DNA from: Dehalococcoidia bacterium
Lineage (GTDB): Bacteria; Chloroflexota; Dehalococcoidia; WHTO01
DNA: 36,515 nt
Assembly: GCA_009377665.1 (NCBI GenBank)
Contig: WHTO01000008.1
Location: forward strand, 1-36,515
Direction of reading: 5' to 3'
Shown: piece after piece, positions 1-36,515 of the stretch
Numbering within the stretch: position 1 is the first letter of the stretch
Layout: each line of letters begins with the position of its first letter
Made by a program: the position numbers and the translations under genes
Notes under the pieces: model-generated
Database searches by the model: none
Seen by the model: only the letters and a program-made list of their open reading frames with translations
Told to the model about the DNA's origin: nothing

Positions 1-407
1 TTGCGTGTGCTCCTGGCGATCTTGCGGGCGAGCAGGCGGGGGTGCGCAGGAAGGTCTGCCACCACGCCGACATCGACGACCAGGACGTCACAGGACGCTC
101 CGCGCGCGAGGACGTTGATGGCGGCGCCCCCGCGGAGGAAGTTGGCGACCATCTGGGCGGTGACCGATTGGGGATAGGGCGAGACGCCCTCTTCGGCCAC
201 GCCGTGGTCTCCCACGGCCAGGACGACAGCGCGCCGGGGGTAGGCGCGGCTGCAGCCGCTGATGCCGGCGAGCTGCAGCGAAAGCCCTTCCAGGCGGCCG
301 AGGCTGCCCGGTGGCTTGGTCAGCCGGGCCTGGCGCTGGCGCGCCCGCTCCATCGCGTCTTCATCGAGCGGCGCGATTGGGCCGATCAGCTGCTCCAGGT
401 CGCTCAT
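1..407 (-). CDS. cobT: Nicotinate-nucleotide--dimethylbenzimidazole phosphoribosyltransferase (CobT), N-terminal part; gene runs off the window edge
   Basis: Minus-strand reading from ATG at 407: MSDLEQLIGPIAPLDEDAMERARQRQARLTKPPGSLGRLEGLSLQLAGI...AVVLAVGDHGVAEEGVSPYPQSVTAQMVANFLRGGAAINVLAR, which has typical CobT motifs. The start overlaps the stop of the upstream ATPase gene (ATGA). Confidence 0.9.
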   Translation of the reverse strand, partial: MSDLEQLIGPIAPLDEDAMERARQRQARLTKPPGSLGRLEGLSLQLAGISGCSRAYPRRAVVLAVGDHGVAEEGVSPYPQSVTAQMVANFLRGGAAINVLARGASCDVLVVDVGVVADLPAHPRLLARKIARSTR

Positions 408-1198
408 GAGGATGGCCGGAGGTGGGGTGGCGGCTCAGGCAGGACGATCGGGCGGCCGGTGACGGGGTCGACCAGCAGCCTCGCGTCGGCACCGTAGACG
501 TCCTTCAAGAGTGGGGCGGTCAGCGCCTCCTCCGGCGGACCGGCGGCGACCGCTCGTCCGCCGGACAGCACCAGCAGCTCGTCGCAGTACGCCGCCGCGA
601 GGGTCAGGTCGTGGGCGACCGCCAGGACGGTCTTGCCCAGGCGCCGGGCGAGGTCGAGGGCCAGGGCGAAGACCGCCGACTGGTGCTGGAGGTCGAGGTG
701 GGCGGTGGGCTCGTCCAGCAGCAGCACCGGAGCCTGCTGGGCGAGCGCCCGCGCCACGACGACGCGCTGGCGCTCGCCGCCAGAGAGCTCGTGCACGGGG
801 CGGTCAGCCAGGTCGAGGACGCCGAGCTCGTGCATCGCTTCGCGCACCACGCGCAGGTCCTCGGCGGTTTCGCTCTCCCAGAGGCGCAGGTGCGGTGTGC
901 GGCCCATGAGCACCACCTCGCCGGCGAGGAAGCCCGGAGGCAGGTCGGGCACCTGGGGCACGACCGCCACGAGGCGTGCCCTCTGGGCGGTGGTCAGGGA
1001 AGCGGAGTCTATCTCGCCGAGGTGGACGCTGCCCGCCATCAGGGGAATGACGCCGGTGAGGGCGCGGATCACCGTCGACTTTCCCGCGCCGTTGGGCCCG
1101 ACGAGACCGGTCAGCGTACCGGGACTCAGCGAAAAGGTGAGCGCGCGGATGACCGCCCGTCCGCGGTAGCCGACCGTCATGTCGCGGGCGGAGATCAT
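404..1198 (-). CDS. btuD: ABC transporter ATP-binding protein, cobalamin/Fe-siderophore importer family (BtuD/FecE-like)
   Basis: Walker A GPNGAGKST, signature LSGGERQRV, Walker B VLLLDEPTAHLD; operon with FecCD-type permease behind a cobalamin riboswitch. Confidence 0.9.
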   Translation of the reverse strand: MISARDMTVGYRGRAVIRALTFSLSPGTLTGLVGPNGAGKSTVIRALTGVIPLMAGSVHLGEIDSASLTTAQRARLVAVVPQVPDLPPGFLAGEVVLMGRTPHLRLWESETAEDLRVVREAMHELGVLDLADRPVHELSGGERQRVVVARALAQQAPVLLLDEPTAHLDLQHQSAVFALALDLARRLGKTVLAVAHDLTLAAAYCDELLVLSGGRAVAAGPPEEALTAPLLKDVYGADARLLVDPVTGRPIVLPEPPPHLRPSS

Positions 1199-2280
1199 CG
1201 GAAGCTCAGCGGACGCCGCCGCCGCAGGAGGATGAGGAAGAACGGGGCGCCGATGATGGCGGTGACGATGCCCACCGGGACCTCGGCGGGCTCGATCAAC
1301 GTGCGGGCCGCGAGGTCCGCGAGCACGAGCATCGCGGCCCCGAGAGCGGCGGCGACGGGCAGGAGCTGGCGGTTGTCGGGGCCGCAGAGGAGGCGGACGG
1401 TGTGCGGGATGACCAGCCCGATGAAGCCGATGACTCCGCTAACCGAGACCGCGGCCGCTGTCCCGACGCTCGCGGCGATGATCATGGTGAGGCGCACCCG
1501 CGTGACGTCGACGCCCAGCTGTTGCGCCTCGTGCTCGTCGAGCTGCATGGCGTTGAGCACCCGGCCATGGAGGATGATCAGGGCGCCGGCGGGCAGGACG
1601 TAGGGAATCAGCAGCCACATCTTGCTCCAGCTGGCGAGGTTGAAGCCGCCAAGAACCCAGGCCAGGATGGCCCTCACGTCGTCCTCGCTGCGCAGCATAA
1701 GCAACGATGTGAGGGCGGTTGCGAAGGCGGAGACGGTAACGCCGGCGAGGATCAGCGTCGTGACCTGCGAACCACTCCCCGTGCGGGCCAGCAGGTAAGA
1801 GGCGAACGTCGCCACCAGCGCGCCGGTGAAGGCGAAGAGGGACAGCACGCTGAAGGGATAGAAGGCTACGTCAATCGGGGAGATGATCGCGATCGTGCCA
1901 CCGAGCGAGGCGCCGGCCGCAGCGCCGATCAGGTAGGGATCAGCAAGGGGGTTGCGCAGTACCGCCTGGTAGGCGCCTCCACAGAGGGCCAGCGTCGCCC
2001 CCACGGCGGCAGCCATGAGCACCCGTGGCAGGCGGACGTCGAGGATTATCGTCTGCTCGGCGGCGCTCCAATCGTGTGCGAGCGGCGCCCCCACCGCCGA
2101 CAACAGGATCTGCACGACGGTGACGAAGTCGATGCCCGCCGCACCCTGCGTCAGGGCGAAGATCACGCAGGCCAGGGCGAGGCCGAGCGAGCCGCCGAGG
2201 CGCAGGCGGAAACCCCAGCGGGCACGCCCGGCCAGGAGCGAACCACGCGCCGCGGGCCGTGGCAGCGCTCCTTCGGTCAT
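1195..2280 (-). CDS. btuC: FecCD/BtuC-type ABC transporter permease
   Basis: Multi-TM protein with FecCD motifs (DVRLPRVLMAAAVGATLALCGGAYQAVLRNPLADPYLIGAAAGASLG; GVIGFIGLVIPHTVRLLCGPDNRQLLP). Confidence 0.92.
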   Translation of the reverse strand: MTEGALPRPAARGSLLAGRARWGFRLRLGGSLGLALACVIFALTQGAAGIDFVTVVQILLSAVGAPLAHDWSAAEQTIILDVRLPRVLMAAAVGATLALCGGAYQAVLRNPLADPYLIGAAAGASLGGTIAIISPIDVAFYPFSVLSLFAFTGALVATFASYLLARTGSGSQVTTLILAGVTVSAFATALTSLLMLRSEDDVRAILAWVLGGFNLASWSKMWLLIPYVLPAGALIILHGRVLNAMQLDEHEAQQLGVDVTRVRLTMIIAASVGTAAAVSVSGVIGFIGLVIPHTVRLLCGPDNRQLLPVAAALGAAMLVLADLAARTLIEPAEVPVGIVTAIIGAPFFLILLRRRRPLSFR

Positions 2281-3311
2281 TCGAACAGCTCGGGATAGAG
2301 GTAAGCGGCGACCAGCTCGAGGAACTCGACGATGCGGGGCCCCGGGCGACTGGCGATGTCGGGGTCGACGCCGTGAATCCGTCCCTCCCGCACGGCGGTG
2401 ATTACGGCCCAGCCGGGGCGTGCGCTGACCGTCTCGATGGTCTCGCCGAAGGCTTCGTCGGCCAGGATGACGACCTCCGGGTCGGCCGCGATAATTGCCT
2501 CGCTTGTGAGCTGCGGGAACGGTTGACCGGCAGCGGCGGCGACGTTCTCAGCGCCCAACAGCTCGTAGAGGTCGCCGATGAAGCTGCCCGGTCCGACGGA
2601 GAAGAGGGTGTTGTCGAGCTCGTGGAAGACGCGTGGACCCTCGTCCGCGCCGGACACGGCCTCAACGATGGAATCGACACGGTTCGCCATGTCGCTGGCA
2701 ACGGCCGCGGCCTCCTCGCCGTGGCCGGTTATCTCGCCGAAGAGCTCGACGCGCTCCATGATGCCGTCGAGCTCGGCGGGGGGTTCCAGGAAGAGGACCT
2801 CGACGCCGAGGTCGTCGAGGACGCTGACGATGTCTCCCTCGTTCGAGAAGATCAGCACGAGGTCAGGCTCTTCGGCGAGGATGGCCTCCGGGCTCGGTGC
2901 GAAGGCGTCCAGCCTGGCCTTAAGCAGGGCCTCCTCGGGGAAGTTGGAGTAAAGGTCGGCGGCCACTATCTGGTCCCCCGCATCGATGGCGTAGAGGATC
3001 TCCGTGGCGGAGGCGTCGAGCGAGACTATGCGTTGCGGAGCTTCTTCGATGACGAGCTCCTCGCCATCGCTGCGCTCGACGGTGAGGGGGAAACCATCGT
3101 CATCCGGGGCATCCCCAGCGGCCGCCGTCCCCACCGCGGTGGCGGACTCCCGCGGCTCCTCCTCGTTGCCGGACGATAGCTCGCCGGTCGCGTCCGGGGC
3201 GGGCGCATCGATGCCGTCGTCGTCATCATCGTCTCCACAGGCGCTGACCAGCAGCGCAGCGGCTGCCAGCAGGCCCAGGAGAACCGTCCAGGTTTTTCTG
3301 TTGTGTCCCAT
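2277..3311 (-). CDS. btuF: Periplasmic-binding lipoprotein of the cobalamin/siderophore ABC importer (BtuF-like)
   Basis: Lipobox LLVSAC followed by GDDDDDD, then PQRIVSLDASATEILYAIDAGDQIVAADLYSNFPEEA... typical of BtuF/FhuD-type proteins; first gene after a cobalamin riboswitch. Confidence 0.88.
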   Translation of the reverse strand: MGHNRKTWTVLLGLLAAAALLVSACGDDDDDDGIDAPAPDATGELSSGNEEEPRESATAVGTAAAGDAPDDDGFPLTVERSDGEELVIEEAPQRIVSLDASATEILYAIDAGDQIVAADLYSNFPEEALLKARLDAFAPSPEAILAEEPDLVLIFSNEGDIVSVLDDLGVEVLFLEPPAELDGIMERVELFGEITGHGEEAAAVASDMANRVDSIVEAVSGADEGPRVFHELDNTLFSVGPGSFIGDLYELLGAENVAAAAGQPFPQLTSEAIIAADPEVVILADEAFGETIETVSARPGWAVITAVREGRIHGVDPDIASRPGPRIVEFLELVAAYLYPELFE

Positions 3312-3356
3312 CTTTCCTCCTCGGCTGTGTGGCCGAGGAAAGCCCGGGTTGTGGCG

Positions 3357-3390
3357 AGCAAAAAAGAACCCTGCCCGGATGGGGCAGGGG
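3357..3390 (-). terminator. Intrinsic terminator in the btuF leader (expression platform of the cobalamin riboswitch)
   Basis: Minus-strand RNA: CCCTGCCC-CATCC-GGGCAGGG followed by TTCTTTTTTGC. Confidence 0.8.
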
Positions 3391-3424
3391 CTCGGCTTGC
3401 TCGATGCCGCCCCGCCTTTCCTCG

Positions 3425-3540
3425 AAGGCTGTTGACTGCTCGCAGAAGCAGGCGGCCTGGCTCCCGGGCTAAGGGCCCGGATACAGTTGCGGGACAGCGC
3501 CGGCTTCTCACCGGCTTCGCTGCTGCTGCGAATTGACTAT
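3425..3540 (-). promoter_or_regulatory. Cobalamin (AdoCbl) riboswitch aptamer; boundaries approximate
   Basis: Minus-strand sequence GGTGAGAAGCCGGCGCTGTCCCGCAACTGTATCC...GGGAGCCAGGCCGCCTGC contains the conserved cobalamin-riboswitch core and B12 box. Confidence 0.9.
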
Positions 3541-3622
3541 TCGGTTGTGGTTGGAATGCTAGCAGGCGGACGCCGAGAAAACTCGTTTGTGCCAGGCAAA
3601 TAGTTCTGGCTAGGCTAAGTAA

Positions 3623-5639
<2,017 letters not shown>

Positions 5640-5682
5640 CTGTAGCGGCTTTGCAAGGGAAAGGCGCCGAGGTGTCGTTTAG

Positions 5683-5712
5683 TTGACATCCTTCGAAATA
5701 TGGGGGTAGCAT
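5683..5712 (+). promoter_or_regulatory. Candidate sigma-70-type promoter for the c-di-AMP riboswitch transcript
   Basis: TTGACA (5683-5688), 18-nt spacer, TAGCAT (5707-5712). Confidence 0.5.
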
Positions 5713-5751
5713 TGCAGGGACATCCGAAGCACGCTACCCCCTTAGCGTGCA

Positions 5752-5895
5752 AGCCGAATAACTGCCGAGCCCGCCGGGCGGCGGGGCGGGGGATCCACAT
5801 CCCACCGGGGTGAATCTCGTCGGGGGCGGCGAGTAGGGCAGCCCATTAGCCCGAACCCGACAGCTAACCTCGCAGGCAGGAGTGGGCCTTGAAGC
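5752..5895 (+). promoter_or_regulatory. Cyclic di-AMP riboswitch (ydaO/yuaA type); boundaries approximate
   Basis: Contains GGGGTGAATC...GAGTAGGGCAGCCC...AGCCCGAACCCGACAGCTAACCTCGCAGGC, which matches the conserved ydaO-yuaA core. Confidence 0.88.
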
Positions 5896-5903
5896 GCGGA
5901 GCC

Positions 5904-5929
5904 AAAGGGCGCCCGTGACAGGGCCCTTT
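5904..5929 (+). terminator. Hairpin between c-di-AMP aptamer and ORF (possible expression platform)
   Basis: AAAGGGC(5904-5910)...GCCCTTT(5923-5929), followed by only a weak U-tract. Confidence 0.45.
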
Positions 5930-5955
5930 ACATTGCCCCACGACAAGGAGCGATT

Positions 5956-6180
5956 ATGCAGGCAACCACTCCCACGACATCGCCGAAGAACTGTCCGCGC
6001 TGTCGCGGCTCCATGATCATGGAGCGTGACTGGTACGGGTCCTACGGCACTTGCATCTGCTGCGGATTCGTCCACGAGATGTCGGCGCGCTCGCCGATGG
6101 AGATCCTGCGCGAAGAAGCCGAGCTGGCCGCCACGAGGCAACGCCGCCGCCAGCCATCACACGGCAAGCTTCGACTCTAA
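5956..6180 (+). CDS. Small zinc-ribbon protein (74 aa) under a c-di-AMP riboswitch
   Basis: MQATTPTTSPKNCPRCRGSMIMERDWYGSYGTCICCGFVHEMSA...: two Cys pairs (CPRC...CICC); ATG follows AAGGAG. Confidence 0.75.
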   Translation: MQATTPTTSPKNCPRCRGSMIMERDWYGSYGTCICCGFVHEMSARSPMEILREEAELAATRQRRRQPSHGKLRL

Positions 6181-6192
6181 CCCTCAACCCCC

Positions 6193-6219
6193 GGGCCGGA
6201 TTGCCGGCCTTATTTTTTG
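6193..6219 (+). terminator. Intrinsic terminator after the zinc-ribbon gene
   Basis: GGCCGG-ATTG-CCGGCC followed by TTATTTTTTG. Confidence 0.8.
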
Positions 6220-6357
6220 TCCAACCGCCAGGCCGGCCCCCGATGGGGGCCGGCTGCTGGCGTGTGCCGACCGTCAACCCACCGTTCGCATTTGCCAGCG
6301 GCGGCGTGTGGCTGTACTCTGCCCGCATAAGGGGCAAGGGCTCAAGCCGGTTAACAA

Positions 6358-7038
6358 TTGGTCAGCATACGCGTCCTCATAGCAGAAGACCATGGGGTGG
6401 TCCGCGAGGCCATCACGGCGCTGCTCGACCGCTATCCCGATATCGATGTTGTCGGCGGTGCCGACGACGGTCGCAAGGCCGTAGAATTGTCGGCCCGGTT
6501 GCGGCCGGACGTGATTCTCATGGACGTCGCTATGCCGGGCTTGAACGGCGTGGATGCCACCGCCCAGATCAGGCGGTTGCAGCCCACTGTCAAGGTCCTG
6601 ATGCTGAGCGGTTACGGCGATGAAGAGCGGGTCGTCGAAGCCATGCAGGCCGGAGCATCCGGGTACATAATCAAGCGCTCGGATTCGGACGAGCTGCTGA
6701 TCGCCATCAAGTCGGTCTACCGGGGCAACACCTACTTCAGCTCAGAGCTTGCGGTTGACGGTGGCGGCAAGGCGCTCATGACGCGTGCGCGGGGCGGTGG
6801 TCCGTCCGAGTCGCTCACACCACGCGAGCGCGAGGTCCTGCAGCTCGTGGCCGAGGGCTATTCCAGCCAGCAGATAGCTGACCGGCTGGTGATCAGCCTA
6901 AAAACGGTTGAGGTTCACCGCTCGAACATCATGTCGAAGATCAAAGCGAAGAACCGGACGGATGTCGTCCGCTACGCCCTTCGCGCCGGCATCGTCGAAC
7001 TAGAGCCGCCGGCCAGGGCTGACGCGGCGCCAGCCTGA
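6358..7038 (+). CDS. NarL/FixJ-family response regulator (REC + LuxR HTH), TTG start
   Basis: VLIAEDHGVVREAI...VILMDVAMPGLNG receiver; LTPREREVLQLVAEGYSSQQIADRLVISLKTVEVHRSNIMSKI LuxR-type HTH. Confidence 0.92.
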   Translation: MVSIRVLIAEDHGVVREAITALLDRYPDIDVVGGADDGRKAVELSARLRPDVILMDVAMPGLNGVDATAQIRRLQPTVKVLMLSGYGDEERVVEAMQAGASGYIIKRSDSDELLIAIKSVYRGNTYFSSELAVDGGGKALMTRARGGGPSESLTPREREVLQLVAEGYSSQQIADRLVISLKTVEVHRSNIMSKIKAKNRTDVVRYALRAGIVELEPPARADAAPA

Positions 7039-7292
7039 TGGAAGGAGCAATGATGGAGGCGGTCGCCGATTCACTTCCGGAAACCTTCTTGATCCGGCTC
7101 AAGCGCCTGGTGTCGATCCGCAATGAGCGCTACGCCGAGCTCAACGCTGAGGGCCTGGCCATGGTCGACCGCTCGATCTTTTCGATCTTCAGAGACTGCG
7201 AGCGCGAAGGCCTGAGCAAAGAGGCACGGGACATTCTGGGCTCCGCCCGAAGTGAAGACCAGGTCCCTGCCGCGCCTCTAGTGCTGGGATAG
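7038..7292 (+). CDS. Hypothetical small protein (84 aa or shorter), coupled to the response regulator
   Basis: ORF starts in a TGATG overlap with the RR stop; a second in-frame ATG at 7050 follows a GGAGCA-like SD. No family recognised. Confidence 0.5.
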   Translation: MEGAMMEAVADSLPETFLIRLKRLVSIRNERYAELNAEGLAMVDRSIFSIFRDCEREGLSKEARDILGSARSEDQVPAAPLVLG

Positions 7293-7299
7293 GACGCGC

Positions 7300-8049
7300 T
7301 TAAGCTGCTTCGGGCGCTTCCTCGTCCGCCAGCCTGGCCCGTAGCAACAGGACCGCCTCGCGATGGATCTGGCTGACACGCGAGGCTGAGACACCCAGGA
7401 CGTCGCCGATCCTGCTTAGCGGGTCTTCATCTACGTAGCAACGCTGCAGGACGAGGCGCTGGCGCTCGGAAAGGGTTCCGATGGCGCTGCGGAGGCGCCG
7501 CGCGAGGTCTGCGCGTTCCGCCCGCGCCAGCGGATCCACGGTCTGGTCTTGATCGTCGACGTCAAAGCGTGCATGGTCCCCGCCGTCGGACGGTGAGGTC
7601 ATGCGGTCGAGCGATACAAAGCTTGCCGCCGCCGCCTCTTCGATCCTGGTCAGGGCATGCGCCGAGACTCCCAACTCGTCGGCCATTTCGATGCGGGTAG
7701 GCTCGCGGCCCAGGGACTGGGTGAGGTCAACGCGCGCCTGGCCGGCTCGCTTGACCTGGGTGCGCAGGGGACGCGGGAGGGGATCGGCCTTGCGCAGGGC
7801 ATCGAGGATCCGACCGCGAATCCGATGGATGGCGAAGGTCGCGAAGGATATCCCGCGGCTGTCGTCAAAGGCCGAGGCGGCCTGGATCAGGCCCTCCATG
7901 CCCCAGGAGTAAAGCTCTTCCGGGTCAACGCTGTCGCGGGCCGCCATGCGGCCAACGACGTAGCCAACGAGGCCGGTGTTCTCCGTGATCAGGCGGTTGC
8001 GCTCTTCCAAACCTGGTCTGCGATGCAGCTGGCGGAGCGTGGTCTGCAT
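7300..8049 (-). CDS. RNA polymerase sigma factor, FliA/WhiG-like (sigma-28 type)
   Basis: ENTGLVGYVVGRMAARDSVDPEELYSWGMEGLIQAASAFDDSRGISFATFAIHRIRGRILDALRKADPLPRPLRTQVK...TLSERQRLVLQRCYVDEDPLSRIGDVLGVSASRVSQIHREAVLLLR. ATG at 8049 follows GGAGG, so this is preferred over the 8106 start. Confidence 0.9.
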   Translation of the reverse strand: MQTTLRQLHRRPGLEERNRLITENTGLVGYVVGRMAARDSVDPEELYSWGMEGLIQAASAFDDSRGISFATFAIHRIRGRILDALRKADPLPRPLRTQVKRAGQARVDLTQSLGREPTRIEMADELGVSAHALTRIEEAAAASFVSLDRMTSPSDGGDHARFDVDDQDQTVDPLARAERADLARRLRSAIGTLSERQRLVLQRCYVDEDPLSRIGDVLGVSASRVSQIHREAVLLLRARLADEEAPEAA

Positions 8050-8181
8050 TCGATTGCCTCCTTCGTGTATGCGGAGGCAAGTGTCGAGCCGGCCGGTGGC
8101 CTTCACTATTGGGGAAAACCCCTAGGGGGCCGCCGTAGACCACCGATCTTTCGCTGATCCCAAGCGCAGCGCCCGCGTTCG

Positions 8182-8209
8182 TTGACGGGGGGCTGAAACT
8201 ACGGATAAT
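8182..8209 (+). promoter_or_regulatory. Candidate promoter of the hybrid histidine kinase gene
   Basis: TTGACG (8182-8187), 16-nt spacer, GATAAT (8204-8209); ATG at 8230 with no obvious SD. Confidence 0.45.
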
Positions 8210-8229
8210 TGGCTTAGGCTTATAAGCTG

Positions 8230-11200
8230 ATGTCGTCGCCAACCGCGGTCGAACCCGAGTCTCGCCTGGAGCAGCTGGCCGCTGGTGTGGGGGCGCGGGC
8301 CGCTCTGGTGCTCCGGCCGGTTGACACCGATCTTGCTCCCGGATCATGGTGGGTCGCGGACGACCCGGGGCTCAGGCAGGCCCGGCTGCTGATCCCGGGA
8401 ATGCTTCCCGGTCTTGAGCCTACGACGCTCCGGTTGCCGCGAGACGTCCTGCCCGCCGCGGCTGAGCTGGACAGCATGGTCGTCGAAGACCGCCGCGCAC
8501 TGCTTGAAGCCGCCGGGTTGGACGACCGGGCGAGCAGCCTGCTGCTGGAAGTGGCGGGGATTAAGGCCCTCGCCGTTGTGCCGTTGGGACCGCGAGCAGC
8601 GCTGGGCTTCGTCATCCTTGGGTTCGGTTCGACGCCGGCCCCTGAGGGTCTCAGGGAGAGCATGCGGCCGCTGGCCACGGCGCTCAGCGATTCGGCCGAC
8701 GAGGAGCTCCCCCTCCGGTCCCTCGCGGCCGCAACCGGGGCTGACCTCGCGCGCCTCTACCGGGTCGACGACACAGGCTCGGCAACGGTCATCCACCTCT
8801 TCCATCAGACCGCGAGCGCCCTGCCAGAGGTCGGTGAGAACATAGGAACGGCTGGCACCGCCATCGAGAGCGTCCTCCGTTCGCAGGACACCGTCCTGGT
8901 CGAGAGTGAGCGTCGCCGAGACTGGCTGAGCCTCCTTGAGTCGGCGCAGGGGGTGGCCTCCGCGCTTTTCCTTCCGCTTTACCGCGATGGGCAGGTCGCC
9001 GGGGTGCTGGAGCTGGCGAGCACACGCAGCGGGGGCATCTCGGGCAGCGCCTCCGAAGTGGCAGCAGGGGAGGCCTCCCGCCTCGTGGAGCTCCTGATCG
9101 AGGGCGGTGACCCGCGGCTTCCCGCGTATGAGATGGTCCGCTCGCTGATCGCAACGCCCGCTTTCGGACAGCAGGCGAACGTCGACCGCATCTGCCTCGA
9201 GGTGTTGCAACCCGATCGCGAGAATGTGCGCTTCGTCGTCGGCGGCAACGCCTTCCTCCCTGGCGATTCCGAGATAGCGCCGCTGGTTGGATCGGCAACC
9301 GAGGAGGTGATGCGCGGTGGGCCAGCCGTCATCTCGACCGAACGCGTAAACGGTTGGTTCAACAGCGCGCTGCTCGCGCAGGGCTTCCACAGCGTCCTGC
9401 GGGTGCCCGTACGCCGGGGCTCGGAGCTCCTCGGTGTGCTGTCGCTGGCCTCCCGCCGCCACGAGGCGTTTGAAGACACCCCACAGGATGTCAGCGACTT
9501 TGCCGAGCACCTGGCGCTGGTCGTGGCGACCGAGCGCCACAGGCTGACGCTGCTCAAGGACGAGAAGAAAGCACAGATCCTGTCGGACGTAGCGTCGGCG
9601 CTTGCCACGATGCCAGCAGAAGCGGCGTTCTCGATTGCCTGCCTGGCCCTGGCCCGCCAGGCCCATTTCGAGGCGGGCTGGTTCCTGGGGTCGGAGGGTG
9701 GCCTGACCTCGGGCGGCCACCAAATAGAGGTCCCGCCAACCGAGCGGGAGGGGCCTGGCCTTGTCGCTGACCTGAACCTGGTGGCGGCGGCGGGTGGGGC
9801 GCTGGAGAAAAGCCTGGTAGCGCTCGGCTATCGATCCTGCGCCACGGCGTCGTCGCGAGGCGGCCTGCTGGTGGCGGCGGCGCGCCGGCCATTCGCATTT
9901 GACGCGTCGTTCCTGGCGCTGCTGGAGACAACAGCCGAGCTGGTCGCAGCCGCCATGGAACGCGAGACCCGGAGGCGCAGTGCGCTCGACGCCACCGCGT
10001 GGACCGACGATTATCCGCAGCCCGCGCTGCTCGTCGATTCATCAAGCGGGACGATCCTCGCCGCCAGCAAGGCCGCCCGGGACCTGCTGGAGATCCCTCA
10101 GCGTGAGGTTACGCTGTGGTCGCTCGTGCCACTGCAGGCGGAGCGCCAGGTTCGCGACGCCCTGCTGGATGCTACGCCGGACGGCGGGGACATCGACATC
10201 CCCTTGATCACTGCATCAGGGCGGCGCGTCCACCTGGAGGCGAGCGCCAGGCCCGCCGGCCGGGGCTCGTGGCTGCTGCTGGGACGCGACGCAACTGGCG
10301 AGCGCGCCGGCCAGTGGCTCGCCGCCTGCCTTGCGGGTGCGCTGGCCAGCGCGTCCCGAGCGGCGGACCTAGAATCCGCAGAGCGTGCGGTCATCCAGAC
10401 TCTTGCCGACTCGGGAATCGAGGCGGGATTCCGCGCCGACGGCCAGGAGGGCAGCCCGCGGGAACCTATGACGATCCGTCCGGGGTCGGTGGAGCTCCCC
10501 CTGGATCACGCCAGCCTGAGGCTTTTGGCTTCCATCCCCGAACAGCAGAGGCCGCTGCTGGAAACATTCAGGCTGGGCCTTGCCGCGCTGTTCGGGAGTT
10601 TGAGGTCGCTGGCAGAGACGCAGACAGCGACCGACAGCCTGACTGCCAGCGTTGCGGCCCGGACTGCCGAGCTAGAAGGGCTTTTTGCGTTCGCGCGCGA
10701 CCTCTCGGAGGCGGAGGACCCGCGGTCGGCGCTTGCCGTCGCGGTCGCGCACATCGCCGCGGCGCTCAAAGCACCGGTCGCCGCCGAGGTCTGCCTGAAT
10801 GACCGACACGTCGCCGTTGCCAGCGACGAGCAGGCGGGCGCCGAGCTGGCACGGAGAATCAGAGCGTCGGCCGGCGGCCGGCACGACCTGTGCCTGCCGC
10901 GCCCGTACGGGCCGCCCGGGTTGGGCCCGGCGCCCGGTTACGAGAATCCCCTGGAGGCGCTGGTTGCTTCGACGGCCGGAGACGGTCTGATTGCGACCTA
11001 CATCGAAGCGGGACGAGTCGCTGACCCGGCGACGATCAAGCTGCTGCTTACCCACGCGGCCCAGGTTGGGGCCGCGCTCGATCGTTTCGTTACCCGGCGG
11101 GAAGCGGAGGAGTCGCGGCTGCGCTCTATCGCCGACGCCCTCGAGGAGGGTATCGCGCTGGTCGACGCCGACGATGTCGTGACCCCCGAGAACGAGCCGG

Positions 11201-12540
11201 CGCAGCGCCTGCTGGACTGGCTGGACAGCCTGCCCGGGGGAAGGCGCGCGGTGGTGGAGATGGCCGCGCTGGCACGGGAAGAGGGTGGCCAGCACGAGCG
11301 TGAGCTGACAGACGAAGCCGGAGGCCGCCGCGTGCTGCTGACGGTCGCGGCGATGCCTGGCCTGGATGAGCGTGCGGCGCTGACCCTTCGTGACGTCACC
11401 GAGCAACGCCTGTTCCAGGAACGCATCGCGCAGACCGAGAAGCTTGCCGCGCTGGGCCAGCTCGTCTCTGGGGTAGCACATGAACTGAACAACCCGCTTA
11501 CGGGCATCCTGGGCTTCGCCGAGTTGCTGCAGGACAGGCCGCTGACGCCCGAGGTGCGGCGAGGAGTCGTGACGATCCAGTCGGAGGCTGAGCGAGCCGG
11601 GAAGATCATCGACAACCTGCTCTCATTTGCGCGTCGCCGCCCCGCACACCGCGAGGCGGTAGACGTCAACGCGCTTCTGCGCCGAGTGGTGGAGCTGAGA
11701 AACTACGACCTGCGCGCCAACAGCGTCGAGGTTCAGCTGCGGCTGGGATCGCTGGCGCCGGTCTCCGCTGACCCCGACCAGCTGCAGCAGGTATTTTTCA
11801 ACGTCATGGCCAACGCGGTGCAAGCGGTGTCCTCGGGCAGGACGGGCGACCGCCGGATTGAGATCAGCACAAGGAGCGAGGATGGCTGGGCCGTCGTGCT
11901 GGTTGCCGACAACGGCCCAGGCCTATCGACGGCAACGGCCGCGCGCGCGTTCGAACCGTTCTTTACGACCAAAACGGCGGGTGAAGGCACAGGGTTGGGC
12001 CTGAGCATCTCGTACGGCATCGTCGAGGAGCACGGCGGACGAATCGAGATCGGCAACCGCCCCGAAGGCGGGGCCGGGGCAGTGATTCGACTGCCGCTGG
12101 GCGACGCGCAGCTCGCGGGGGACGACGACAGCGGGGAGCTGCTGCTGCCGGACGGGAGCAGCGGCCCACCGCGCACGCGAATACTCGTGGTGGACGACGA
12201 GGCGTCGATCCGCTACGTGCTGTCGCAAATGTTGCAGGCGGACGGACACGCCGTGGTGGCGGCCGGGTCTGGTGCCGAAGCGCTGACAGCGCTCTCGAAG
12301 GGCCGCTTCGACGTCGTGATCAGCGACTTGAAGATGCCCGAAATCAGCGGTCCGGAGCTCTATCGCGAGATCGTCGCGTCGAGCCCCGACCTCGCGCGCC
12401 GGGTGATCTTCATCACCGGCGACACGGTCAACGAAGAGACGCGGGCGTTCGTCCGTTCTGTCGAGAACCCCACCCTCGAGAAGCCGTTTCGGCTGGAGAA
12501 CCTGCGCTCGCTGATCAAGCAGGTGCTGGACCCGGTATAG
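8230..12540 (+). CDS. Large hybrid sensor histidine kinase (multiple GAF-like domains, PAS-like region, HisKA, HATPase_c, C-terminal REC), 1436 aa
   Basis: HisKA LGQLVSGVAHELNNPLTGILGFAELLQ; N-box FFNVMANAVQAV; G-boxes VADNGPGL and GTGLGLSISYGIV; C-terminal REC ILVVDDEASIRYVL...DVVISDLKMPEISG. N-terminal GAF-like repeats (e.g. ALFLPLYRDGQVAGVLELAS, VLRVPVRRGSELLGVLSLASRR). Confidence 0.92.
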   Translation: MSSPTAVEPESRLEQLAAGVGARAALVLRPVDTDLAPGSWWVADDPGLRQARLLIPGMLPGLEPTTLRLPRDVLPAAAELDSMVVEDRRALLEAAGLDDRASSLLLEVAGIKALAVVPLGPRAALGFVILGFGSTPAPEGLRESMRPLATALSDSADEELPLRSLAAATGADLARLYRVDDTGSATVIHLFHQTASALPEVGENIGTAGTAIESVLRSQDTVLVESERRRDWLSLLESAQGVASALFLPLYRDGQVAGVLELASTRSGGISGSASEVAAGEASRLVELLIEGGDPRLPAYEMVRSLIATPAFGQQANVDRICLEVLQPDRENVRFVVGGNAFLPGDSEIAPLVGSATEEVMRGGPAVISTERVNGWFNSALLAQGFHSVLRVPVRRGSELLGVLSLASRRHEAFEDTPQDVSDFAEHLALVVATERHRLTLLKDEKKAQILSDVASALATMPAEAAFSIACLALARQAHFEAGWFLGSEGGLTSGGHQIEVPPTEREGPGLVADLNLVAAAGGALEKSLVALGYRSCATASSRGGLLVAAARRPFAFDASFLALLETTAELVAAAMERETRRRSALDATAWTDDYPQPALLVDSSSGTILAASKAARDLLEIPQREVTLWSLVPLQAERQVRDALLDATPDGGDIDIPLITASGRRVHLEASARPAGRGSWLLLGRDATGERAGQWLAACLAGALASASRAADLESAERAVIQTLADSGIEAGFRADGQEGSPREPMTIRPGSVELPLDHASLRLLASIPEQQRPLLETFRLGLAALFGSLRSLAETQTATDSLTASVAARTAELEGLFAFARDLSEAEDPRSALAVAVAHIAAALKAPVAAEVCLNDRHVAVASDEQAGAELARRIRASAGGRHDLCLPRPYGPPGLGPAPGYENPLEALVASTAGDGLIATYIEAGRVADPATIKLLLTHAAQVGAALDRFVTRREAEESRLRSIADALEEGIALVDADDVVTPENEPAQRLLDWLDSLPGGRRAVVEMAALAREEGGQHERELTDEAGGRRVLLTVAAMPGLDERAALTLRDVTEQRLFQERIAQTEKLAALGQLVSGVAHELNNPLTGILGFAELLQDRPLTPEVRRGVVTIQSEAERAGKIIDNLLSFARRRPAHREAVDVNALLRRVVELRNYDLRANSVEVQLRLGSLAPVSADPDQLQQVFFNVMANAVQAVSSGRTGDRRIEISTRSEDGWAVVLVADNGPGLSTATAARAFEPFFTTKTAGEGTGLGLSISYGIVEEHGGRIEIGNRPEGGAGAVIRLPLGDAQLAGDDDSGELLLPDGSSGPPRTRILVVDDEASIRYVLSQMLQADGHAVVAAGSGAEALTALSKGRFDVVISDLKMPEISGPELYREIVASSPDLARRVIFITGDTVNEETRAFVRSVENPTLEKPFRLENLRSLIKQVLDPV

Positions 12541-14161
12541 CCACCAGCGAGGAATAGGACTCGGGGCGGCGAGAGAGAACGATGTTTGTCCCCGGCGCCC
12601 TGTCCTTCCAGCGGGCCTGGGCGGGGCAAACCAGGACGCTGACGGTCAGGCCGCTCCCCGCGGGTGTCTCGGCGAGGAGGGCGCCGGTGGGATCCGCGAT
12701 GCAGGCCCTGCCGTATTGCCCGTCATCGACCGCCGCGGCGGCCACGAAGACGCGATTCTCCTCGGCGCGCACGCGCGCGAAGAGGCTCACCGGAAACGGC
12801 GGCTGGAAGACCGGCCAGGCGATGATCTCGGCGCCCCTCAACATCAGGCAGCGCGCGACCTCGGGGGCGAAGCCCTCAGCGGAGAGCATCAGCGCGAGCC
12901 GTCCATGGGGCGTTTCGATTACCGGCGATTGTTCGTTGCCGTAGAGGGTCCCCGCGGTCCCAGCGTGGTCCTCCGGGTGGGTCTGCCTGTGCCAGGCCAG
13001 GACGCCACCACCGGAGAGGGCGTAGGCGGTGCGATAGAAACCGTCCGCGGCCGGCTCGGCCAGGGCAACGACCACGATGAGGTCTTCGCCCGCCAGGGCC
13101 GCCAGGGCCGCCAGGCGCGACAGGTGATCCTGGGCCGAAAAGTCGGCGGCACGGGCGGGGTCGTAGGCCGGCAGGACGATGATATTGACGCCCTGCGCGC
13201 GTCCGCGCTCGACGATCCTTTCGGCCTGCCAGACGAGGTCTGCACCGTCCTCGTAGGGCGGGAGCTGCGCCGCCGCGATCATCGCCGTCCGGCGCAGGTC
13301 AGCCGGCTCGTCCATCAGCGCGCGCACGGGGAGCCCGGCGGTGGGCTGGACGATCTCGGGGTAGAGCTCGGGGCGCCGGGGAAGGGGTGGCGCCGCGGGG
13401 GCCCGGGCCGGGATGTCCCAGGTCACAACCTCCTCGTGATCGGATGACGCCCGCTCGACGGTGCGCCCGTCTGGGGCCACCAGGCAAGACGAACCGCAGT
13501 AGAGGACGCTCTCGGCCTCCTGTCCGACCTTGGCGGCGGCCGCGATCCAGACACCGTTCTCGATGGCGCGGGCTGGCAGGAGGCGATCGGGCTGCAGGCT
13601 GGTCAGCCTGCTGTGGTCATCGCCCCACGTCACCCAGGCGGTGAGGTCGACGAGGAGGTCTGGCCCCTGGAGGCAGATCGAGCGCGCTATCTCGGGCTGG
13701 CGTGCGTCAGCACAGATCAACAGTCCAACGCGGCCGAGGGCCGTGTCGAATACGGGGAAATCGGTGCCGCAGGCGAACCACTCGTTGTCGAAGTGCCAGA
13801 GGTAGCTCTTGCGGTAATGGCCGACAACATGGCCGGCGTCGTCGACCAGGACGGCCGAATTGGACAGCGTCCCGTCCTCCTCGATGTAGGCCAGGCCGAC
13901 GGCGATGTGGACGCCGTGGCGACGCGCGCGCTCGGCGTAGCGGGCGACGACCTCGGCGCCGGCGAGGACGCCGAGCTCCGCAAGGCGGTCGGCCGACTGG
14001 AGGAAGTAGGCGGGGTATGTACATTCGGGAAGGGCTATGAGCTTCGCGCCCCGCCGCGCGGCCTCGTCGATCATCTCGAGGGAGTGCTCAAGGGTCCGCA
14101 GGTGATCCTCGAGCGGGGCGGCGGCGATCTGCAGGGAGGCGAAGCGCAGCGACGCACTCAC
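12515..14161 (-). CDS. Tandem two-domain carbon-nitrogen hydrolase (nitrilase superfamily); second domain degenerate
   Basis: Domain 1 has IALPECTYP, HYRKSYLW and LLICADARQPE (Glu-Lys-Cys triad). Domain 2 has the same fold pattern without the catalytic residues. GTG start at 14161 next to the NUDIX stop. Confidence 0.85.
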   Translation of the reverse strand: MSASLRFASLQIAAAPLEDHLRTLEHSLEMIDEAARRGAKLIALPECTYPAYFLQSADRLAELGVLAGAEVVARYAERARRHGVHIAVGLAYIEEDGTLSNSAVLVDDAGHVVGHYRKSYLWHFDNEWFACGTDFPVFDTALGRVGLLICADARQPEIARSICLQGPDLLVDLTAWVTWGDDHSRLTSLQPDRLLPARAIENGVWIAAAAKVGQEAESVLYCGSSCLVAPDGRTVERASSDHEEVVTWDIPARAPAAPPLPRRPELYPEIVQPTAGLPVRALMDEPADLRRTAMIAAAQLPPYEDGADLVWQAERIVERGRAQGVNIIVLPAYDPARAADFSAQDHLSRLAALAALAGEDLIVVVALAEPAADGFYRTAYALSGGGVLAWHRQTHPEDHAGTAGTLYGNEQSPVIETPHGRLALMLSAEGFAPEVARCLMLRGAEIIAWPVFQPPFPVSLFARVRAEENRVFVAAAAVDDGQYGRACIADPTGALLAETPAGSGLTVSVLVCPAQARWKDRAPGTNIVLSRRPESYSSLVAIPGPAPA

Positions 14162-14162
14162 C

Positions 14163-14660
14163 TCAAAGTTCCGCCCGGTCGTCGGCGCGAAGCCGGGCAA
14201 TGACTTCGAGGTCGTGCGGGAACGCGAGGTCGGGAAGCCTGTCCATTGGAAAGAAGGCTACGTCACTGGCCTCGTCCCCGGCCAGCAGGCTACCTCCGAC
14301 CACGTGCCCCTGGTAGGCGATAAAGATCACGTCCTCGTTCGAGCCGGAGAACACGCCGAGCAGTCTATCGATCTCGACTTCCAACCCCGTCTCCTCGCGG
14401 ACCTCGCGGGCTCCCGCTTGCTCGACGTTCTCTCCGCGGTCAACGTAGCCACCTGGAAACGACCAGTAGCCCATCCGCGGCTCGTGGTTGCGCAGGGTCA
14501 GGAGGATGCTGTCGTCGCGCGTGACGAGGACGCCTGCAGCCACCTTTGGGTCTTCGAAGTGGATGAAGCCGCAGCCGGGGCAGCAGGGGCGCAACTTCCC
14601 GAAGAGGTCGCGCTGCTCGAGCGCGCCGCCGCAGGCCTGGCAGAACCGTGCGCCGGGCAT
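14163..14660 (-). CDS. NUDIX hydrolase with N-terminal zinc ribbon (NudC-like architecture)
   Basis: FCQACGG...CCPGCGF zinc ribbon; NUDIX box GGYVDRGENVEQAGAREVREETGLEV. Confidence 0.92.
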   Translation of the reverse strand: MPGARFCQACGGALEQRDLFGKLRPCCPGCGFIHFEDPKVAAGVLVTRDDSILLTLRNHEPRMGYWSFPGGYVDRGENVEQAGAREVREETGLEVEIDRLLGVFSGSNEDVIFIAYQGHVVGGSLLAGDEASDVAFFPMDRLPDLAFPHDLEVIARLRADDRAEL

Positions 14661-14668
14661 ATGAGGCC

Positions 14669-15460
14669 TTAGCGGAAGAGGGTGACGCGTCTGAAGCGTT
14701 CCAGGACGCGTCCTTCTTCGTCCTTCCAGCGCTCAGTGGCGAACTTGACGAAGTCCTCGCGCTGCCCGAACTGGCTGCGGTGACTGAGCAGTGCGTCGAA
14801 CTTGACGTCGAGGACTTCGCTGATATCGACGTCGAAGTTGGGCTCGTTGCTGCCCCAGCAGTAGAGCTCGAGAACTTTGTGGGTCTCCAGTCCTTCGGCT
14901 GCGTGGGTGGGGAAGTTCAGGTGGTCCCTCGCCGTCGGGTAGACGGCGTCGACCGTTACGAGGCCGGTGCAGCGGTGGTCCGGGTGGTTGATGAACTGCT
15001 CGCGATGAAAGAGCGTGGTCGGATCGTGCGTGAAGACGGCATCCGGCTTGAGCATCCTGATGTGGCGCACGACCTGGCCCAGGAAGTCGCGGGTGTACTG
15101 CAGCTCGCCATCTTCGTTGTCGAGGAAGAATACTTCCTTCACGCCGGCTACGCGCGCTGCCTCTCGCTGCTCTTCGCGACGGATGCGGATGAGCTCGAAG
15201 GGGCTGACCTCGAGGTTGTCGGTCCCCTTTGAGCCGTCGGTGCAGACGAGGTAATAGAACTCCCAGCCTTCGCGCGACCAGAGCGCGGCGGTGCCGGCGG
15301 CGCCAAAGTCGGCGTCGTCGGGATGTGCGGCTATAACCAGTGCGCGCCGAGCGCGCCCGTCGTCGTCAGTCAAAGGGGTCTCCTCAGAAGTCCAGATATC
15401 TTCGAGGCCGGCGCCTCGGAGTGGCCGGCCCACGGCAGGTCGGAAGATGGTCTCAGGCAC
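14669..15460 (-). CDS. PIG-L/LmbE family deacetylase
   Basis: ALVIAAHPDDADFGAAGTAA motif; INHPDHRCTG. The start may be internal (TTG near 15374 preceded by GGAG). Confidence 0.88.
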   Translation of the reverse strand: MPETIFRPAVGRPLRGAGLEDIWTSEETPLTDDDGRARRALVIAAHPDDADFGAAGTAALWSREGWEFYYLVCTDGSKGTDNLEVSPFELIRIRREEQREAARVAGVKEVFFLDNEDGELQYTRDFLGQVVRHIRMLKPDAVFTHDPTTLFHREQFINHPDHRCTGLVTVDAVYPTARDHLNFPTHAAEGLETHKVLELYCWGSNEPNFDVDISEVLDVKFDALLSHRSQFGQREDFVKFATERWKDEEGRVLERFRRVTLFR

Positions 15461-15550
15461 GATTCTAGCTTCGCCCGATCCGGCTTAACAATCTTTTGCA
15501 TCGTCCGGCGCGTTGACCGCGGGCGAACAAAGGTGCTAGTCTCCGGGGCA

Positions 15551-15589
15551 GAGAACATAATTCTCGAACATTCATCTCACAGTGTTCTC
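15551..15589 (+). promoter_or_regulatory. Candidate LexA autoregulatory operator(s)
   Basis: Inverted repeat GAGAA-CATAA-TTCTC (15551-15565), overlapping direct repeat GAACAT (15553, 15566), and a following TGTTCTC just upstream of lexA. Confidence 0.5.
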
Positions 15590-15604
15590 AGGAGGGATGG
15601 CTCA

Positions 15605-16225
15605 ATGCCGGACCTGTCGGATAAACAGCAGCGGATACTTCAATTCATCGGTGACTTCATCGATGAGCACGACTACCCGCCGAGCATCCGTGACATCCAG
15701 ATACGGTGCCAGATCAGCTCGACCTCGGTTGTCGACTACAACCTCAAGGCGCTGGAGCGCTCGGGCTACATCCGCCGCGGCCGCGAGGTATCGCGGGCGA
15801 TCGAGGTGGTGGGCACGCGCCGCCGCCCGACGCGCACGGTACCGATCCTGGGCTCGATCGCTGCCGGCCAGCCGATCCCGGTGCCCGAGGATGGCGCCGA
15901 TTACGACGACACCATAGGCCTCACCGAGGAGATGCTGAAGGGCAGGCGCCAGGTCTTCGCGCTGCGCGTCCGCGGGGACTCGATGATCGACGCGCTCGTT
16001 AACGACGGCGACATCGTGGTCCTCGAGCCGGCAACGACAGCCGCGGATGGCGAGATGGTGGCGGCGTGGATCAAGAGCGAGGCCACGACGACCCTCAAGA
16101 AGTTCTATCGCGAGGGGCGCCGGGTAAGGCTCCAGCCCGCTAACGCGACCATGGACCCGATTTATGTTGATGCCCAGGACGTCGAGGTCCAGGGCAAGCT
16201 CGTCTGCCGCCTCGGCGTCACCTGA
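15605..16225 (+). CDS. lexA: LexA repressor
   Basis: N-terminal wHTH LSDKQQRILQFIGDFIDEHDYPPSIRDIQ; cleavage site IAAGQPIP; catalytic Ser in RVRGDSMIDALVNDGD and Lys in TTLKKFYREG. ATG at 15605 follows AGGAGGG. Confidence 0.95.
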   Translation: MPDLSDKQQRILQFIGDFIDEHDYPPSIRDIQIRCQISSTSVVDYNLKALERSGYIRRGREVSRAIEVVGTRRRPTRTVPILGSIAAGQPIPVPEDGADYDDTIGLTEEMLKGRRQVFALRVRGDSMIDALVNDGDIVVLEPATTAADGEMVAAWIKSEATTTLKKFYREGRRVRLQPANATMDPIYVDAQDVEVQGKLVCRLGVT

Positions 16226-16398
16226 GGAACCTCTCCCGACGCACGTTCTCTGGTAAGGCAAGGCACGCCCTTGCTCTGCGCCGAAACAGGATCACCCTCG
16301 AGAGGACGGCGTGCCCGGCCGACGAGCCACGGGCATTGTCCGTAGGGCGCGGTGCGATCCGCCCCGTATCCTCCGTCGGACTCGCCGTGCGTGGCTCG

Positions 16399-16445
16399 TT
16401 TAATCGGGTGTTAACCGCCGTTAACTGCCGCTTAACTCGCTTAGT
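16399..16445 (+). promoter_or_regulatory. Pho-box-like array of TTAAC direct repeats upstream of pstS
   Basis: TTAAT(16400), TTAAC(16411), TTAAC(16421), TTAAC(16432), TTAG(16441): 9-11 bp periodicity. Confidence 0.7.
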
Positions 16446-16498
16446 CCGGGACACGGCCAGCATCGGATCGTGACCTAAAACAGATTAGGAGGCAATCC

Positions 16499-17602
16499 AT
16501 GTTGACCAAGTTGAGGCGAAGGGGACGAGCAGGGCTGCTCGTGCTCGGGAGCCTGCTCGTCATCGGCTCTCTCGTCGGGGCCGCGGCCTGCGGCGACGAC
16601 GACGACGACGACGAAGATGTGACCCAGGAGGAAGCAACCGAGGAAGAGGCAACGGAGGCCACGGAGGAGGCGACCGAGCCTGCGGGCGACGAGACAGAGG
16701 AGGCGGCGGAACCAGAAGCAGGGGGCGGTGGCGAAATTGACTACGGCTCGCTGAGCGGTTCGATCACGATTGACGGTTCGTCAACGGTCTTCCCGATAAC
16801 CCAGGCAGTCGCCGAGGAATTCGCCAGCGACGCCAGCGGCGTGCAGGTGGACGTCTCGTTCGCCGGGTCTGGCGCGGGATTCGAGCGTCTCTGCGCGCTC
16901 GAGATTGAAATCGCTGACGCCTCGCGGCCTATCGAGGACGACGAGGTGACGGCGTGCGCCGACGCCGGCCTCGACGACCTGATCGAGATCCAGGTCGGGA
17001 TCGATGCCCTGACGGTAGTCACCAACCCGGCGAATCCTATTGAATGCGTCACGGTGCAGGAGTTGTACGATCTGTTCACGGACGGCGGCGCCACGCAGTT
17101 CGCCGACGTGAACCCCGACTTCCCGGCGGAAGACGTCGTCTTCTACTACCCGGGTACCGACTCGGGGACCTTCGACTTCTTCGTGGAGGTGATCCTCGAG
17201 GCGGTTGACGGCGACGCCGCAGCGCACCGCGGTGACGGCACGGCTTCGGAAGACGACAACGTGCTTTCCCTGGGCGTTGAGGAGGATGCTAACTCGATTG
17301 GATACTTCGGATTCGCCTACTTCCAGGGTGCGGGCGATAGTCTGAAGGCCTTGGAGGTAGACGGCGGCGATGGCTGCGTGCCCCCCAGCTCAGAGACGGC
17401 CCTCGACAACAGCTATTACCTGTCGCGACCACTGTTCATCTACACGAGCGCCAGCTATCTGGAGGAGAACCCGCACATCGTCGGTTTCCTCCAGTACTAC
17501 CTGGACAACCTGGAGACGCTGGTACCGGAGGTCGGTTACGTCAACCTTCCGGACGACACCCTGGCCGAACAACAGAGCAAGATAGACCCTTACCTGCCAT
17601 AA
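16499..17602 (+). CDS. pstS: Phosphate ABC transporter substrate-binding lipoprotein PstS
   Basis: Lipobox VGAAAC + GDDDDDDED; ITIDGSSTVFPITQAVAEEFA...VSFAGSGAGFERLC; SD TTAGGAGG. Confidence 0.95.
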   Translation: MLTKLRRRGRAGLLVLGSLLVIGSLVGAAACGDDDDDDEDVTQEEATEEEATEATEEATEPAGDETEEAAEPEAGGGGEIDYGSLSGSITIDGSSTVFPITQAVAEEFASDASGVQVDVSFAGSGAGFERLCALEIEIADASRPIEDDEVTACADAGLDDLIEIQVGIDALTVVTNPANPIECVTVQELYDLFTDGGATQFADVNPDFPAEDVVFYYPGTDSGTFDFFVEVILEAVDGDAAAHRGDGTASEDDNVLSLGVEEDANSIGYFGFAYFQGAGDSLKALEVDGGDGCVPPSSETALDNSYYLSRPLFIYTSASYLEENPHIVGFLQYYLDNLETLVPEVGYVNLPDDTLAEQQSKIDPYLP

Positions 17603-17634
17603 GGGCCTAAACCTCCAGGCAAAGCGAAAGCAAT

Positions 17635-17667
17635 GGAAGCGGCAGGCAACTGATGCCTGCCGCTTCC
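17635..17667 (+). terminator. Perfect 14-bp stem-loop between pstS and pstC (partial terminator / mRNA stabiliser)
   Basis: GGAAGCGGCAGGCA-ACTGA-TGCCTGCCGCTTCC; weak downstream T content. Confidence 0.75.
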
Positions 17668-17725
17668 GTTAACACCCCCTTAATTTCGACGCGCCGTGAG
17701 GACCGAATAATGGACTTGCTCTGGC

Positions 17726-18685
17726 ATGACATCTGAATCACTGACCGTGGACCAGCAACGAGCCGCGATCTCCCGGGGGCTGCGCAGGCGACCGCTGGGG
17801 CGACCGCTGGAAGCACTGATCGCCGCGGCACTGACTCTGTGCGCAATCGTCTCACTGGTTACCACCGTGCTGATCACGGTGGTGCTGTTCAGCGAGGCTC
17901 GTGTGTTCTTCCAGGACGTCCCGATCCAGGACTTCCTTTTCGAGACGGAATGGTCGCCACTGCTGGGCGCGACACCGACCTTCGGGGTCTGGGAGTTGGT
18001 CGCGGGCACGGCGAACGTACTGATCTGGTCAATGGTGATCGCCCTGCCGCTGGGACTGGCTGCGGCGATCTACTTGAGCGAGTACGCGCACCCGCGGACA
18101 CGACGGGTTCTCAAGCCGCTCCTCGAGGCGCTGGCCAGCGTGCCCACGGTGGTATACGCGTTCTTCGCCCTGACCTTCATCACGCAGGACATTCTGCGGC
18201 CGCTGTTCGGGCCGGACCAGTTCACATTCTTCAATGCCCTGGCCGCGAGCGTCATGCTGGCGGTCATGGTGCTGCCGACGATCGCGTCAATATCGGAGGA
18301 TGCGATGTCCAACGTGCCGCGGGAGCTGCGCGAGGCCGCTTACGGCCTGGGCGCGACGCGCTTCGAGGTAGCGACCCGCGTGATCTTCCCGGCCGCGCTC
18401 TCGGGCATCATCGCGGCGGTGCTGCTGGCCATTTCGCGGGTGATCGGCGAGACGATCATCGTCGCCATCGCCGCCGGCTCGACGCCCAACCTGACGCTCG
18501 ACCCGCGGGAGGCCGTGCAGACGATGACCGGTTTCATGCTCCAGATCGGGCTCGGCGACGCGCAGCGTGGGACGGTCGATTACACATCGCTCTTCGCGGT
18601 GGGCTCGATGCTGTTCCTGATGACGTTCACGCTGAACCTGCTGGCGCAGGTCTTCGTCAACCGATTCCGCGAGGTCTATGACTGA
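17726..18685 (+). CDS. pstC: Phosphate ABC transporter permease PstC
   Basis: PstC-type permease motifs (LPLGLAAAIYLSEYAHPRTRRVLKPLLEALASVPTVVYAFFAL; PRELREAAYGLGATRFEVATRVIFPAALSGI). Confidence 0.95.
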   Translation: MTSESLTVDQQRAAISRGLRRRPLGRPLEALIAAALTLCAIVSLVTTVLITVVLFSEARVFFQDVPIQDFLFETEWSPLLGATPTFGVWELVAGTANVLIWSMVIALPLGLAAAIYLSEYAHPRTRRVLKPLLEALASVPTVVYAFFALTFITQDILRPLFGPDQFTFFNALAASVMLAVMVLPTIASISEDAMSNVPRELREAAYGLGATRFEVATRVIFPAALSGIIAAVLLAISRVIGETIIVAIAAGSTPNLTLDPREAVQTMTGFMLQIGLGDAQRGTVDYTSLFAVGSMLFLMTFTLNLLAQVFVNRFREVYD

Positions 18686-19587
18686 TGGCTTCCGAAGCGC
18701 AGGTCCCGGCGATCAGACTGAAGCCGACGGGCCGGCTGGCGCGAAGGCAGGCCTTCTCTGCTATTAGCCGCTACGTGCTGCTGGTGATGACGCTGACAGG
18801 CGTCAGCGTGCTCGCCTTCCTGGCCGTCGACACCGTCTCGCAGGGGGCGGGCCGGTTGAGCTGGGAGTTCCTGACGAGCTACCCATCACGATTCGCCGAG
18901 GAGTACGGTTTCCGGTCCGGCATCCTGGGTACGACCTATGTAGTGGCGACCACGCTCCTGCTGACGATACCGCTGGGCGTGGGTACGGCAATCTGGATCG
19001 AGGAGTACGCGCCGCGGAACCGTTTCACGAGCATCGTCAAGCTGAACATCGCGAACCTGGCGGGCGTGCCCACGATCATCTACGGCATCCTGGGACTCGC
19101 CGTGTTCGTGCGCTTCCTGGAGTTCGGATCGACGATCATCGCGGCGGCCTGCACGCTGTCGCTGATGATCCTGCCGATGGTGGTGATCACGGCGCAGGAA
19201 GCGATCCGGCAGGTGCCGCCGAGCATCCGCGACGGATCGCTGGCGCTGGGCGCGACGCGCTGGCAGACGATCCGGCATCACCTTTTGCCCGGTGCGATGC
19301 CGGGGATCATCACGGGGCTGATCCTGGCCACGTCGAGGGCGGCTGGCGAGACCGCCGCGCTGATCATGATTGGCGCCGCCGTCTTCGTCGCTTTCGACCC
19401 TTCTATCGGGCCGTCGGGGCTGAACGACCCGTTCAGCCTGCTGCCAATTCAGATCTACGGCAACATCATCGCGCCGCGTAACCAGGGATTCGAGGAGACA
19501 GCGGCGGGTGGCATTATAGTCATGATGGTAGGCATCCTTACGTTGAACCTGACAGCCGCCATCATCCGCGAACGCTTCCGGCGTTAG
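18685..19587 (+). CDS. pstA: Phosphate ABC transporter permease PstA
   Basis: GTAIWIEEYAPRNRFTSIVKLNIANLAGVPTIIYGILGLAVFV; PSIRDGSLALGATRWQTIRHHLLPGAMPGIITGLILATSRAAGETAAL. Confidence 0.95.
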   Translation: MASEAQVPAIRLKPTGRLARRQAFSAISRYVLLVMTLTGVSVLAFLAVDTVSQGAGRLSWEFLTSYPSRFAEEYGFRSGILGTTYVVATTLLLTIPLGVGTAIWIEEYAPRNRFTSIVKLNIANLAGVPTIIYGILGLAVFVRFLEFGSTIIAAACTLSLMILPMVVITAQEAIRQVPPSIRDGSLALGATRWQTIRHHLLPGAMPGIITGLILATSRAAGETAALIMIGAAVFVAFDPSIGPSGLNDPFSLLPIQIYGNIIAPRNQGFEETAAGGIIVMMVGILTLNLTAAIIRERFRR

Positions 19588-19602
19588 AGGAGGAGAGGGC
19601 TA

Positions 19603-20508
19603 ATGGTAAAGCCGGAGACAGAGGTCCGGGCCCCCGTGGAGGACGGCTTCGCGAGCGCCGGGGCGGTGACGCCAGGCGCGCAAACGTCGTTCCTTGAAGC
19701 GGACCAGCCTGGCGCCACGGGAGAGCGGATAATCGAGCCGGTCGAGAGCACGGCAATCGGCTTCAGGGACTTCAACCTCTGGTATGGCGCCAAGCAAGCC
19801 ATCAAAGACGTGACGATCAACTTTCCCGTGCGCAAGGTCACGGCGTTGATCGGCCCGTCGGGCTGCGGCAAGAGCACCCTGCTGCGGTCGATCAACCGCA
19901 TGAACGACCTGATCCCCGGGGTGCGCACAACCGGGTCTGTTGAGTATCACGGCGTGGACATCTTCGGGTCGGGCATCGACCCGGTGGAGGTGCGCCGGCG
20001 AATCGGGATGGTTTTCCAGAAGCCCAACCCGTTCCCGAAGTCTATCCAGGACAACGTTGTCTTCGGGGCAAAGGTCAACGGCTTTCGGGGTGACACGCGA
20101 CAGCTCGTCGAGGCCTGCCTCAAGAAGGCGGCGCTCTGGGACGAGGTGAGCGACGACCTCAAGAAGTCGGGGTTGGCCCTGTCCGGTGGGCAGCAGCAAC
20201 GCCTGTGCATCGCCCGGGCCCTGGCCAACGAGCCGGAAATCATCCTCATGGACGAGCCGTGCTCGGCGCTTGACCCGATCGCGACACTTAAGATTGAGGA
20301 TCTGATGCGCGACCTGGTCAAGGACTACACCATAATCATCGTCACGCACAACATGCAGCAGGCCGCGCGTGTGTCCGACTACACGGCCTTCATGTTGATG
20401 AGCCAGGATGGTGCCGGCGGCGTGGCCGAATACGCGCCCACGAACGAGTTGTTCACCAACCCCAAGGACAAGCGGACCGAGGACTACATCACGGGGCGGT
20501 TCGGCTAG
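19603..20508 (+). CDS. pstB: Phosphate ABC transporter ATP-binding protein PstB
   Basis: [41 protein letters not shown]...[43 protein letters not shown]. Confidence 0.97.
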
Positions 20509-20515
20509 GGCCGAG

Positions 20516-21184
20516 ATGCCCACGCGCGGCGGTTTCCAACAGCAGATCAACGATCTGCAGGACGAACTGATCGTCCTTGGAAGCATGGCGCAAAAGGCCA
20601 CGCTGCGGGCGATGGATGCCTTCCATGCCCGCGATCTGAATGCCGCCCGCGGCATCGCGCACGACGACAACGCTATCGACGAGAAGCGTTACAGCATCGA
20701 AGAGGAGGCCATGCGCATCCTCGCCATGCAGCAACCGATGGCCGGCGACCTGCGGTTGATCGCGGCGGTGCTTCAGCTCGCTTCCGAGATAGAACGCATC
20801 GGAGACCACGCCGAGGGCATAGCCAGGATCGTTGTCATGCTCGGCGACGAGGGGCCGATCCGGGAGGTTCCTGAGCTCGAGGCTATGGCCGAGCGGGCGG
20901 TCTCGATGCTTGACCGCTCGCTCAAGGCGTTCGTCGAGCGCGACACAACGACGGCCCGTGCCGTCTGTGACGAGGACGACGAGGTGGACGCGCTCCAGGA
21001 CAGGGTCTATCACCGGCTGTTGAAGGAGATGTTCGACCAGCCGGCGATCATCACCAAGGCGACCTACCTGATCTGGGTATCGCACAACCTGGAGCGCATC
21101 GCCGACAGGTCCACGAATATCTGCGAGCGCGTGGTTTTCCTGACCACGGGACGCATGGAGGAGATGAATGTCTCCGTGTACTGA
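20516..21184 (+). CDS. phoU: PhoU-family phosphate signalling protein (copy 1)
   Basis: MPTRGGFQQQINDLQDELIVLGSMAQKATLRAMDAF...DEKRYSIEEEAMRILAMQQPMAGDLRLIAAVLQLASEIERIGDHAEGIARI. Confidence 0.93.
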   Translation: MPTRGGFQQQINDLQDELIVLGSMAQKATLRAMDAFHARDLNAARGIAHDDNAIDEKRYSIEEEAMRILAMQQPMAGDLRLIAAVLQLASEIERIGDHAEGIARIVVMLGDEGPIREVPELEAMAERAVSMLDRSLKAFVERDTTTARAVCDEDDEVDALQDRVYHRLLKEMFDQPAIITKATYLIWVSHNLERIADRSTNICERVVFLTTGRMEEMNVSVY

Positions 21185-21210
21185 TCCCCGGCGGGGCGAA
21201 GGAACATGCG

Positions 21211-21882
21211 GTGAATGAGCACCGGCTCCATTTCCACCGCGACCTGAACACGCTCGAGGGCGCCCTGATCGAGATGGGCGGGATGGCCGGCGAGGCGCTG
21301 GTGAAGGCGATGGTTTCGCTGGCTGCCCAGGACGAGGACGCGGCGCGGGAGGTCATTCACAACGACGGCGAGGTCAACAAGAAGCGCTTCCAGATAGAGG
21401 AGGCTGCCCTCAACCTCCTCGCGCTGCAGGCGCCGATGGCCTCGGACCTGAGGACTATCGCCGCGGTGCTCCAGGTCATCTCAGACCTCGAACGCATCGG
21501 CGACCACGCCGTCGGCATAGCAAAGATCGTACTGATGCACGGGGGCCAGCCACGCCTGGACGGAATTGACGACCTCGAGAGAATGGCCGACCGGGCCGGC
21601 GCAATGCTGGAACGAGCCCTTCATTCGTTCTCGGACAAGGACGCGGACACGGCACGGGTTGTGTGCGACCAGGACGACGAAGTCGATGCCCTGTACGACC
21701 GCTTCTACCACGAGATGCTGCGGCGGATGATCGAGGACCGATCCCTGATCGAGCGCGCGACCTATCTGATCTGGGCATCACACAACATCGAGCGCATCGC
21801 AGACCGCGCTACGAACGTCGCCGAGAGGGTGATCTTCCTCGTGACGGGGCGGATGCAGGAGCTCAACGTCTCGTCGTACTGA
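21211..21882 (+). CDS. phoU: PhoU-family phosphate signalling protein (copy 2)
   Basis: NEHRLHFHRDLNTLEGALIEMGGMAGEALVKAM...NKKRFQIEEAALNLLALQAPMASDLRTIAAVLQVISDLERIGDHAVGIAKI; clear paralog of the preceding gene. Confidence 0.93.
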   Translation: MNEHRLHFHRDLNTLEGALIEMGGMAGEALVKAMVSLAAQDEDAAREVIHNDGEVNKKRFQIEEAALNLLALQAPMASDLRTIAAVLQVISDLERIGDHAVGIAKIVLMHGGQPRLDGIDDLERMADRAGAMLERALHSFSDKDADTARVVCDQDDEVDALYDRFYHEMLRRMIEDRSLIERATYLIWASHNIERIADRATNVAERVIFLVTGRMQELNVSSY

Positions 21883-22104
21883 TGCGACGGTTTGTCGGTG
21901 GCGCCGCCACTCCACTAGGATCGCTCCGGCTGGACAGGACAAACATCGATACTGTGAGCGGTGGTTCGCGGGGCGTTGCGGCGCTCCGAAACGGAACTCG
22001 GCAACCCTCGAATACGTTGATTAGAAGGGTATGGCTGTCATTCCCCAACCGCGGTCTGCAGGCCGCCGGGCCGTGAATCCACCGATGCCAGGCTGCCCCG
22101 GACA

Positions 22105-25098
22105 ATGAGCTCATTCGCCAGACGCAGATACCTCAGACGGACGCGCCACGTTCATCAGCGCGGCAACGGCCACACGCCCCTGGCGTTGTACGCCGGCCTC
22201 GCCCTGCTGGCGCTGGCGAGCGCCGCGGCGCTTGCCGGGGTGGCCGTCGCGGCTTCGATCTACGCGGGGTACGCGGACGACTATCGGGACCCGCATGAAT
22301 TCATCGAGGAGCGCAGCAAGGGCGGAGCCCGCATTTTCGCCGACGATGGCACGCTGCTGTTCCAATACGCTGACCCCAACGAGGGTCTGCGCAACCCGGT
22401 TGCGCTGGACCAGATCTCGCAGCACCTGATCGACGCCACGATCTCGACCGAGGACAACTCGTTCTACGACAACCCGGGGATCAACGTCGAGGGGCTGATG
22501 CGGGCAGCGTGGGAGAACTCGGGCCTGGGTGACAGCCCCGGGTTCCTGGAAGGCAGCGGCGGCAGCTCGATAACGCAGCAGCTCATCAAGCAGCTTTACT
22601 TCACCGATCGCGACCCGGACACCGGCGAGCTGACGGTCAACTTCGAGAACCGTTCGTACGACCGCAAGGCAAAGGAAACCGTCCTCGCCCTCGAGATGAA
22701 CGAGAGGCTTGAGAAGGATGAGATCCTCGAGCTTTATCTGAACACGATTTACTACGGGAACCAGTTCTACGGCGTCCAGGCGGCGGCCGAGGGCTACTTC
22801 GACAAGAGCGCCGCCGACCTGACGCTGGGCGAGGCGGCGATCCTGGCCGGCCTGCCGAACGACCCCAACGTCAACAACCCGATCCAGCGCTATGACAGCG
22901 TTGGCACCCCACTGCCGGGCCCGGTCAACGCCAAGGCGCGCCAGGAAGCCATCCTGGACCTGATGGCCGAGCACGGCTACATCACCCTGGCTGAAGCCGA
23001 GGCTGCCAAGAACGAGCAGTACGCGTTGCTGGAGAGCCGCACGGGCGGCATCATCGAGCGCATCCAGGAAGTGCAGCTCAAGCCTGAGCTGACGAACTCC
23101 TTCCACTTCGTCAAGAACTATCTGCCGACGGTGATTGAGAACATGTGCCGCTCGGGCAGGCTGGCCCTGCCCGACGACGTGGCCTGCACGCAGGACGAGG
23201 CGGCGGAGCAGGGGAAGGCGCCGTTGATCGTCAGGCAGGGGGCCAGCGAGGGCGGTGGGGTCTTCATCCTGGGCGGCCTGCGGGTCACGATCTCGCTGGA
23301 CTCGGCGCTGCAGCTGCAGGCTGAGGAGATGGTCAGGCGCTGGTCGGAGGAGTTCGAGCAAACGCTCGGCGCGAACAACGCCGCGCTGGCGGCAATCGAG
23401 CCGGCAACAGGGCGGATACTCGCCTACGTGGGCAGCCGCGACTTCCGGGCGACCAGCGACATCTTCGGCAATCCGATCACGGACAGCCAGGGCAGGCGGA
23501 TCGACGGCGAAGTCGACATCCTGCAGAGCGCGCAGTCGCCGGGATCGACGTTCAAGTTGTTCACGTACGCAGCGGCGTTTGAGCAGGGCTCGGCCGAGTT
23601 CGAGCATTGGAGTCCCGGCACCACGGTCTTCGACTACCCGCTGCGCATTCCCCTGCCGGGGACAACCTGCAACGGCGAGGCGGGGATCTACTGTCCGACG
23701 AACTCGGGCGGCGGCAGCAGCAGCAGCCGGGTCACCGTGCGCGACGCGCTCCGCAGGTCGATGAACATCCCGGCGGTCTACACGTCCTACCAGGTCGGCG
23801 TGCCGCAGGTGATGTCTACCGCGCACCGGCTGGGGCTGACGGAGCTGTCGAGCGGGATCCTCATCACCTATGGCGATAGCGGTCTCCCCGACGAGCAGGT
23901 CGAGGGCACCTGCGTCAACAGAAACGAGGCAGGGGTCTGTGTTGCCGAGCATCGCTCGATCCAGGACGCCTGCAACTACTCGCTGACGCTGGGCGGCTGC
24001 GAAGTGCGGCCCTTCGACATGGCTTATGCGGCGTCGGTCTACGCGAACAACGGGGTGATGGCGGGGATTCCGAGCTACTTCGACTGGTCGGACCTGACGA
24101 CCACGTGCTCTGACAACGTCACCATCTGCGAGACGTCCCCCGATACGCGCAGGCCGCTGGATCCGGTGGCCGTAACGCACATCGAGGACGCCGAAGGCCA
24201 GGTGCTCTTTGACTTCGTGGAGCCCACGCTGCAGCAGGTCATCGGTCCGCAGTTCACCTACATGGTCAGCGATGTGCTGACGCTCCCGACGGGCACCATC
24301 AGCTTTGAGATCGACGGGCAGCAGGGTGCCGTCTACGGCAAGACGGGCACCAAAGAAGACAACAGCGGCCTCTGCGCTGGCTGCACCACGGACACCTGGG
24401 TGGTCGGCTACTCCAGCCAGGTAGCCCTCGCGGTGTGGGTCGGCAATACGGGGAACCAGGGATTCTCGGGTGACGCGTTCGGCTCCAATACGGCCGGGAA
24501 GATATTCCAGGAGTTCATGAGCGTCTTCCACCAGGGCAAGCCCAACCAGCCGATCCCAAGACCAGACGGTCTGACCGAAGGCAGCGCCGGCGGCCCCTGC
24601 ATGCTGAACGCCACCGACCTGATGGTGGTCGGCAGCGGAGGCAACTCCGAGGCCGTCGCGGAGGGGGAGACGCCATTCTGTCAGAGGGCGACGATCGACA
24701 TCCGGAACGAACTGCTGGCTACGGACTGCGTACCCGAGGAGTACCGCGACGAGCGGGAATACCTGAACATCCCGGGCGGCATAGTCGTTGGTGGGTCCAG
24801 TGGACAGCCACCGACTGAGGAGAGTCCCCTGTGCGCGGACGACGAGGACGGCCTTCCCTTCTTCATCGTCGCCGACCCTACGGGTGACTTCGATCGCGAT
24901 GGCGTACCGAACTACGTGGACAATTGTCCCCTTGTGCCCAACAGCAATCAGATAGACACCAACAACGACGGAGAGGGCAACGCCTGCAGCGGACCGGACG
25001 ATGATGATGGTGATGATCGCGACGGCGACGATAACGACGACGATGACGATGACGACGGTGGGTTCAGCCTCTTCCCCACACCCTCCTCGGATGACTGA
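22105..25098 (+). CDS. Class A penicillin-binding protein (GT51 + transpeptidase) with C-terminal thrombospondin type 3-like repeat and Asp-rich tail
   Basis: GT51: STEDNSFYDNPGINVEGLMRA, GGSSITQQLIKQLYF; transpeptidase SPGSTFKLFTY (SxxK), RSMNIPAV (SxN), YGKTGTKEDN (KTG). Tail DFDRDGVPNYVDNCPLVPNSNQIDTNNDGEGNACSGPDDDDGDDRDGDDNDDDDDDDGG. Confidence 0.93.
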   Translation: MSSFARRRYLRRTRHVHQRGNGHTPLALYAGLALLALASAAALAGVAVAASIYAGYADDYRDPHEFIEERSKGGARIFADDGTLLFQYADPNEGLRNPVALDQISQHLIDATISTEDNSFYDNPGINVEGLMRAAWENSGLGDSPGFLEGSGGSSITQQLIKQLYFTDRDPDTGELTVNFENRSYDRKAKETVLALEMNERLEKDEILELYLNTIYYGNQFYGVQAAAEGYFDKSAADLTLGEAAILAGLPNDPNVNNPIQRYDSVGTPLPGPVNAKARQEAILDLMAEHGYITLAEAEAAKNEQYALLESRTGGIIERIQEVQLKPELTNSFHFVKNYLPTVIENMCRSGRLALPDDVACTQDEAAEQGKAPLIVRQGASEGGGVFILGGLRVTISLDSALQLQAEEMVRRWSEEFEQTLGANNAALAAIEPATGRILAYVGSRDFRATSDIFGNPITDSQGRRIDGEVDILQSAQSPGSTFKLFTYAAAFEQGSAEFEHWSPGTTVFDYPLRIPLPGTTCNGEAGIYCPTNSGGGSSSSRVTVRDALRRSMNIPAVYTSYQVGVPQVMSTAHRLGLTELSSGILITYGDSGLPDEQVEGTCVNRNEAGVCVAEHRSIQDACNYSLTLGGCEVRPFDMAYAASVYANNGVMAGIPSYFDWSDLTTTCSDNVTICETSPDTRRPLDPVAVTHIEDAEGQVLFDFVEPTLQQVIGPQFTYMVSDVLTLPTGTISFEIDGQQGAVYGKTGTKEDNSGLCAGCTTDTWVVGYSSQVALAVWVGNTGNQGFSGDAFGSNTAGKIFQEFMSVFHQGKPNQPIPRPDGLTEGSAGGPCMLNATDLMVVGSGGNSEAVAEGETPFCQRATIDIRNELLATDCVPEEYRDEREYLNIPGGIVVGGSSGQPPTEESPLCADDEDGLPFFIVADPTGDFDRDGVPNYVDNCPLVPNSNQIDTNNDGEGNACSGPDDDDGDDRDGDDNDDDDDDDGGFSLFPTPSSDD

Positions 25099-25128
25099 CG
25101 CCGGTCGGACGAACCCGGTTCCCGGCCT

Positions 25129-25842
25129 TTGAACCAGGCGCGTCGCTGGCTCTCTTCGGCAATCGCGTCGCTCGGAGCGCAGTCCCCTCTGCAGACCATC
25201 TCGATGATGGCCGCGCTTGGGATTGGGGCCCTGGCGATGGTGGCGATCGTCATCCAGCTCGTCGACCAGGGAGCGGACGAGTTCCAGGTGTCGGTGGCGG
25301 CAACGCCACCTGTGGTGGAAACCGAGGAAGCCGAGCTTACGCCGACGCCCGAGGCCACGCCCACTGAGACACCCCCGATCGTCGCAACCTTCACCCCAAT
25401 CAGCGAGGCGCCGATCAGCCGCATGGTCATAGCGCTTGCTTCCGTTGACCACGCCGTGGTCGCGCTGCCGCTGCCGGCAGATGGAGTCCTCTCGGCCACC
25501 GAGGAACCGGGAGTGATAGCCTACTACGACTTCAGTGCGCGGCCCGGCGACACGACAGGCAACGCCCTCTTCGGTGGCTCAGCCGACGGTGTGCAGGACG
25601 GCGTGTTCGCCAACCTTCCAGCGCTGAGCCGCGGGGACCAGATCGTCATCGAGCTTGAGGATGGCGCCGCCTACAGCTACGAGGTGTTCTCCGTCGCCGC
25701 GCTTGGAGGGGGGCCCGTCGATCCCTCCGACGCAGGATGCGCCGAGCCGGGCTGTCCTGGGCTGGGCACGCTGACCTTGATCGGATTCAACTCGTCCGGG
25801 AGCGGACATACGCTCGTCAGGGGCCAGCTGAGCCCGGGCTGA
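25129..25842 (+). CDS. Membrane-anchored degenerate sortase-like (class E/F-like) protein lacking recognisable catalytic His/Cys
   Basis: N-terminal TM, Thr/Pro linker, then VALPLPADGVLSATEEPGVIAYYDFSARPGDTTGNALFGGSADGVQDGVFANLPALSRGDQIVIELEDGAAYSYEVFSV...LGTLTLIGFNSSGSGHTLVRGQL, which follows the sortase E/F layout. Confidence 0.65.
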   Translation: MNQARRWLSSAIASLGAQSPLQTISMMAALGIGALAMVAIVIQLVDQGADEFQVSVAATPPVVETEEAELTPTPEATPTETPPIVATFTPISEAPISRMVIALASVDHAVVALPLPADGVLSATEEPGVIAYYDFSARPGDTTGNALFGGSADGVQDGVFANLPALSRGDQIVIELEDGAAYSYEVFSVAALGGGPVDPSDAGCAEPGCPGLGTLTLIGFNSSGSGHTLVRGQLSPG

Positions 25843-25855
25843 TCTCTAGCGGAGG

Positions 25856-27421
25856 CTAGGTGTCGTCGTCGTCGTTGTGGAGTTCCTGCAACGCCGCGCG
25901 GGCAAGCGCATCAAGCTCGTCAACCAGCAGGCTGAGCTCTTCAATCGCCTGCGCTACCGGCTCCGAGACGCTGCCGACCCGGGTGAGCTGTGTTGACTCC
26001 GTGGCAGTCGACAGCAGCACGCCGCGGACGAAGTCCCCGTCTGACGCCCCGTCATCGGACTCGAGGAGCGCGATGAGGTTGTTGAGGCTTACGGCGTACT
26101 GGTTCAACAGCGCGATGGTGACCGCCTCGGGAGGGGCCTGCGCGAGGTCCTCCACGAGAGCGTTGTGACTCTCCAGCAGTTCCATGCGGGCGGCCGCAGG
26201 TGTGGCGGCGCCTTCATCCGGCGTTGGCGTCGCGGTCGGCTCGTCGGTCGGCTCGTCGGTCGGCCCGGGTGTCACGCTGGCGGTGGGCTCAGGGGTGCCC
26301 GTGGGGTCTATCTCAGGGTCGGGGTCTTGCACGACTTCGTCGTCTGAGGGCGTGACAGTTACGACACCAAGCTGCTCCTGGCTGGCCTCGATGGCGACTC
26401 GCGTGTTCTCGACAAGGGCCTGGTCTTCGGCGGCCACCAGCGGCCCGGCTGCCTCGATCGCCTGGGCGGCCTGCCGCGAGAGCGTGTAGGCGACCGCGAA
26501 CTCGTCGGCGGACTGAATGGCATTGGTGCTCAACTGTTCGTTCAAGTCCTGGGCGCCGGCGGCGAGGTCTTCCAGTTCCTGCCGCGATGGTGCCCGGTTC
26601 TCGATCACGGCGAACTGGACGCGCTCGACGCTCCCGCGCACACGGGCTAGTACCTCGTTGCGCGCGGTGACTTCGTCGACCCGGAAGGAGCTTGCTTCGT
26701 CGGATGGGGGAACATCGCCAACCTGCGGGCCGGGGCCCGAGGGGCCGTCAGAATCGCCGGCGTAGGACTGGAAGAGCAGGAAGCTAAGAACGAAGGCGGC
26801 GGCCACGCCGCTCGTCAGCGGAGCCGCCCATTGAAGGTGTCGCATGAAGCCACCACTGCCGGCGGTCTCCGCGGCCAGTGGCGCGGTCTGCGGTTCGCGG
26901 GTAGCCCTGAGTACGCGCCAGCGCACACCAGAGACGCGCTGCTCGAGGGGCAGTGAAGAGTATTCGTAGCGAAGCTGCTGCGCGAGCATGAGCAGGGGAG
27001 CCATTCGATCGGCATCCCTGGGGAACTGCTGCAGGCAGTCATTAACGCTGGCTCTGCCGCCGACGACTGCTTCGATCGAGGCGTTCAAGCTGCGCTCGAA
27101 GCTCCCTTCACGCGCTGTTATGAAGGCCAGGGCGCGGGAGAGCAATGGCGGCCTCGATGCCGCTTCGGCGACCGGCTCGCGGGCGGCGTCCACGGCCATC
27201 TGCCGGTAGTGGGCGTACTTCTCGGCGCGGGGTTCGACCGAGAAAACATGCTCGAGGGCGCCGGCAATGCTCTGTTTCTTGTTCATCTCGCGGACTTCAG
27301 CAAGCACCTGGGCGCGAATCGCCACCTGCCGGAACGGATCCGGCTCGACGGCGAAGGTTTCGGCCAGGGTGTCTTCGAGCCCGGCCATGACCTGGTCGTC
27401 CCTGTCGTGGAGAATCGACAT
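25856..27421 (-). CDS. Membrane protein with DUF5667-like extracytoplasmic region; probable ECF anti-sigma/partner protein
   Basis: Directly downstream of and overlapping an ECF sigma gene (ATGA); one central TM (PLTSGVAAAFVLSFLLF), extracellular helical region and Thr/Pro-rich segment. Confidence 0.7.
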   Translation of the reverse strand: MSILHDRDDQVMAGLEDTLAETFAVEPDPFRQVAIRAQVLAEVREMNKKQSIAGALEHVFSVEPRAEKYAHYRQMAVDAAREPVAEAASRPPLLSRALAFITAREGSFERSLNASIEAVVGGRASVNDCLQQFPRDADRMAPLLMLAQQLRYEYSSLPLEQRVSGVRWRVLRATREPQTAPLAAETAGSGGFMRHLQWAAPLTSGVAAAFVLSFLLFQSYAGDSDGPSGPGPQVGDVPPSDEASSFRVDEVTARNEVLARVRGSVERVQFAVIENRAPSRQELEDLAAGAQDLNEQLSTNAIQSADEFAVAYTLSRQAAQAIEAAGPLVAAEDQALVENTRVAIEASQEQLGVVTVTPSDDEVVQDPDPEIDPTGTPEPTASVTPGPTDEPTDEPTATPTPDEGAATPAAARMELLESHNALVEDLAQAPPEAVTIALLNQYAVSLNNLIALLESDDGASDGDFVRGVLLSTATESTQLTRVGSVSEPVAQAIEELSLLVDELDALARAALQELHNDDDDT

Positions 27422-28005
27422 CAGCCGACGCCTCCCATTGAGGGCTCCCAGGCGAACTGCTTGGCCAGTATCTTCTGCAGGTTCTTCAATGCCTTGAACT
27501 GGAGGACGCGGACGTTGGATTCGCTCTTACCCAACGCCTGGGCTATCTGAGCGGATTCAAGCCCACCGGCGAAGCGCAGGGCGATAATCTCGCGCTGGGC
27601 GTCGGGCAGGAAGCGAGTGGCTTCCTGCACCATCAGCCGCAACTCCGAACGATCGATGTCATTGCGTCCTTCGACCAACTCCGCCGCGTCGAGATCGACC
27701 CCTTGCCTGTGCGCGGGATTTTTCCGGACGTGGTTGACGACTTCATTGCGAACGATGCGGAATAGCCAGGCTTCGAAGCCGCTCTCCTGCCACCTGAAGG
27801 TGCGGATAGCTCGAACGACCTTGAGAAATGCTTCTCCAGCGATGTCCTCCGCGTCATGCGTATTCCCTGTGCGGGCGTAGACGAAGCGGAAGACCCGGAG
27901 GAAGTAGCGGTCGTAGAGCTCACCGATAGCTTCGTCATTTCCGGTCCTGGCGCTTTCGACCAGCTCGCGCAGGTCGCTTTCAGAGGCTTGCAATAGATCC
28001 GGCAT
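27421..28005 (-). CDS. ECF-type RNA polymerase sigma factor
   Basis: ELYDRYFLRVFRFVYARTGNTHDAEDIAGEAFLKVVRAIRTFRWQESGFEAWLFRIVRNEVVNHVRK...FLPDAQREIIALRFAGGLESAQIAQALGKSESNVRVLQFKALKNLQKIL. Confidence 0.93.
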   Translation of the reverse strand: MPDLLQASESDLRELVESARTGNDEAIGELYDRYFLRVFRFVYARTGNTHDAEDIAGEAFLKVVRAIRTFRWQESGFEAWLFRIVRNEVVNHVRKNPAHRQGVDLDAAELVEGRNDIDRSELRLMVQEATRFLPDAQREIIALRFAGGLESAQIAQALGKSESNVRVLQFKALKNLQKILAKQFAWEPSMGGVG

Positions 28006-28282
28006 TTATCCTCCGGACACCCCGGTGGGGAGCCGAGGGTCGAGGTCGTCGGACCGGCCTTCGACCTGCGGCAGGTTAAGACACCGGATCCGATGTTTCA
28101 CCTCTACATGTGTAAACGCGTTAAGTGCCGGATTTGTTAACAGTGGAATGCGTCTCCCAGGCGATTGCTCCTCGTAAATCCAAAACGCCAGCGGCCTCCT
28201 GCCGATATTATCGACCAACGCCTGCTGTCCCTGCGCTGACCGTGGGTTGAGCGAGTGATGGCGCACTCGTAGCCTCGCAGGG

Positions 28283-29623
28283 TTGGAGACGACTGGGACG
28301 AGCCCCGAGGAGGTCGGTGGCAGCGCCAGCGGCGCGCCCGAAACGGCGACGCCAGGGTGGCTCTCGCTGGTCCAACCCGCTGTCCAGGTGGCCGTCATCA
28401 TCGCGGCCCTGGTCGCGCTCGTCATGTGGCTGCCGGATACGCTCGACAGCTGGGACAACGAGCTGGAGAGCGACTTCCCGAACTTCAATGGGGCGGCGCT
28501 CCTCGTCCGCGAGGGCCTGGGGGGTCAACTCTACGCCGAGCGGCCCGACTTCGGCGACCGAGAGCTTCGGGAGTATTGCGACATCGCGCAGCCGGGGGCC
28601 AGCGCGGGAGGCGGTGGCCCACATTTCGCCTGCCGTGCGCTCCTCGGCAACTTCCGCAGCCCGCCCAGCCTGATCGTCGCCTACCTCCCGATCTCGTTCC
28701 TCCCAGGCGACACTCCATATCACGTCTCGTTCGCGCTCTGCGCCATGGGGGCGCTGGCGCTGGCGGCGCTGCCGCTCAGGCACCTCCAGAGCCGCCTCTC
28801 CCAGGCGGCGTTCTTCCTGGGGGTGTTGTCGCTGCCGATCCTGCAGCTTTCGGTGCGCCTGTCTCAGCCTTCCGTTCTCTACGCGTTGGCCGCCTACGGC
28901 GGCTTCATGCTGAACGCCCGGGGGCAGCCTGCGCTGGCTGGAGCGGCTTTCGCCGTGCTCAGCTTCAAGCCTCAGTTCCTTATCCTGCCGCTCGCGTTCC
29001 TTTGCTACACGAGGGCGTGGGCGACCGCGGCCTGGACCGCGGGGGTCAGCGGAGCGTTGTTGATCACGGGCGCGGCGCTCGTCGGGCCGGAGGCAGTCGG
29101 GAACTATGTCGATCTGAACCTGGAGCTGCTTGAGCGCGGGCCGGTCGCGCTGCAGCAGGCGTGGATGTACAACTGGGAGGGTTTCCTGAGGGTGCTCACG
29201 GGTGGGCCACAGCAGCTGATCGCCCGTCTCCTGGGACTGGCCACCCTGGTCGTCCTCGTCAGTCTCTGGGTGCGGAGGCCGGACATCGCGCCGGCCGCGT
29301 CGATCGCGGCTTCGGTGCTGGCTATGCCGTACGCCCTCTTCTACGACTGGACGCTGCTGGCGGCGGCGGCGGGGCTGGCCGTCGCGGCCCTGGCCGTGCC
29401 GCAGGAGCGCGCGTTTGCGGGGGGGCTGATGGTGATGGTGTGGGCGGCGATCTGGGCGACGCAGCCGTCGCTACCGCTATTCGGTACGGGCGGCACGACG
29501 CTGCCCGACGGAACGATCTATTGGTCCACGCTGTCGCTGGCCTTGGCGTTGATCCTGGCTCTCGCCTCCTACGCACCGGGGGTAGCTCGAACGTTTAACG
29601 CGTCTGCAACCCTCCGCCGTTAA
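28283..29623 (+). CDS. GT87-like (DUF2029) polyprenol-dependent mannosyltransferase-type membrane glycosyltransferase; TTG start likely
   Basis: Multi-TM protein with GT87-like blocks (DFPNFNGAALLVREG near N-term; FAVLSFKPQFLILPLAFL; GNYVDLNLELLERGPVALQQAWMYNWEGFLRVL). Confidence 0.75.
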   Translation: METTGTSPEEVGGSASGAPETATPGWLSLVQPAVQVAVIIAALVALVMWLPDTLDSWDNELESDFPNFNGAALLVREGLGGQLYAERPDFGDRELREYCDIAQPGASAGGGGPHFACRALLGNFRSPPSLIVAYLPISFLPGDTPYHVSFALCAMGALALAALPLRHLQSRLSQAAFFLGVLSLPILQLSVRLSQPSVLYALAAYGGFMLNARGQPALAGAAFAVLSFKPQFLILPLAFLCYTRAWATAAWTAGVSGALLITGAALVGPEAVGNYVDLNLELLERGPVALQQAWMYNWEGFLRVLTGGPQQLIARLLGLATLVVLVSLWVRRPDIAPAASIAASVLAMPYALFYDWTLLAAAAGLAVAALAVPQERAFAGGLMVMVWAAIWATQPSLPLFGTGGTTLPDGTIYWSTLSLALALILALASYAPGVARTFNASATLRR

Positions 29624-29770
29624 CAAACCCGCCTCTCGGACGTTCACAGGTATGAGAGAGACTGATTCGCTTGCAGGCAGCCGCCAGGTTGCCGGGGGAG
29701 GTGTATGGGAGGACATTCGCGGTCATCTTTTTCTCGAATCCAGTAACCCGTACGTGGAGGTACTAACCAG

Positions 29771-30910
29771 GTGTCATTTATCAACAAGTGGTCAATGGGA
29801 GCGATTGCGGCGCTGGCAGGCGCCGTTGTAGCTCTCGCGGCCTTTAGCCCGAGCGCGCAGGCCGGCGATGTCGGCGAGGCGTTCGAAGAGGGCGACATCG
29901 ATTGCGTCAAGGACGCGTTTTACGAGGGCCCGGCGATCGAGCTGGGCGACGAAGTCGCGTTCGAGGTGACGTGTACGGTGGACGCGTTCGCCGTTAAGTT
30001 CGGCACCGTCACGCTTTCGGACGCCCTCGTGATCATCGATGTCCTTCCCGACAACTTCATCATTGAGAGCGCAGCGTGCCTGTCAACCGACCCGGCTGAG
30101 CCCGATATCACGGGCAACCTGGTCGACATCGATGGGCAGCAGGTAACTTGTTCGTGGATTCCTTCAGCGGAAGGATTCACCTACACACTCGAGGTAGAGG
30201 GCACCTTCCTTGAGGGGCCCTGCGGCGACCTGAAGAACGAAGCTGAGGCTTCTTTCGGCGGAGACTTCGAGACTCCGGCGGTCTTCCTGTTCGTCGAGTG
30301 CGAGAACCTGGCTGTGACTAAGGCGGCAACGACCGCCACCGACGGGACGGGCGCGACAGTCCGCCCGGGCGGCACGATCGTGTACACGGTCGAGGTCTGC
30401 AACGAGGCCACCGGCTTCGGCGAGGCCGAGAACGTGTTCGTGGTGGACCAGCTTCCGCTGGGTGCCGAGTTTGAGAGTGCGGCTTCTCCGGACTTCGACC
30501 TCGTGGTCGAGGGCAGCGAGATCACGGGCACGAAGCAGAGCCTTCAGCCCGGCGCGTGTGGTGCGATCTTCATCACCGTGAACACCGCGAACGACGCTCC
30601 GTGCGGATTCCAGTTCACTAACGTGGCGGTTACCGGCACTTTGACCGGGAACACGCTGGACGCCGACGACAGCGACAACACCGCCAGCGTCACGACGACC
30701 GTCGTGTGCGCCGACGCCGACGACGACGGCGACCACCACGACGGCGACCGGCCGGGCGGTGGTGGCGGCGGCGGTGGGCCGTCGGTCAGCACCGGCGACT
30801 CGGGCCTGGCCCAGTCGAGCGCGGTAGCCGGCTGGCAGCTGGGTCTCCTCAGCCTGCTGATGGTGAGCAGCCTGTCGGTTGCCTACCTCGGCTACAACCG
30901 GATGCGCTAG
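29771..30910 (+). CDS. Secreted DUF11-repeat surface protein with C-terminal TM/basic tail, GTG start
   Basis: Signal peptide MSFINKWSMGAIAALAGAVVALAAFSPSAQA; DUF11-like ENLAVTKAATTATDGTGATVRPGGTIVYTVEVCNEATGFGEAENVFVVDQLPLGAEF; C-terminus GGGGGGGPSVSTGDSGLAQSS-TM-YNRMR. Confidence 0.85.
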   Translation: MSFINKWSMGAIAALAGAVVALAAFSPSAQAGDVGEAFEEGDIDCVKDAFYEGPAIELGDEVAFEVTCTVDAFAVKFGTVTLSDALVIIDVLPDNFIIESAACLSTDPAEPDITGNLVDIDGQQVTCSWIPSAEGFTYTLEVEGTFLEGPCGDLKNEAEASFGGDFETPAVFLFVECENLAVTKAATTATDGTGATVRPGGTIVYTVEVCNEATGFGEAENVFVVDQLPLGAEFESAASPDFDLVVEGSEITGTKQSLQPGACGAIFITVNTANDAPCGFQFTNVAVTGTLTGNTLDADDSDNTASVTTTVVCADADDDGDHHDGDRPGGGGGGGGPSVSTGDSGLAQSSAVAGWQLGLLSLLMVSSLSVAYLGYNRMR

Positions 30911-30937
30911 CACCGGGCGAAGCTGAACGGCCGAACA

Positions 30938-30969
30938 GAGGAGGGAGGGCGAATTTGTCCTCCCTCCTC
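30938..30969 (+). terminator. Intrinsic hairpin after the DUF11 surface protein gene
   Basis: GAGGAGGGAGG-(10 nt)-CCTCCCTCCTC, 11-bp perfect stem. Confidence 0.65.
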
Positions 30970-31029
30970 CTTATTGCCACGTCCGGCCTATACTCAAACC
31001 ACTTCGGCTCTTGAGACGCCACCAAAAAC

Positions 31030-33243
31030 ATGGCTCGTGCTGACCCGCGCACATCGTTCCCCAAGAGTCTTTCGCACTACAGACTCTCCAGCCTGATCGA
31101 CACAGGCACGATCGGTTCGGTGTACCTCGGTGTCGACCGGCGCGACCAGACGCCGGTCGCGATCAAGCTGATCAACCAGCAGTTCGCGCGAGACAGGACG
31201 TTCCGCGAACGCTTCGAAATCGAGTGGCGGCTCGCCGCCCAGTTGCGTTCGCCGTACAGCGCGCGCGTGTTCGAGGGCGGCTACCGAGACGGTTACTACT
31301 ACATCGCGATGGAGCACGTCGAGGGTAAGACGCTTGCCCAGACTCTTGCCGAGCGAGGGCCATTGCCCCCGCGACGAGCGGCCCGCATCGCGTCTCACGC
31401 CGCGCGTGCGCTGGAGGAGGCTGAAACCTACCGCGTTGTGCACGGTGGCCTCAAACCGGAGAACATGATCATCCTGCCCGCCGGACGCTCCGCGAAGCTG
31501 GTGGACTTTGGGATCGCGGCGTGGTCGAAGGCAGCATCCATTACGCAACCCGGCGGCGTCCTCAGTGGCATGCTTTACGCCGCGCCGGAGCAGGCCCGGG
31601 GCCGAGCCGACCATCGCAGCGACATCTACTCGCTGGGCGCGGTGCTCTATCACATGATCGCCGGCAGGCCGCCGCTGGATGGTGGCGCCATGGAGCTGGC
31701 GACCCGTCCCGGCGCCACGATCGATATGGCGCCGTTCGAGGGCCTCCCGCCGGCGCTGAGCGACGTGGTGGAGCGTTGCCTCCAGCGAGACCCCCGCAGC
31801 CGTTACCCGAGCGCGACGGACCTGGCGGGCGCGCTCGACCACGCGGGCCGGGAGATCGCGTCCGTGACCTCGCTGCCGCCAGGCGCGCCGCCCGAGCCCG
31901 AAGAGGCGCACGCCGAAGCGCCCGCGGAGCCCGAAGCGGTCGCCATGACGCTCGCAGAAACCGCCAGCGAAGACAGCCCGGACGATAGCGAGAGTCCCGC
32001 CGTGGAGCACGCAGCGACTGCCCCCCTGGTCGATGAACCAGTGGTCTTCGAGGACATCTTCGAAGAGGTTGTGCCGATAACGCCGGAGGAACCGGCGGAC
32101 GCCTCGTGGGTGGACGACCAGGGGCTCGACACCGTCACGCGCGGCGAGCCCTCTTTCGCCCGCCACGAGGAGGCCGGCACCAGCGACGAAGCGAGCGAAA
32201 CCATCCTCGCTGATGAAGACGTTCCATCGGCAGGCGTCGAGCTGGCAGCGGGCGACACGCTGATCCCCGAGGACGAGCACATTTCGGAGCTGCCGGCGAC
32301 AACCATCGGCGAACCTCGAGCTCGGCGCGAGTCGCCGCCGGAGGAGGCGACAGCCCCCCCGCCACCGACACGCCCGTTGGAGCCTGTTCCAGCCCCGCCC
32401 TCCGAGAGCCCCGCGGCGCCCGCCACGCGGGCGCGTGGAGGCTCGCTCCGCGACCTGGCTCCGCTGTTGGGTGCGATCGCCCTGGCGATAGTTGCCCTCG
32501 GCGTCGGAGGCTTTCTCGTGCTTGGTCGGGACCCAGGCGGCGGGGAGAATGACGGCGGCCAGGGAGCCGCCTCGGCTGAGACCACGCTCGGCGCGGGCGA
32601 GGTCGGAGCGACCGAAGACGCCTCGGAAGCCACGGCAGAGGCGCCCGAGGCCACCGCGGAGCCGGGTGGACCCATCGCCCCGGCTCTGCCGTTCGCCGAC
32701 GACTTCAACGATCAGGACCCGAACTGGGACGTCGAGCCGCAGGACGAGTACACGAGCTATGCCAATGGCGGCCTTGTGGTATCGGCGGATCCTGGCCTCA
32801 CGAGCAGCGTGCGCAGCACGACGGTGGGACTATCCGAGCTGGGTGACGTTTTCATCGAAGTGGACGTGGTGAAGCTCAACGGTCCGACCGACACCGAGAT
32901 AGGTCTGCTCTGCCGGGCAGACCTTGGCCCCAACCTCTACCACTTCCTGATCCGGCCCTCTGACGGCTTCTTCCGGGTCGTGAAGCAGAGCGGAGAAGAT
33001 CCGCAGTTCGAGGTGCTGGCGGAGGGTACGAACGCTGCGATCACTGACCTCAACCACATAGTCGCGGGATGCGTCGGCGCAGGCGATGCGGGCGTCAGCC
33101 TGACGCTGAACGTCAACGATCAGGAGGTTGCCCGGGTCGACGATCCGGCAGGCCATGCGCCGGGGGCGGTCGGCGTCGAGGTTGTCTCTTTCGGGCTGGC
33201 GGCGCAGGTGCTTTTCGACAACCTGGTGATCAGGGAGCCATAG
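31030..33243 (+). CDS. Ser/Thr protein kinase-like (PknB family) single-pass receptor with HGG catalytic loop (putative pseudokinase) and extracellular jelly-roll-like domain
   Basis: VAIKLI (Lys), VVHGGLKPENMI (HRD->HGG), KLVDFGIA (DFG), SGMLYAAPEQARG, RSDIYSLGAVLYHMIAGRPP; TM LAPLLGAIALAIVALGVGGFLVLG; C-terminal FADDFNDQDPNWDV...FDNLVIREP domain. Confidence 0.9.
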   Translation: MARADPRTSFPKSLSHYRLSSLIDTGTIGSVYLGVDRRDQTPVAIKLINQQFARDRTFRERFEIEWRLAAQLRSPYSARVFEGGYRDGYYYIAMEHVEGKTLAQTLAERGPLPPRRAARIASHAARALEEAETYRVVHGGLKPENMIILPAGRSAKLVDFGIAAWSKAASITQPGGVLSGMLYAAPEQARGRADHRSDIYSLGAVLYHMIAGRPPLDGGAMELATRPGATIDMAPFEGLPPALSDVVERCLQRDPRSRYPSATDLAGALDHAGREIASVTSLPPGAPPEPEEAHAEAPAEPEAVAMTLAETASEDSPDDSESPAVEHAATAPLVDEPVVFEDIFEEVVPITPEEPADASWVDDQGLDTVTRGEPSFARHEEAGTSDEASETILADEDVPSAGVELAAGDTLIPEDEHISELPATTIGEPRARRESPPEEATAPPPPTRPLEPVPAPPSESPAAPATRARGGSLRDLAPLLGAIALAIVALGVGGFLVLGRDPGGGENDGGQGAASAETTLGAGEVGATEDASEATAEAPEATAEPGGPIAPALPFADDFNDQDPNWDVEPQDEYTSYANGGLVVSADPGLTSSVRSTTVGLSELGDVFIEVDVVKLNGPTDTEIGLLCRADLGPNLYHFLIRPSDGFFRVVKQSGEDPQFEVLAEGTNAAITDLNHIVAGCVGAGDAGVSLTLNVNDQEVARVDDPAGHAPGAVGVEVVSFGLAAQVLFDNLVIREP

Positions 33244-33296
33244 CGCCCTCGCCCCAGCGAAAAACAGGTATATACTGCATCAGATTGGAGGCAGCT

Positions 33297-33782
33297 GTGG
33301 AAAAGAAGACATGGACGTTGCTGCTGAGCGTAGTTGCACTGCTCGCTTCGGCTGTATACGCGGCGCCGGCTTCGGCCGGACAGCCCCCGGGGGGTCCCCC
33401 CGCAGAAGAGCTACCGGACCGCCCGACGCCGCCTTCGGCGCCGGATCGTGCCTGTGAGAACGTAGACTGCTCAATCGGCGTACCGTCTTTCAGCGGCGAT
33501 GTCGAAGCAGCCATGGAGCAAGCAAGCGGCTCCGAGGCCAGTGAGAACGTGGCTGCGCCGGACTACTCCGACAAGACGCAGCTGCCTGCGGTACCCGATG
33601 CCCAGCGAGTTGTCGGCACTTCGCGCACGGTCACCGGTGGTGACCCGTCCATCGCGGCCGGCGATTCAGGCCTTGCTGCGGCCGGCGGCGGCCCGGTAGG
33701 AACGATCGAGATGGCGGCCCTTGCGGCGTTGATGCTGGTCGCCAGCGGCGCCGGCGTCTTCGCCTACCGTCGCATCCGCTAG
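33297..33782 (+). CDS. Small secreted surface protein with C-terminal TM/basic tail (GTG start)
   Basis: Signal peptide VEKKTWTLLLSVVALLASAVYAAPASA; C-terminus DPSIAAGDSGLAAAGGGPVGTIEMAALAALMLVASGAGVFAYRRIR. Upstream TATACT and GGAGG. Confidence 0.75.
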   Translation: MEKKTWTLLLSVVALLASAVYAAPASAGQPPGGPPAEELPDRPTPPSAPDRACENVDCSIGVPSFSGDVEAAMEQASGSEASENVAAPDYSDKTQLPAVPDAQRVVGTSRTVTGGDPSIAAGDSGLAAAGGGPVGTIEMAALAALMLVASGAGVFAYRRIR

Positions 33783-33798
33783 AAGCCAGATCCGCAAT

Positions 33799-33834
33799 GA
33801 AGAGGGGCGTGCCCGTGTGGGCACGCCCCTCTTC
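33799..33834. terminator. Bidirectional terminator between convergent genes
   Basis: Perfect 16-bp stem GAAGAGGGGCGTGCCC-GTGT-GGGCACGCCCCTCTTC. Confidence 0.85.
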
Positions 33835-33856
33835 GCTGTGCGCTGGGAAAGGTCGG

Positions 33857-35500
33857 CTAGATGATGAGGGTCTCGCGGTGGACGCCGAACGCGCCGCGCA
33901 TGATGTCCGTGATCTCGCCCAGCGTTACGTAAGCGTTGGCGCAATCGATGAGATAAGGCATCGTGTTGTCGTTGGCGCGGCAGGCCTGGTCGAGCCTGCC
34001 CAGGGTCTCGGCTGCAGCGGACTGGTCGCGTTCGCTACGCGTCCGGTTGAGCCGCGTCATGTGGCGATTGAAGCTCTCGGGATGCATACGCAGGATCTCG
34101 ACTTCGTCGTCCTCGGCCATCAGGTACTCGTTTACGCCAACGATGATCCGTTCGCCGTCCTGGATCTCTTGCTGATAGCGGTAGGACGCGTCGGCGATCT
34201 CCTTCTGGAAGAAGCCGGCTTTGAGCGCCGGGATCACGCCGCCGAATTCGTCGATACGGGCGAAGTAGTCGTAGGCGTCGCGTTCGATCTCGTCCGTCAG
34301 CGCCTCGACGAAGTAGCTGCCGCCGAGGGGGTCTACGGTGTTGACGACCCCCGACTCGTGAAGGAGGACCTGCTGCGTCCGCAGGGCCAGCCGCGCCGCG
34401 CGCTGCGATGGCAGGGCAAGGGCTTCATCGAGGGCGTTGGTGTGGAGCGACTGGGTGCCCCCCATGGTGGCGGCCAGCGCCTGCACGGTTGTCCGGATCA
34501 GGTTGACCTCGGCCTGCTGCGAGGTGAGGCTGCAGCCAGCGGTCTGGGTGTGGAAGCGGAGCCACCAGGAGCGCTGGTTGCGGGCGCCGTACTTCTCCTT
34601 CATCTGTGTCGCCCAGATGCGGCGGGCGGCGCGGAACTTGGCCACCTCCTCGAAGAGGTCGTTGTGGCAGTTGAAGAAGTAGGACAGACGTGGTGCGAAG
34701 TCGTCTATATCGAGTCCCCGCTCGAGCGCGGCTTCGACGTAGGCGAAGCCATCGGCGAGGGTGAAGGCCAGCTCCTGTGCGGCCGTCGAGCCGGCTTCCC
34801 TGATGTGGTAGCCGGAGATGCTGATGGTGTTCCAGAGCGGCATCTCGTGCGTACCGAACTCGATGGTGTCGGTGACCAGGCGCATGGCCGGCTCGGGTGG
34901 GAAGATGTACTCGTTCTGAGCGGTGTATTCCTTGAGGATGTCGTTCTGAAGCGTGCCACGGAGCTGAGAACGGTGCGACCCCTGCTTCTCGGCGGCGGCG
35001 ATATACATCGCCCAGATGGCGGCGGCCGGCGAGTTGATGGTCATCGAGGTCGAGATGTCGGCCAGCTTGATTCCGCGGAACAGGACCTCCATGTCGGCCA
35101 GCGATGAAACGCCGACGCCGCAGTGGCCGAATTCGCCGATAGCGGTCTCATCGTCGGCATCGACGCCCATCAGGGTGGGCAGGTCGAAGGCTACGGAGAG
35201 GCCCGTTTGGCCGTTCTCCAACAGGTAGCGGAAGCGCTGGTTGGTTTCCTCGGCATCGCCAAAGCCGGCGAAGTTGCGAATCGTCCATTCCTTGCCACGG
35301 TAGCCGGAGGGGTGCACGCCCCTGGTGTAGGGATACTGACCGGGGTCCCCGAGCCTCTCTTCGTAGGAGCCGGCGACATCGTCCGGTCCGTAGAGGACTC
35401 TGATCGGGCGGCTGGAGGTGGTGGTGAATCGCCCGCCATCTCCACTCGCTGGCGGCGTGACTACCTCGTTAACCTCGGGCTTCTCAATCTGTCGAACCAT
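33857..35500 (-). CDS. Acyl-CoA mutase large subunit (methylmalonyl-CoA mutase family; isobutyryl-CoA-mutase-like active site), no B12-binding domain
   Basis: [131 protein letters not shown]. Start MVRQIEKPE at 35500 preferred. Confidence 0.9.
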
Positions 35501-35604
35501 GCGCCCTCCTCGCTCGGGTATTCTAGTCAAGCGTATAGCGATCCTGTTCCCGCCTGCGGCGGCAGCGCCGAGTGTGGATGCGGTCCAGCCGGGTTCAGAT
35601 TTGG

Positions 35605-35633
35605 TTGACAGGCCAGATCGTGCTACCTAGACT
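35605..35633 (+). promoter_or_regulatory. Candidate promoter of the rpsL operon
   Basis: TTGACA (35605-35610), 17-nt spacer, TAGACT (35628-35633). Confidence 0.55.
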
Positions 35634-35694
35634 TACCGAGGCTCGCCAAAGGGCGGCGCCGCACATGGGTCAGAAGGCCTTTAAAGTGACAACG

Positions 35695-35765
35695 TCCGCC
35701 ACCACGTGGCGGATGGCTCAGAAATAGGGCCTCGGGCCCTCTTTTGTCGCCTGCGTACAGGCGAC
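35695..35765 (+). promoter_or_regulatory. Three-hairpin rpsL leader containing a terminator-like element
   Basis: TCCGCCA-ccacg-TGGCGGA (35695-35713); AGGGCC-tcg-GGCCCT-CTTTT (35726-35745); GTCGCCTG-cgta-CAGGCGAC (35746-35765). Confidence 0.6.
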
Positions 35766-35786
35766 ACCAGGGGTTGAGGAAGAAAC

Positions 35787-36200
35787 TTGCCGACGATTAA
35801 CCAGCTTGTGCGCAAGGGCCGCAAAGAGGTCTCTAAGAAGACCAAGGCTCCGGCGCTGCGTTTTCGTTACAACGCGCTGACCAACAGGACTGAGCGTGGC
35901 AAGGGCTCGCCTCAGAAGCGCGGCGTATGTACCCAGGTGCGTACGCAGACGCCAAAGAAGCCCAACTCGGCGCTGCGAAAAGTTGCCCGCGTCAGGCTGA
36001 CCAACGGGATCGAGGTCACGGCCTACATTCCCGGCGAGGGTCACAGCCTGCAAGAGCACTCGATGGTGCTGGTAAGAGGTGGTCGCGTCAAAGACCTCCC
36101 CGGGGTCCGCTACCACATCGTTCGCGGTGCGCTGGACGCCACAGGCGTCGGCGGCCGCAAGCGCGGGCGCAGTAAGTACGGCACGAAGAAGGGATCCTAG
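35787..36200 (+). CDS. rpsL: 30S ribosomal protein S12
   Basis: [138 protein letters not shown] start. Confidence 0.98.
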
Positions 36201-36315
36201 CGGCCAGGGCCGCCAACCAATCTTCGGACGCCCATTAATCGGAGCTTAGTCCGCTCCCCATAACGGTCCTTTTGATAAGGCCGCCCCGGTGGCCGCTAAA
36301 GAAGGAAAGAGAGAC

Positions 36316-36515
36316 ATGCCCAGACGAGGGAATGCCGAGCGGCGTAAGGTCGCTCCTGATCCGCGGCACGGAAGTGTCAGCGTGCAGATGTTCATAAATA
36401 AGCTGATGACGCGCGGCAAGAAGTCCACGGCCGAGCGGATGGTCTATGGCGCCCTCGAACTGGTTGAGGAGCGGGTACACAGGCCGGCGGTCGACGTTTT
36501 CGACGCCGCGCTGCG
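36316..36515 (+). CDS. rpsG: 30S ribosomal protein S7 (N-terminal part; runs off window)
   Basis: ATG at 36316: MPRRGNAERRKVAPDPRHGSVSVQMFINKLMTRGKKSTAERMVYGALELVEERVHRPAVDVFDAAL. Confidence 0.96.
   Translation, partial: MPRRGNAERRKVAPDPRHGSVSVQMFINKLMTRGKKSTAERMVYGALELVEERVHRPAVDVFDAAL

What the first reader, a model, noticed from the sequence alone, without database searches (positions are those of the whole stretch)
25129..25842. Sortase-fold protein that appears to have lost its catalytic residues, next to a PBP
The C-terminal domain follows class E/F sortase order: ADGVLSATEEPGVIAYYDFSARPGDTTGNALFGG..., then VFANLPALSRGDQIVIELEDGAAYSYEV, then LGTLTLIGFNSSGSGHTLVRGQL. Active sortases have a His where this protein reads GGSADG (usual form roughly GHVD). 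They have a Cys where it reads TLTLIGF (usual LTLITC). The usual Arg before the last strand also aligns to a non-Arg residue (GHTLVRG). A membrane-anchored pseudosortase 31 bp downstream of a class A PBP could be a scaffold, inhibitor or sorting-signal binder rather than a transpeptidase.
Basis: partly seen in the sequence, partly recalled or inferred. Interest (0 to 1): 0.82.

Follow-up and report, generated by a model that had tools for sequence, protein, structure and literature searches.

The report
Catalytically dead sortase-fold membrane protein
A bacterium related to Dehalococcoides carries, right after a cell-wall-building enzyme gene, a membrane-anchored protein shaped like a sortase (an enzyme that fixes proteins to the cell surface) whose whole cutting machinery is gone, so it probably binds or regulates rather than cuts; its exact job is unknown and no second example was found.

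Summary
Window 25129-25842 (+) encodes a 237-aa protein: transmembrane helix, Pro/Thr-rich linker, and a sortase domain (Pfam Sortase 30.3 bits, cut-off 26.6; AlphaFold model with eight strands, best PDB matches all sortases). It has no catalytic triad. Ser151 stands where His stands in 99% of 166 class relatives. The catalytic Cys is deleted (relatives 100%). His227 stands where the catalytic Arg is (100%). The neighbouring Thr, Gly and Tyr are also lost. Of 21 conserved columns outside the active site, 17 are kept identically; of 6 active-site columns, none (Fisher p = 7e-4, grouped after the fact). No frameshift restores the motifs. Among 183 relatives, no other full-length domain lacks Cys. 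The same genome has two sortases with His and Cys, so this looks like a divergent paralogue; all three share a two-Cys loop motif found in no other relative. A retained pseudoenzyme is best supported, perhaps binding sorting signals as the dead signal peptidase SipA is proposed to bind a pilus component. The function is inferred. The PBP neighbourhood is real but private to this genome. No orthologue was found, so conservation of the loss could not be tested.

The parts
25129..25842 (+). Pseudosortase gene, 237 aa, TTG start; the TTG start is inferred from the match of its N-terminus to relatives
25198..25254 (+). Transmembrane helix, residues 24-42 (mean Kyte-Doolittle 2.48)
   Evidence: AlphaFold helix 20-51
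25264..25413 (+). Low-confidence Pro/Thr/Glu-rich linker, about residues 46-95
25414..25830 (+). Sortase-fold domain, eight strands between residues 96 and 234
25579..25581 (+). Ser151 at the catalytic His column
25738..25755 (+). Cys204 and Cys209 (CAEPGC) in the beta6/beta7 loop, the only two Cys; a two-Cys motif shared only with the two other sortases of this genome, perhaps a disulfide
25774..25788 (+). TLIGF (residues 216-220), where relatives read TLITC; catalytic Cys missing
25807..25809 (+). His227 at the catalytic Arg column
22105..25098 (+). Class A PBP (transglycosylase plus transpeptidase), probably co-transcribed
29771..30910 (+). Candidate sortase substrate: DUF11 protein ending PSVSTGDSGL, hydrophobic stretch, basic end
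33048..33782 (+). Candidate sortase substrate ending PSIAAGDSGL, hydrophobic stretch, YRRIR

Best explanation
It is a pseudoenzyme: a paralogue of this lineage's class F-like sortases, held in the cytoplasmic membrane by one helix, with an extracytoplasmic sortase barrel that cannot do cysteine transpeptidation. Shown: sortase fold by sequence and model; loss of Cys, His and Arg and of the residues beside them; retention of the remaining conserved positions; intact ORF with coding-like codon use; His- and Cys-bearing paralogues in the same genome. Inferred: it is kept by selection, and its barrel binds a peptide (a sorting signal or a PBP/cell-wall partner) without cutting, thereby holding back or presenting substrates for the two intact sortases.
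For: Pfam and NCBIfam matches. AlphaFold pLDDT is mostly above 90 across the barrel with eight strands, and Foldseek finds sortases about as well as for an intact relative. The His, Cys and Arg columns are all lost, in contrast to 99%, 100% and 100% of 166 relatives. Structural columns are kept 17/21 against 0/6 active-site columns, Fisher p = 7e-4, grouped after the fact. The branch is by far the longest in the tree, 5.2 changes per column, yet the ORF is open, and only its own frame scores as coding. Paralogues with His and Cys. The shared two-Cys loop motif points to a common lineage. [quoted passage not shown]
Against: There is no orthologue, so neither conservation nor dN/dS could be tested. 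The AlphaFold alignment consists of sortases with intact Cys, which pushes the model towards the fold. No binding partner is shown. PBP adjacency is not conserved. One antisense frame is also nearly stop-free, so openness alone is weak evidence. The tree neither shows nor rejects a clade with the two paralogues (p-AU 0.37).
Confidence: 0.62

Rival explanations
1. A recently silenced sortase gene in decay: catalysis was lost first and the frame has not yet broken.
For: Very long branch, weak profile score, no orthologues found in the class or phylum samples.
Against: Conserved positions outside the active site are kept 17 of 21 while all six active-site positions are gone, not the even loss expected of drift. 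The frame is open over 237 codons and codon use is coding-like. The gene sits tightly between a PBP gene and a convergent gene.
Confidence: 0.22
2. An enzyme with a moved active site: Cys204 or Cys209 of the beta6/beta7 loop with His227 replaces the normal pair.
For: His227 lies at the catalytic Arg position and two Cys lie in the beta6/beta7 loop, which in sortases contacts the substrate (PMC5148588).
Against: The two intact paralogues carry the same two Cys as well as the catalytic Cys, so these more likely form a disulfide. No relative shows such a move. Distances in the model could not be measured.
Confidence: 0.07
3. Assembly or sequencing error in a draft-genome contig hiding an ordinary sortase.
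For: Draft genome in 269 contigs with 5.3% contamination.
Against: Three separate losses in frame; the other frames do not hold the motifs; identity to every sampled sortase is low along the whole domain.
Confidence: 0.03

Closest known systems
Class F-like sortases of Dehalococcoidia (NCBIfam NF033748, Pfam PF04203)
   Same: Membrane helix, Pro/Thr-rich linker, sortase barrel, VFxNL, GDxIxI, DGxxYxYxV and TLTLI motifs
   Different: Catalytic His, Cys and Arg and their neighbours lost; beta7-beta8 segment shortened; a two-Cys loop not seen outside this genome
The two other sortases of the same genome (C74, C52)
   Same: Two-Cys motif in the beta6/beta7 loop; loss of the catalytic Arg (Asn there, His here)
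   Different: They keep His and Cys and are probably active; they are not next to a PBP
SipA of Streptococcus pyogenes (PMC4049620)
   Same: Surface-processing enzyme fold without its catalytic residues, in the same kind of pathway
   Different: Signal peptidase fold, not sortase; function shown by experiment
Second sortase of Clostridium difficile 630 (PMC4155245)
   Same: A sortase gene whose product lacks the catalytic Cys
   Different: Interrupted by an in-frame stop before the Cys, a pseudogene; here the frame is open to the end

Membership tests
Sortase superfamily (Pfam PF04203) | Profile score over the curated cut-off | tested here: met
   30.3 bits against 26.6, covering profile positions 20-83 of 125 only
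Sortase superfamily (Pfam PF04203) | Eight-stranded sortase beta-barrel | tested here: met
   Predicted only: eight strands; Foldseek top matches are all sortases
Active sortase | Catalytic Cys at the end of beta7 (TLxTC) | tested here: not met
   Gap at the column; TLIGF
Active sortase | Catalytic His after beta4 | tested here: not met
   Ser151
Active sortase | Catalytic Arg in beta8 | tested here: not met
   His227; Arg231 is a different conserved Arg
Class F sortase (NF033748) | Score over the cut-off of 166 bits | tested here: not met
   40.9 bits; the four intact class relatives tested also miss it, 78-122 bits
Pseudoenzyme with retained function | Loss of catalysis conserved in orthologues under purifying selection | tested here: inconclusive
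   No orthologue found in class or phylum samples or in genome contigs
Pseudoenzyme with retained function | Binding of the ancestral substrate or of a partner | not testable with these tools
   Needs binding assays

The most novel reading that the evidence does not exclude
A dedicated non-catalytic sortase, produced with a class A PBP, binds sorting signals of the GDSGL type and so links anchoring of surface proteins to peptidoglycan synthesis. It would be the first functional pseudosortase that I know of.
Probability: 0.2. Interest if true: 0.7.

Novelty: new variant of a known kind. Interest (0 to 1): 0.48.

Why it matters
Catalytically dead relatives act in several protein-processing pathways, but a search of 5.39 million open papers for 'pseudosortase' and for 'catalytically inactive sortase' found none, and the one paper holding both 'sortase' and 'pseudoenzyme' is about a staphylococcal enolase. 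If functional, it would show that the sortase barrel can serve as a binding module, and would open surface-protein anchoring in Chloroflexota, for which two library searches turned up no dedicated study, to direct tests.

Tried and rejected
A frameshift hiding the motifs: rejected. Orthologues by 8-mer scan of genome contigs: none; by alignment, 78 loci, all relatives whose full-length domains have Cys. Class-wide (394 genomes) and phylum-wide (399 genomes) protein searches: best identities about 30-47% over the core; every matched full-length locus that was examined had the Cys. Conserved PBP linkage: not seen. A tree joining the three own-genome proteins: neither shown nor rejected. LPXTG_anchor model TIGR01167 in the own genome: uninformative, since all 14 control genomes ring.

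Full report
What is there. The window is a contig (C20) of a 2.96-Mb draft genome in 269 contigs, 86% complete. Named relatives found by alignment are mostly Dehalococcoidia or unclassified Chloroflexota, so the organism is most likely a Dehalococcoidia; no genome of its own genus, family or order appeared among the relatives searched. At 25129-25842 (+) an ORF of 237 aa follows the stop of a class A PBP gene (22105-25098; Transgly and Transpeptidase domains) after 30 bases, in the same frame.

Fold. Pfam Sortase matches over its cut-off, but only over profile positions 20-83. In a Pfam search of the own genome and 60 relatives the other listed sortase matches reach profile position 122 or beyond; this one stops at 83. 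AlphaFold with 45 sequences gives a transmembrane helix, a disordered linker and eight strands, with pLDDT mostly above 90 in the domain. Foldseek top matches are all sortases (E 1.9e-8), much as for an intact relative folded as a control. The alignment consists of intact relatives, so the model is not independent proof.

Active site. A profile alignment of 183 sortase ORFs gave His in 180, Cys in 177 and Arg in 175. Apart from the window, gaps at Cys and Arg are ORFs cut by contig ends or partial matches. In a MAFFT alignment with 166 relatives (own paralogues apart), the window has Ser151 at His (99% in relatives), a gap at Cys (100%), Gly219 at the Thr before it (98%), a gap at the following Gly (89%), Gly224 at Tyr (97%) and His227 at Arg (100%). 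Of the other 21 columns conserved at 80% or more, 17 are identical and three are conservative. Fisher p = 7e-4 for this split, with the caveat that the grouping was made after looking. Where exactly the gap falls is alignment-dependent, but the domain has only two Cys, both in the beta6/beta7 loop.

Is it a gene? Codon scores favour its own frame (0.21 per codon) over the five others (all below zero). GC at third codon positions is 0.80, like the neighbours. The open frame alone is weak evidence, because one antisense frame is almost open too. The unequal loss is the better evidence for a retained fold.

Where it came from. The genome has two more sortases, on C74 and C52, both with His and Cys. 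These are each other's best match (47% identity) and both read Asn where essentially all of the 166 other relatives have Arg. All three proteins carry a two-Cys motif (GCQPGQGC, GCDPGQC, GCAEPGC) in the beta6/beta7 loop, found in none of the other 180 sequences. The tree places the window on the longest branch and neither shows nor rejects a clade of the three (p-AU 0.37). Descent from the lineage's own sortases is therefore likely but rests mainly on the shared motif.

Context. Three secreted proteins of the genome end in PS[VI]xxGDSGL, a hydrophobic stretch and a basic end. Two lie in this window, at 29771-30910 and 33048-33782, and one on C6. Sortase neighbours in relatives end in PPDTGSGG, PPSTGSGG, PPATGDGG or LPGTGSGG, so GDSGL tails are plausible sorting signals of this lineage (inference). 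Two of three lying within 8 kb of the pseudosortase is suggestive only. PBP linkage is not seen in relatives: in the genomes with a related PBP, no listed sortase lies near it on the same contig, and no sortase locus sampled has a related PBP within the roughly 5 kb of flank read.

Mechanism. It cannot act as a normal sortase (inference from three missing catalytic residues; high confidence). [quoted passage not shown] The contrasting precedent is the C. difficile 630 pseudogene, stopped before the Cys (PMC4155245). No experiment or orthologue supports a specific partner.

Verdict. The PBP-scaffold idea is unsupported beyond adjacency. With one sequence and no orthologue the interest is moderate.

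Noticed in passing
L122:186-1025 (C74) and L123:2943-3749 (C52), own genome: Both His- and Cys-bearing sortases of this genome have Asn where essentially all of 166 other relatives have the catalytic Arg; possibly linked to the altered GDSGL sorting signal.
   Followed up: partly
window 29771-30910, 33048-33782; L207:1501-2715: Three secreted proteins share a tail PS[VI]xxGDSGL + hydrophobic stretch + basic end, a likely variant sorting signal with Val/Ile in place of Pro.
   Followed up: partly
window 24880-25095: The class A PBP ends in a thrombospondin type 3 repeat and a long Asp-rich tail, unusual for a PBP.
   Followed up: no
L089, L091, L093, L095, L096, L099, L102, L116: Other Dehalococcoidia carry three or four sortase genes in a row; several lie next to proteins with PxTG[SD]GG tails.
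   Followed up: partly
L058:1144-1953: A sortase with Glu in place of the catalytic His but with Cys and Arg kept.
   Followed up: no
window 25856-28005 (-): ECF sigma factor with a membrane-spanning partner that matches no Pfam family, convergent with the pseudosortase 13 bases away.
   Followed up: no
window 25096-25128: PBP and pseudosortase are in one frame, separated by a single TGA and ten codons before the TTG start.
   Followed up: no

Follow-up and report, generated by a model that had tools for sequence, protein, structure and literature searches.

The gene at positions 31030..33243 (plus strand) is best read, on the support of its sequence, as encoding a single-pass receptor pseudokinase of 737 amino acids. 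It lies in the window, which is the whole 36,515-nucleotide stretch of Dehalococcoidia DNA analysed here, and its source is one draft MAG of 269 contigs that is 86% complete. Judged from the alignment with homologues, the residues for phosphotransfer are gone from the kinase domain and the residues for nucleotide binding are kept. From the N- to the C-terminus, the protein consists of a PknB-like kinase domain, an acidic/Pro linker, one transmembrane (TM) helix and a C-terminal beta ectodomain. The gene was delimited with the list of open reading frames, Pfam and the GC content at the three codon positions (0.73/0.52/0.80). When the DNA was re-read, the reading frame and the position of the catalytic-loop His codon (31441-31443) given by the first-pass annotation were both exact. 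That annotation had proposed a candidate pseudokinase, and the proposal is supported by the HRD motif of the homologues and of a paralogue in the same genome, by the loss of the Thr in the P+1 loop and by the PknB-like predicted fold.

The kinase domain and its altered motifs

The kinase fold extends from about residue 17 to 266 (31078..31827, plus strand) and was recognised by Pfam, phmmer, AlphaFold2 and Foldseek. PF00069 (Pkinase) matches residues 18-259 with an E value of 6.9e-32 and is the only kinase domain that Pfam recognises in the protein. With phmmer, Mtb PknB was matched at E 7e-41, and the matches among solved structures also included PknE, PknA and StkP. AlphaFold2 was run with a six-row alignment and gave a pLDDT of 83 for the kinase domain and a pTM of 0.84, with low confidence for residues 163-175 of the activation loop. 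The comparison with PknB structures, proposed earlier as a check, was then carried out with this model, and the best PDB match in Foldseek was Mtb PknB itself (6i2p, E 2.1e-22, TM score 0.78-0.81). Sequence, tree and predicted fold all place the domain in the PknB-like clade.

The catalytic loop reads HGGLKPEN, where homologues have HRD. The codons CAC GGT GGC (31441..31449, plus strand) encode HGG at residues 138-140, so that both the Arg and the catalytic Asp are replaced by Gly, as seen in the DNA, in the alignment and by pattern search. A pseudokinase is defined by the absence of at least one of the VAIK Lys, the HRD Asp and the DFG Asp, and here the position of the HRD Asp is taken by Gly140. 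The VAIK motif with the beta3 Lys46 (31156..31167), the LKPEN motif with the catalytic-loop Lys142 and the Mg-binding Asn145 (31450..31464) and the DFG motif at residues 159-161 (31504..31512) are intact, all on the plus strand. The alignment with homologues therefore confirmed the earlier claim that HGG stands in place of HRD with VAIK, LKPEN and DFG preserved. Glu65 of alphaC, P186-E187 of the APE motif and the alphaF Asp198 were also kept, and the activation loop is of normal length.

Three further regions of the domain are altered. The Gly-rich loop IDTGTIGSVYLG (31096..31131, plus strand) had been called atypical; this holds for its first Gly, which is replaced by Asp (G24D), and not for the second and third, which are retained. 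In alphaC (31210..31242, plus strand), R64, A66, H67 and L71, which are invariant elsewhere in the clade, are changed to I, W, R and Q. In the P+1 loop, the conserved GT at residues 179-180 is changed to SG (31564..31569, plus strand). Two of these changes might make nucleotide binding weaker, namely G24D and the Trp at position 66, which adjoins the alphaC Glu. The first-pass annotation had mentioned neither the missing P+1 Thr nor the altered alphaC residues, nor the paralogue with HRD.

The loss of the catalytic aspartate among related kinases

A set of 393 genomes from the same class supplied the homologues. All of the 23 nearest kinases have the catalytic Asp, in HRD or in one case HKD, and the genome's own paralogue (on contig C199, with 47% identity) keeps it in the loop HRDIKPDN. 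Among the 40 columns that are invariant in these 23 kinases, our protein departs at nine: G24D, R64I, A66W, H67R, L71Q, D140G, F177V, G179S and T205V. When each of the other rows was left out in turn, the departures numbered 0.7 on average and at most six, the latter in a row cut by the end of its locus. The nine changes are located in the Gly loop, alphaC, the catalytic loop, the P+1 loop and alphaF. In the tree, the protein is nested in a clade with 100/98 support in which the other sampled members all bear the Asp, and its end branch is the longest of the clade (1.21 versus at most 0.78 for the others).

The change of HRD to HGG requires two base changes, in adjacent codons. Since two substitutions are needed and the P+1 Thr and several alphaC positions are changed as well, an isolated base-call error is unlikely. 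With HRD in the homologues and in the paralogue of the same genome, the absence of the Asp has the appearance of a genuine change in this lineage. A full-length scan of genome contigs, with this genome the only one of its order, found only distant kinases and no orthologue; the HRD proteins recovered were paralogues or distant homologues with at most 48% identity. According to a review, a change of HRD to HGX is a convergent signature of pseudokinases, as the Arg is replaced by Gly in 19 of about 50 human pseudokinases versus 8 of about 500 active kinases (PMC4718504).

Sampled kinases without the Asp tend to lack the P+1 Thr as well. Of 44 Asp-bearing kinases, 43 have a Thr or Ser at this P+1 position, compared with three of the eight Asp-less ones (Fisher P 1.2e-4); since the rows, like those of the tree, are related and two of the eight Asp-less sequences are near-copies, this association is supportive rather than a formal test. 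We also considered the residues R10 and L33 (PknB numbering) of the back-to-back dimer of Mtb PknB as evidence on dimerisation. The whole clade differs from PknB at these sites, with HYR and DRRD in their place, so that their conservation speaks neither for nor against dimerisation.

Of 400 genomes of the phylum searched with a DNA pattern for H-G-G-x-K-P-[D/E]-N, this one alone gave a match. A search of the class for H[R/G]G gave HRG matches that were not kinases, and the other recognisable kinase-like matches were HGG[IV]KPHN domains in which DFI replaces DFG. These domains recur in several class genomes, at the N-terminal end of very large proteins. They appear by their motifs to be a separate group from our protein and likely represent another pseudokinase family. 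The alignment contained further kinase-like proteins without the Asp, with HRN, HSN, HWA and HGS loops. One is a second TM pseudokinase of the same genome (L005 on contig C238, 467 residues), which has HWAFGPDR, no DFG, one TM helix and an outer part that by eye resembles SH3b. Another, the 715-residue PknB-like TM protein L017, has HRNLTPEN, in which Asn replaces the Asp and Thr replaces the catalytic-loop Lys, and it lacks the P+1 Thr; its motifs make it a candidate for an independent receptor pseudokinase. On the tree, six changes account for the seven Asp-less rows, at least three of them forced by well-supported branches, which indicates that the Asp was lost repeatedly.

The membrane anchor, the outer module and the neighbouring genes

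The kinase domain is followed by a low-complexity acidic/Pro linker (31876..32439, plus strand) with a net charge of -38 over residues 280-470, and by one TM helix at residues 479-497 (32464..32520, plus strand) recognised by hydropathy, as the long linker and single TM segment of the earlier reading had it. The extracytoplasmic C-terminal domain of about 190 residues, at residues 550-737 (32677..33240, plus strand), was assigned through the profile of its relatives as a probable ConA-like module of the CBM66/PF06439 type. Such relatives occur in 15 of the 393 class genomes, on at least seven kinases with HRD and on at least three TM proteins that have no kinase domain. The profile of 22 members matches the levanase structures 4azz, 4b1l and 4b1m with E values of about 1e-8 (best 1.6e-8), and PF06439 matches 20 of the 22. 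The module in these levanase structures is known as CBM66. Our ectodomain taken alone has no match in Pfam, and its single-sequence model is weak (pLDDT 51.6), so that the Foldseek matches of this model are not meaningful. The jelly-roll-like ectodomain proposed earlier thus stands at the level of the profile and not for the single sequence. The module is present in one copy in this genome. Its distribution and profile point to a portable ConA-like module, which is plausibly glycan-binding.

With both halves of the protein described, early gene decay can be weighed. A pseudogene forming in one lineage, with no present function, would be consistent with a singleton among the sampled genomes, with the longest branch of the clade and with the extra departures at invariant sites. 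However, the frame of 737 codons is intact, the third codon positions of the kinase part have a GC content of 0.82, and all 13 invariant or nearly invariant positions of the ectodomain are kept. The losses are on the catalytic and substrate face, whereas the core structural residues are kept. We consider decay unlikely.

Upstream in the window lie a class A PBP (22105-25098), a sortase-domain protein (25129-25842), an ECF sigma factor (27421-28005, minus strand), a GT87 protein (28283-29623) and a DUF11 protein (29771-30910). The DUF11 protein ends in a GDSGLA motif, a TM helix and a basic tail (30794-30910). The gene downstream of the pseudokinase (33297-33782, with a probable GTG start at 33297) encodes a secreted protein with the same kind of tail (33660-33782) and is followed by a methylmalonyl-CoA mutase gene on the minus strand. 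Both neighbours thus carry the tail, as had been noted for the two surface proteins that flank the gene. The sortase-domain protein is encoded about 5-8 kb upstream of these two proteins. No third GDSGLA tail turned up when the genome was searched with a degenerate DNA pattern, so the motif may be a sorting signal reserved for this sortase. On the minus strand at 25856-28005, the ECF sigma gene is followed by that of a 521-residue protein with a Pro/Thr/Asp-rich stretch, a hydrophobic segment and no Pfam match, which is possibly the anti-sigma partner. Between the DUF11 gene and the pseudokinase gene there is a strong hairpin with a 14-bp stem (30938..30970, plus strand; -28.5 kcal/mol, z -5.05). 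It has no canonical U-tract and was not called in a separate search, and it is only suggestive of a possible transcription boundary between the two genes.

The same genome encodes kinases with HRD or HCD motifs, six FHA matches and one PP2C phosphatase, so that possible partners of a pseudokinase exist. No kinase gene is adjacent to the pseudokinase gene, and none of the possible partners is linked to it by position.

Proposed mechanism and comparison with known systems

We consider it probable that the protein is a membrane receptor pseudokinase that has lost phosphotransfer, has kept its nucleotide and Mg contacts and works through an active kinase with which it pairs. Sequence and tree support its derivation from active PknB-like receptor kinases. 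The outer ConA-like module would bind a glycan or another surface ligand. The motifs suggest that bound nucleotide could hold the domain in a closed, active-like state without normal phosphotransfer. The pairing would run through the kinase fold, and the most plausible active partner is the HRD paralogue on C199. In such a pair our protein would serve as an allosteric activator, as a dominant-negative brake or as a phosphorylated docking platform for FHA proteins. This proposal is modelled on PknB, for which ligand-driven dimerisation of the kinase domain is the prevailing hypothesis of activation (PMC6428115), and on MviN, where a bacterial pseudokinase domain is used as a docking site for FHA (PMC12599244). 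A narrower version is more doubtful: the protein might be an ATP-binding co-receptor of the HER3 type, evolved independently in bacteria, in which the glycan-sensing ectodomain drives hetero-pairing and thereby the allosteric control of the PknB-like paralogue.

A weak but genuine kinase that tolerates the loss of the Asp, with slow phosphotransfer supported by Lys142, Asn145 and DFG, appears quite improbable. Every nucleotide and Mg contact is kept, some Asp-less kinases retain weak activity or transfer other groups, and the plant pseudokinase ILK1 is reported to be kinase-active (PMC9403797). Against this, our protein also lacks the P+1 Thr and the Arg of HRD, which removes substrate positioning and the coupling to the activation loop, and there is no clear acidic substitute nearby, as the position of the LKPEN Glu is occupied by Asp, Glu, Ser, Gln or Ala in HRD kinases. 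A pocket repurposed for another ATP-dependent transfer is very unlikely. SelO (AMPylation) and SidJ (glutamylation) likewise keep the Lys and a DFG-type Asp with HRD lost (Table 1, PMC12599244), but no SelO or SidJ model in Pfam or NCBIfam matched at E values up to 1, and both sequence and fold make the domain an ordinary relative of PknB. An error of sequencing or assembly in the HRD codons would be conceivable in a single draft genome, but with two substitutions in adjacent codons and independent P+1, alphaC and Gly-loop changes that agree with a loss of catalysis, it is least likely of all.

The receptor pseudokinase that we favour resembles the PASTA kinases PknB, StkP and PrkC (NF033483) in its N-terminal PknB-type kinase domain, its single TM helix and its outer sensor domain. 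Unlike these, it has no catalytic Asp, HRD Arg, P+1 Thr or PASTA domain; the NF033483 model reached 214.5 bits versus a cut-off of 450, over the kinase part only, and Pfam found no PASTA. The ectodomain resembles the C-terminal CBM66/PF06439 module of levanase through the profile of its relatives, but is joined to a kinase and not to a glycosidase. Among eukaryotes, the plant atypical RLKs and HER3 are receptor pseudokinases of the HGx/HxN type. They too are single-pass receptors with an ectodomain and a nucleotide-competent-looking fold without the catalytic Asp, whereas their ectodomains are different and our protein would have evolved on its own from PknB-like kinases.

Pseudokinases of bacteria have received very little study, and in most of the catalogued families ATP binding has been lost as well. 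A PknB-type receptor without its phosphotransfer residues and an HRD paralogue in the same genome make a clean pair for testing pseudoreceptors as co-receptors in bacteria. Bacterial TM pseudokinases are already known, namely EssB/YukC, MviN, ActPs2 and GLW. MviN of M. tuberculosis and EssB/YukC are likewise anchored in the membrane, as scaffolds or docking platforms, but all three of their motifs are degraded and their domain contexts are different; ATP is not bound by MviN, whereas our protein appears from its sequence to have intact nucleotide contacts. A review lists seven families, ActPs1-3, GLW, CP1, DYD and DLHK, of which five are divergent in all three motifs and DYD and DLHK in the ATP and metal motifs (PMC12599244). 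As in these families, our protein has a kinase fold that lacks a residue of the triad, and several of them also have a TM helix after the kinase domain. They are, however, described as diverged in the VAIK Lys, the DFG or both, whereas in our protein the HRD Asp is the one residue of the triad that is missing, and the kinases around it look active. ActPs2 has also lost the HRD Asp, to Asn, together with a change of the beta3 Lys to Arg and a deletion of DFG; here the Asp is changed to Gly, with VAIK and DFG intact. ActPs3/MviN has three degraded motifs and a deletion in the activation loop, as opposed to the loss of HRD only and a loop of normal length. The loss of the Asp alone, with VAIK and DFG intact, fits none of the seven families as they are described. 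As a singleton the protein is hence not yet a family, and it adds to the known kind of bacterial receptor pseudokinase with an uncommon pattern of retained residues.
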